From contig CM055095.1 in NCBI GenBank assembly GCA_029204225.1, positions 50,042,841 through 50,106,840 on the forward strand: 64,000 bases of DNA. The letters run 5' to 3'. The DNA is from Diphasiastrum complanatum (Eukaryota; Streptophyta; Lycopodiopsida; Lycopodiales; Lycopodiaceae). The notes beneath the pieces were generated by a model. It worked only from the letters and a program-made list of their open reading frames with translations. It was not told where the DNA came from and ran no database searches. Position numbers and translations under genes: made by a program. How positions within the stretch are numbered: position 1 is the first letter of the stretch; every line of letters begins with the position of its first letter. Below are positions 1-64,000 of the stretch, in pieces.

Positions 1-42
1 TGATCTAGATACTTCAAACAGACCTTGCCTAGAATGTGAGAC

Positions 43-660
43 TTATGTGACTATGGGGTTTTGCGGAGACAAAAGAAAGGTCTGATATCTCCACTTAGCT
101 TGGTACTTACGGTTCAACCTTCTACTCCTAGTAGATATGGATTCTACTTCTAGAGTCCTATACAACAAGTGATTACGCACATGCTTAGGTGTAACAAACA
201 CTGTTGTCATCGATTCTATCGGCTCCATAACATCAACATTGGACATCAAATCCAGTGTAACATGCGTGATTGATTCTACACCCAATATATCAGTCTCTCT
301 TCTGATATTGTCATGGGACCTTATATGTGTATCCTCTTCTTGAATGGTAAATTGCAAAGCCCTGGCTTTACATTTTGCCAAAGACCTGCGACAAATCCTC
401 CTCTTCCTCTCACTTTTGGATTCCACTTCAGGAGTCAAATATGAAGGATTACTATGAACATGTTTGGGTGTAACCAATTCTACCCTCTCCACTGCTACTT
501 CTAGCTCGGATGACCTAAACTAGGTGAATGGACTCCTGTAGTCTGGAAATGCACTACTTCCAACAAACTCTATAACAAGACGTTTAGGCGATGGTACCAT
601 GACATGATGTAATGTCAATGGATGATAGCTATGTGGAGGTGCGTCTACAACCAAATCAGT
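43..660 (-). pseudogene. Unknown retroelement-associated ORF with internal duplication
   Basis: The minus strand reads as a coherent protein from about 660 to 43, interrupted once by a TAG near 520. The part below 492 is open for 149 codons. It contains two related segments of about 27 residues, each running from VTPKHV through a TLEVES/TPEVES-type stretch to a basic cluster (ERKRR, RSRR). No known domain is recognised. A second copy with the same TAG and extra damage lies at 7,440-8,058, so the stop predates the inverted duplication. The position next to a copia RNase H end suggests a retroelement accessory or polyprotein linker segment; this is inference. Function unknown. Confidence 0.45.
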
Positions 661-865
661 TTTGCTACTCCCGATGTGCTCTATTGCACCACTTCTATGT
701 GATTGTACATTGAGAGGTATCTATAGTCAATGTACACTGCGTGATTGTACACTGAGTTGCTACCTAGGAACACACCTGTAATGCCTATAATACATATTGG
801 CTTATCTTGGTAAATTGTACCTTCATCAGTCTAGATATACCCAGAGGATCTTAGAAAATTTTGGG

Positions 866-1820
866 ATGTTGAATTGCAAAGGAGCAAATACTCCAATGCT
901 TGTAGGAACAGTCTTGACGAATGAATATTTTCCACAGACTGAAGAAGAGAGAGAATTGATGTAGCAGACACCATACAGAAAGCTGATCGGATCTCTGATG
1001 TACCTTGCAGATAACACATGATGTGACATTGCTTATGCCGTGTTCAAGATGAGCCAATTCTGTATGAATCTAGGCTCGACTCATTGGTAGATTGCAAAAT
1101 GAATTCTGCAATATCTTCAATTAATGAAAGATTTTGGATTGTGTTATTCTCGTGATGAAGAGTTCCAGATGTTTTCTTACAGTGATGCTAGCTGGGCATC
1201 TCTTAAGGATGATTGCAAAAGTGTCTCAGGAGGATGTACCATTGTGTCAGGAGTAGCAATTCTCTAGGTCAGCATTGTGGCTCAGTCATCTTGCAAAGAA
1301 GAGTATGTAGTAGCAGCAAAGATGGCCAATGAAATCATGTGGCTCAAACAGTTCCTTGACGAACTGGGTGAAACGAGGAATGAACTTCTAGTTTTGCAGA
1401 TGGACAACACATCTGCAATACATCTGACAAAAGACCCTGTGTTTCACTCAAGGACAAAACACATTGCAATCAAGTACCATTTGATAAGGAATCTGATCAG
1501 GAAGAAGATGTTGCAAACCACTTCCATTGGAACGAAAGAGATGGTTGCTGACATTTTCACAAAGGCCTTAGACAAAGGTCTGTTCGATAAATAGAGAAGC
1601 AGTCTTGGAGACATCAAGCTATCATGGCTTGAGAAAGAGCTGAAGAAACAAAAAGTTTCAATTGCCAAAGCTTTGCTAGCTTTCAACCCACAAAGAGAAA
1701 ATGTTCGCAAACATTTCACGACACATGACACGAAATTGTTCACGACAAAAAATCATTCGTGCTCCACAAAGGACCAGCAAGATCATCCAAGTACCATGAA
1801 GTACAAATGTTTGATCTAAT
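866..1820 (+). pseudogene. Ty1/copia RT C-terminus and RNase H relic
   Basis: The translation carries the copia signature that follows the RT palm: a PYRKLIGSLMYLAD block, then in shifted frames the RNase H block, ending in an open segment at 1,277-1,594 with SSCKEEYVVAA, the QMDNTSAIHL strand and the RTKHIAIKYH-ADIFTKAL tail. These are the usual terminal motifs of a copia polyprotein. In-frame TAG and TGA codons near 960 and 1,020 and at least two frameshifts make it non-functional. The reading continues past the RNase H stop to about 1,820 as a basic tail (KELKKQKVSIAK). A mirrored copy is at 6,333-7,179. Only the last quarter of a polyprotein is present. Confidence 0.85.
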
Positions 1821-1822
1821 AT

Positions 1823-2668
1823 TGTGACATCAGCAGAAGTGTTTTACGACGTGGCTAATCTGCCACTCTTGTAATCCATGATTAGTTATAGATGTTTAAT
1901 CTGTCTAATCAAAAAAGTTACTCGACGCGACACGAAAAAGTTCGCAAACCATATAAGTTCCGCCTGATGCATAAAACAAAAAGACGAAAACATACATGAT
2001 TAGATGTCCGCCTGTGAGCGAGATAATGTTGTAAGAGGATCAATAGATCCAAGAAGTCCGCTAGTAAGTGAGACATTATTCGTGGGAGAATTGTTTTTCT
2101 CTCACGCCAATGCATTGTGTGGATCTGTCATACAGTGCTTGAAAACAAGAGGATCAATAGATAATATTGTAGCTATTATGCACATATTATTCTGATTGTT
2201 GTATGACCTTAGATAAAAAAATTTTCTACTATTGTTCTTGTATCTCATGCACTTGTTTATTCAATTCCGCACACTGGTTCAATCTTGTTGAATGCTGAAT
2301 TAATCTATAATGTAGATCAACAATGTCTGTCTACATTCTGGAGGATTGTAGGAATGATATAGCCGACAGTGGCCAGCAATCATATTTGAATTCCCCATGA
2401 ACTGATTTCCTTCGCGACTTTTCGTTTTGTGTTTCACTTCGCTTCGTTTCGTTTCTCGTTGCGTTACACAGCCCTACTGATCTTTGTGCAATGGATATCA
2501 GAGTTCGTTTCAATTCATTTTGTTTTGTTTTGTTTTTCATTATAGAGCTTGATTGATCTTTGCAAAGAAAAGAAAAATGAATATCACAACATGTTCAAGT
2601 TTCACGAATTCTTCTCGAACATAAATCATTCTAGAATAGAATAGTTTCGCGAATTGTTCAAGAGACCC
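1823..2668 (+). mobile_element. Probable 3' LTR and end of the copia relic
   Basis: Non-coding sequence directly after the copia RNase H tail, starting near a TGTGACATC that could be the LTR start. The same sequence follows the RNase H end in the right arm (about 5,489-6,332) and at 9,231-10,020. Its far end joins another LTR family near 2,668. The boundaries are inferred from where the three copies stop matching. Confidence 0.5.
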
Positions 2669-3002
2669 CATCAGTTTCTGTCACCAGAATTTTTTATTGG
2701 CATTTCATTTTGTGATTTCCATCACATGCCTCATTAATGAGTTTGGTTTCCTTCCATAGAAATTTCTAGATAAAAAACCCTACTACAATATGAACTAGAT
2801 TCAATGTGTCTAACATTCAAATTTGAATGTGTCCAAACTCGACCTTCTACTTTCTCTCACTTTTAAAAAGTGGTAACTTCAAATGTACTTATAGGCTAAA
2901 AATAACTTTATAAAGTTTATCTCTAAGTATGAAATGCATATTGGCCTCAATTTTCATATATTCAACATAGACCAATATCAAACTAGCTGACAATTTTTCA
3001 CA
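2669..3002 (-). mobile_element. LTR fragment, TGTGAG family (5' part)
   Basis: On the minus strand this begins TGTGAAAAATTGTCAG at 3,002 and matches 5,161-5,488 and 37,838-38,108. At 37,838 the same start follows a purine tract, which identifies it as an LTR start. The LTR is interrupted by the copia fragment at about 2,668. Confidence 0.65.
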
Positions 3003-3104
3003 ATAAGCATAAGATCAAGATACAGATAGTTGCTGATTTCTTGCATATGGTGCTAGAAATGGGACTATTAACTTGTTAGAGTAACTACAATATTGTGGAT
3101 TGAG

Positions 3105-3325
3105 TTATATTTGTGTGAGACTTGATGGATCTCCTAGAGATTTTAGATGACTAAATTGTGATATTTTAGAATATTTGGATATTCTAAGAATATTTGTACC
3201 AAGAAGTATTATTTTCTGCAAGATATTGAAATGGAATTTCTTCAACTTTTGGATTTGATTTCTGAAATAAAGTAAAATCACCCAGTGTTTCATGTAATTC
3301 AAATTACATGAAGGTGATGAACGTT
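3105..3325. repeat. Inner inverted repeat, left copy
   Basis: Matches the reverse complement of about 4,185-4,395, sharing a CTAGAGATTTTAG block, a TATTTGTACCAAGAA block and a TTACATGAAGGTGA end. With the outer arms this makes the 8-kb region a nested palindrome with different spacer lengths. Confidence 0.65.
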
Positions 3326-4184
3326 TTTTTGAATTAGATCAACCCGTTTGGAGGAATTATATATATAGCTTAGTGTATCTTTGGGAATTCGAATCAGTAT
3401 TCATGAGTAGAGGCAAGCAATTGAAGAATTGTTGCATCTTTGAGTACTTATTTAGATGGAAAGATCAAACTAAGAATAATGATTCATGGGTAAGACTTGA
3501 AAGCTTAAGGGATAATTTCATGTTTTTTTTTTCATGTTCAAAGGACGGAACTTGTTTGAGGAAGAATGTTATGGCCATATTCAGCTAAGGACATGGAATA
3601 GTCCTAATATGGTAGACCGGCCCTCCAGTTTTCGAAATTATTGGTCACGCCTAGATTTAATTCCACATTGAGGCATGTTGATGACTGATGAACTTGAGAG
3701 GACCCAACCACTCTCATTGAGACATGTGGAGTAGTGCATGACTATTATAGGCAAAAGGAATGCATGAAGAGTTGTGACCTTTATATAGTTGACATGCATG
3801 GATTCATGCACAGGATCCTACTCTCTATATATTTAGATAGTGATTATTCCGTCGACGACTTTGTTCTAGGTTACCAGTAGAGCTCTTCTCCTCTTGCTAT
3901 TACATGGCATGGCTTGGGGGCTAGATTCAGGAGGATTCTCCAGGAGGGATCTAGGATTGGTTGGGTGGTTTTGCTCTATTGTCTCTCTTGTGTTTTCCTA
4001 TCCTCATCTTAGGGGTTTGCCTAGTGATCTTTACACTTAGTCTCACTTCAATTATCAAGTAAGTACTTAGAGATGGAACAACTCCACAATTGTTTATCTC
4101 TGCTCTGAAGTACGATATCTGATTTAAAAGTTCACTATGTGATAAATTTTCCTATTGGGTCTAATTCTCTACAAACTAGTAACG
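3326..4184. other. Spacer of the nested palindrome; no gene recognised
   Basis: AT-rich centre of the inverted repeat. It contains TATATATAG-type promoter-like strings near 3,360 and a pyrimidine-rich stretch around 3,890-4,040 that resembles the end of an LTR. No coding similarity was found; the longest open frame (3,373-3,588) has no recognisable motif. Confidence 0.4.
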
Positions 4185-4395
4185 TCACCTTCATGTAAAC
4201 TCAATTTACATGAACCAATGGGTGAATTATAACCTTAAATTGGAGATCCAAGATTATCTACAATTTTTTGTAGACCTGTCATAAATGATTCTTGGTACAA
4301 ATACACTTAGAATATAAGAAAAAATTAAGGTATAATCATTCATCCTACTAAAATCTCTAGGATATCCACCAAGATAAATTGACTTTAACTCAATT
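4185..4395. repeat. Inner inverted repeat, right copy
   Basis: Reverse-complement partner of 3,105-3,325, diverged and with small indels. Confidence 0.65.
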
Positions 4396-4744
4396 CTGAG
4401 TACCATGTATACTTTCTTGAATTAAGTGCTCTATTCCTAGCATCTCATACAACAAAATAGCAACCATTCAATCTCGATAGATTTGTCTGTCTCCTAATTA
4501 ACCAAAGATCTAGGTTGAAAACCGTACACAAGCATCTATAGACCACAATTTGTAGTAGAACTTCATCCACAAAGGTAAGCAAATTTCTCATAAGTAAAAA
4601 TAAATTACCTTTATGAGAATTCATGTGAGAGCTACACAATCTCAATTTTGCTCTAGAGTAAAGAAATTTAAATTTTTCACTAACTGATCTAAATTTCTGA
4701 CTCTTTCAAATAAATCGAGAATTACTCATCATCTTAAAAATCAT

Positions 4745-5160
4745 GATATTTTCTTATAATCTTTTCATGGCAAGATTGTAGTGGATCAGTTGACTAAGTT
4801 AGTTGCTTTCATACCAGTTAAGTCAACTATAAAGGCTTCTGATTTATCCCAGATCTTTGTTGAAAAATTATTTTGGTAGTATGGTCTGATGAGTGACATT
4901 GTTAGTGATAGAGATCCTAAGTCCACAGGTCACTTCTGGTCAATAGGATTCCATAAACTAGAAACTTCGCTTAGTTTTAGTTCTTTTGATCATCCTGAAT
5001 CAGATGGCCAGACAAAAAGGACTAATCAAACTATGGAAGATATGTTGAGGACATATGTTTCTCACTTGCAATCTCATTGGGAAGATTACATTCCTCTTAT
5101 TGAGTTTGCATACAAAAGTAGAAAGCATTTTGCTATAGGTTACAGTCCTCTTATGCTTAT
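4745..5160 (+). pseudogene. Ty3/gypsy integrase core relic
   Basis: The frame reads as the catalytic core of a gypsy integrase: a VVDQLTKLVAFIPV start, VSDRDPKSTGHFW holding the second catalytic Asp, then HPESDGQTKRTNQTMEDMLR, where the catalytic Glu region lies. It continues with HWEDYIPLIEFAYKS. A TAG replaces a residue just before YGLMSDIVSDRD. The frame ends abruptly where an LTR starts at 5,161, so the integrase was cut by that insertion. The left arm lacks this segment, which explains the offset in the palindrome. Confidence 0.85.
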
Positions 5161-5488
5161 TGTGAGAAATTGTCAGCTAGTTTGATATTGGTCTATGTTG
5201 ATTATTTGGCAATTGAGGCCAATATCATTTCATACTTAGAGATAAACTTTATGAAGTTATTCTTGGCCTAAGTACATTTGAAACTACCACTTTTGAGAGA
5301 AAGTAGAAGGTCGAGTTTGGACACATTCAAATTTGAATGTTAGATAGATTGAATCTAGTTCATATTGTAGTAGGGTTTTTGATCTAGAAGTTTCTATGGA
5401 AGGAAACCAAACTCATTAATGAGGCATGTGATGGAAATTGCAAAATGAAATTCCAATAAAAAATTTTGGTGACAAAAACTGATGGAGA
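5161..5488 (+). mobile_element. LTR fragment, TGTGAG family (5' part)
   Basis: Begins TGTGAGAAATTGTCAG exactly where the integrase relic stops. Matches 2,669-3,002 (inverted) and 37,838-38,108. Copia-derived sequence follows from about 5,489. Confidence 0.7.
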
Positions 5489-6332
5489 TCTCTCGAACAA
5501 TTTGCAAAACTATTCCATTCTAGAATAATTTATGTTCGAGAAGAACTCGCGAAACTTGAACGTGCTCCAATATTGATTTTTCTTTTCTTTGCAAAGATCA
5601 ATCAGGCTCTATAATGAAATCGAGATGAAACGAAATGAATCGAAACGAACTCTGATATCAATTGCACAAAAATCAGTCGGGCTGTGTAATGCAACGAGAA
5701 ACGAAATGAAGCAAAGTGAAACATGAGGCAAAAAGTCGCAAAAAAAATCAGTTCGTGTGGAGTTCAAATATGATTGCTGGTCACTGCCGGCTATATCATT
5801 CCTACAATCCTCCAGAATGTAGACAGACACTGCTGATCTACGTTATAGATTAATTCAGCATTCAACAAGATTGAACCAGTGTGCGGAATTGAATAAACAA
5901 GTGCATGAGATACACAAACAATAGTAGACAAAAATTTATTTGAGGTCATACAACAATCAGAATAATATGTTCATAACAGCTACAATATTATCTATTGATC
6001 CTCTTGTTTTCAAGCGCTCTATGACAGATCCACACAATGAATTGACGTGAGAGAAAAACAATTCTCCCATGAATAATGTCTCGCTTACTAGCGGACTTCT
6101 TGGATCTGCTGATCCTCTTACAAAATTGTCTCGCTTACAAGTGGACATCTAATCCTGTATATTTTTGTCTTTTTGTTTAATGCATCAGACAGAATGTATA
6201 CAGTTTGCGAACTTTTTCGTGTTGCGTCAAATAACTTTTCTTATTAGACAGATTAAACATCTATAACTAGTCATGGATTACAAGAGTGGTGGATTAGCCA
6301 CGTCCTAAAGCACTTCTATTGATGTCACAATA

Positions 6333-7179
6333 TTAGAACAAATGTTTGTACTTCATGGTACTTGGTTGATCCTGCTGGTCCTTTGTGGAGCACAAATGAT
6401 TTTCTGTCGCGAACAATTTTGTGTCGTGTGTCACAAAATGTTCGCGAACATTTTCTCTTCGTGGGTTGAAAGCTAGCAAACGTTTGGCAATTGAAACCTT
6501 TTGTTTCTTCAGCTCCCTCTCAAAGCATGATAGCTTGATGACTCCAAGACTTCTCCTCTGTTTCTCGAACAGACCTTTGTCTAAGGCCTTTGTGAAAATG
6601 TCAGCAGCCATCTCTTTCGTTCCAATGAAATTTGTTTCCAACCATCTGAAAACCTAGAAGCTCATTCCTCGTTTCGTCCAGTTCGTCAAGGAGCTGTTTG
6701 AGCCAAATGATTTTATTGGCCATCTTTGTTGTTGCTACGTAATTTGCTTCGCAAGATGACTGAGCCACAATGCTGACCTAGAAAATTGCTGCTCCTCATG
6801 CAATGGTACATCCTCCTAAGACACTTTTGCAGTCATCCTTGAGAGATGTCCATCTAGCATCACTGTAAGAAAACATCTGGAACTCTGCATCACGAGAATA
6901 ACACAATCCAAAAATTCTCGTTAATTGAAGATATTGCAGAATTCGTTTTGCAACCTACCAATGAGTCGAGCCTGGATTCGTACAGAATTGGCTCATCATG
7001 AACATGGCATAAGCAATGACACATCGTCTGTTATCTCCAAGGTACATCAGAGATCCGATCAGCTTTCCGTATGGTGTCTGCTGCATCAATTCTCTCATTT
7101 CTTCAGTCTTTGGACAATCTGCATTCGTCAAGACTGTTCCTAAAAGCATTGGAGTATTCGCTCCTTTGCAATTCAACAT
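6333..7179 (-). pseudogene. Ty1/copia RT C-terminus and RNase H relic (right arm)
   Basis: Minus-strand counterpart of 866-1,820. The segment at 6,955-7,179 reads NCKGANTPMLLGTVL and TPYGKLIGSLMYLGD; the segment at 6,333-6,641 reads IGTKEMAADIFTKALDKG followed by the basic tail. The central RNase H strands are frameshifted. It has the same truncated extent as the left-arm copy, so the truncation predates the inverted duplication. Confidence 0.85.
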
Positions 7180-7439
7180 CCCAAAATTTTCTTAGATCTT
7201 TGGTTATATTTAGACTGATGAAGGTACAATTTACTCCCTTCATAGTCCCTATCAATCTTTAAGCCAAGCTAAGCCAGTATGTAGTATAGGCACTACGGGT
7301 GTGTCCCTAGGTAGCAATCATATTGGTACATTGACTTTAGATACCACTTAGTGTACAATCACTCAGTGTACATTGACTTTAGATACCACTCATTGTACAA
7401 TCACTTAGATGTGGTGCAATAGAGCACATCGGGAGTAGC

Positions 7440-8058
7440 AAAACTGATTTGGTTGTAGACGCACCTCCGCATAGCTATCATCCATTGATATTACATCATG
7501 TCATGGTACCATCGCCTCAACATCTTGTTGTAAAGTTTGTTGGAAGTAGTGCATTTCCAGACTACAGGAGTCCGTCCACCTAGTTTAGGTCATTTGAGAT
7601 AGAGGTAGCAGCAGAGAGGGTAGAGTTGGTTACACCCAAACATGTTCATAGTAATCCTCCATATTTGACTCCTGAAGTGGAATCCAAAATGAGAGGAAGA
7701 GGAGGATTCATCGCAGGTCTTTGGCAAAATGTAAAGCCAGGGATTTGCAATTTACCATTCAAGAAGAGGATACATGTATGAGGTCCCATGACAATATCAA
7801 AAGAGAGACTGATATATTGGGTGTAGAATAATCATGCATGTTACAATGGATTTGATGTCCAATGTTGATGTTATGGAGCCGGTAGACTCGACGACAGTAG
7901 TGTTTGTTACACTTGAGCATGTGCATAATCACCCGTTGTATAGGACTCTAGAAGTAGAATCCATATCTGCTAGGAGTAGAAGGTTGAACCGTAAGTACCA
8001 AGCTAAGCGAAGATATCAAACCTTGCTTTTGCCTCCGCAAAACCCCACAGTCACATAA
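7440..8058 (+). pseudogene. Unknown retroelement-associated ORF (right-arm copy)
   Basis: Plus-strand counterpart of 43-660. It begins SKTDLVVDAPPHSYHP, shares the TAG of the left copy near 7,590, then loses frame near 7,690 and again near 7,830. The final 74-codon segment (7,834-8,058) keeps the second TLEVES-RSRR repeat. The stretch upstream (7,270-7,440) holds short direct repeats of a TACATTGACTTTAGATACCA string. Confidence 0.45.
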
Positions 8059-8129
8059 GTCTCACATTCTAGACAAGGTCTCTTTGAAGTATCCAGATTG
8101 CTTCAAACACGAGCACGTCATGATCTTGG

Positions 8130-8440
8130 AGAGATGGTGTCATGTCCGCGTCTTGTATAAAGGATTCAATATAGTCCTAGACTTGGATACCCAGTACTCG
8201 TGTGAATCAAGTTTATTAGTTATGCCACATCATATTGGATGTGACCCACAAGTAATTGATAACCTTATGAGCCTCCCGGTTTCAATTTGCATGTTGATAA
8301 GATCCATGTCTCTCAAAAAAAATTTAGGATTTATGGAGAATTGTCCTAGAAAGCCAATTTGCATTGCCTTTTTGGAGCTTTTTCTTGTGTAGCTCAAATC
8401 TTATGTAGGTCTGAATTTTTCAGCAAGTGTATTTTCATTT
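8130..8440 (+). mobile_element. Internally deleted LTR fragment, TGTCATGTCC family
   Basis: Two blocks match the LTR-bearing region at 38,699-39,440: TGTCATGTCC to GACCCACAAGTA matches 38,699-38,820, and TCCCGGTTTC to AGTGTATTTTCAT matches about 39,265-39,430. The roughly 450 bases between them are missing. The copy at 38,699 has a primer site, so this is a deleted relative of that element. Confidence 0.6.
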
Positions 8441-9230
8441 AAGGGTGTTGACAAATTCTCTGCTTTAGAATCTGTTTACTGCAACATTTCTTTCTCATTC
8501 TGGTTCTCTTTTGTTTTTCAAAACAGTTTCAAGGTTGATTCTGAATGTTATCAAGCTTCGTGGGCATTCATCAGATGTGTTCTTGATATTTAAATGCCCC
8601 AACCAGGCAGAATGGGCAGATTATCGTTGTAGTATTTTGTCCTGCCTGTCAGAGGACACTCAAGTTTGTCACTCTTGCACTGAAGCACATGCATAAACAA
8701 CCACAATCAATCAATTATGCATGCCGAAATGTTCAACCAAATTATCAGCATGCAAAACTGTTGAACAATGACTGAAATCCTACTTTAATGTTGCAAAAAC
8801 GAACTGAAATCAGATCCTAAACATACTAAAACTAAGCCTACATTAATCCACAAAACTTAAACAAGAAACTAATCTACATCATTTTAGAAGTCCAAGAATC
8901 AAGAAACCAACCAATCTTTTGATTCTTGGACATCCCAAGAACATCAAGAACGGGGTTGTAAGGAGATATTCAAGAACTATACTCAAGAACTATACCAAAA
9001 ACCTAGCCTATTTAGCTTACCTGAATGTTGATTCCTACATTAATCCACAAACAAGAAATGAAAACTAATCCACTCTAGGAAAGCAGAAAAGCTAATCCAC
9101 TCTACGAACCATAACCACACACAAAGGAGGGAAAGGCAAGATCATAAATGCATTCTCAAGAAACAAGCATGATCAAGGAGCTCAATGGATGCACCAAATA
9201 CTCGTGGAAGCTCTTCTCATTTCAGCATGG
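8441..9230. other. No gene recognised
   Basis: AT-rich sequence with short local repeats of a CAAGAACTATAC string near 8,970. No coding similarity or RNA gene was seen. Confidence 0.5.
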
Positions 9231-10126
9231 AGTCTCTCGAACGATTCACGGAACTATTCTATTCTAGAATGATTTATGTTCGAGAAAAATTTGTGAAACT
9301 TGAACGTGCTCTGATGTTGATTTTTCTTTTCTTTGCAAAGATCAATCAGGCTCTATAATAAAAAAACGAAATGAATCGAGAATCCACAAAATTCAATGGT
9401 TGTATTTAAAACATCCTGACCTTTCTGGTGGATGAAGTGAAAAGTCGCAAAGAAAATCAGTTTCTGTGGAATTCAGATATAATTGCTGGCCACTGTCGGC
9501 TATATCATTCCTACAATCTTCCAAAATGTAGACAGACACTGTTGATCTACGTTATGAACCAGTGTGCGGAATTTAATAAACAAGTGCATGAGATACACGA
9601 ACAATAGCAGACAAAAATTTATTTGAGGTCATACAACAATCAGAATAATATGTGCATAACAGTTACAATATTATCTATTGATCCTCTTGTTTTCAAGCAC
9701 TATATAACAGATCCACACAGTGCATTGGCGTGAGAGAAAAACAATTCTCTCACGAATAATGTCTCGCTTACTAGCGGACTTCTTAGATCTATTGATCCTC
9801 TTACAAGATTATCTCGCTCACAGGCGGACATCTATTCTGTATATTTTCATGTTTTTGTTTTATGCATCAAGCAGAATGTATACAGTTCGCGACTTTTTCG
9901 TGTCGCATCGAGTAACTTTTCTGATTAGACAAATTAAACATCTATAACTAATCATGGATTACAAAAGTGGCGGATTAGCCATGTCCTAAAGCACTTCTGC
10001 TGGTTCACAATATCAGATCAAATGTTTGTACATTTCGTGTCGTGTGTCGCGAAATGTTCACGAACTTTTTCTCTTCGTGGGTTGAAAGCTAGCAAAGCTT
10101 TGGCAATTGAAACCTTTTGTTTCTTC
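9231..10126. repeat. Third copy of the copia 3'-end fragment
   Basis: Direct-orientation relative of about 5,489-6,510 with an internal deletion (the TAGATTAATTCAGCATTCAACA part is missing near 9,550). It stops in the RNase H tail at 10,126, where the outer LTR sequence resumes. The flanks at 9,224 and 10,126 both read CAGCATGG, which may be a target-site remnant or chance. Confidence 0.65.
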
Positions 10127-10130
10127 AGCA

Positions 10131-10490
10131 TGGACCTATTATAAATAGATGTATACTCATGGGAGAAAGGATTCTTCTCTCTCTCATCTCATTTCATGCT
10201 TATACATGAGTTCTATTGGGTTCATCTATCCATTGGTGCACTATTAATATTGATGATATCTTGCAATCTTGTGTGTAGAATGCATTGTTTTGTTGATATT
10301 CGGATCCACGCATGTGAAATACAATAACTTACTATTTTGTATGGACAAACTTCATTTTATCATAAGTTTGATGTTTGATCAAGATCTTGTTGATTTTGAG
10401 TGTGCTATATTGATTTCTACTCAAAAATCAAGCATTTTGCATATGTAGAATTGATCTTTTGTAGGTCAAAACTCAATATAGGATTATGAT
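10131..10490 (+). mobile_element. LTR fragment, TGTGAG family (3' part)
   Basis: Matches 38,108-38,275 (ACCTATTATAAATAGATG and onwards). It includes a TATAAATAG core promoter-like string and a CTTCTCTCTCTCATCTC leader. It resumes after the copia fragment, so the copia sequence lies inside this LTR. Confidence 0.6.
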
Positions 10491-10514
10491 ATTGAAATAT
10501 TAAGGCTCACATAT

Positions 10515-10680
10515 GATGAGAAAGGTAAGCAAGTTTTTGCTGGAACAAAGTATGCTTTCCTAACCTCTTTTGATGAACCTACATGTGTAGATGAAGCAAG
10601 GAACAAAGAGGAGTGGGTCCAAGCAATAAATCTTGAGTATCAATCTCTCATGAAGAACAATACATGGAGCTCCAACTTCG
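10515..10680 (+). pseudogene. Ty1/copia RT N-terminal fragment
   Basis: The frame gives FDEPTCVDEARNKEEWVQA then EYQSLMKNNTW, the conserved lead-in to copia reverse transcriptase (EP..EA....W..AM..E...L..N.TW). The sequence diverges straight after this block and no palm motifs follow. Short orphan fragment. Confidence 0.65.
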
Positions 10681-10689
10681 TTCATAATG

Positions 10690-11559
10690 TTATCAATAAT
10701 TGAAGCCTTAATTTTTTTCATTTTGTTATTGTTTAGTATTGATTTCGTAGATTTAGAAGTCAAAGTAGAACCTAATGATTTTCCAATGGAAATATCATCA
10801 GCCAAATGGCCTCCAGTAAGCAATGTAGATCTACATAGCAAATATCATGTTCAAAAAATAGTCAGTAAAGATTTGGACACACATTGTATTGATTTATATG
10901 CAAGAACGTGGTAATAAATAACTGATGGAACTAGTAATTGCATTGAATCAAAAAGTTCAAACAATATCAATGCAAATAAGCTAGAACTTACTTGAATGCA
11001 CAAAGTCTTCTTTTTCGGTAAACTCCTCTGGATGAAAGATCACAAATAACCCTTGTTACCAATCTCTTTCTCTTATTAGCTTTTGCCTTTTTATTCAACA
11101 AATCCATGTCTTTAACCAGAGACAAGTAAGAGATACACATAGATTGAAATGCAATTTTCATCTCATCAATACTAGTTGTTATTACTGTAACATTTGAATC
11201 TCCTTCTTGAGGATATCATTTCCCTCCAAACAAGTTTTCAATTATATATGTTTCTCTTGACACTCCTTTGATATTTTCTTTAGGTCCTCTTCTATAAAAT
11301 ATATTCTTTGCATCGAATGTGCATTCCCATAGGCTTTCAAATTCTCACAAGAACCTAAAAGACCATGTTTTCCATGAGACATATAAATTATTGATTAAGT
11401 TATCGAATGAAAATCAAGATGTTGCAATGAATATAAATCAATAGGATACAATGTTCCTAATGACCATAAATCTAAATGCTTTAAACAATGCATAATCTCT
11501 TCTTTTCAATACAACATTTTCAAGGTATTATCATATTCTCTTCTTCTTTGATAGTACAG
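10690..11559. other. No gene recognised; probable continuation of gypsy debris
   Basis: AT-rich. Minus-strand frames adjacent to the integrase relic give short readable peptides (for example KAYGNAHSMQRIYFIEEDL near 11,300) but no definable domain. Confidence 0.35.
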
Positions 11560-12205
11560 TTTTCATTTCTTTCATAGCTTCTTTGCGATCTTCCTCCAAT
11601 TTATCAATAATGCATAGACTATGTTGCATACTATAGTCCAACAACATTTGCTCTGTAACTTGGATTCAATAGCTAGGTACTTCGAGTTTAACAAGTAAGG
11701 TCGAATACATTTCATAAACAAGATAGTATGTAGTTATCTGTGTTGTAATCTTTCCAATTTGTCGATATGCCCATAAAGTAGAAGGTATCTTCTTATTCCA
11801 ATTCGTCGAATGTACAATGATTTTATTCAAAATTTCATAAAGTATTCCATTAGCTTATTCCATTAAACCATTTGCTTTCGGATTATAAGACATTGTCTTT
11901 CTATGTTTAAGCATGGAATGCTTTATTAGAAGTTGGATTGTTTCATTTAAAAAAAATGTGTTCCTCTATCACCAACCAATTCGACTGGACATCCATAACG
12001 TGTAATGAAATTCGAAAACAAAAATCTAGCCACTGTCTTGGCATCATTTTTACGAGTTGCCTTGGCTTCAACCATCTTCGTTGAATAATCGGTTGCTATC
12101 AAGATGTATCTTTTTTTTATGTGTCAAGTGGTAGGTTTAATGGGCCTCACAAAATCTACTCTCCATTTTTTGAATGGAGCAAGTGGGAATGTGGGAGTAA
12201 GCGGT
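11560..12205 (-). pseudogene. Ty3/gypsy integrase relic, distal half
   Basis: Reading the minus strand from 12,205 down gives YILIATDYSTKMVEAKATRK (first catalytic Asp), NDAKTVARFLF, ITRYGCPVELVGDRGTHF (second Asp), then KHRKTMSYNPKANGLMEXANG (catalytic Glu region), and WAYRQIGKITT. Several frameshifts and a stop are present. The more upstream part of the same element is at 16,825-18,883, beyond a copia element that split it. Order and orientation fit one gypsy pol interrupted by the insertion. Confidence 0.85.
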
Positions 12206-12208
12206 CAA

Positions 12209-13033
12209 TGTTGAATTCACACGTGTGGATTGTCCACAACATGTACTTGTGATCTCCTAAGGTGTGTAGATGCACCAAGATCAAGACTAGATTGAGATTC
12301 AAGATCTATCTTTGATTCTATGGCAAAAACACACTACTACATGCATTCAATCACTTCCAACTCTCACTCACACGTGTGGGAAGTGTTCCAAAAGTATTCT
12401 AAGTAAAAACAAGCTGCTCTCCTCGGGTAGAGAGAGAAAAACCATCATGAGCTCTCAGGTAGAGAGAGAAAGCTAGAAATTCAATGACACTCAAAATCCA
12501 CTCAATCTCAAAATCAATTAGATCCAAATGAGGAGTACAATGATACTAGTAGATTCATGAGCTACCACTATGCTTAACTATGATTGGATCACACTTTGCC
12601 ACCTCTTAATCCTATTGGACCATTGATCCATGCACCTCTGAATTCTATTGGACTATATTCAAGCACACCTCAAATTCCTATTGGACCACACATGGTTCCA
12701 CCTCTAAATCCTATTGGACCTTTTAAACTTCATCAAACAAAAGCATTACACTTGTCTACACTCTAATTGGCACAAGTTTGGCCTCCTACTCTATTTTGGC
12801 TCAATAGTGGCATTACAAGTGGAAATGGATAATTTGCCATCTATGCCAAATTTGACCCTATCAACATCCTACACCTAAATGCTTGACTATGAAATTTTAT
12901 GAGACCCCTATATCAAACATTTTGATTTACTTTACAATTCTCCACGCGTGGGAACATCCTCCACACATGTGAGATTCACTTACAAACTTCTATCATAAAA
13001 AATACCAAGCTAGATTTTTGCCAATTTCTCACA
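12209..13033 (-). repeat. 3' LTR (about 825 bp) of the minus-strand copia element
   Basis: Ends TG...CA on the minus strand: it starts TGTGAGAAATTGG at 13,033 just after the purine tract and ends GAATTCAACA at 12,209. The first 390 bases on the plus strand match 16,428-16,822 almost perfectly. A GATTGGATC-rich part with degenerate repeats lies at 12,598-12,726. Confidence 0.85.
12598..12726. repeat. Degenerate short tandem repeat inside the LTR
   Basis: Four to five imperfect units of roughly 33 bases, each holding AATCCTATTGGACC or a variant. The truncated 5' LTR at 16,822 breaks off exactly at the first unit. Confidence 0.6.
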
Positions 13034-13043
13034 CTCCTCCTCA
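13034..13043 (-). other. Polypurine tract
   Basis: The minus strand reads GAGGAGGAG directly before the TG of the 3' LTR, the expected position for the plus-strand primer of reverse transcription. Confidence 0.7.
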
Positions 13044-13527
13044 AAAAATAGCTTGGAAAGGTACTAGATCACTTGAGAAGTTTGTAAATCTTTTTGAGTG
13101 GATCCTTTGGTATGCATAAGAAGTGAAGATCGGCCAAGAGATCCATCATAGAAGCACCCTCACCATATCCATGATAAGATCTCTTTGGTAGAGATCTCTT
13201 GCCAATGCCTTTGAAGAGTGCTCCACCAATATGCCACTATGATCATGGGCTTCCTCGATGCTTGATGATGATCTTTGATTTGAAAGTTCCACTCGCATGA
13301 TGGATGCACCATAAATAGAGAAATATGAGGCTTCCAAGCCTCATAAGGATCATGGAGATCAAGATCATAAGATGTGAAACAATGATGATCTAATCTTGAT
13401 ATCAAAGACTACCTTGATCTTTTTTAGGCTAGTTACTCTCTCAAGGATGTAAGTGTCCACTTTGGATGCTTCACTTAATCTCAAGAGGACTTTACAATTT
13501 GCCTCAAAACATGTGAAAACATGATTT

Positions 13528-14784
13528 TCAAAAAAAGTGAGTACCAAGCTCAATCTTGTTCTTACTAGAACCAAGAGCATACTTTTGACAATACAATATC
13601 TTGCTTTCAAAAAGTATTGGAAACACATCTAAGTCAATAATGACAAGAAACATGTCCATACCATAAGCATCATACAAAACTAGTATAGCCTTTCTTGAAT
13701 TTTGAGATCCAAAAAATTCAATGAAGCAAGATAGCATTTCGAGCAAAGGAAGAGAAGCATATATGAATGTGTTGTAGTAGATACAACATGAAAGATGCCC
13801 CTCTTTGCCATGCAAGGTGAGCCATAAAGACTCGGCCATGCATCTTGAAGATCTTCTTGAAATCATATGAAGAAGAAACTCCTCCTCACACCTTGGCCCC
13901 ATCATAACTTGAATACCTTCAAAAAAGATAACTTGTGATGCTTCTTGAGAAGCCTTGATCTCGGCCACTTCCAAGATTGAATCTTCATGCAATGTGACAT
14001 CTCTATTCACAATCACTTTTGAAATAGAGAGTGTAAAGACACTAAAGGCCTCCTTGATGGATGAGTATCCAATCATGATCCATGAGCTTGGATCATCCTT
14101 CCTTCTTGTTTCCAAGGGAATATGTGCAAAGCAAGCACTACCAAGTTCACTAAGGTGATCAACCTTAGGCTTCATCTTGAATAAAACTTCATATGGTGCT
14201 ATTCCTTCAAGAGCTCCAATACTCCTCAAGGCTTTGATCTTCAATGAAAATTTCTTCTCAACATATGCTTTGAATAATAAGGAATAATCATACACCATAA
14301 TACTTGAAGAGAGAAGATATGTGCATCTTGTGTGATCATCCTCCTTTGAAATATTGGACATATAAGAAACATCAAGAGAGTTTGCACTCTCACTTGGATC
14401 CAATTTGTAGATGCCTTCAAATCTTGATCCATATGCAAAGATCTCACCATCCTTCTTGATCACACAATTGTCAATATTGAAATTGACATCAAAGCCACTA
14501 TCAAGAAGTTGGCCAACACTTAAGATGTTCTTTGTAAGCTTTGGGACAAAAAGAACATTGTTGAGAAAGAGATCTTTGGAAGATGCAAGCTTCAAGGGAA
14601 TAATCCCTACTCCTTCAATATTGTACTCATGCTTACTTGCAATGTATATGGTCTTCTTGACTCCATCATAAGGCATACTAGATGAAAAAAAGTGCTTGGA
14701 GCCACACATATGTGAAGATGCTCCACTATCAATATACCATGAGTCATCCTTGTTGAAGGTGGAAGAGGAGAAACTTGATGCCAT
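13528..14784 (-). pseudogene. Copia protease fused to integrase remnants by internal deletion
   Basis: Open for 418 codons. It begins just after the zinc knuckle. The retropepsin active site reads SWYIDSGASSHMC about 15 residues in, followed by the usual NNVLFVPKLTKNILSVGQL block. After about residue 165 the gag-pre-integrase region is missing. A stub of integrase follows (FKAYVEKKFSLKIKALRS, which normally leads into the second catalytic Asp), then directly PYEVLFKMKPKVDHL and a FAHIPLETRRK block from after the catalytic core. All catalytic integrase residues are lost, yet the frame is intact through the joins. The last 100 residues are unrelated internal sequence. It could yield gag-protease products but not an integrase. 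Confidence 0.8.
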
Positions 14785-15671
14785 AAGAGAGCCTTCTCCA
14801 TCTCTTGCAATATAGTCTTCTTTCTCATTGGTGATGTTGGCTTGATTGAGTTGATTCTTCTTCTTGAAGCAATTGGTGGCATAATGGCCTTTCTTGCCAC
14901 AATAAAAGCACTTGATCTTCTTCTTCTTGAGATTTGAATTAGAAGCATGAGAGGTATCCTCCTCCTCTCCATCTTGGTCTTTAGCTTTGTCATTAGAGAA
15001 GTGATGATGTTGCTTCTTACTCCTCTCTTTGTGCTTGGCAATAGAACTTTGCCATCATCATGATTGAGTGATAGCTTGTCCATCCTCAAGAGTTTGTACT
15101 CTTATCTTGATTCTTCAGAAATAAGAACACTTTGAAGGGCCTCCAAACTTGGTAGCTCCTCCTTAATGGCATAGGATTGGACAAGGTTGTCATATTCATC
15201 TCTCAAGCCATTGAGAATTACTTGGACTAGCTCACTTTGATTGATTGAGTCACCAATACATGCAAGCTCCCTATGAATATCCTTGATTCTCAAAACATAA
15301 CTAGATGCACTCTCATCACTCTTTTGACTACTTTGGAAGATTAGATTTCTAAGAGTGAGGAGCCTAGAGGTGTTCTTAGCCTCATATATGGACTTGAGAC
15401 AATCCCAAGCTTCCTTGGATGTAGAACAATCACCAATCTCCCTCAATATCTCATTAGAGACATTCATCTTAATGTAGTGGAGAGCCATCCTAGCTCTCTT
15501 CTTGTATTTTTGAACTTCTTGAAGGACTTGAGGCTCCTCCTCAATCCCAAGTACAATTTCCATCACATCTTGGAGTATCAAGATGGACTCCATCCTCAAC
15601 TTCCATATTGAATAATTGGAAGTAGACAATCTCTCACTTGGTTGCAACAAGTATGAACTCATTGAAGTCAT
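14785..15671 (-). pseudogene. Copia gag polyprotein with zinc knuckle
   Basis: The 189-codon segment 15,671-15,102 is a copia capsid (UBN2-type): it starts MTSMSSYLLQPSERLSTSNY, where the LxxxNYxxWKxxM motif is clear, and contains the SKEAWDCLKSIYE and LTLRNLIFQ blocks. A TAA at about 15,099 and a frameshift near 15,030 separate it from the nucleocapsid part, which holds the zinc knuckle CFYCGKKGHYATNC at about 14,860-14,910 in the same frame as the protease. Gag normally packages the element RNA in cytoplasmic particles. The start lies about 740 bases after the primer site. Confidence 0.85.
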
Positions 15672-16414
15672 GTAAAGTGGAGATAAATAAAAGTGATGAA
15701 CAAGAAATGTTGCTTCTTTCTCACTATAGGATCCAATAATGGTGTGCTACCATCTCCTATGCAAGATCTTGCAACAAACTGTGAGATGATTCTCACTAGC
15801 TATCTCAATCTCTCCAAAACTAGATCTATTTCACATCAAATGATGGAGAATGGGCAAAGCTAGGATCAAACACTCTTAGCACGTGTGAAATACACTAAGA
15901 AACCAAATTTGACTCAAATACAATGATATTACATGAAACAAAATGGCTAAGATCTCAAAACAATGCCTAGATCAGATATAGACGAGATTGGTAAGCATTC
16001 AACTGTGATTTTGGATCAAACAAGCAATCTCTTGACCAAACCAAATGTGTCCACCCAGGTCTAGTGCCCTGACTAACCCTCTTCAAAAGATTATAACTTT
16101 TGATTGGCTCAACCAAATGGAATGAAACTGATTGCATCAGAAACTAGACAAAAATAGCTTCAAAACAAGCTATCTAGCAAGATTTTTGGATCAAACATGA
16201 AAGAGAACTCCCAAACTGAAATTGGATGTTCCTCACAAGTGTCTGAGCACCTGATTCCGTACAGTACCATGTCAGACCCAATCAATGTCCTTTTGATCTC
16301 TTTTGATCCAAAATTGAACAAGATATCTAGGAAAATGGGCCTTGACAATTTCTAGCTCAAGATTGATGAATAGTTTTCACTCAAATGGATCAAAATGCAT
16401 GGTAACCTTAGGTA

Positions 16415-16427
16415 GGCTCTGATACCA
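16415..16427 (-). promoter_or_regulatory. Primer binding site (initiator tRNA-Met)
   Basis: The minus strand reads TGGTATCAGAGCC immediately after the LTR end, complementary to the 3' end of plant initiator tRNA-Met. It fixes the strand of the element. Confidence 0.9.
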
Positions 16428-16822
16428 TGTTGAATTCACACGTGTGGATTGTCCACAACATGTACTTGTGATCTCCTAAGGTGTGTAGATGCACCAAGAT
16501 CAAGACTAGATTGAGATTCAAGATCTATCTTTGATTCTATGGCAAAAACACACTACTACATGCATTCAATCACTTCCAACTCTCACTCACACGTGTGGGA
16601 AGTGTTCCAAAAGTATTCTAAGTAAAAACAAGCTGCTCTCCTTGGGTAGAGAGAGAAAAACCATCATGAGCTCTCGGGTAGAGAGAGAAAGCTAGAAATT
16701 CAATGACACTCAAAATCCACTCAATCTCAAAATCAATTAGATTCAAATGAGGAGTACAATGATACTAGTAGATTCATGAGCTACCACTATGCTTAACTAT
16801 GATTGGATCACACTTTGCCACC
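16428..16822 (-). repeat. Truncated 5' LTR of the minus-strand copia element
   Basis: Nearly identical to 12,209-12,604, with only a few substitutions, which suggests a fairly recent insertion compared with other elements here. The outer 430 bases are missing and gypsy sequence resumes at about 16,823. Confidence 0.85.
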
Positions 16823-16824
16823 TC

Positions 16825-18883
16825 CAACCATCTTTGTAACTTTTTATTGAAGCCTAATTTGTATAATACTCTTTTTATGATAGTATAAGATCCAACTTTA
16901 TATTAAAATGCAACTTTCTTTTCACAGTTGAAATTTTTAGAATAATTTTGATTCATAAGATATTTTATTATATCCGAATATAATGAATTCTCACCATTAA
17001 TTATAAACAATTCTTCATCGGAAAATTTATTTTCAAGCGGCTCGATGTAATCTTTTGTCATTATATTGACACTTGATTCTCTTTCGATAAGGCAATGTTC
17101 ACCATCTATTTCAAGTGCTCCTACATCTTCTAGATCCACCCTTAGAAGTGTGATCTTTAGTAACTTGTGTTTTCACCTTCTTTGGTTGAATTGAAGTTTA
17201 GAATTGCTTTCGATAATAGTTGTTATCTAACAACAATTGCTCAAATGTTATATTCGGCTATAAAGCTCCAATATCCTTAGCTATTTTATAATCAATCTTC
17301 ATACTTTATGGTTTCAGATCAACAATAGCTTGGGATAATTTGGAAGGCTTGATAATATCATCATTTTCTATAAATAAATAAAAAGCTCTCATTTAAAGAT
17401 TTCTCCTAAACAATTTGAACATAGGGAGGCATATCCAATTCGTCTTTGTGGCTCGAGACAATTTGGTGAATAGTGTCCTACTTCTCTACAATTAAAACAA
17501 ATTTCTAGTATTCACTTTGGCTAGGAGTTGTGCATAGCATATACTATTTGAACAAGAATAATTATTTTCGGTGTGAATTTAGGTTTAGAAGGTGTGTTGC
17601 CTTGCACAAATCAACATGACTCATCTCCTTCATTCTTGCACAAACATAATATCTTGCTAGATTTATTGTACTGCACATATGAAACTTGATTATGTGCATG
17701 TATGTCCTATAGAGTTGCATAAGGTACACCACATACTTGCATTGATTTTTAGTGCTTTCTTTCACTTTTCTACAACCTCCAAATTTTGACTTGTAAATCA
17801 TGCATTCAAGAAGTTAAGTTTGCAATATCGTTCTTCATTCTCTTGTCTAAATTTGGTGATTGAGAATTATTCTCTGATTTATCTTTCGGTATTGTACGTT
17901 CACCTTCTGAAGAATCCAAACTTGAAGAATTGGATGAATCATAATTAGATATCGAATCGTTGTCTTCAGTTGAAGAGTCATGATATTTGTATGTGTTTTT
18001 GTTCGGCTTTGATATTGTTCGTCTTTTTTGTGCAATAGTAGATGTTTCAAAATGTTTGACTGATTCGATAACATCTTATAAAGAATCCCTTCGACCTTGT
18101 CAACAATATTGATCCATCTTCGATAGTAGTCCTGCTAAATACCACTCGATTCGCATCACCACATGATATTCTCATTTGGAACTTGTTTCAAAACATCCGG
18201 CATGCAAATGTTGTGATTAGGCTAGCTTTAACCACTTATCGATCCATACGTTTAACTTCGCCATAAACCTCATTAGACACAAAAAATATCACATTCATCA
18301 TTCATCAATCTCTCATTAAAGAGCAAACTTGCCAAAATCACCATCCAATTAGATTTCTGACTTTGTGTGTGTACCTCTGTAAAAATTATTTGTCTTCTTT
18401 CGTACAAAGTTCAATCAGGCAAGCACTCATATTGAATATCCAAGTTTTCAAAACTGCTTAAGAAAGGCTTCTTTAGGATGCTCCCAGATGGTAATTGCGG
18501 CTCAATCCATCTAATTGTACCAATCCTTGCTTGCTTTCACAATAGTTGTGGAAAAATTCAAAGTTTTTCTACCATGGTGCCTTCATTATTGGATGCAACA
18601 ATAGATTTGAATTGTTACATATAGCTATCAACATCATTCAAAGATGTGCCTTTAAAATAGTCACACTTGATGTAAATCATGGTGCAGGTACATCCATATA
18701 TGATTGTAATGCACAATTGTTAAAATTGAATAGTTGCCTTGTCGTAGTCTCAAGTTCGTTAGACGCACTGGGTGAAAAAAAAGAACCTTGAATGAGCTTA
18801 AAGTATTCTTCACTCAACTTTCTGTAATGCTCAAGTCTAGTTGCTCTTTTTCTGGCTCTATGATCTGTGTCTGATTCTGACAT
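16825..18883 (-). pseudogene. Ty3/gypsy gag-pol relic, proximal half
   Basis: Minus-strand debris in several frames. A zinc knuckle CFNCREVGHYSPNC lies at 17,498-17,457. Downstream, near 17,250-17,180, PNITFEQLLLDNNYYRKQF matches the gypsy relic at 46,311 (PNITFEQLLADNNYYRKQL), so both are one family. An open piece at 17,139-16,903 reads LENKFSDEELFII, and the sequence before the copia insertion resembles the RNase H-integrase linker. Upstream, 18,883-18,677 begins MSESDTDHRARKRATRLEHY, a charged stretch that may be gag. Many stops; non-functional. Confidence 0.75.
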
Positions 18884-19284
18884 TCATTATTTGAGATATT
18901 TCTCCAATTCCAGTATTCAAAACTTCTATTCGACAACGATGCCAAAAAATGAACTTTATGAAGTAGCATGTTCACTTGAGTGTAGAAGATTTTAAAAGTA
19001 GTATAAAAGATTGCCATTCCCACAAGGATAGATTAATTACATTTATTGGAGTTATAAGGCTTTTCATATCTTTGCATATAAAAACCTGGTTATCTTCAAA
19101 TATTCGATAGAACAGACAACCAATACTACCTTCATGTAGTGCCGACTTACAATAAACAAGTAGACTTTTTAGGGTTTTAGACAACTCTGTTGAAATACTC
19201 AAACTCCTTAATGAATGCATAACTTTGAATAAATCATGTCTATTGACATATGATATACTCCTTATAATCAAATTTTAGACATTG

Positions 19285-19660
19285 CTAAGCATACCTCAAA
19301 CTCTCAAAATTGATACAAGTACAATGAGACTCCACATCCATATAGTGGACCAAGAAGAGCATTCCACCATTTGAGCACTTTTTCCATTGATTTTTTCCAT
19401 CCTTGAATAACATGATTGATCCCAACACTCCTCCTCCTTGAAAATAGCTACAAATCCATTTGGAAATCCAGAGTCCTTCTTGACTCATAAGGATCATAAA
19501 GATCCATCATATCTTTATGCTTGATTTCCATGCTAATCTCAAATCTAATGAGGCTAAATACATCATTATAGATATAACTGTCCTTGGAGGATGATTCACT
19601 TATTCTCACAATGTGTTTACAAATTTCCTCACAACATGTAAAAACACCATCATCCAACAA
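19285..19660 (-). mobile_element. 3'-internal and LTR-start fragment related to 13,100-13,630
   Basis: Minus-strand reading VFTCCEEICKHIVRISE resembles VFTCFEANCKVLLRLSE at about 13,500, so this is the non-coding 3'-internal region of a related element. A GAGGAGGAG-type purine tract near 19,432-19,440 precedes a TGTTGGGATC that could start its LTR. Confidence 0.55.
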
Positions 19661-19699
19661 ATGGATGAATTGACCAAGTCATCATCGATGATTTTCTCA

Positions 19700-20104
19700 A
19701 AACCACCTGCGATAGAGATCTCTTCTCGTCTCTCTTCCGTTCATATATGCAGCAAGCTCCTACGGCCTTCATTTTCCAATTATGCAGCAAGCTTGTACGT
19801 GCAGCAATCTCCTACGGCTATGAATGTTGATACGATGGATTCCTCTGTTCGCTTTCATGAGGATATGCAGGACAACAATAAAGAAAATCTCAATCATGGG
19901 ATACAATCTAAAAGTTAGAAGAGAAAGCTCTCACAAACTAGAAAGGACATGTTCTGTGTTGATCAGGTTGCTCAATCTGTATCATCTGCGTGCATGGAAA
20001 TTGTGTTTTACAAGGAAAGTTGTGTTGATGTTGGTCCTGTTAAACCTACGGAGCTTATTCCTTTGGAAAACCAAGAATGGGATCATTTCATCAAAAATTC
20101 ATAA
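19700..20104 (+). pseudogene. Possible captured gene fragment
   Basis: One plus-strand frame reads as a normal, non-repetitive protein: MNVDTMDSSVRFHEDMQD, NNKENLNHG, then after a single TAG at about 19,916 KRKLSQTRKDMFCVDQVAQS, a cysteine-containing stretch, and VKPTELIPLENQEWDHFI, ending at TAA near 20,104. It does not resemble gag or pol. It lies between a minus-strand purine tract (19,435) and a minus-strand primer site (20,376), so in antisense inside an LTR-element internal region. I do not recognise the source gene. It could also be an unusual element ORF. Confidence 0.4.
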
Positions 20105-20364
20105 AATCCCAGCGCTTGAAACAAATCATGGTGTCGGAATAGATTTGATATGTGGAGGCCTCATTGTCATATGGTACAAGAGCCAATTTTTAGAACTCTT
20201 CCAAGATTTTACCTACTTCGATCATTTTGAATACTTCCCCAAAGCTCAGATTGAAGAAACTTTTTTGCTACTTCTAGTCATCCAAACTGCATGTACCTCG
20301 TACGGAGTCTTGTCTCCTTAGATGCTTCATGTGCTAGCTTTCTTGGTGAAAGATGCCCCCTATT

Positions 20365-20376
20365 GCTCTAATACCA
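20365..20376 (-). promoter_or_regulatory. Primer binding site-like sequence
   Basis: The minus strand reads TGGTATTAGAGC, a one-base variant of the initiator-Met primer site, preceded by GCTAACT. It implies a minus-strand LTR at higher coordinates from about 20,377; a TTTATATACTGC string near 20,410 could be its promoter. Confidence 0.6.
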
Positions 20377-20383
20377 AGTTAGC

Positions 20384-23300
20384 TTTCTGAAGATCTAGTG
20401 CAGTATATAAATTACAATCACAATCACCATAGTGCAAGCACCACAAGCTCTCAAATATGGCACAACAATAGTTAATGAATAACAAAGAACCATTGTACAT
20501 ATAGTAAAAGCCCCAAACTGCATGGGCTAGACAAGTGTCACTGAATTAGTCTACAAGACTCCATACGTGCGGGATCCACCTATATACATATTTACAAGGT
20601 TTACTCAAGCCAATTTTTTGCATTTTTTACAAGAAAGACAAAGTTTACTCGTTTTAGATCATTGATGAATGTTATATATAACAAGCTTATTACTAACGGG
20701 TTTGATATTCGATTTTAGTACTAAATAGTTGTTCACAATATTTCAATGTAATCTTGACTTTTGATGTCACATGATTTAGGGTTTCTTGGAAACTACTTAA
20801 CACGAGAGATGATTTTTGGTCATAGAGACAATTTTTTGAAATACATGGAAATTGCCCACAGACAGAAACCACAAACAACCGCAACCGCAATGCAAATGGT
20901 TTTAACGAAGGCACCGAAGGCAACTGTAAAGTCCTGCATATTGTCCACTACGAAGTCGAAGCAAACCGAATGCAACCGCAACTGCAACGCACCGCAAGGG
21001 TCAAAGTTACGATTACAAGCGAAGACCTACGAAGCACAACCGAACCAAAGGCAACCGCGAAAGCAAAGCAAGGAAGGCCACCGCAACAAACCACAACACT
21101 ACAACCTACGATCCATTGTGATGCTTTAGCAAACCGAAGGTCAACACTTACGAAGACCATGCCTCACAACGAGAAGCCGCCAAGACACCCCAAGGTGGAG
21201 CTTACGGTCGTCTTCTCATTTTAATATTTTGACTTCTAACTTTGAGTTGAGAATCTTGGTAACATTGCCCAATTGCATGCTACATCCTATGAAAAAGAAT
21301 TCAAACTTAGAAGAAAGAAAAAATTGATCAATCTATTATCTTGGTCAAACTTAAAATATACAAGAAAAAATAGAATAAAAGAATTTAAAAATTATGCTCT
21401 TACAATTTTTTCCTCGCCAAAGCATCTTCTAATTATAATGCCTCATAATGTCCCCTATTGTCTGAGACATTAAACAAAAATTATGACGCTAATAGTCTTC
21501 TTAGAAGGATTTCAACTTTGACTGATTGAATCTAGGTCATAAATTGCTCACTTTTAAAAACCAACATTTTGAACGACAATATAATAAAATACACTCGTAT
21601 TTTGTGACTTTTAAGTGCTATTCTCAGAAGGACCTAAAATCATCCCAATTTGTTACAACTCTAAAGTTAATTTTAACCCCTCACTCATTGTATTTACTAT
21701 ATTTTGCTTTGAAGACAAGTTCTCATGTTTTTGTGGCAACTGCTTACTCTCTTTCTACAATGTGTTGTATTTCAACTTTTGTTATCGAATGTGCTACACA
21801 CTCACAATTTATAAATAAAGAATACCAATTTAGGTGATAAGATCCAATGTTATCAATCTTCTATTATAACACAAATTAGGTTATGTAGGTTCAATGTATG
21901 TAGACCACATCCGAACTATTAACTCCCAACACAATATCTATTGTTGATGAAATAGATGATCAGGACTATTCTGAAATTGTTAACCAATCAAAACTCATCA
22001 TCAAATGATGTACCAAAGTTTAAAACTCTTCTAGACCAAAAGTCGTCATTAGAAAAAAAAAAAAAAAAGTTGGCTTTTATATTTAAACTTTAGAAGAGTA
22101 TCAACTATTTACACTATGGAATGTCTTTATTGCAAAGATGAAACTATATTATATTAACCATAACAAGATGCTTGGGGATTGTAATCCAAAAATAGTAAAC
22201 CTATCAAGAATGGTTTTTTATAATGCATCAATCTAGCCAAAAATATTTAATGTGAGCAAGCACATAGCATCACATGATTTTTTTAAAAGAATTTGGTAGT
22301 TAGACAACACAATGTCAAGTACGCAATCTTTGCCAAATCATCTTCAAATACAAATCCATAAAGTACATCCAAAATTAAAAAGAATAAAGACATGAAACAT
22401 AAAAGCTCAAGATTTTTTTCTTGGAGAGCTCTTCCAAAGGGAAATCCTAATCAAGCAAATATCACGTTAAAAATGAAGCACGTCCATTTGTGAGAAAGCA
22501 AATTACTCTTGTTAATACACTACCATTGGGAGACCTCACATTATATATTCAAACATGCTTAAAGAATCCAACAAGAGACATACTAGCCATATTTAGACAT
22601 ACAAATGTTTGCTTCATAAAAACAACGCCACATGTTAAGAAAAATAATACCTATACAATAATCTGAGAAAGCTAAAAAATGGCAGGTTTTCGAACATTAA
22701 CATTTTCCTTTTTAGGCTTATTTGTGTGTCTCTGCTAAGACATTCAATAAAATTGGAATGATACAAAGAAGATAAACATAGTCACAAAAGCAAATTAAGA
22801 AAATGCACACTCGAGCATTACAAATTATGTGGAGTCAATTACCCAAAAAAGAGCTATGAATAAAATACAATCATTACAATCACAAATCAACCTACAAATT
22901 CTTATACCACCATTACTTTCACAACTAGATCTTTGAGCTTATTCCTTTTATGTTAATTGTGAACTGCAAATTCTAATACTGATTTAGGATTTTCACATTT
23001 TGGTCACATAAACATTCTTACATAGTTTGTCTTTTGATACAAGACAGGAAGTTAGCCAATAGGTTGTTCTAATGCAACTACGTACTCAATCTAGAGAATC
23101 TTTAATACAGTTTATGAATAGCTCATCGTAATACAAGAGAGATAAAAAAGTAACTACTCCATGAAATTTTGAAGGAACTACTTAGTACATACATTGTTCT
23201 AATGTATGTAATACCATGGGTTCATTAATGTAATACAATGGGCTCATTAGTGCTATTATAACATGCTTGATTACGTTTACCAATGACTACAATGTTTTGA

Positions 23301-23486
23301 TGGTTGATTCTTGCATTATAAATGATGCACCATTGCAATTTTCAACATTCTAGACAACGCCTCTTAACTTGCCTATTCCAAAAAGTATTTTTAACACTTG
23401 ACATATGCAATTCATACACCTCTAGAAAACTTCATCTTAATTTCTTATTAAGTACATTTACAAAGAAATACACGATTAACAAGCAT

Positions 23487-23488
<2 letters not shown>
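20384..23488. other. AT-rich region without recognised genes
   Basis: Contains presumptive LTR sequence to about 20,690, then a GC-richer stretch at 20,860-21,190 with many degenerate CAACCGCAA units, then strongly AT-rich DNA with an A17 run near 22,050. The open frames present show no conserved motif. Confidence 0.45.

Positions 23489-23581
<93 letters not shown>
23489..23581. repeat. Compound microsatellite (GT)n(GA)n
   Basis: About 19 GT units followed by about 27 GA units. Confidence 0.98.
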
Positions 23582-23583
<2 letters not shown>

Positions 23584-23689
23584 CTGCTCCGTGCACTGTC
23601 CCCTTTAGCAAACCTGGGCAGAATATTGTAGAAAACCTTGGCAAAATGACGCTAACAAAGCAGCTTACCTGAAATTATCATTATCATCC

Positions 23690-24070
23690 ATAAGCAAAGT
23701 TGGAGCTTCGATCAAACAGTCTTGAAGCTGCCAGTGATGACTGATACATTGAATAATGATAAAAGATGACAAATACAAATTATTGGGAGTAAGATCATTG
23801 CATCAGCACTAAACCAGCATTCGCAAAAATGTGCCTCATATGTTCAGCTGGTTGTTTCTCCAATCTCCTCAATTGCATAGTCCATACATTGATCTCAACA
23901 TGAGGAAGGTACTCAGCACCTCAATATGATAAAGCTTTCAAATCAAAGATTACAAAAAAATGCCATTGAATGGGAAGCATGCGCAGGCCAAGAGCATACT
24001 GTAAACAAAATCGCATGATCATTCGCAAAGGATACAGGAGAGTCACCACATTGTTGAGAAATCTTCTCGT
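23690..24070 (-). other. Possible exons of an unidentified gene, or 3' flank of the splicing-factor gene
   Basis: On the minus strand a readable stretch (about 23,925-23,800) gives LPHVEINVWTMQLRRLEKQP then AEHMRHIFANAGLVLMQ and a stop. A 3'-acceptor-like CAG near 23,735 is followed by LQDCLIEAPTLLMDDNDNF and a GTAAGC donor near 23,670. The coherence suggests coding sequence, but no family is recognised and the exon joins are not proven. It lies downstream of the splicing-factor stop codon on the same strand. Confidence 0.3.
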
Positions 24071-24436
24071 CTGATACTATGGTAAACAAACTTTTGTGAT
24101 GGAAATGTAGGTGCAACACAAAAAGGGCATTCCAAAAATATACCGGTTTCAAAAGTTGATATAATGACAACATAGGGAGAGAGCAACAACTTTGAATGTT
24201 GGTTGTGCACACGTGTACACACATAGATGCATGGCAGAGGACCTTAGTGACAAAACACATGCAAGTCAGTTGCTATCCATCTATCCAACCATTTTCCCGT
24301 CCAACAAGATACAAGGAAATCATCTTGTCGAATTATAATGCTCTCCAGAAATATACTGCCTTGATCTAATATATACCAACCTCCCAATAAAGTCGGATAT
24401 ACTCTACTTACAAGTTGGCTGAATGTAATCATGGGC

Positions 24437-29015
<4,579 letters not shown>

Positions 29016-29559
29016 CTAATAGAACAAGACATAATCAAATTACATTGAGTTGTAACTACACTTTTGGAAAAAAAATTATAATGAGGAAGGTGCAAAAGTA
29101 TTAGGAAACAGAAAATGCACATCACACACATCATTAGTTCTGTAGCGTACAAAATGGTCATGTACAGATCCATGGGTGTCATTCAGCAGCCCTTCACATT
29201 CGACACGTTTTTTATTTTCTAATTTTATCAAAAAAAATTAAAAACCTAACAGATTTGCTGCCCACAAAGCCATTCCAAAAAGACTCATTAAAAAAAACTT
29301 AGTACGTACTAAATTACGTAGTTTAAAAATTAGAAACATTGGAATTTTGTTTGGGGGTTTAGGGCTTTCAAAAGGATGCCTTTAGGGATACATAAAAACC
29401 ATGAAACTTTAACAATGAGCCACCAAAAGGTTAATCAACCAATTGACTCTTGAATGATATCAAAAAAATCATCAAAATAATAGAAAAAGCCCTAAAAAAT
29501 TCATTCTTAATATAAGCCACCACCCAATTGAGTGGATGCACCAAGAAGCAACAAACCAA

Positions 29560-30250
29560 AACTGCACCCTTTTCATGTTCTGATGCGCTGGATGTACTGG
29601 TGGGTCTGCTAAAAAATGTATTGCCCATCCTGGATGGCACCCCCATGAGAGACATCCACTGCCCTCCAGAACACGATGCCCCTACAACAAGAGTTGAGGA
29701 TGTTGACAACTGACCTATGTCGAATGTCAGTCCATCCATCGACCATGAGGGAACAACCAAATACCTCCCAACCAGACCTAAGCTGCACTTAAGTATCAAC
29801 TTGATTGTATGCTGCCCTAAGGTGTGTGCAGCGCAAAGTCTCAGTGGGGTGGGGACCAATAAGCAAGGGTGCATGTAGCTACAGCAACAATGATATCTCT
29901 GACTAGGTGGGTGTCTGCTATGACAAATGGTAGATTCATTGCCTTGTCGGCTGCATCATCTGCATCATCGTCGTCCCTTCAAAAAGACTAACAAGGGGAC
30001 TGACAAATAGTGCTGCTAGTTGATGGCACTGTTGGAGGTGGGGCTACTGATAATGTTCTGGGTCTGTCAGGTGCACATGATGTGGAATGTCTATTAGGTG
30101 CAACAAATGTGGAAGGCTTGTCAGGATGGTCGGATGTGGTGGGAAGTTGTGCATGGTCGGCAGCTTGACCTGTCTTATCCTCTCAAGAATGCTCTAAGTG
30201 GGAGCAACTACTGGTTGATGGTTGGAGGAGGGGCCTTGACCAATTACTGA
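29560..30250 (-). pseudogene. hAT (DUF659-type) transposase relic
   Basis: The minus strand at about 29,752-29,614 reads LMVDGWTDIRHRSVVNILNS then CCRGIVFWRAVDVSHGG, the DUF659 region of plant hAT-like transposases; the same block in the larger hAT at 32,080-32,170 reads MSDGWTDVRRRPILNILVSS. Upstream up to about 30,250 is a diverged linker with stops. The C-terminal half and dimerisation domain are absent. It lies just outside the last recognised exon of the splicing-factor gene. Confidence 0.75.
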
Positions 30251-30376
30251 TACCCTAGCAGGTGTGGGTGCTGTGGAAGTTGTTGTGCCCAATTGTGAGT
30301 ATGTGTCAATCATATGCTGCCTATCTACATCCTGAACCATGGGACAACCGCATATGCCAACTATCATGTCGTTTTT

Positions 30377-30467
30377 CAGTGAAACGAGTTTGCGTCCGGG
30401 GACGCAGACGCACCCCTGGCGCGTCCGGACGTGAACGCGCGTTCGCGTCCGCCATCTGCTTCCTTAG
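30377..30467. mobile_element. Partial copy of the GTCCGG-rich hAT MITE
   Basis: GC-rich stretch with several CGGACGC/GCGTCCG words, ending GCTTCCTTAG as does the complete copy at 61,191-61,487. Only one end is present. Confidence 0.6.
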
Positions 30468-30548
30468 AAACAGACCATTTTATATAATCCTATGAAAGAG
30501 TTTTCAAAAAAAAACTCTCAAACGAAATAGTCTATGCAGATTGTTTCC

Positions 30549-30552
<4 letters not shown>

Positions 30553-30587
<35 letters not shown>

Positions 30588-30660
30588 ATATATCATAGGT
30601 CCCGCGGTACTGGGTACCGCGGATCCCGGTACCGCGGGACCGTACTGGTACCGCGGTACC
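30553..30660. mobile_element. (TA)n target and left end of the large hAT element
   Basis: A (TA)n run is followed at 30,594 by CATAGGTCCCGCGGTACTGG and a dense cluster of GGTACC, CCGCGG and related palindromes to about 30,660. The same terminal sequence, inverted, ends the MITEs at 61,130 and 61,812, which supports reading this as a transposon end. It lies 300 bases before the transposase start. Confidence 0.6.
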
Positions 30661-30961
30661 ATAATATATTAATATAATTAATATTTAATATTTTTTGAAT
30701 TTTTTTTAAACCTAATCTACCCGCCCCCCTCGCTTCTTCTCTCCCAATTTTTTTCCAGCCATCGTTGCCCTGCCTTCGCTACTGGTTTTGCTGCCCTGCC
30801 TTCCTTGCCTTGCGTCTGATTTGCGTCGCCCTTCGCCCACAGACCGCCCTGCCTTGCATCTGATTTGCAAGAACCTGCCTTCGCCCATTTTCAGCGTCTC
30901 TCACACAGTGTACCCCGCTGTTTTTTTTTCCAACGTTTTGTCCTTAGTTTTCTCCATCGCA

Positions 30962-33900
30962 ATGGTGCAATCCGACCTTTCCGGTCTACGGGACGAGGTA
31001 GACATTGTCAGGTGGGTTGCCGACAAGGCCAACAAGACCGGTCAGAAGATCGTGCGCTGCCGATACTGTCTCATCAAGTTTGCTGCATCCCTCACTCGCC
31101 TTAAAGGCCATCTGCTCGGTGCACGCGCCAAAAATGGTGCCACCTTGAATGCTGCCCCTTGTGGCAGCATGACCGTCCCTGACAGGCAGCGACTGCTGGA
31201 CACCTACGGGTCGCGGCTCGTGGCAGGGGAGAACACCATTTCGGAAGGCATTTTCCGATTTTGCACCGCTCCTTATGTGGCTGACCTAGAGTTGCTGCCT
31301 GCTTGGCTGGCACGCACGAGGAGAGAGAGTGCATCCTCCTCCGGTCCCTTTGCCCCTCAGACAGTTCTGCCTCACGCACCCCCATCTTCTCAGATTCCGG
31401 TGGATCCTGTCCACTGCGATTCCACCACCACCCACTGTTGCTCGCACTCCACCAGTCTACGACTTTCTCATGGACTCTCCGCCACCCGAGCAGGCCCAGG
31501 ATGGTACTGGGCGGGCCTTCGAGGATGTGGAAGAGATCCCTTCTTCCTTCCCTTCCCATCCGGATGACCTCCTCAGCCAGCAGTTTTCGTACCCCATGCC
31601 AGATGTTGCCTCTCCACCAGTGCACCCCACCTATCCTGCTGCACCCATCCCTGCCAGTGCATCCCACTCTCCCCATTCCACGTCTACAGCCGATGCATCC
31701 ACCAGTGCCCAGCCTGTCGCGTCATCGTCCATTCCCGTCACGGTTGGTGCACTGTGCTGGAGGTCCACCACCCGTCGCCCACCAAGGAGAGCCCTCGTGC
31801 AGCAGACCATTCGCGGCGCGCATCAGCCGCACAAGGACAGAGAGGCCACACAGGCCGTGGCCAGTCTGATTTACGAGCTGAACCTGCCCTTTGCCATCAC
31901 CGACTCTGTGCCCTTCAGAAGGGCCTTCCGCCTTGCACAGTCTGTCAACCCTAGCTGGAGAATCCCTAGTTCAGAGGTTGTTCGCACACACATGCTGAGG
32001 GATAGGGTTGAGTCCTTGTCTAGAGAGATGGAGCCTCTGCGTCGGCACTAGGCCACTTACGGTTGCAGCATCATGTCCGATGGCTGGACTGATGTCAGGA
32101 GGAGGCCGATCCTCAACATACTGGTCTCCAGCTGCATGGGCACACAGTTTTTGAGGGCAGTGGATTGCAGCAGGGGGGGGAGAGTCATACCTGCAGAGTT
32201 CATGTTTGATGTCATCAGGTCTTCCATCCTAGCCATAGGCCCACAGCATGTCGTCACGGTGGTGACTGACAATGCCACGAACTGCATTCAGATGGGTGTA
32301 CTGCTAGAGGCCGAGTTCCCTCATATTGTTCATACCCCCTGTGCAGCCCACGGCATAGACCTTCTGATGGGGGACATTGGAGCACTTCCCTGGGTTAGAG
32401 CCATCGTCCAAGAGGCCCTCTTCCTGGTGACTTTTGCCACCAGAAAGAGGCGTGTTCTTGCCATGTTCCGGGTGTTCAGCCATCTGGACCTCCGTAAGCC
32501 AGCCCCCACGAGCTTTGCATTCGACTTGGTGGTCATCGACCGTTTGATCAGGTGCAAAGCCCAGCTTCTACAGATAGTTGCCAGTGATCTTTGGGGTGCC
32601 AGTACATTTCCGCACACTGAGGATGGGGAGCACTTTTCTTCCACGGTGAGGGGAGACCAGTTCTGGAGGGATGCACAAACATTGTCAGGACTGCTTCGAC
32701 CACTCTACATTGTGCTCCGCATGGCTGACAGCGAGGGGTCGACACTTGGACTGGTGTATGAGCTCATGGACCGGATTGGACAGTTCCTGCAGCTGCCCAT
32801 CTTGCAGCCAGAGAGGTAAGCGGTACAGTGTTGTAATTGACCTTTATCTTTTCAGTACTTGCTAGTTTGTTTTTCTGTCAATGTTAAGTTTTTTCGTAAT
32901 GCCCTAAACCACATGCCCCTCACCTACAGGATGACAGAGCTGAAGTTCATATGGGAGACGCGGTGGAACTACTTCCACATGAGTATCCACAGCGTTGCAC
33001 ACATGCTGCATCCCCTCTTCCTCTCTTCGACACAGATCGCAGACAGGGAGCTCGAGGCCGATTGGCTTCAGTACATTCACAGGGTGGGTCCACACATAGG
33101 TTTGGATCCTATCAGGCTCATGGAGGAGCTCGCTGCATTTCGTTTCGGCATGGGCACGTTCGGTCACCCGGCTGCTCAGGATCCAGAGAGGAGGCAGCTC
33201 CCCATTACCTGATGGACCATGTTCGGCAGCAACTATCCATCCATACAGCGTCTTGCACTGCGGGTCCTTTCACAGGTATGCATCTCATCTCATCCTCCCT
33301 TGCTGTGTTCCGTTGACGTTCCACCCGTGCACGTGTGCTGAACCTTTTCATTGCACGTACCACAGGACTGCGCTGCCTTCGTGTGTGAGCGTAATTGGAG
33401 CACATGGGCACTCATTCACACGAGGAGAAGGAACCGGCTGTCAGTGAGTCAGTTGGAGCGGTTGGTGTTCTGTAGCACCAACGCACGTCTCGCCAGGAGG
33501 CTTCCGACCATTACGAACGCATTGCAGGTGATAAGCTAATCTTTCATAGCATGTTGCTTGACTCCTGGTATGTTGGTTTCATTTCTTGATAAAGTTGTCT
33601 CTCTGACATGCAAATTTTAAACCTTGCAGATGAAGGTATCCGATTTGGAGTGCCAGGTTGACTTGCCTACGGACAGCACCCATCCCATGCCTGCAGATGA
33701 CCTGGGTACACAGTTGATGGCAGAGAGAGAGAGGGAGCTTGCCGAGATGAGAGAGAGAGAGCTTGGGCTTGAGCACATAGAGCCCCCATTGTATGAGGCA
33801 GACGAGCCAGTGTCAGAGGATGAGCATGATGAGGATGATCCCATTCGGGTTGTGTTTGCCAGTTCAGAGAGAGATGAGGCAGACCATACAGGTGCAGGGC

Positions 33901-35258
33901 ACACGCCATGGGCAGGGGTCACAGGTGCATCACGTGGCAGAGGTGGGACACATGGCACAGGTTATACCGGCAGACCGGCAGGGCACACAGGGGGGGGCAG
34001 TGGCATACCTACCTATGTCGACATGATGGAGGAGGCTCTTGATAGAGGGCAGAGTGGTTTAGATGCCGGTCCCGTAGATGTTTGGATGCGTGCAGCATAG
34101 AGTCATGGCCATTACTACGACAGCACACCAGAGGAGACACCTGATGACTTTCATTGCACAGATTGGGAGGCCATGCAGGGTCTACAGGGTGCACATGATG
34201 AGGCACGGGATGAGGCTTGGGTTGATTCAGGGGTTGGTGCACAGGATGATTCAGAGGTCGGTGCACAGGATGATTTAGAGGCTGGTGCACAGGATGAGTC
34301 CCAGAGCCCAGAGCATTTGTATTCGGATGCCCAGCTGGCCGACTTGGTTGCCACATTGGATTCAGAGGCCCAACAAATGCTGAATGTCAGGGCGCCCCCA
34401 TCATCTCTTGCCAACATGCCATACACAGAGTCCCAGCCAGAGCAGCCGCATGAGGTGCCTACAGTTCCTCTAGCTTCTCAGAGGGTGTATGTGCGTCGCA
34501 CAGCTCCTCCAGTGCCATTGATGCCATTTAGGCCTGCAGCCCCTCCATCGTTGTCCACTTCTGCAGCACCAGGTCTCCATGGCAGGCCACCATCTGTGCC
34601 CAGGTTTTCTCTTGCAGCGCCCACATCCACAATGGCTCCTCCAGTTGCAGCACCCACGTCACATCCTCCTCCTTTGGCAGCACCCAAGATGTACCAGTAC
34701 CGGCCACCACAGCGCCTCTTTCCGTACATATTGCCACTGTACTCACCTCCTTCACAGCCAGTTCCTCCACCTGCAGCAGCCACACGGGCACACACTCCAC
34801 GAGCTCATCCTCCTCGCTCAGTTGCACAGGGAGTTCCCTCTTTTGCTTCCCTATCCCAGCCGGCCTCAGCTTGGGCCCAGCCTAGCCAGCCAGGTGATTT
34901 GCATGGGGGTGACGAGGCATTGACAGCTCCTCTTGTCCGCAAGAGACCAGACAGGCCCAAGGGTGCACCGAACAAGAAAGGCAAGGCACAGAAACTGCCA
35001 GGGAGGAGAGGACGACCACGCAGGGCTCCAGGTACAGGTAGAGGTGCAGTATCATAGCAAGTTGGAGCAGGTGTTGTTGGTCTGGCTTGCTTGGGGGCTG
35101 ATGCGGAGGTTGATTGGAAGGATGAGGATGACGAGTCTTCCCCCTCGGATACACAGCCCATGCCAGTTCCAGACAGGCAGAGATATCGGCTGCGAGAGTC
35201 AGCTCGGGGCCCTGAGTTGTCTCCAGAGCATTCGTCTGAGTCAGAGCCAGAGCATTGA
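30962..35258 (+). pseudogene. hAT transposase with long AT-hook tail, degraded
   Basis: Four exons: 30,962-32,815, 32,930-33,275, 33,366-33,527 and 33,630-35,258, all with GT-AG introns and matching phases. A BED-like zinc finger lies at the N-terminus (C33, C36, H50). Then come a Pro/Ser-rich linker, the DUF659 core (MSDGWTDV, VVTDNATNC, HTPCAAHGIDLL) and the C-terminal dimerisation domain across exons 2-3 (YPSIQRLALRVLSQ, FVCERNWSTW, RRNRLSVSQLERLVF). Exon 4 adds about 540 residues: acidic, three VGAQDDSE-like repeats, Pro-rich, an AT-hook (GRRGRPRR, about 35,001) and an acidic end. Damage: a frameshift near 31,410-31,430 and stops at 32,049, 33,210, 34,098 and 35,055. High GC unlike the surroundings. 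Around 1,330 codons, long for hAT. Confidence 0.85.
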
Positions 35259-35781
35259 TTGTGGCTCTGTTGTTTTAGTTTCAGTAGTTTGTCTCTAGCA
35301 GACGGTCTACCATTGTACTCAGATCATTTTTCACATTACATACACTGTTTGGCCTACATTATTTGCTGCACATTGTGCGTATGTCGCTCTGTACATGTGA
35401 TGCTTTATTTTATGTCGAAGAATTCTATGTGCGTGTCTGAATCCTGTTTTCATTTAATTTCGTTTGAAGTGAATGCTAGCTTCACATATATGCACCTACA
35501 TCATGAGCACAGCAATCACCCCTACACCCCAAACGACATTTCATAAACACATGTAATACATCTGCATTTAAAAAAATTACAGACATTGCATCTTACATGA
35601 CCAGGCTTGCGTTGCACAAAAAACAACTATGTATATATTCAACCGTTGTATCAGGATAACATCACATATACTGTCATTTTTTTAAGCAGCCATCTAGTTA
35701 TTTGCTGCACCATAAACTGTCGAAAACTACATAGCAACAGTCTGCCACTTACGGCTGGACCTCATCTATTCTAAACATCTC

Positions 35782-36168
35782 TCATTGATCCTCCACCGAC
35801 TCCTCGCCCTCGTCTGGTGCATTGTTTTGTCGCTCTTGCTCTGCCTCCCCGTTAGCTCGAGCTGCCTCCTGGTTAGCCCGACATCTGGCCGCCCTTTCCC
35901 TGACCATGATGAGTTGTCGTCGTGTGAAATTCATTCCGATCTGCTCATCCAGATCCAGCTCGACAGCGGGGACAGGACCCACAGCAGGGGCGGGTGGCTC
36001 CGGTTCCAGATTTCTCTGTCGAGTTTGTCGCAACATCTCTCGGATATCTGCCTCTTGCTTCCGATGCCTCTCGTTGTGCTTCCTCCTGGCTTCGCCCTCG
36101 GGCTTCGGTGGTATGCACTCTGCCATCTCGATCGACCTTCTCCTCACAGCACCCTGGTCCTTGAACAC
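35782..36168 (-). CDS. Small charged coiled-coil ORF, function unknown
   Basis: Open for 128 codons, intronless, convergent with the hAT transposase and in the same GC-rich block. A second Met at residue 15 (MAECIPPKPEGEARRKHNER) may be the true start. The protein is rich in Arg, Glu and Gln: HRKQEADIREMLRQTRQRN, a Pro/Ala/Val linker, then FTRRQLIMVRERAARCRANQ and an acidic end. Not recognised. Shared base composition suggests it belongs to the hAT element as an accessory gene; a chance frame in GC-rich DNA cannot be excluded, though the opposite strand is also open there. Confidence 0.4.
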   Translation of the reverse strand: MFKDQGAVRRRSIEMAECIPPKPEGEARRKHNERHRKQEADIREMLRQTRQRNLEPEPPAPAVGPVPAVELDLDEQIGMNFTRRQLIMVRERAARCRANQEAARANGEAEQERQNNAPDEGEESVEDQ

Positions 36169-36169
36169 C

Positions 36170-37120
36170 CTCTCACAGCACCCTAGCTCTCAAACAGCCT
36201 CTCACATCCTGTCACTGACTCTCGCTTGCTCTCTCACTGTCTATCACTAGCTAAGTAAGGCAATACTGGAACATCACCAAAGTATTAAACAACATGATAA
36301 TTAAATGCAATACCTATTTAACCAGTCACAATCAATTAATTCAAGCAATTACATGGGCTACCAACAGATATGTTCATTGATGAGAAAAATAATTATGTCC
36401 CAAAGTTGTCCAAGATTGGATAATCAATGATAGATAATCTTTATTTGAGGATAATTGTCGGTGATGATGTTGGTTAGTCATGAAGTTCGAGAGCTCAAAC
36501 ATGCATGCAAGATAAATAGAGGGATATGAATTGTTTGTTATTGATGACTTCCATGTAAAGGTGCATGCATGCAACAGAAAGAGAGGGACATGAATTTTTT
36601 GGTATTTACGACTTGTGAATAGAGGTGCACCTAAAGGACTGAGTTCTTGCAAATAAATCCTAACGATGTGGCAAAGTTTTTTGTGCCCAATATATCATTA
36701 TAATTTAAGGCATTGACTTCAATGTTAACCTCTCCATTGACCAGTTTGAGCACATAGTATTGACTTTTGCAAAGGCTGGCCAAAAATCTCCCTCATTAGT
36801 TGCAATAGTAACCTAACTAACCATTTTGAACAAAGGATGGTATTACTCTAGAATGCATCTAAGACATTCCTATATTAGGATCAGTAGCTGCGTTTAATGG
36901 AGTTAATATAAATAGACTGATGCATACGTGCCAGAGAAAGCTGAGGCCATGTTCACTAGTGAATGATGAATGAATGATGATGAACACATACATGATAGAT
37001 GTTTTATCAATGGATTTCTCAGCTATAGTTCTAGTCCTACAGATTTCACAATACAACAGATTTCACAAAACTTCGTATCTCTTGCTTTTTGTTATCATAT
37101 TTCACTAAGGCTACATTTCT
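36170..37120. other. AT-rich sequence, no gene recognised
   Basis: The base composition drops back from GC-rich near 36,250, marking the likely right limit of the hAT block. No terminal inverted copy of the left end was found here. The rest has no coding similarity. Confidence 0.45.
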
Positions 37121-37127
37121 GCCAGCA

Positions 37128-37676
37128 TTAACTTTTGCATGAATCCTTCACAAAAGAGCAATGGCCTTGTGTCTGCAACATGGGACCAAGAATCAAGTGC
37201 AATCTTGCATACCCGAGGACATGAGCATAAGCTGTGCATCCAAATACTTTCAAATATTTGATTGAGGGTTTGAACCCAGTCCAAACCTCATAAGGAGTTT
37301 TGTTATTAGGAATATCTTTAGTTATACATCGATTCAATAGATAAGTTGATGTTGAAATAGCATGTTGCTAGAATGATTTGGGCAAAGAAACATGTGTGAT
37401 CATGAATTTAGCATACTCGACTAAGGTTCTGTTCTTCCTTTGAGCCAGTCCATTTGACTGTGGAGAATAAGAAGCATCAAACTGTTGCACGATGCCATTG
37501 GCTGAGCAGTAATCCTTGAATTCATTTGAAATGTATTCTCCACCATTGTCGGTCCTGAGAGCTTTGATTATTTTGCCTGTCTGCAACTCAACATTCTCCT
37601 TTAATATCTTGAAAAATTGGAAAGCTTCAGATTTGTGCTTTAGGAAATAGAGCAGTCCACCCCTCGACTTCTCCAC
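37128..37676 (-). pseudogene. Ty1/copia integrase core relic
   Basis: Minus strand 37,676-37,368 reads KSRGGLLYFLKHKSEAFQFF, then IKALRTDNGGEYISNEF (second catalytic Asp), then FDASYSPQSNGLAQRKNRTL (catalytic Glu position replaced by Ala-Gln, normally AER) and a YAKFMI helix. After a frame break 37,337-37,128 gives KTPYEVWTGFKPSIKYLKVF and GCTAYAHV, the region after the core. Neither end of the parent element is nearby on this strand. Confidence 0.85.
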
Positions 37677-37825
37677 TATAGTGGTTCAGATATGAATCGT
37701 TGGGTAGGAGAACATCGTGTGGGTTGCTATGGATAGAGGAGAAAAAATGAAGGTCCAATATGCATATGTGCGTGTGTGGATCTAGATAAAGGGAGTATTC
37801 TCAAAGTCTGTGCTAAACCTAGTTG

Positions 37826-38275
37826 AAGAGGGAGTGTGAGAAATTGTCAACTAGTTTGATCTATTTTGGTCTATGTTGATTATTTGGCAATTGAGGCCAA
37901 TATGCATTTCATACTTAGAGATAAACTTTATGAAGTTATTTTAGCCTAAGTACATTTAAAATTACCACTTTTAGAAAGTGAGGGAAAGTAGAAGATTGAG
38001 TTTGGACACATTCAAATTTGAATGTTAGATACATTGAATCTAGTTCATATTGTAGTAGGGTTTTTTATCTAGAAGTTTCTATGGAGCGAAACCAAACTCA
38101 TTAATGAGGCATGAACCTATTATAAATAGATGTATACTCGTGGGAGAAAGGATTCTTCTCTCTCTCATCTCATTTCATGCTTATACATGAGTTCATCTAG
38201 CCATTGGTGCACTATATTGATGATATCTTGCAATCTTGTGTGTAGAATGCATTGTTTTGTTGATATTCGAATCCA
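37826..38275 (+). mobile_element. Purine tract and LTR of the TGTGAG family, uninterrupted copy
   Basis: GAAGAGGGAG is followed at 37,838 by TGTGAGAAATTGTCAACTAG, the classic purine tract and LTR start. The sequence then matches 5,161-5,450 and, without interruption, the 10,131-10,300 part (TATTATAAATAGATG promoter-like string). This shows what the LTR looked like before the copia insertion seen in the other copies, apart from about 70 bases absent here near 38,108. The end near 38,275 is set by loss of similarity. Confidence 0.7.
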
Positions 38276-38439
38276 CAACTCACACAAGAAAATATCTTTG
38301 GAATCATTGATGTCCCATACCATCAACTTTTCCTCCAAGAAAATCTCTGCTTCTAGATCTCTTACCATAAAGTAAAAAATGACTAACTGGCTATCCTATA
38401 TCCAAATATGAAATCATATTTACAACCAATTCCAAGAGA

Positions 38440-38650
38440 TACTTTTAGCTATTGAATTCTCTCATGCTCCTTAGGCATTTCACTATATATGAATACATCA
38501 TCTAAGAATATCACTCCGCATTGACCCAGGTATGGACGAAATATATCGTTCAAATATTGTTGAAATGCGACAAGTGTATTCACAAAACCAAGAGGAACAT
38601 TAAGAATCTCAATATAACCGAAAACAATATTGTAATAGATATTTGGTTTC
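38440..38650 (-). pseudogene. Ty3/gypsy reverse transcriptase fragment
   Basis: Minus strand reads ILNVPLGFVNTLVAFQQYLN, then DIFRPYLGQCGVIFLDDVFI and YSEMPKEHERIQ followed by a stop: the gypsy palm region (PFGL.NAP..FQ..M) with the catalytic LDD. Flanking parts are unreadable. Confidence 0.85.
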
Positions 38651-38698
38651 TATTTCAGAATCGGTAAAAAGAATTTCATTCTGTCAAAAGTTAGAAGT

Positions 38699-39163
38699 TG
38701 TCATGTCCACATCCTTTATATCGGATTCAGTATAGTCCTGACTTGGATACATGGTACTCCAGTGAATCAAGCTTATTAGTTATGCCACGTCAGACTGGAT
38801 GTGACTCGCAAGTACCGTATATGCATGTGTAGACTCGAGTATCAATAGCAATCTATGTATAGAAAATCCATGTATAGAGACTCTATGTATTTGGGAGCTG
38901 GCACCTTGCATTACTATTTGCATAGGGGGACTTTTAGCCTTATATAAGGAGGCCAAACTCGCCATACTACATTATCATTTGGATTCATTGCCATGATTTC
39001 TCTCTACTCTCATGCTTCCTAAACCTTGGCTTGGAGGTGAAGCTTCTAGAGATTCATTGGTTGCTTCTACTTGTTTGGGTGGTTTCTCCAACAATGTGCT
39101 CTCTATTGTTTTGTCTTGTAAGAAGGATCTTAAGTAGGTGTCTCTTACATTGGTATTAGAGCA
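38699..39163 (+). mobile_element. LTR and primer site, TGTCATGTCC family
   Basis: LTR from TGTCATGTCC at 38,699 to CTTACA at 39,149, about 450 bases, followed by a primer site TGGTATTAGAGCA at 39,151-39,163. Sequence after it (to about 39,440) is shared with the deleted copy at 8,130-8,440. No coding part of this element is recognised. Confidence 0.7.
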
Positions 39164-39449
39164 AGGCTTATGAAGATTGGAGACCTTGGAGATGTGCTAC
39201 TTTTCACGAAATTTCGGTGTGATCAAATGGAATTCTCTTCTAGGTGGAGAGCAAGGTTGTAAGTGGGTATACTATCCCGGTTTCCATTCGCATGTTGCTA
39301 AGATCCATTTCTCTCGAATTTTTTTTGGGTTTTATGGACAATTGTTCATAAAGCCAATGCGTAATGCTTTTGTGGAGCTTTTTCTTGTCTAGCTCAAATA
39401 TTATGTAGTTATGAATTTTCCAACAAGTGTACTTTCATATTAGGGATCA

Positions 39450-39835
39450 TTATTGATGAAATTAATGATGCATGCCAATTCTTTTCATAATTTATGATTC
39501 TAGGCTATGTTTTGGTCAAAATTGCTTGCTTTTCATGCTTTTTGACTCAAAATTGATAGTAAGAACTAAAATCCAACAAGATTAGATCAATTAGATAGCT
39601 ATAATTCTGTAAATTGGTTTGCATGTGGTTGAGAAAGAGTTGCATGTCATGAATTTCCATTTATAGTGAAGAAAAAAAATCGAAAAATAGCCAAAATCAT
39701 CATTTTTGCTTGTTTTTTTTTTTTTCATAAAGTTGGATAGTAGGTGGCTGTAAAACACCATGTAGAGCTTTTATAGAATTGAATCAAAGTCTTGTGAAGC
39801 TGTCCCTGAAGTTAGAGCCAAGAATTCCATGAATT
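39450..39835. repeat. Inverted repeat, left copy
   Basis: Reverse complement matches about 41,980-42,335 over roughly 350 bases (for example GGCTCTAACTTCAGGGACAG and CAGAATTATAGCTATCTAAT against their diverged partners). It encloses the gypsy gag relic. Confidence 0.75.
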
Positions 39836-39959
39836 GGGCTTGTAGAAGGTCAAAAAAGACCAAAAAATAGTTTATTTTTGTGATTTTTGGGGGATGGATT
39901 GTTCCCAATAATTTCCAAAGTCTTACCATTGCCTCATGGGATCTCAATCATATGAGCAT

Positions 39960-40840
39960 ACATTTTCTTCTTTTCTGGACAAAATTTCATCATATGTCCA
40001 GGCTTCTTACAGACGAAACATAAGTTCTATTTTTTAGTATTTTTCCGAGAAATATATTTCTTATCATATCTTTCTCCTCGGCTTCCTGGGTTCCGATGCT
40101 GCTTGATCTAATTTGTCAAAATATTTTGCTTGGTCTGGACCGCGTTCTTTCCCTTCTTGGTTTCAAAAGTGGTTGAGATTTGCACAAACTGCTTCCGGGA
40201 TGCCACTACTATTGAATCATATGCTTTCGCAACCCGAAATGTATCCTCGAGGTTTTGAAGCACATTTTGTCTGCATTCATTCTGATAGTCGGTTGGCAAA
40301 AACAAACTGCCAAAGTGCCAACTTCGCATTGAATGATGGAACTCTATCCCATAAGTCCATAAATTCCTGGATATAAGCTCTTTATACCCATCTTGTAGTT
40401 CACGAATGTCAGGTAGTAGTCAACGTCATCCGCAATTATGAAAGCTTTCTTGAAAACTTTCGCAAATGCACCCAAGTAGTTGGCTTCACCGATAAATCTC
40501 GCCATCACGATGACGCTTTGTCGCGTAAGAACGACACGACGCTTTCAATTTTCTTCTCATCAGGAACTCCGTGCAGATTGAAGTAACTACTCCACTTGGC
40601 TAGCCAGTCTTCGGTGACTTCAGGTTTCTTCTCCTTCTTCTCCCCCACATAAATCTCCGATTGAAAACCGAGATTGGGAGAAGACATCAACTTGACTTGA
40701 TTCAACAGAACCTCCATTTGCTGATCTCTCATCTGATTACGATTATTCATATCATTAAGTGCCATACTCAACTGTTGACAAATCACCATACAGGATGGTG
40801 CACTTGGATTCGCAGCTTGATTTGAAGTTTCTTCGACCAT
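39960..40840 (-). pseudogene. Ty3/gypsy gag relic
   Basis: Minus strand 40,840-40,505 is open and begins MVEETSNQAANPSAPSCMVI. It contains WLAKWSSYFNLHGVPDEKKI followed by VVSFLRDKASS, the Retrotrans_gag pattern. Frameshifted remains continue to a zinc knuckle CFVCKKPGHMMKFC at 40,020-39,979. The primer site and LTR of what is probably the same element lie upstream at 42,614-43,511. No pol follows downstream; the sequence runs into an inverted repeat at 39,835. Confidence 0.8.
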
Positions 40841-40849
40841 TTCGATTAT

Positions 40850-41979
40850 CTATCCTAGAAATTACTAAAATTGTTTAATATCTGATTAATTCATGGTGAA
40901 GCACAATTGACCAAAACTGACTGAAATTGACTCTAGCATGGTCAAATTACTATCTTTAGTCAATTTCATAGATAATTCAAGAAACTAAAAAAACTAAAAA
41001 TTTTGAGTTTTCGCACTTTAAATTTATTTTTTTAAAATTTTACGTTTTTTTTTTTCCTTAAAATTTGGAAAAAAACCACTGTCAGTTATTAAGCAATCGA
41101 AATCAAAAATTTGATTCACTGTTCGATTCTTAACCTTACCGCATTAATTTCCATCAGACATGCAAGACATGCGACATTAAACTGATTTTTTTCTAATTAC
41201 AAAATTTTACATAAAATCAAGTTCTACGGAAATTGTCAGTTATAAAACCCAGTTTTGTATCTATCAGTCAGAGCACATGCGTATAACCACTTAAAACAAA
41301 TCTAAACCACTTATGCATGCCAGAATCACTCTGAGAATCAACATGCAGACATTCCATGCAAGCACAATACCACAAAATAGGAAATTGACTTGCATGCAAT
41401 CAGAACAATTCGAAATTCGACCAATTTTGTTCACAAAATTGCAAAACTTCATATGATCATATCTTTGGATACAAGACACCAAATTGGGTCCTGTAAAGCT
41501 CAATATTGAGAAAGACCTAGTGAACAAGATACTTGTCACGTCACCCTGCCACCTAGGATTCACACGTGTGAGTTCTGAACAGCCAAAAAACCTGTATGAG
41601 GGCGCATTTTTTCAAGCCCAATCTGTCTAAAATCATGCAAACACCTAACCAAGCCTAAAAGTGATGATCTAAACAGTCTTAAATGGTCTCTAAGAGTTCC
41701 ATGAAGCTTTCATATAGATTCTATGAAGCGGTATGGACTGAGAACCATGAATTCTTGATTCCTAGAAGTCAAAATTACTACAACTTGATGGAATTGAAGC
41801 ATAAGCCTCTACCCATCAATTTATAGGTCCCATAGCTTGCTGGGAAGGTAAAAAGAAATACTAATCATTTTGTAAAAAATCCAAAATGATTCGCTTATGG
41901 ATTTAGAGAAATCCACCCCCCAAAATTCACCAAAATTGGTCAAATTTTGCCAATTTTTGACTTCATACAAACCCATTTG
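40850..41979. other. Gypsy 5' leader-like sequence, no gene recognised
   Basis: AT-rich stretch between the gag start and the inverted repeat copy, on the 5' side of gag and therefore probably untranslated leader. A T-rich run near 41,030-41,060. Confidence 0.4.
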
Positions 41980-42335
41980 CTGGAATCTTTGGCTCTAACT
42001 TCAAGGACAGCTTTAAATTCTATGATTAATCTTTTTCCAGCTTTAATTGGTGTTCAACCACCTCCTACCATCCAATTTCATGAAAAAACAAGCAAAAATC
42101 ATGGATTTTGGCCTTTTCTAGGTTTTTTCACCTTGACAAAATAGAAATTTATGGCAATAACGTTTTTCTCAAATACATGTAATCCTATTTACAGAATTAT
42201 AACCATCTAATTGATCTGAACTTGCTGGATTTTGGTTCTTAGTATCATTTTTGTGTCAAAAACATGGAAAACAAGCCAAATTTGGCCACAAAATAGCCTA
42301 GAATCCTAAATCATGGAAAGATCCAATATGCAACC
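41980..42335. repeat. Inverted repeat, right copy
   Basis: Partner of 39,450-39,835. Confidence 0.75.
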
Positions 42336-42613
42336 TAAATTTCACCTACTATCATGTAAATACACTTGCTGAAAATTTCAAATCCACAACTAGTTTTGAG
42401 TTACACATGCTAAAATTCCAAAAAGACACAAAATTGATTTCCTGGCACAATTCTCCATAAACCACAATGAAATTGAGAGAGATATGGATCATGCAAATTG
42501 AAATTGGGAAGATCCACCAACTTGCAACCTTGCTCCATTTCTTGGATGAGAATACTAGTCGATCTCCACCACGCTCCAATGAAAAGCGCCACCTCTTCAA
42601 GCTTGTAAGCCTT

Positions 42614-43511
42614 GCTCCGATACCACTATAAGGGACTTTCGGGTCACGTCTAGTATGGCATGGCATAACTAACAGCTTGTTTCATTGGAGTACAATCAGG
42701 TATTCAAGACTAGGAGTATACTGTATCCTATGTACTGGTCATGGACATAACATGGGCAGTAGGATCGGAAGCACAACAATTAGTAGCAGAATGTTCAAAA
42801 TGAAAGAATCAAGAATGCGCAATGGAACAACAACTGAGTGGAGACAAAATGTACTCTGATTAAATCCACAAGGAGTACAATCACATGAAGTGAAAACTTC
42901 AGCTGGCTACATAATTAGAACTCTGATCGTTGTGTGTGATAACACATGCAACGAAACTATCTGAATGAATTGATAGATACAATTATCAGATGTTTTTCAG
43001 ATATCAGGAGATTATTTGAATTCGTTTTTTGATGGAGATTCTATACTCAAAATATCTACAACTACTTTTTTCTACAATTATTACAACCGCCTTATATAGT
43101 TCCAAAGTAGGCGGACTGTCAAAGCGAAGTCGTTGGGTTGGATTTCTGACCGACAGTATCGAAAAATTACATAGGTCGAAAAATATACAAAGGATCGACC
43201 TTTTATACTGGATCAAAAATATATTCAGGGTCGGATTTTTCAGGGACGAAAAAATTAGACTTGATTCGACCCGACCAAGGGTCGAAGACGCCCGAATAAT
43301 TTTCGCCTCGATCCGATCCCCGATCCAGGGTAGGAAAATTCCTCTTTGACAAGAGTTACATTGGGTCGGAGAAGGCTTGGGTCGAAATAATCCGATACTG
43401 GATTTTTCGACCTTGTGCTTAGAAATTCGAGCCTTCCCTTTTTTTGAATTTGTATAGCTTTCATGATGCTCATTAATGAATGGATTTGAGGCTGAGCATC
43501 AAATTCCAACA
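42614..43511 (-). mobile_element. 5' LTR with primer site of the minus-strand gypsy element
   Basis: Minus strand: TGTTGGAATTTGATGC begins at 43,511 and the LTR runs to about 42,626, where the primer site TGGTATCGGAGC (42,625-42,614) follows. A TATA-type string ACTATATAAG lies at 43,100-43,091. Length about 886 bases. The matching 3' LTR was not identified. Confidence 0.75.
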
Positions 43512-44270
43512 CATCCTTGGGGTCTCAATATAGATGCTAATTCAAAGCATAAAACTTCAAGATATGTTGGAGTTTATCAACTAGGCCACACAGGGATGGA
43601 AAACAAATGACAACTTGGTTAAAGCACTTCGTAATAAAACCTTACACGTAGCAACAAAGGTAGAAGTGAACTAACTACCTATAGGTGTCTAGACATCAAA
43701 AGAACTGGATTTTCTTACAATTCTTATGGTATTTAATTGAAGCCATGCCCCAACCAAATTGTGAACTCACAGCCTCTCCACACATATGTCAGAGTTGTCC
43801 CTCCCATTCCTCCGCCACTCAAAAAAATATCGACACCACCACATTTCCTCTACCACAAGAATCACCTTCACCTCCGTCTGCATCTCCCTCACCTCATCTA
43901 GAGTTTGTAGTAATCGCAACTAGCCTTGGCACCTTGCCTGAAATGCTTATCTTGCCTCATCCCACTCACTTTGCACCCTGAGATCCCTTTATACAAAAAT
44001 TAAAAAAAAAAATTCATTCCACGAGAAGACTATTAATATAAAGGATCATGTAAAATTTTAAGGAAAAATTATGATCGATAAGTAAATGGGCTCTAGAAAT
44101 GGGGTTTGCCTTGCATCCTTTCTTTAAGTTCTCTAAGAAAGGTCTTTCTCTGTGCGTCGTTTTCTTTTTTGCAAGGGTGTCTGTGTGTCCGTCTCTGTCT
44201 ATCCGCGTGCGATGTATGCTGGGAAATTTCAAAGAAGAGTGTGCAATTGACCTGTTTTGTCACATCTGGA
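43512..44270. other. No gene recognised
   Basis: Includes a short Pro/Ser-rich open frame at 43,685-43,981 resembling copia linker sequence but without conserved motifs. Confidence 0.35.
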
Positions 44271-44274
44271 GCAG

Positions 44275-44540
44275 GTGCATTTGAGGGAGGCAGTATCTGA
44301 ATAGGTGACTTCTGAGACATGCAGATCTGAACAGGTGCTTTCTAGGTGCAGGTAGATCTGAACAGGTGTTTTTCAGGTGCATGCATATCTGAACAGGTGC
44401 TTTTCAGGTGCATGCAGATCTGAACAGGTGACTTCTGAGGGTGGCAGTACCTAAACAGGTGCTTTCAGGTGCAGGCAGATCTGAACAGGTAGTTTTCAGG
44501 TGCATGCAGATTCGGACAGGCAACATCTGAGGTAGGCAGA
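44275..44540. repeat. 31-bp tandem repeat upstream of a copia gag
   Basis: At least six imperfect units, each with AGATCTGAACAGGTG followed by TTTTCAGGTGCATGC or a variant. The best units around 44,322-44,420 have a 31-base period. Degenerate CAGGTG-containing units continue to about 44,690. Confidence 0.85.
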
Positions 44541-44756
44541 CCTGGTGCAGGCGGTAACTGAGCAGGTGCAGGAGCATCTGAGGAAGGTAGACTTGGTGCA
44601 GGTTCAGACAGGCAGTACCAAGACAGGTGATATCCAGGGAGGCTGTTTCTGGAGAGGTCTATTTTTTGACAGGTAATATCCAGGGAAGGCTGTTTCTGGA
44701 TAGATTTAATTGTTAAACTAAAATCAGGTTGTTGGGAGTTGTTGTAGATCAGTACA

Positions 44757-45760
44757 ATGGCAGGATTGAACGATGCTGTGTTGCCGGAGTCTAGCAAACT
44801 AGATGGAACGAACTACAATATATGGAAGTTCAAGATGCAGAATATTCTTCAAGATAGAGAATATTGGGAGATCATCACAGGTGTCGAGATACCTCCTACC
44901 ACTGACAGAGAGTTGCAGGAGTATTAGAGACGTAGAAGAAAAGCACATCATATCATCAACTTATCAGTTAGAGATATGATTATATCTCATATCAGAGATG
45001 CTGCTGGACCCAAGGAGGCTTGGGATATACTGAAGAACTTGTATGAGACGGTAAATCAGTCATGGTCTTGTTCTTGACTAATCAGCTTCACACGTTGAAG
45101 ATGGGTACAGGTGAATCAGTAACGGACTACTTTACTCGAGTGAAAGATCTGAGAGGGCAGCTTATTGCAGTTGGAGAAAGTGTTCAAGATTCAGTATTGG
45201 TATCCATTGTACTTAATAGTCTACCTTTGGCCTATCAAAACTTTGTAATGATGCTATCATTAAGAGAAACGAGGCTTTCTTTCGATGAGCTAAATGCTAT
45301 CTTACTACAGGAAGAAATGAGACGACAAAATGTTGTCAACAGGGACGATTTCAAGAAACAGACATTCCTGGCAAAGTAGCAAGAGCAAAGTTCCAACAAG
45401 GGTGGCAAAGGGAAAAAGAAGAAGAAGAAGCAGCAAGATATGGAGGAGAATCAATCAAATCGGTCAGAAGATGGAATGAAAGTGGTTCGAAAAGGAAACT
45501 GCTTTATTTGCGGAAAATCAGGACATTATGCAAAGGAGTGCTGGCACAACAAACTCAAGAAAAAGCAGGACGGAAATTTTGCTGAAGAAGAAGAAACATC
45601 TAATGCAAAATTGAGTGCTTTAGATCTTGAAGACTATGAGTTGTTTTCGGCATCGACATCTTCTGGTAGTGGCTTCTCTAAGGAAGATGACTATTTGTTT
45701 ATTGATTCAAGAGCTTCGAAGCACATGACACCTAGGCAAGACTGGCTATTTTATTTTAGA
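44757..45760 (+). pseudogene. Copia gag-protease relic
   Basis: Starts MAGLNDAVLPESSKLDGTNY and reads as a copia capsid (NIWKFKMQNIL, HHIINLSVRDMIISHIRDA). A TAG at about 44,925 and a frameshift near 45,060 lead to the open part 45,062-45,379 (TGESVTDYFTRVKDLRGQL, LNSLPLAYQNF). After another TAG come a Lys-rich stretch, the zinc knuckle CFICGKSGHYAKEC and the protease site FIDSRASKHMT, where the invariant Gly of DSGAS is Arg. Coding similarity stops at about 45,760, where gypsy-derived sequence begins. Same family as 26,910-27,950. Confidence 0.85.
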
Positions 45761-45804
45761 AATCCTCTGAGTTCTCGTAGATTTGTCGGCTCTTTCAAAT
45801 TTTT

Positions 45805-45935
45805 TATAATTTCCACCTTATCTTTATCGACTTCAATTTCTCTTTTCGATATTCTGTGCCAAAATAACACTTCTCTGAATGAAGACACAGTGAAGTCTCT
45901 CTGCATCTCTGCAATGTCTTTCGCAACTTCAAAAG
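45805..45935 (-). pseudogene. Inverted gypsy RT fragment
   Basis: Minus-strand reading LKLRKTLQRCRETSLCLHSE and KCYFG matches the plus-strand RT at about 47,830-47,900 (LKLTLQRCRDTCLSLHPEKC). A small piece of the same family in opposite orientation. Confidence 0.75.
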
Positions 45936-45939
45936 ATGA

Positions 45940-48353
45940 GTGGCTTCTGCTATTCCTGATACGAAATTAAAATCTTCGGCCGATGCTGTTGTGCAGAAGG
46001 TTGATGTCATCGAAGCCAAACAATCAAAGCTAGTTGACCAATGTTGGCCAAGCAATGTGGAAAAGTTATTCAAAGTGACTACGAGAAGCAAAAGCTCCTC
46101 GAAACCTGACACGAAAGTATCTTCAAAGAAGCGAGGAAAGTCCTCGAAAAACAAACCTTCGAACAAAGCAATAACAAAAGAAGATCTTAAAGCTGATTCT
46201 GATTATGATCGTAATGTAGCTAAGTTATTTTCAAAGGATATTTTTGCAGAAGCAAAAGAGATTATTAATTCTGAGCTACAGATAGCTGCTGCACCTTTGA
46301 GGTAGGGGACGTGGAAATCACGAAGACAAAACTTTCGGAGGCCACTATTGATAAGCCTATCTCGAAAGTGAAGACGAAAGACTATGATATAGTAACTGAT
46401 ATTGGTTCTCTTCGCCCTAATATAACTTTTGAGCAATTATTGGCAGATAACAATTATTATCGCAAGCAGTTAAAAGGTCTCTTTGCTCCTAAGAAGAAGA
46501 AACCAATTTCCTTGCCGGATGTTGGCATATTAAAGCCTGTTGGTGAATTAAAGGACGTGACTGTATACATACAAGCCAAGCCTTTTATAATGAATTTTAT
46601 TGTCATCAAACCACTTGGTTTGTCATCTTACTCTGTTTTAATTGGACGACCTTGGCTTTATCAGGCTAATGCAAGTGTACACTGGAAGTCTAGAGAACTA
46701 AGATTCCAGACTGGCGAGAAAAGTAATCATGGTAAATTAGAAGAACATATTATTACCTGGAGCTGTGATAGATATGAAGGCGAAACTCCTGTGAGCGACA
46801 CCAGTTTCACTTCAGAAGATTCTTCTTATGATCTTAATATATTCTCTAATGCATCAGACATCGAAGTAGATTATTTCAAATGCTATGAAAATAATGATTC
46901 ATCGGAGGACGAAGAAGAATTCTTCGAGGTCTGCAACGCAGATGCTGACGTGAGTACACCAGAAGCGGCTCAAAATTCTGAAAATTCTGATGCAGATGAC
47001 AAATTTGAAGAATCTGAGCAAGAATTTGGTGATAAAGACCAGACTGACAACAAGAATAAATTTGTGGAGTCAACCATACACGAAATTCATGGCCATACCC
47101 AGGCCAGTATGACGGAAGGTATAATTTTGCCTGATTCTACAAAGCTAATTGAACTTGCACCTTGAAAATTTGTGCATGTTTCTAAGTCCCTTGGAGAGAT
47201 AGAATTTACTGAGCTGTTGAAAGTACCAAGATGTATTTGCATGGTGGCTCGAAGATTTGAATGGAATTCCTCTGGGATTTGGCGAGCACCTCATTGATCT
47301 TAAAGAAGACGCTGTTCCTGTTCGATAGAGACAATATCGTCTTAATCCAAAGTACTCTTTGATGGTAAAAGACGAACTCAACAAGCACCTAAAGGCAAGT
47401 ATTATTTATCCCGTCTTAAGTAGTGAATGGGTATCTCCTATTGTTCGAGTTCCAATGAAGAAGTTTGGCAGGATTCAAATTTGCCAGGATTTCAGGAAGC
47501 TGAATGCTGCTACAAAGAAAGATCACCATCCATTTACCCTTCACGGATTCTATTTTAGACCAAGTTGCTAGACAAGAACGTTACAGTTTTTGTGATGGTT
47601 TCTCTGGTTAAATCAAGTTGGAGTAAGGAAGGAGGATCGACTGAAGACTACTTTTATTATTGATTGGGGCACATATGCCTACAATAAAATGCCCTTTGGT
47701 CTTTGTAACGCACTAGCTACTTTCCAGAGAATTATGATGCTGATTTTCGTTGCTTTCCTAAGAACATTTCTCGAAATTTTTATTGATGATTTCTGTGTTT
47801 ACAGTAACATCAAAACTCATATTCAGAAATTGAAGCTTACATTGCAAAGGTGTCGAGACACTTGTTTGTCACTTCACCCTGAAAAATGTTTTTTCGGTAT
47901 GAGAGAAGGTATACTTCTGGGTCAGAATATCTAGTAGAGGAATTGAAGTCGACAAAGATAAAGTCAAAGTCATAAAGAATTTGTTAATACCAACGAATCT
48001 ACGTGAACTGACAGGATTCTTAGGACATGTTGGTTATTATCCAAGATTTATCCAGAATCATGCCTATATTGATGCAGCTCTTACACAGTTACTTAAGAAG
48101 CAAGTTGCTTATATTTGGACGACAGCACAACAGAGAGCATTTGAAGAACTTAAGCACAAATTGATTAATGCTCCAATTCTGAGACCACCTAACTGGACGA
48201 AATTATTCCATTTTGTAAAGAAATTTCAGCATTATTTGCTGGGATATGCTTTTATATTCCATGTTGATCATTACGCTTTAAAGTATCTTGTTAATAAACC
48301 TGATTTATCTGGACGAATAGGTCATTGGGTTTTGTTGCTACAAGAGTTCACTT
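45940..48353 (+). pseudogene. Ty3/gypsy pol relic (protease, RT, RNase H part)
   Basis: A Lys/Ser-rich segment (45,940-46,305) precedes an open frame 46,311-47,165. That frame holds PNITFEQLLADNNYYRKQL, then the protease-side block LGLSSYSVLIGRPWL, then an acidic linker. RT follows in broken frames: EHLIDLKEDAVPVRQRQYRL, SEWVSPIVRVPMKKFGRIQI, DFRKLNAATKKDH, MPFGLCNALATFQR, and the catalytic strand as FIDDF near 47,790, then LTGFLGHVGYYPRFIQN. RNase H is shortened: TKLFHF joins directly to VKKFQHYLLGY. The frame is cut at LLLQEFTL by the copia LTR starting at 48,354. Same family as 16,825-18,883. Confidence 0.9.
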
Positions 48354-48806
48354 TGTTAGAAATAAATGACTATGCTAAAGTTAAACCATAGGCTACTTTG
48401 ACCCAAAAGGTCGATATTTGTGTAACCGTGGGTATTTAGTTATTTAGGCCATTTTAAGTTTGTCTTAAGTTCAGTTGGACCCAATTTTGGTCATGTACTG
48501 ACTCGTGGGTCCTTAGGGGTCTTATTTTGTTTAGGGGCCCTATGTAGACTTTTGGGGGTGCCCGACATTTAGTAAGTGGTTAACCTTAGGGTTTGGTGGC
48601 ATTTGCCCACATCTAGGTAGAGTACTTAGATGCTCATTGTGTATTCCATTTTTACAGTTTGGCTAAGCATTGCTCTCCATTGCTCTTGTTGTTGTTTTCT
48701 CTCTCTCTCTCTCTCTTAGAGTTGGGCTCCCAGCCTCTTCTCTCTTGTTTTCTGTGGAGATTGATAGATAACTAGATCTTGGTGACTTGACTCTTGCTTT
48801 CCTACA
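48354..48806 (+). repeat. 5' LTR of the copia element
   Basis: Starts TGTTAGAAATAAATG and ends TTTCCTACA, 453 bases. Matches 56,777-57,213. A (CT)n run sits near 48,700. Confidence 0.9.
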
Positions 48807-48819
48807 TGGTATCAGAGCT
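48807..48819 (+). promoter_or_regulatory. Primer binding site (initiator tRNA-Met)
   Basis: TGGTATCAGAGCT directly after the LTR. Confidence 0.9.
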
Positions 48820-49520
48820 ATCAGATCTGCAACAAGCTTGTTTGTTGGCACCCTACCAGAAGAGGAGCTTCTCTGCTTTTGTTGTGAAATTTCAGCATCT
48901 TGTTGATCTTTTCAAGTGGAGTTTGGATCAGCTTTTTTTGTCTCTTTTCAGGTTGAAGGAGGGCGGCCATCAGAGATCTTGGAGGAGCAATTTTTGGCAC
49001 CCAAAAATCAGAATCTCAAATCTGATTTTTATGCAACCAGTTTTCAGCAAGTTTTGTTTGGAGGAGGGCGCCCAAAAATCTACTACTGTTTTTTGGTTGT
49101 GGTGTCTCTTTATCTTGTTGTTTTTTGTTTTCAGGTTTGCATTTGTGTAGGAGGGCGCCCAAAATTCAGCAAACCCTATTCAGGGTTAGGTCAACCTGTG
49201 GTTGGAAATTTGCAGATTCTTAGCAAGTAGTAGGGCGCTTTCAACAGCCCTATTGGAGTGTGTGTTGATCACACTATTTGGCCTCCTAATTGGGTTTCGG
49301 TGTAGGCTTCAATCGAAGCTAACCTAATTTTCAAGAAGCTGGTTGTTCTGTGCAGAAAGACAGCCATCTATCCATTATCTTTTGGGCACTTTGGTTTTAG
49401 ATTGAAAGACATCTTGTGCTCCTACTTTCAGCTCTTTGTTTGCTGCAAATTTTTGAGTAGATTTGGTTGTGGAAAGGCTCTCTTTCCTATCTACTACAAG
49501 CTGAAATTTTGCTGGAGGTA

Positions 49521-52500
49521 ATGGCTAAAGAATCGGAAGCTATCGGTTCTTTGTTTAGTGAAGATCGGTTGGATGGCACAAACTACTCCTTGTGGAGTTA
49601 CATGATGAAGAATCTTCTCATAGCAAAAGGGCTGTGGGATTTGGTCAATGGTGATGAGGAAAGGCCTCCATCTTTGGCACCTCCTACACTTCTTGTGGAT
49701 CATCATCATCAACATCATCTTCTACATCTTTGGAAGAACAAAAGAAGTGGGATAGAAGGGATGCACAAGCACATTCTATGGTTGCTCTTGCTGTGAAAAG
49801 ATCTATCTTACCTCATATTAGGTCTTGTAAGACATTCAAAAGTGCGTGGGATACACTTTATAATATGTATAGAGTCAAAAATTTAGCAAGAGTTTTTTTA
49901 GAAATCAACTTTCTTTGTTGAAGATGCAAGAAGGGGATCAAGTGACCAATCACTTGATGAAGATCAAGGATCTTCGTGAGGAGCTTCTCAATATTGATGA
50001 GATAATTGAGGATGCTCAATTTGTTTCCATTACTCTCAACTCATTACCTTCATCTTATCTTCCATTTGTTTCATCTTTGAGTATCTCTCTTAGGGGACAA
50101 CAACTCTTCTCTGATGAACTTGTTGGGTTGCTTCTTCCAGAGGAGCAAACGAGGCAAAACTTTGCGGGTGACACTCAACAAGATCAAGCTTTCTTCATGA
50201 AAGGCAAGGGCAAAGGCAAGTCAAAAGGAAAGGGGAAGCCTCCTTCCAATGAGCAAAAGCCCGTTGGAGGTCAAAATGTCAACACTCAAAAGAAGAAAGG
50301 GAAGTGCCATTATTGCAAAAGGTATGGGCACTTCATCAAGGATTGTAAGAAGAAGCTTGCGAAAGAGGAGAGTAAAGGAATTGATACTAGTGCTTCACTT
50401 GCTACTTTGGAGCAAGAGCTTGAAGCTAGTGGTGATCTCTTCAACCAAGACTATGCTTTTGTGTCTAATATTGCTTCTACTAGTACTGCTACATCTATGA
50501 GGAATTCAGATTCTGTTTTGCAAGTTGTTGATTTCCAGCCCAGTGAATGGGTGATTGATAGTGGTGCTACTCGTCATATGACTTCTCGCAAAGAAGCATT
50601 CACTAAATTAGTGAAAGTGCAAAATGGAAGTAAGGTACAATGATGTGCGGATGATGCATCTTATTCTATTCATAGAATTGGAATTGTAGCCATCATTTTG
50701 CCTAATGGTGAAGAAAAGTACATTAAGAATGTGCTTTATGTTCTGGGAATCAAGAAGAATCTTCTTTCGGTTTTCAACTATGTTGAAACAAGGACTAGTT
50801 GTTGAGTTCAAAGAAGATAAGTGTCTTGTCAAGGATCCTAAAATATCACTCTTGATTATTGTTTCGGAAACGATGCATGCTGGCTTATTCATTATGGATA
50901 CCTATGAGCGACGATTTTCCTCTACATGTCTTGTTGCTTCTACATCACAATCATTGGAGTTGGCTGAATTGTGGTACGCAAGGTTTGGGCATCTCAACTT
51001 TGCAAGTTTGAAGAAGCTGAAGACATTCCTACTATTGAGCAGCCGGAAGGGCATGTATGCGAGGGGTGCATACTTGGAAAGTTTCAAAGGAAACCTTTTC
51101 CAATTGATGGAACTATAAGGGTTCTTGATAAATTTGATTTGGTTCATAGTGATGTTTGTGGTCCAATGAGGACAGAATCCATTGGAAAGTGCATCTATTT
51201 TGTGACTTTTATTGATGACTTTTCCCGTTTTATATGGATCTATCCTATGAAGGCTAAATCGGAAGTTTTTCAACGTTTCAAAGATTTTCTAGCAATGGTG
51301 AAAAATCAGTTTGGGCATTCTTTGAAGACTTTACGCACCGATCGAGGAGGGGAATACATTAAGAATGTGTTCGGTGCATTTCTTCGAAAAAAGGGAATTC
51401 TACATCAAATGACAACTCTCAACAAAATGGTGTTGCCGAGCGAAAGAATCGCACACTTATGGAGATGGCCCGTTGCATGCTCAAAGCAAAGGGGCTACCT
51501 CACAAGTTTTGGGCTGAAGCAGTTATAACGGCAGCATACATAAGCAATCGTTGTCCTACTAAAGCATTGAAAGTATTAACTCCTAATGAAGTTTGGTATG
51601 GAAAGAAGCCTACAATCTCTCACTTTTGCATTTTTGGTTGTACGGCTTATGCTTTTGTTCCAAATAAACTTCGTACAAAGCTTGAGGATAAAGAAGTTAA
51701 ATGCATTTTTGTTGGCTATAGTAGTGAAAGCAAAGGCTATAGGCTGTTCAATTTGAGCACTAACAAGATTATTGTTAGTCGTGATGTGCATTTTGATGAA
51801 AAGAATTCATTGGATGTGGCCCCAACTCATATCTTGAAGGGGGACAGCCCACATAGTGTGAATGTTGAAGTTTTTCCAGATTTGGTACCATCTTCTATTG
51901 CTGGAGATAAGGGGCAGCAATCAACCAGTTTCGACCTATCCAACACCTCACAAGTTTAGAGCCTAATGTTCATCAAGAACCGCCTGTTGTTGCTCAAAAT
52001 CAGCCTGTAGGAACTGTTGGACAGCCCAAAACAGTCCCACAGTGGCTGTTGTCGACTTTGCGGGACATCAAAGTAAGTTCATTTTATGATGGAAAGACAC
52101 GTGCCTCTACAAAATCAGTTGACTATGCTGATTTTTCAGATTTTGCTCTTACATTTCATGGAGAAGTTGTAGAAGAACCTGTTTTCTATGAGCGGGCCAA
52201 GGGAGTAAAATGTTGGGAGGATGCGATGCAAGATGAATATGACTCACTTATGAAGAACCAGATTTGGGTTTTTGTTGATCTTCCTCATGGGAAGAAGGCA
52301 ATTGGTTCTAAATGGGTATACAAAATCAAGTATAAGGCAGATGGTACAAGGCAAGGCTCGTTGCCAAAGGCTATGCTCAACAAAAGACGATTGATTATGA
52401 GGAGACTTTTTCTCCTACTGCTCGGATGACTACCGTGAGGGTAGTAAACCCTTTGGCTGCCCACTTTGGTTGGCATTTGCGGCAACTTGACATAAAGACA

Positions 52501-53703
52501 GCATTCCTCAATGGTGATCTCAATGAGAAAGTGTACCTTCAACAACCTGCTGGTTTTTTGGTTGAAGGCCAAGAAGATAAAGTTTGTCTTCTCAAGAAGG
52601 CACTTTATGGACTGAAGCAAGCTCCGAGGATGTGGTATCAAAAGGTACATGCCTACTTTTGTGATCGAGGGTTTACTAATAGTCCTAGCAAATCTACTCT
52701 TTATGTCAAGCATACTTCAGATTATATCATCACTATTTTGCTTTATGTTGATGATATTACTATTACGGGAAGTAATGAGCAGCAGATTGATGCCGTAATA
52801 CTTGATCTTGGTATGGTTTTTGAAACCTCAGATTTAGGCCTATTGCACTTTTATCTTGGTTTTGAATTTGTACAAGAAGGGACTGCAATTTTCATCTCTC
52901 AAGAACGCTACATTGGGCAGATTTTGAAGTGGTTCAAGATGGAAGATTGCAAGCCGGTTGCTACACCTATAGAGATAGGTCTGAAATTAAGTAGTCAAGG
53001 TGATGGTGAATCATTTGACACTACTTCATATTGTCAAGCTATTGGTTGTCTCATTTACCTATGTAATTCAAGATTGGACATTTCTTATAGTGTCTCACTC
53101 ATGAGTCGATTCATGCATGCCCCCATGACATCACATTGGAAAGCGTTGAAGAGGATCTTTTGATATCTTCAAGGAACAAGAAGTCATGGACTGGTTTTTT
53201 TTGCTTGTGATGATGCATGTTTGGTTGGTTTTAGTGACTCGGATTGGGGTGGAGATCAAGACACTGGATGCTCTACAAGTGGACATTGCTTTTTCTATGG
53301 AAATTCTGCAATTTCTTGGTCAAGTAAAATGCAGCCCACTGTTGCTACTTCTTCTAGTGAGGCAGAATATAGAGCGATATTTTCAGCCACAACAGAGTAT
53401 TTATGGCCGAGATGACTACTTGTTGACATGAAGTTTGGCGAGCCCTCAGCCACTCTTATCTTGAGTGATAGTCAAAGTGCTATTGCCATTGCACGGAATC
53501 CTGTTTTTCATGCGAGGACGAAGCACATCGAGATCCATTATCACTTTGTTCGGGAGAGACTTCATGATGGCAACATTTTACTTGAATATTGTCCTACGAA
53601 GGATAATATTGCGGACCTCTTCACTAAGGCGTTGCCTAGAGTCAGATTTGAAGCTTTATGCAAAGCTTTAAATTTGATACCACGTGTTGGTTTTGTTACA
53701 TAG
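49521..53703 (+). pseudogene. Copia gag-pol polyprotein, frameshifted
   Basis: Gag starts MAKESEAIGSLFSEDRLDGT with NYSLWSYMMKNLL, and has a frame break near 49,690. Zinc knuckle CHYCKRYGHFIKDC near 50,310 and protease WVIDSGATRHMT near 50,550, then a TGA at 50,641. The integrase zinc-binding part ends CEGCILGK. The core shows VHSDVCGPM and LRTDRGGEYI, then frameshifts near 51,420 before the Glu region, resuming at MARCMLKAKGLPHKFWAEAV. RT: KCWEDAMQDEYDSLMKNQIW, LDIKTAFLNGDLNEKVYLQQ, KALYGLKQAPRMWY and the catalytic LLYVDDI. RNase H: FSDSDWGGDQDTGCSTSG, ATSSSEAEYRA, RTKHIEIHYHFVRE and a DLFTKAL end. All domains are present and in order, with about six frame breaks, so a recently dead copy. 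Confidence 0.93.
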
Positions 53704-53740
53704 TGAAGATTTCAATTTTTGCATTGTCATTTAAGGAGGT

Positions 53741-53873
53741 TGTTAGAAATAAATGACTATGTTAAAGTTAATCCATAGGTTACTTTGACCCAAAAGGTAG
53801 AGATTTGTGTAACCATGGGTATTTAGTTATATAGGTCATCTTAAGTTTGTCTTAAGTTCAGTTGGACCCAATT
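53741..53873 (+). repeat. Truncated 3' LTR
   Basis: Starts TGTTAGAAATAAATG right after the purine-rich AAGGAGGT. Follows the 5' LTR for about 133 bases and then breaks. Confidence 0.88.
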
Positions 53874-53879
53874 CTACCA

Positions 53880-54595
53880 GGATTGATAGGCGTGACATTC
53901 GAGGATTGGCAGTCGGAGTGGGGAAAGGAAGATTTTCTTTGGTTATGGGACCAGCTGAGCATAGAATAGAAAGGATGTCTATGCTGGGCCATAATCCAGG
54001 GAAAGTTCAAAGTCTCTCCATTCGGATCAGTGGAATTGCAGGTAGGCTCAACATTTTTGTATGCGCTGGAGTACATCCGTATAAAGGAGTACCAGTTTTT
54101 GCGGCATACTCAAAGCAAAAGTTTTGGAGGAAGGAACATCGAGGAATTCGACGATGCAGGTGTTCTGTTGAATATTAACATGGCGTATTCGGAGCTGTAC
54201 AGTATCTACACCGACTGGGAGCACAACTTTTCAAGCTATTTTGTAGAAATTAAGCATTATTTGCAGGATAGATTGAAATCACGAGAATATAGAACATTTT
54301 ATACATATAATTTTTGGTAGTTTGGCACTTTTGCAACCAAAGTTTATTTGTAAAGTGTAAATTTATTCAGTTCTCCTCTACTTTATTCGAACAGTTTGCA
54401 CTTAGGAAAAACTCTGAAAAAGATTTTCAATCAGTACAAGAATTGTTCGATGGCTCTCTGCTTCCTGTAAGATTGTTGCCCTATGGCAACTTACCTATCG
54501 GGAGTTACACCAGAGCAAGAGAAGATGTATTGTTGCTCGAATGCCAGAGAGATTTAAAATTGGCACATCAATTGCACGAGGATCTTAATACATGA
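53880..54595 (+). pseudogene. Unclassified retroelement-like coding relic
   Basis: Readable frames in sequence: GRFSLVMGPAEHRIERMSML; then ALEYIRIKEYQFLRHTQSKS and EEFDDAGVLLNINMAYSELY with SIYTDWEHNFSSYFVEIKHY; and finally 54,395-54,595 with FQSVQELFDGSLLPVRLLPY. They read like one protein with frameshifts. No family recognised; position before an LTR-like stretch suggests the 3' coding end of an LTR element, possibly the gypsy whose RNase H was interrupted. Confidence 0.35.
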
Positions 54596-54729
54596 AAGAT
54601 TTTTCTTGTATATGGCGTTACAGACTATGTGATGCTGAGTTTTATATGTGATGATGCTTATTCTATGTTGCTGAAATAGAATCAATATTTGATTCTGAAA
54701 TATCAAGTGAAGGTCATCAACTCAACAAA

Positions 54730-54910
54730 TGAAGAAATATCTCTACATGTGACCTAACGAAGATCTTCGACACGAAAATATTCTTTTCTAAGGAATGAAT
54801 AACAATGAACCATCAATTGTACAATTACATGTACTTGTAACTTATACGTTAACTAGAATTTGTAAATGGAGCGATGCACTAGGAATTTCAAGTGGTGTGT
54901 TTGTTTGCTC
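54730..54910 (+). mobile_element. LTR-junction fragment, inverted relative to 55,700-56,150
   Basis: The segment with CGACACGAAAATATTCTTTT matches, inverted, 56,070-56,150. It then jumps to a segment (TTACATGTACTTGTAACT) that matches, inverted, about 55,690-55,740. The purine tract and LTR start present in the other copy are deleted here. Confidence 0.6.
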
Positions 54911-55229
54911 CGTAGGCTATAAGTACAGACACGCTTCCTTCTCACACCACCGAGAGAGAAAGAGAGTTATTGTATGTTTGAGATTGAAGAAGTCAATAGA
55001 ACGTCTAAGGTTATTTCCTTTAATCTCTGTTCTTCGCACTGCTGTGTGTGAGTGACTTCGGGTCTACTAGCAATTTCGTACACATTACTTAAATCATTCT
55101 TTGGTCAGACAGTATGATATTTCATTAATTTACCCGTCTGTGCGAATACCTTGTGTTCGACATTCTAGTGAAATATTCCTTGGTGCAGTTTTTCCACAAT
55201 TGCTGATAAGAGAAGTATGTATGTGAAAT

Positions 55230-56150
55230 GCTAGTCCTTGCCTGAGGAACTGAGTTATTGATTTGTATTCGTGTTGGTAACGAAGATAATTGTTTCTAAC
55301 ATATTCGCGAACTGCTTAAGTTCTTTAACCATGATTGGACTTTAGTTGTTGAGGACTTCTGTCTAGAACACATGAGTTCATGAATAAGATTAACTATTTG
55401 TCTGTTCGTACACGTCTGCATCGAACATAACGCAGATCCTTGCTGACAACTTAATCAGTTAGAGTGTAATTCATTCGAGTTACTCTGATAACATTTTATA
55501 TATAGAACGCTTTTCCTTCGGTTTGATAGAGGAAGACTGTTGTTTCGCATTCATCATCAACACACACCACAACAAAAGTAATACTGGTTACTTATAAAAT
55601 GTCTGTTGACAACCAGAGTAACTCTCGACTCCATTTCATTCGAAATAAGTCAGGATTGGTATAGCACGACAGGCGTCGCTTCATTGACTAACTCTAGTTA
55701 ATAGATGAGTTACAAATACATGTAAATTATACCATTGAAGGTATATTTAAGTACGAGTTTAATGTACTCTAGTTAAGGTGGCGATACAAATATAGTCGAT
55801 TCGTATGATTGACTGGATTAAGGATGTTCCAGACACTTCTGGAGGTCTTGTCCTTTAGTGCAAGACAAGTCTTTAACATTTATATCCCGAAAAAATGATA
55901 TAGGCCTCTTCATAATATACCATTGTCCAACACATATCTTCATCTTCGAGTATAAGTTGTCATATTTGAGTAGATATTCATTATTTAGCAAATATGTGGC
56001 ATCACATATCCCCCTCCTCAAATGTGAAACGTCCTCGTGAACAAATAATCTTCGTTTCAAGAATTATCCATTCCCTAGAAAAGAATATTTTCGTGTCGTG
56101 GAATAATTCTCCTTTTAAATCTTCTATAGGTCAAATGTAAAGATATTTCT
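55230..56150 (-). mobile_element. Minus-strand purine tract and 3' LTR of a retroelement
   Basis: Minus strand: the coding side ends near 56,131, then GAGGAGGGGGATATGTGATG at about 56,017-55,998 gives a purine tract and LTR start. A TATA-type TCTATATATAAAATG lies at about 55,508-55,494. The LTR end is not defined. Confidence 0.6.
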
Positions 56151-56677
56151 CTTTCTGCAAATCAGCATCATTGGCAAGAATGGCCTTATTATTCTTGTGA
56201 AATGTTTGGGTTTTCTCCCTTGATAGCTGGAGCAGTCGGCCTAAGGAAACATTTCTTTCGGACAACAACTTCTTGTCTGCTTCCAAGGATGCAATCTTCT
56301 CAACGGACATTTTAATATTTCCAGTCATCTCGTCCGTTGGCATGAATTTTACCAACAATTTCCTTTGCACCCAAGGAAAATTGATGATACCATCTGTATA
56401 AATTCTCTTTGTCGTCCTCGTTCGTGTCTGTGGCCTCCTCATCAACCCCTTTGCCTTTGTCTTGCATCTGTGTGTCGGAGATGGTGTCTTCGTCATCCGT
56501 GGATGTAGAGCTCTTTGGCTTCTGAGAAGACTCGTCTATAACTGGGACGACGGCCAAGTTGTCGAGTGCAGTGGAAGGTTCAGGTATAGTTTGTGCAGCA
56601 GCATCCGATCCGATTTCCTTCGGAACGTTAATAATATCACTCACACACAAAATCTCAAGACACACACACACACACAC
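56131..56677 (-). pseudogene. Acidic and coiled-coil retroelement ORF relic
   Basis: Two overlapping minus-strand frames joined by a frameshift near 56,320. The N-terminal part is acidic (STSTDDEDTISDTQMQDKGK, TNEDDKEN). The C-terminal part has a heptad-like stretch (MSVEKIASLEADKKLLSERN, VSLGRLLQLSREKTQ). It directly precedes the purine tract and LTR at about 56,010, so it is the last coding part of that element. Function unknown. Confidence 0.4.
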
Positions 56678-56776
56678 ACAATATCACACAATCACTCACA
56701 CACACACAATATCTCACACACACTCTCTCTTTCACACAACACACACAATGCACATTACAATCTCAATGCACACACA
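56640..56776. repeat. CA-rich microsatellite
   Basis: Imperfect (CA)n with TCA interruptions, ending at the copia LTR start. Confidence 0.9.
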
Positions 56777-58422
56777 TATTAGAAATAAATGACTATGCTA
56801 AAGTTAATCCATAGGTTACTTTGACCCAAAAGGTCGAGATTTGGGTAACCATGGGTATTTAGTTATTTAGGCCATCTTAAGTTTGTCTTAATTCAGTTGG
56901 ACCCAATTTTGGTCATGTACTGACTCGTGGGTCCTTAGGGGTCTACTTTTGTTTAGGGGCTCTATCTTGACTTTTGGGGGTGCCCTACATTTAGTAAGTA
57001 GTTAACCTTAGGGTTTGGTGGCATTTGGCCACATCTAGGTAGAGTACTTAGATGCTCATTGTGTATTCCATTTTTACAGTTTGGCTAAGCATTGCTCTCC
57101 ATTGCTCTTGTTGCCATTTTCTCTCTAGTTGGGCGCCCAGCCTCTTCTCTCTTGTTTCTTGTGGAGATTGATTGATAAGTAGATCTTGGTGACTTGACTC
57201 TTGCTTTCCTACATGGTATTAGAGCTACCGGATCTGCAACAAGCTTGTTTGTTGGCGCCCTACCGGAAGAGGAGCTTCTCTGCTTTTTGTTGTGAAATTT
57301 TAGCATCTTGCTAATCTTTTCAAGTGGAGTTTGGATCAGCTTTTTTGTGTCTTTTCAGGTTGAAGGAGGGCGGCCATCAGAGATCTTGGAGGAGCAATTT
57401 TTGGCACCCAAAAATCAGAATCTCAAATCTGATTTTTATGCAACCAGTTTTCAGCAAGTTTTGTTTGGAGGAGGGCGCCCAAAAATCTGCTACTGATTTT
57501 TGGTTGTGGTGTCTTCTTATCTTGTTGTTTTTTGTTTTCAGGTTTGCATTTGTGTAGGAGGGCACCCAAAATTCAGCAAACCCTATTCAGGGTTAGGTCA
57601 ACTTGTGGCTGGAAATTTGCAGATTCTCAGCAAGTAGTAGGGCGCTTTCAACAGCCGTATTGGAGTGTGTGTTGATCACACTATTTGGCTTCCTAATTGG
57701 GTTTCGGTGTAGGCTTCAATCGAAGCTAACCTAATTTTCAAGAAGTTGGTTTTTTTGTGCAGAAAGATAGCCATCTATCCATTATCTTTTGGGCACTTTG
57801 GTTGCAGATTAAAAGACATCTTGTGCTCCTACTTTCAGCTCTTTGTTTGCTGCAAATTTCTGAGTAGATTTGGTTGTGGAAAGGCTCTCTTTCCTATCTA
57901 CTACAAGCTGAAATTTTGTTGGAGGTAATGGCTAAAGAATCGGAAGCTATCGGTTCTTTGTTTAGTGAAGATCGGTTGGATGGCACACATTACTCCTTGT
58001 GGAGTTACATGATGAAGAATCTTCTCATAGCGAAAGGGCTGTGGGATTTGGTCAATGGTGATGAGGAAAGGCCTTCGTCTTTGGAACCTCCTACACCTCG
58101 TGGATCATCATCATCAACATCATCTTGGTCCTTAGGGGTCTAATTTTGTTTAGGGGCCCTATCTTGACTTTTGGAGGTGCCCTACATTTAGTAAGTGGTT
58201 AACCTTAGGGTTTGGTGGCATTTTGCCACATCCCGGTAGAGTACTTAGATGCTCATTGTGTATTCCATTTTTACAGTTTGGCTAAGCATTGCTCTCCATT
58301 GCTGTTGTTGCTGTTTCTCTCTCTCTCTCTCTTAGAGTTAGGTGCCCAGCCTCTTCTCTCTTGTTTCTTGTGGAGATTGATTGATAACTAGATCTTGGTG
58401 ACCTGACTCTTGCTTTCCTACA
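56777..58422 (+). mobile_element. Internally deleted copia element (relative of 48,354-53,873)
   Basis: LTR 56,777-57,213 (starting TATTAG instead of TGTTAG), primer site TGGTATTAGAGCT at 57,214-57,226, leader, gag start at 57,928, and then a jump at about 58,126 into the middle of the 3' LTR, which runs to TTTCCTACA at 58,422. About 4.7 kb of internal sequence and the 3' LTR's first part are missing compared with the full copy. The first 60 gag residues are intact (MAKESEAIGSLFSEDRLDGT). Confidence 0.9.
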
Positions 58423-58555
58423 GTCACATCATGCTCATTGCTTAACACTTCAAAGTTAAGAACTTTCACATATTGCAATTCACTTGTTTGATGTTGAATC
58501 TTGATTCTTAAACGTCTGATGTTGCCACTTGGATTGATGATTGTTAAAAGTTATG
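58423..58555. repeat. Copy of hAT-flanking sequence, inverted relative to 60,295-60,405
   Basis: Matches the reverse complement of 60,295-60,405 with a 28-base insertion. The match stops exactly at the TRIM, marking its left boundary. Confidence 0.8.
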
Positions 58556-58592
58556 AATTATCAATCCACACTCTAGAGAGAACTATCAAACA

Positions 58593-58665
58593 GGGCGGAT
58601 AGCTCAGTGGTAGAGCATCCCATCCGGTATGAGGGAGGTCCTGGGTTCGAATCCTAGTCTGTCCA
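58593..58665 (+). tRNA. tRNA-like sequence in the 5' LTR of the TRIM
   Basis: 73 nt foldable as a cloverleaf: acceptor GGGCGGA/TCTGTCC, D-stem GCTC/GAGC, T-stem CTGGG/CCTAG with loop TTCGAAT. A box TAGCTCAGTGG at 58,600-58,610 and B box GGTTCGAATCC at 58,644-58,654 match the Pol III consensus fully. The anticodon arm is abnormal: TCCC pairs with GGGA leaving an 11-nt loop, or a 5-bp stem with a mismatch and no U33 around CGG. So it is more likely a promoter-bearing relic than a decoding tRNA. Confidence 0.75.
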
Positions 58666-58694
58666 TCCATATTATGATTTATGGATTTCTAACA

Positions 58695-58712
58695 TGGTAT
58701 CGGAGCCAAGTT
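58695..58712 (+). promoter_or_regulatory. Primer binding site of the TRIM
   Basis: TGGTATCGGAGCCAAGTT matches the 18-base complement of initiator tRNA-Met at 16 positions. Confidence 0.9.
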
Positions 58713-58801
58713 AGACCTAACAGTTCATGGTGTCAAAGCCATGGTTAGGTGGCCCAAGTTGTGGGGCAGGTGACAACTAGGACCCCAACCAAGTGTGGCT
58801 T

Positions 58802-58810
58802 GAGGGGGGG
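58802..58810 (+). other. Polypurine tract of the TRIM
   Basis: GAGGGGGGG immediately before the TG of the 3' LTR. Confidence 0.85.
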
Positions 58811-58852
58811 TGTTGGAATATCAATCCACACTCTAGAGAGAACCATGAAACA

Positions 58853-58925
58853 GGGCGGATAGCTCAGTGGTAGAGCATCCCATCTGGTATGAGGGAGGTC
58901 CTGGGTTCGAATCCTAGTCTGTCCA
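58853..58925 (+). tRNA. tRNA-like sequence in the 3' LTR of the TRIM
   Basis: Identical to the 5' copy except C to T in the anticodon loop (CTGG instead of CCGG). A and B boxes are unchanged. The same abnormal anticodon arm. Confidence 0.75.
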
Positions 58926-58984
58926 TCCATATTATGATTTATGGATTTCTAACAACACACACATGTCACTCTCTCTCTCACACA

Positions 58985-59092
<108 letters not shown>

Positions 59093-59105
59093 ACCACCAC
59101 AAAGA

Positions 59106-59356
59106 TCCAGGTACTCTTGTTATACGCTTTGCATCTACCATTGGTCGTCATGAAGCGCTAGGGAAGAGATCTACATTGTGGGGCACCACGATATACCTGG
59201 ATGAAGACCTTACTTTCATTCAGGTTCAAGAATAGAAAAAAGCAAAACAGGAGGCTCTAATGAATGGAAAGCGGTTGATCTACAGGGCTGGTATCATCCG
59301 TTTTGTAGATATTAAACCTGCTACTATTAATGAGATATTGGAGACTGTTCAGAGTT
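59106..59356 (+). pseudogene. Possible LINE ORF1 fragment
   Basis: Reads [20 protein letters not shown], then GTTIYLDEDLTFIQVQE, a stop, and KKAKQEALMNGKRLIYRAGI IRFVDI in two parts. The pattern (V.F.S...R.......LKG..I.L.EDLT..Q), with Lys-rich helix and a G...IR.VDG-like end, resembles the C-terminal domain of L1-type ORF1 RNA-binding proteins. Short and broken by one TAG. Confidence 0.45.
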
Positions 59357-59489
59357 AGTGAGAGAGAGCACTGAAAAGATGCCAGTTGAATTTGTAAATG
59401 GTCTACGTACCATATAACCCTGGACATTATCCTCTTCTTAGTTAGTTTTGGTTTAGTAATGTTGTTTGACGACATTGTTCCATCTTGGT

Positions 59490-59759
<270 letters not shown>

Positions 59760-59949
59760 TCGGGCATGAAACAGGACATTTTCGGGCTTTTTGGCAAAAG
59801 TCAGTTCGAATGGTTCGAACTGTTCGAATCGGGCCCGTTCGATTTGGTGGTTCGAATCGCAGTTCAATGCTGTTTCAGGCCACTATGCACCTTCAAGAGG
59901 CGCTCCAAAATAACCAAGATAATGACAAACTTGCGATGAATCAAGACTC

Positions 59950-60290
59950 AAATTGTATAAGGTAGCTAGCTTCAACAAATAGATTATCAGAACATGAATC
60001 ATAAACATAATGTTATGTAAAAGTTTGATCACTAAAGCACACGTAGAGGGGGCAGGCCTCACGAGCAGCTAGAGAAGGACCTAAACCTAGGAAGGCCCCT
60101 TTGTTAGTGACAAACCTCACCAAACGTCCTATCTCCAACACCTCCTTCACCCATGGTAGATTTGCTATTTCCTCAAACAAGAGGTCTAGGCAATGAGCAA
60201 CACACGAGATCCAAAAACTCCAAGGGGACTTTTCATTTATGAACTTTTGCATGGTGACACAATCTGTCACGTTGTTTGTGATAACTTATA
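59950..60290 (-). pseudogene. hAT transposase relic
   Basis: Minus-strand reading VITNNVTDCVTMQKFINEKS, then CVAHCLDLLFEEIANLPWVK and FVTNKGAFLGL: the DUF659/hAT segment TDNA.N......L....P...W..C.AHCLDL...DI. Here the usual TDNA is TNNV, so a catalytic Asp is lost. The sequence upstream on this strand (60,290-60,410) is non-coding, probably an intron, and is the partner of 58,423-58,555. No other transposase parts are nearby. Confidence 0.8.
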
Positions 60291-60625
60291 AAGCACATTG
60301 AAGCATAACTTTTAACAATCATCAATCCAAGTGGCAACATCAGACGCTTAATAATCAAGATTCAACATCAAACAAGTTGAAGTGTTAAGCAATGAGCATG
60401 ATGTGACTACGTGCACAACATTATCCTTGCCTCTCTGCAGATCTCAGTTTCACTCCCCACTGCAGCTTGTATTACATCTTTCTTTTGTAGTAGCAGCAGT
60501 ATCATCATCACCTCCAAGACATGATCTGCGACTCCCATTATACATAGCTATTTCTGGTAATTGTATTTAGATCTATTTTATATGCTTTTCTTTCAGTTTC
60601 GGAGACGTTTTTCATACGCTCCCAT

Positions 60626-61190
<565 letters not shown>

Positions 61191-61487
61191 CAGGGATGAG
61201 GGTCCGGGTCGGATTGCCCGCGTCCTGCGTCCGGACCTCCAAATACGTCCAATTTTTTTTTTTTACGAAAAAACCCTAAAAAAAGTTTAAAAAAAATTAA
61301 AAAAGGATGTGTCCGTACCGCACGGACGCATTCGTGGTTTCAATTTTTTTTTTTAAATTTATTTTAGTCTAAATTTTTGTTAAAAAATAAAAAAAAAAAA
61401 AACAAAAAAAATCGGACGCGTCCCGGACGCGGACGCAAACGCAAACGCAAACGCACGTCTGTTCGTGTCCGGGTCCCGCTTCCTTAG
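61191..61487. mobile_element. hAT-type MITE with CAGGGATGA end
   Basis: Starts CAGGGATGAGGGTCCGGG, like Ac-family ends, and finishes in CCTTAG; the reverse complement CTAAGGAAGCGGGACCCGG matches the left end at about 13 of 18 positions with one gap. Subterminal GTCCGG and GGACGC words are abundant. The centre is A/T-rich homopolymer. Inserted in (TA)n, so the 8-bp target duplication cannot be told apart from the repeat. Confidence 0.65.
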
Positions 61488-61842
<355 letters not shown>

Positions 61843-61849
<7 letters not shown>

Positions 61850-61938
61850 CTCGTGGTACCGCTGGTATGGTACCGCCGGTACCATACCAGCTGTCAGTAC
61901 GGTACCGCCCTGGGATCCGCGGTACCAGGGCGGTACCA
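61843..61938. mobile_element. Palindrome-rich GGTACC MITE, left half
   Basis: Close to the first 100 bases of copy 1, followed by T-rich sequence similar to that after the hAT left end at 30,665-30,710, so it may be a hAT left-end fragment rather than a MITE. Confidence 0.6.
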
Positions 61939-62087
61939 TTTTTAATATTTTTTTTATTTTTTAATATATTTTTAATAATTTTTTTTTGCATATTAACTAC
62001 CAAAAAAGGACAAAAAAAAGTAAAAAAAGGGGGGTTTTGGGTGTAAAAAAAAAGGGTACAGTACATGATGCAGGGGACTGTTGCAGT

Positions 62088-62275
62088 GGCACATGGGCAC
62101 TGCGAGTGAGCAGACCGAGGGGCCAATGGGAGACCAACACAGGGGGGTAGCATCACATGGGGGCAAGTACAGAGGCACATGGGCATTGTGAGTGAGCAGA
62201 CCATGGGCCCAATGGGAGACCAACATAGGGGGGAGCATCACATGGGGGCAGGTACAGAGGCACATGGAGGGATGA
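62088..62275. repeat. 86-bp tandem repeat, about 2.2 units
   Basis: Units start GGCACATGGGCA at 62,088 and 62,174 and GGCACATGG at 62,259; each contains GAGTGAGCAGACC and CAATGGGAGACCAACA. Confidence 0.85.
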
Positions 62276-62626
62276 TGGGGATCCACATGGCCGATCAGGC
62301 TGTGGGGATAAATAGGCACTCACAATGCCATTGTGGTTAATCGATCGATTCTCTCACTTTGAGAAAAACTAGCCGAAGAGGAAATGAATTCATGTCCGAC
62401 TACTTCTTCATTTGCCATCCTCCTAGGGCATTTTTTAGAAAAACTAGCAAGTTTGTATAAGTTAAAAAATTAGTTCACTACAAACTTGAGGACTTGGCAA
62501 AAACTAAGTAAAACAACTGCCATTTAACCAATTACAAAATTTTTAAAATGTCCGTAAGAACTACAACTAAAAAAATTAAGCCCAATATGCCTGTAAGAGC
62601 CATAATTTATCAAGTTGAAAATTATG

Positions 62627-62714
62627 CATGGAGTAAAAATGTTCAAAAATGTGAAATGCAATCTTTTATACATGGAGTAAAAATGTTCAAAAATGTGAAA
62701 TGCAATCTTTTATG
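62627..62714. repeat. 44-bp tandem duplication
   Basis: Two near-identical copies beginning CATGGAGTAAAAATGTTC. Confidence 0.9.
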
Positions 62715-62756
62715 CATGCAGGATGATGCATGTGTCATGTATGCATCCATCCTATT

Positions 62757-62928
<172 letters not shown>

Positions 62929-63119
62929 CGTTTGTTCTTGCCCGTTGCATTTCTTCGTTTCTTGCCATATCATTTTGCTCTTTCTTTAACCATGCCCTGT
63001 CTTTCTCCTTCCATTGTTGAGCGACATTGTGGATCGTTGAGGAGCGGTCGATCGACCGATTCTCTCACTTTGAGAAAAACCAACCAAATTTTGGGAGAAT
63101 CTCCTCAATACTTCGAACG

Positions 63120-64000
63120 ACATTGTGGATCAAAATCCCCTAGAACTTCGGATGGAAGTTGGCTACAAGTTTTTGTGCTCATCGATGCAAACCCACTGGA
63201 CCAGTTGCAGTTCGATTCCGATGTCATTTGCCTGAAAATGCCCTTCCTTTTGAAAGGAACGCCATTAGGTCACAATGAATGGACTGGTTTTTGGCAGTCT
63301 CGAGAAGTGGTCCAATATCATCGAACAAAGTCTGTTTTGCATGTCATTTGTTCCATATTGTGCTGCACGTGGAGACCCGCATCACGAAATAAGGTTCCAA
63401 ATTGTCCAGTATTCATTGAGAAATGTGCACCCGAGCTAGAAACCCTGAAAGTAGTATAGGGAAGTTATGTCTATCGAACCAGAAATTGGTCAAATCTGGT
63501 TGAAACCCCCCCGAATTTCAGACGGAAGGTGGCTACAAGTTTGTGTGCTCGACACGAACCCACTGGACTAGTTGCAGCTCGATTCCGATGTCGTTTGCTT
63601 GAAAACGCCCTTCATGTCGAAAGGAACACCATTAGGGCACAATGAATGGACTACTTTTTGGCATTCCCGAGAACTGGCCCAGAGGAGTCTGTTTTGCCCA
63701 CTGAAAATTCCATACTGTGCTACACATTGAGACGAACCACAATACCAAACCAGATTTCAAACGGTTCAGTGATCACAAAGAAACGTGCATTTGAACCAAA
63801 AGCCCGAAAAATAGTATAGGAAAGTTAGGCATGTCTGCATGTCGAAACGAACCTGCAACACCAAGCCAGATTTCAAACGGTTCAGTACTCACTAAGAAAT
63901 GAGCCAAAACCCCTTAATGTAGTATCAGAAAGTTAGGCCTGTCAGAGACCAAAAATTGGTTGAATCCGATTGAATGCCCCTAGAACTTCGGAGAAAGGTG
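63120..64000. repeat. Satellite-like tandem repeat entering from the right edge
   Basis: GGCTACAAGT recurs at 63,161 and 63,531 (370-base spacing), and a third unit starts just before 64,000, giving a second spacing of about 470. The longer unit includes an internal duplication of about 100 bases (CCAGATTTCAAACGGTTCAG at about 63,748 and 63,869). Open plus-strand frames here appear incidental to the repeat. Confidence 0.8.

What the first reader, a model, noticed from the sequence alone, without database searches (positions are those of the whole stretch)
58556..58954. A miniature LTR retrotransposon whose LTRs each carry a tRNA-type Pol III promoter
Seen: LTR direct repeats, initiator-Met primer site, purine tract, 116-base internal domain, and in both LTRs a 73-nt tRNA-like sequence with perfect A and B boxes but an abnormal anticodon arm. 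Known: Cassandra TRIMs carry 5S rRNA sequence in their LTRs and so a Pol III promoter. Inference: this is an independent, tRNA-based solution to the same problem, letting a tiny element be transcribed without a Pol II LTR promoter. I cannot check whether a tRNA-bearing TRIM family is already described for this lineage.
Basis: partly seen in the sequence, partly recalled or inferred. Interest (0 to 1): 0.86.

Follow-up and report, generated by a model that had tools for sequence, protein, structure and literature searches.

The report
tRNA-promoter mini-retrotransposon (Helenus type)
A tiny jumping element whose end repeats each carry a tRNA-like promoter is real and present in many copies in this plant genome; the type was described in 2024, but here it is also found spliced together with a larger retrotransposon that probably moves it.

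Summary
The element (LTRs 144 bp, internal 116 bp, initiator-Met-type PBS, G-rich PPT) belongs to a large dispersed family: 519 exact LTR|internal junctions, 1,528 exact A-box 18-mers, controls 0. Of 31 two-LTR copies with complete ends, 18 have exact 5-bp target duplications (0.9% with shuffled flanks). All 40 tRNA-like loci examined lie in TRIM LTRs. Rfam scores both window copies as tRNA. As a class this is not new: Kojima 2024 (PMC10886601) named tRNA-bearing TRIMs 'Helenus', with one plant, Selaginella. This is a further plant member; the genome holds a second family (LTR 153, internal 73) sharing the tRNA-Thr-like module but not the LTR flanks. Beyond the finding: the TRIM forms reciprocal composites with a Copia retrotransposon that also lies in the window (48354-53873). 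Exact junctions genome-wide: LTRx|int1 16 and LTR1|intX 15, against 519 and 441 native. Of seven such composites tried, the four readable at both ends have perfect 5-bp TSDs. That points to this Copia as partner and to cDNA exchange at the PBS. Pol III transcription is inferred, not shown.

The parts
58551..58694 (+). 5' LTR of the TRIM; first few bases eroded, clean alignment from 58554
58593..58665 (+). tRNA-Thr-like sequence in the 5' LTR (A box 58600-58610, B box 58644-58654)
   Evidence: 49.8 bits
58695..58710 (+). primer-binding site TGGTATCGGAGCCAAG, initiator-Met type; family norm TGGTATCAGAGCCAAG
58695..58810 (+). internal domain (116 bp), non-coding
58802..58810 (+). polypurine tract GAGGGGGGG
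58811..58954 (+). 3' LTR, 144 bp, TG...CA
58853..58925 (+). tRNA-Thr-like sequence in the 3' LTR (A box 58860-58870, B box 58904-58914)
   Evidence: 52.0 bits
48354..53873 (+). Copia-type LTR retrotransposon (5' LTR 48354-48806, PBS 48807, gag/integrase/RT pieces, 3' LTR from 53741 cut at 53873): member of the family with which the TRIM forms composite elements
58127..58422 (+). partial LTR of the same Copia family, ending 128 bp upstream of the TRIM

Best explanation
This is a non-autonomous miniature LTR retrotransposon of the Helenus type. Shown: two LTRs with a tRNA-Thr-derived A/B-box module, iMet-type PBS, PPT, TG...CA ends, 5-bp TSDs, hundreds of dispersed copies, same-family tandem arrays, and composite copies fused at the PBS to a Copia element and flanked as one unit by a single 5-bp TSD. 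Inferred: Pol III starts just upstream of the A box in the 5' LTR and reads through the internal domain and the 3' LTR. Family 1 mostly has no T4 run of its own, so it should stop at the first T run in the flank; family 2 has a T4 at the end of its LTR. The RNA enters the particles of a Copia family, is primed by tRNA-iMet, copied and integrated by the Copia enzymes. Plus-strand strong-stop DNA (LTR plus PBS) sometimes lands on the PBS end of another cDNA in the same particle, giving tandem TRIMs and the reciprocal TRIM-Copia composites.
For: Structure. Copy number. TSDs: (family 1: 18 of 31 two-LTR copies with complete ends exact, 1 more by a one-base shift; family 2: 9 of 12, i.e. 7 of 10 after merging two duplicated loci). 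tRNA module inside LTRs: 20 of 20 and 20 of 20. tRNA module 82% alike between two families (z 12.6) whose LTR flanks hardly align (z 2.6 and 1.4). Nearest of a panel of 25 genomic tRNA genes: tRNA-Thr(GGT), 69%. Composites: junction counts 519/16/15/441 with controls 0; TSDs GACTG, ATATA, TATCT, ATTGC; Copia identity by Pfam gag, rve, RVT_2.
Against: No transcript data. Within families the tRNA-like part is no more conserved than the rest of the LTR; non-CpG divergence is 0.0245 against 0.0113 in family 1 and 0.0142 against 0.0089 in family 2. The lack of T4 in family 1 is not beyond chance (71% of Markov sequences lack it), and family 2 has a T4 in 31 of 32 LTR copies, which in the 5' LTR would hinder full-length Pol III transcripts unless read through. 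Complete-ended single LTRs of family 1 show an exact TSD in only 1 of 23 (many are ends of arrays or composites). Six further int1-selected loci join the TRIM to other sequences at the PBS (L010, L011, L019, L020, L031, L034), so this Copia family need not be the only partner.
Confidence: 0.75

Rival explanations
1. An ordinary Pol II-transcribed TRIM; the tRNA-like part is a captured SINE or tRNA passenger without promoter role.
For: No excess conservation of the tRNA-like part within families; a T4 in the family-2 LTR.
Against: The module is the one LTR segment clearly shared by two families with otherwise barely alignable LTRs; Rfam tRNA score above gathering at 29 places, in 19 of 20 loci (none in L082).
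Confidence: 0.2
2. The tRNA-like part serves packaging, priming or RNA stability (tRNA mimicry), not transcription.
For: The whole cloverleaf length is kept, not only the A and B boxes.
Against: Anticodon arm degenerate and predicted isotype variable (23 predictions in 15 of 20 loci, six isotypes); Kojima reports no complementarity between LTR tRNA and PBS in known Helenus (PMC10886601).
Confidence: 0.08
3. A tandem duplication of a degenerate tRNA gene with chance PBS and PPT.
For: Same-family tandem arrays exist (7 of 89 groups have 3-4 LTRs).
Against: Dispersed copies with TSDs, PBS, PPT and TG...CA ends.
Confidence: 0.01

Closest known systems
Helenus (Kojima 2024, PMC10886601; read: outline, text parts 1-4 of 6, figure and table section)
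   Same: TRIM mostly under 1 kb, tRNA-like sequence with A and B boxes in both LTRs, PBS and PPT, 5-bp TSDs in plants and fungi, Thr-type modules in some, tandem arrays noted for one fish family, apparent Copia link in fungi.
   Different: Only plant reported there is Selaginella moellendorffii (LTR 120, internal 85). Here LTR 144 + internal 116 and LTR 153 + internal 73; composites with the presumed partner. Homology to Helenus-1_SMo not tested, as the supplement could not be read.
Cassandra TRIMs (PMC7215508, passages read)
   Same: Pol III-type promoter in the LTR, iMet-type PBS, tandem LTR-internal arrays.
   Different: 5S rRNA module, against a tRNA module here; Cassandra is 565 to 860 bp according to PMC10886601, against 404 and 379 bp here.
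TRIMs in general, incl. tandemly arrayed TRIMs (PMC4717578, passages read)
   Same: Size, 5-bp TSDs, L3I2 arrays; related larger element found for only 11 of 289 subfamilies there, by sequence likeness.
   Different: No tRNA module reported ('tRNA' does not occur in the held main text). Partner here is inferred from composite junctions, without LTR likeness.
Dasheng/RIRE2 chimeras in rice (recalled; one search gave listings only)
   Same: Chimeric copies of a non-autonomous element and its autonomous partner taken as a sign of co-packaging.
   Different: Gypsy pair with long elements (recalled).

Membership tests
TRIM | two LTRs, PBS, PPT, under 1 kb, no coding | tested here: met
   404 bp in intact copies
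TRIM | 5-bp TSD | tested here: met
   18 of 31 two-LTR copies exact against 0.9% with shuffled flanks; not seen at the window copy
Helenus | tRNA-like sequence inside both LTRs | tested here: met
Helenus | A box and GGTTC of the B box kept | tested here: met
   family 1; family 2 keeps the A box and GGTTC, B box then reads GGTTCAATCCC or GGTTCAATTCC
Helenus | tRNA-like part not a working tRNA (the author's view for most families) | tested here: met
   variable predicted isotype; family 2 anticodon loop of 6 nt by hand reading; no functional test
Helenus | transcribed by Pol III (proposed by its author, not proven there) | not testable with these tools
   no RNA data
Helenus | sequence homology to the Selaginella family Helenus-1_SMo | not tested
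   consensus is in a supplement that could not be read
Cassandra | 5S rRNA-derived LTR | tested here: not met
   of four matches with E up to 1, only the two tRNA matches reach a gathering score; no 5S
SINE | tRNA head with tail, no LTRs, TPRT | tested here: not met
   0 of 40 tRNA-like loci without LTR context

The most novel reading that the evidence does not exclude
LTRs act as exchangeable cassettes. In particles of one Copia family, plus-strand strong-stop DNA is passed between TRIM and Copia cDNAs at the common PBS, making reciprocal composites (LTRx-int1-LTR1-intX-LTRx and LTR1-intX-LTRx-int1-LTR1) that integrate as units. This would explain tandem TRIM arrays, the spread of one tRNA promoter module into unrelated LTRs, and the occasional placing of a Copia internal region behind a Pol III-type LTR.
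Probability: 0.55. Interest if true: 0.65.

Novelty: new member of a known kind. Interest (0 to 1): 0.5.

Why it matters
It extends tRNA-promoter TRIMs to what seems a second plant genome, with two families of high copy number. It also gives junction-level evidence for which autonomous element mobilises a Pol III-type TRIM; Gao et al. found a related larger element for only 11 of 289 plant TRIM subfamilies (PMC4717578), and Kojima inferred partners of Helenus from PBS likeness and one internal match (PMC10886601). Counting foreign-LTR|internal junctions is a simple way to look for partners that share no LTR sequence. In annotation, such LTRs would be called tRNA genes, mostly Thr, in large numbers (14 of 23 ARAGORN predictions in 20 loci).

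Tried and rejected
Tandem tRNA duplication and SINE: rejected. Avoidance of Pol III terminators in family 1: not beyond chance, and contradicted by family 2. Purifying selection on the tRNA-like part within families: no sign, trend opposite. Window Copia LTR at 58127-58422 as a composite with the TRIM: not so, because by eye the 128 bp between them do not resemble the internal domain, although a gapped alignment runs through them. Host: contigs C1-C23 are long (C23 42.5 Mb), C24 is 10.9 Mb, total 1.745 Gb. Two chlN-like fragments (E 3.1e-5 and 6.7e-5; a third match at 1e-3; none over the curated cut-off) hint at a non-flowering plant. I recall Diphasiastrum complanatum as fitting; this was not established and the literature searches did not settle it. 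Composites at L036, L022 and C20:27206: one end could not be read, so no TSD verdict. Segment comparison does not decide whether the composites arose once or several times.

Full report
Observation. The window copy consists of a 5' LTR (58551-58694), a 116-bp internal domain (58695-58810) that begins with TGGTATCGGAGCCAAG and ends with GAGGGGGGG, and a 144-bp 3' LTR (58811-58954) that begins TGTT and ends AACA. ARAGORN and Rfam see a full-length tRNA in each LTR (49.8 and 52.0 bits). The 5' boundary of this copy is eroded and its flanks show no TSD.

Family. A 399-base search of the 1.745-Gb genome gave 46 matches from 40 scored of 1,225 candidates; the internal domain alone gave 40 matches from 40 scored of 1,127 candidates. 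The exact 18-mer TAGCTCAGTGGTAGAGCA occurs 1,528 times (control 0), and the exact LTR1|int1 junction 519 times (control 0). Among 89 distinct family-1 LTR groups in the loci then held, 49 had two LTRs, 7 had three or four, and 33 had one; groups cut by locus ends or array ends are included, and groups with identical flanks were merged. Of 31 two-LTR groups with both ends complete, 18 had exact 5-bp TSDs, 1 by a one-base shift, 3 with one mismatch and 9 none. Of 5 complete-ended arrays of three or four LTRs, 3 had exact TSDs; of 23 complete-ended single LTRs, 1. Shuffled flanks of all 59 gave 0.9%. LTR pairs of two-LTR copies differ at 0-11 of about 144 sites.

Twenty loci, taken from the 40 best hits of the tRNA-like part alone, all carry LTR sequence beyond the tRNA-like part. 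Twenty loci, chosen from the listed first places of the A-box 18-mer on contig C1 with preference for single or oddly spaced ones, are all TRIM LTRs: 17 family 1 and 3 family 2. No tRNA-only copy was seen in these 40 of many more.

Second family. Family 2 has LTR 153 and internal 73 bp (379 bp in all), PBS TGGTATCAGAGCC, and 953 candidates at first look. Exact TSDs occur in 9 of 12 complete-ended two-LTR copies, 7 of 10 after merging two duplicated loci, and in 0 of 5 complete-ended single LTRs; its shuffled control, inflated by those duplicates, is 4.4%. Its tRNA-like part is 58/73 to 61/74 identical to family 1 (z 12.6 against shuffles), while 5' and 3' LTR flanks give z 2.6 and 1.4. Both modules are nearer to each other than to any of a panel of 25 genomic tRNA genes, which is not the full set; the best is tRNA-Thr(GGT), at 69% and 68%. 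A shared, old tRNA-Thr-type module in otherwise unrelated LTRs is the simplest reading, by common descent or repeated capture.

Promoter. A and B boxes fit consensus (recalled) in family 1. In the 20 C1 loci Rfam finds 29 tRNA matches above gathering, in 19 of the 20 (none in L082), and ARAGORN predicts 23 tRNAs in 15 of them with Thr, Pro, Ser, Ala, Ile or Arg anticodons, so a working tRNA is unlikely. Against the promoter view: within families the tRNA-like part is not more conserved than the rest. Family-1 LTRs lack T4 in 50 of 52 copies and int1 in 42 of 42, but 71% of Markov sequences of that length lack it too. Family-2 LTRs hold a T4 in 31 of 32 copies, 26 of them at position 146. Pol III transcription is therefore an inference from anatomy and from Cassandra.

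Composites. Thirty loci were selected only by int1 (L009 is the window copy and L015 the same place as L002). In 10 of the 30, int1 is preceded at the exact PBS by a sequence other than LTR1 that ends in CA or TA: L010, L011, L019, L020, L022, L028, L031, L034, L036, L037; L019 and L020 are near-identical. In L011, L019, L020, L031 and L034 this sequence is presumed, not proven, to be an LTR. L010 reads LTR2-int3-LTR3-int1-LTR1 and is flanked by AAGGT on both sides. In L022, L028, L036 and L037 it is 79-93% identical to the LTR of the Copia in this window (48354-48806), and in L036 and L037 the DNA after LTR1 is about 95% identical to the start of that Copia's internal region. Whole-genome exact junction counts are LTR1|int1 519, LTRx|int1 16, LTR1|intX 15, LTRx|intX 441, all controls 0. 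I tried to read both ends of seven composites with this Copia. Four succeeded, all with perfect TSDs: L037/L129 LTRx-int1-LTR1-intX-LTRx with GACTG, and L131/L028 (ATATA), L135/L136 (TATCT; 5' boundary placed by extending the alignment two bases) and L137/L138 (ATTGC), all LTR1-intX-LTRx-int1-LTR1. For L022, L036 and the C20 locus one end was not found. The middle of these composites was read only in part (first and last stretches of intX).

Mechanism (inference). Unequal crossing-over between LTRs cannot join LTRs without common sequence, and nested insertion would leave both TRIM LTRs and an inner TSD; neither fits. Transfer of plus-strand strong-stop DNA (LTR plus PBS) from one cDNA to the PBS end of another predicts these junctions, both reciprocal orders, similar junction numbers, and a single TSD; recombination between cDNAs at the dozen bases of common PBS is not excluded and would say the same about sharing a particle. 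This makes the Copia family (gag, integrase, RT by Pfam; the window copy is broken into several reading frames) the likely partner. The other joined sequences show that it may not be the only one.

Known and new. Kojima 2024 defines Helenus by the same features and names one plant species, Selaginella moellendorffii. In the held library, searches for 'TRIMp3' and for 'Helenus' with 'retrotransposon' found that paper, a 2026 meeting report naming Helenus (passages read) and papers that look unrelated by their listings; the listings of further searches showed no other tRNA-bearing plant TRIM. So the class is known; this is a new member, with a second family and the composites as additions. Chimeras of partner pairs are known from rice (Dasheng/RIRE2, recalled).

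Noticed in passing
L010:1020-1760: Mosaic of three TRIM families (LTR2-int3-LTR3-int1-LTR1) flanked by a perfect 5-bp TSD AAGGT; LTR3 (about 276 bp) has no evident tRNA-like part by eye.
   Followed up: partly
window 56776-58422: Further broken copies of the same Copia family (LTR plus 5' internal region, then a partial LTR) just upstream of the TRIM.
   Followed up: partly
window 13528-16427 (-): Second Copia-like element (gag and protease-like pieces by eye) with PBS TGGTATCAGAGCC at 16415; its LTR end is weakly (65%) like the joined sequence in L011.
   Followed up: no
L031: Composite with another joined sequence, lying in a large inverted duplication (98.6% over about 640 bp).
   Followed up: no
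L079, L080: Two fragments similar to plastid chlN, each with a stop and below the curated cut-off, hinting at a non-flowering plant host.
   Followed up: partly
window 30716-32819: Reading frames resembling a BED/hAT-type transposase by eye; not searched.
   Followed up: no
window 58969-59089, 59577-59756, 60696-60855, 62761-62912: Long pure or nearly pure CT/TC microsatellites.
   Followed up: no
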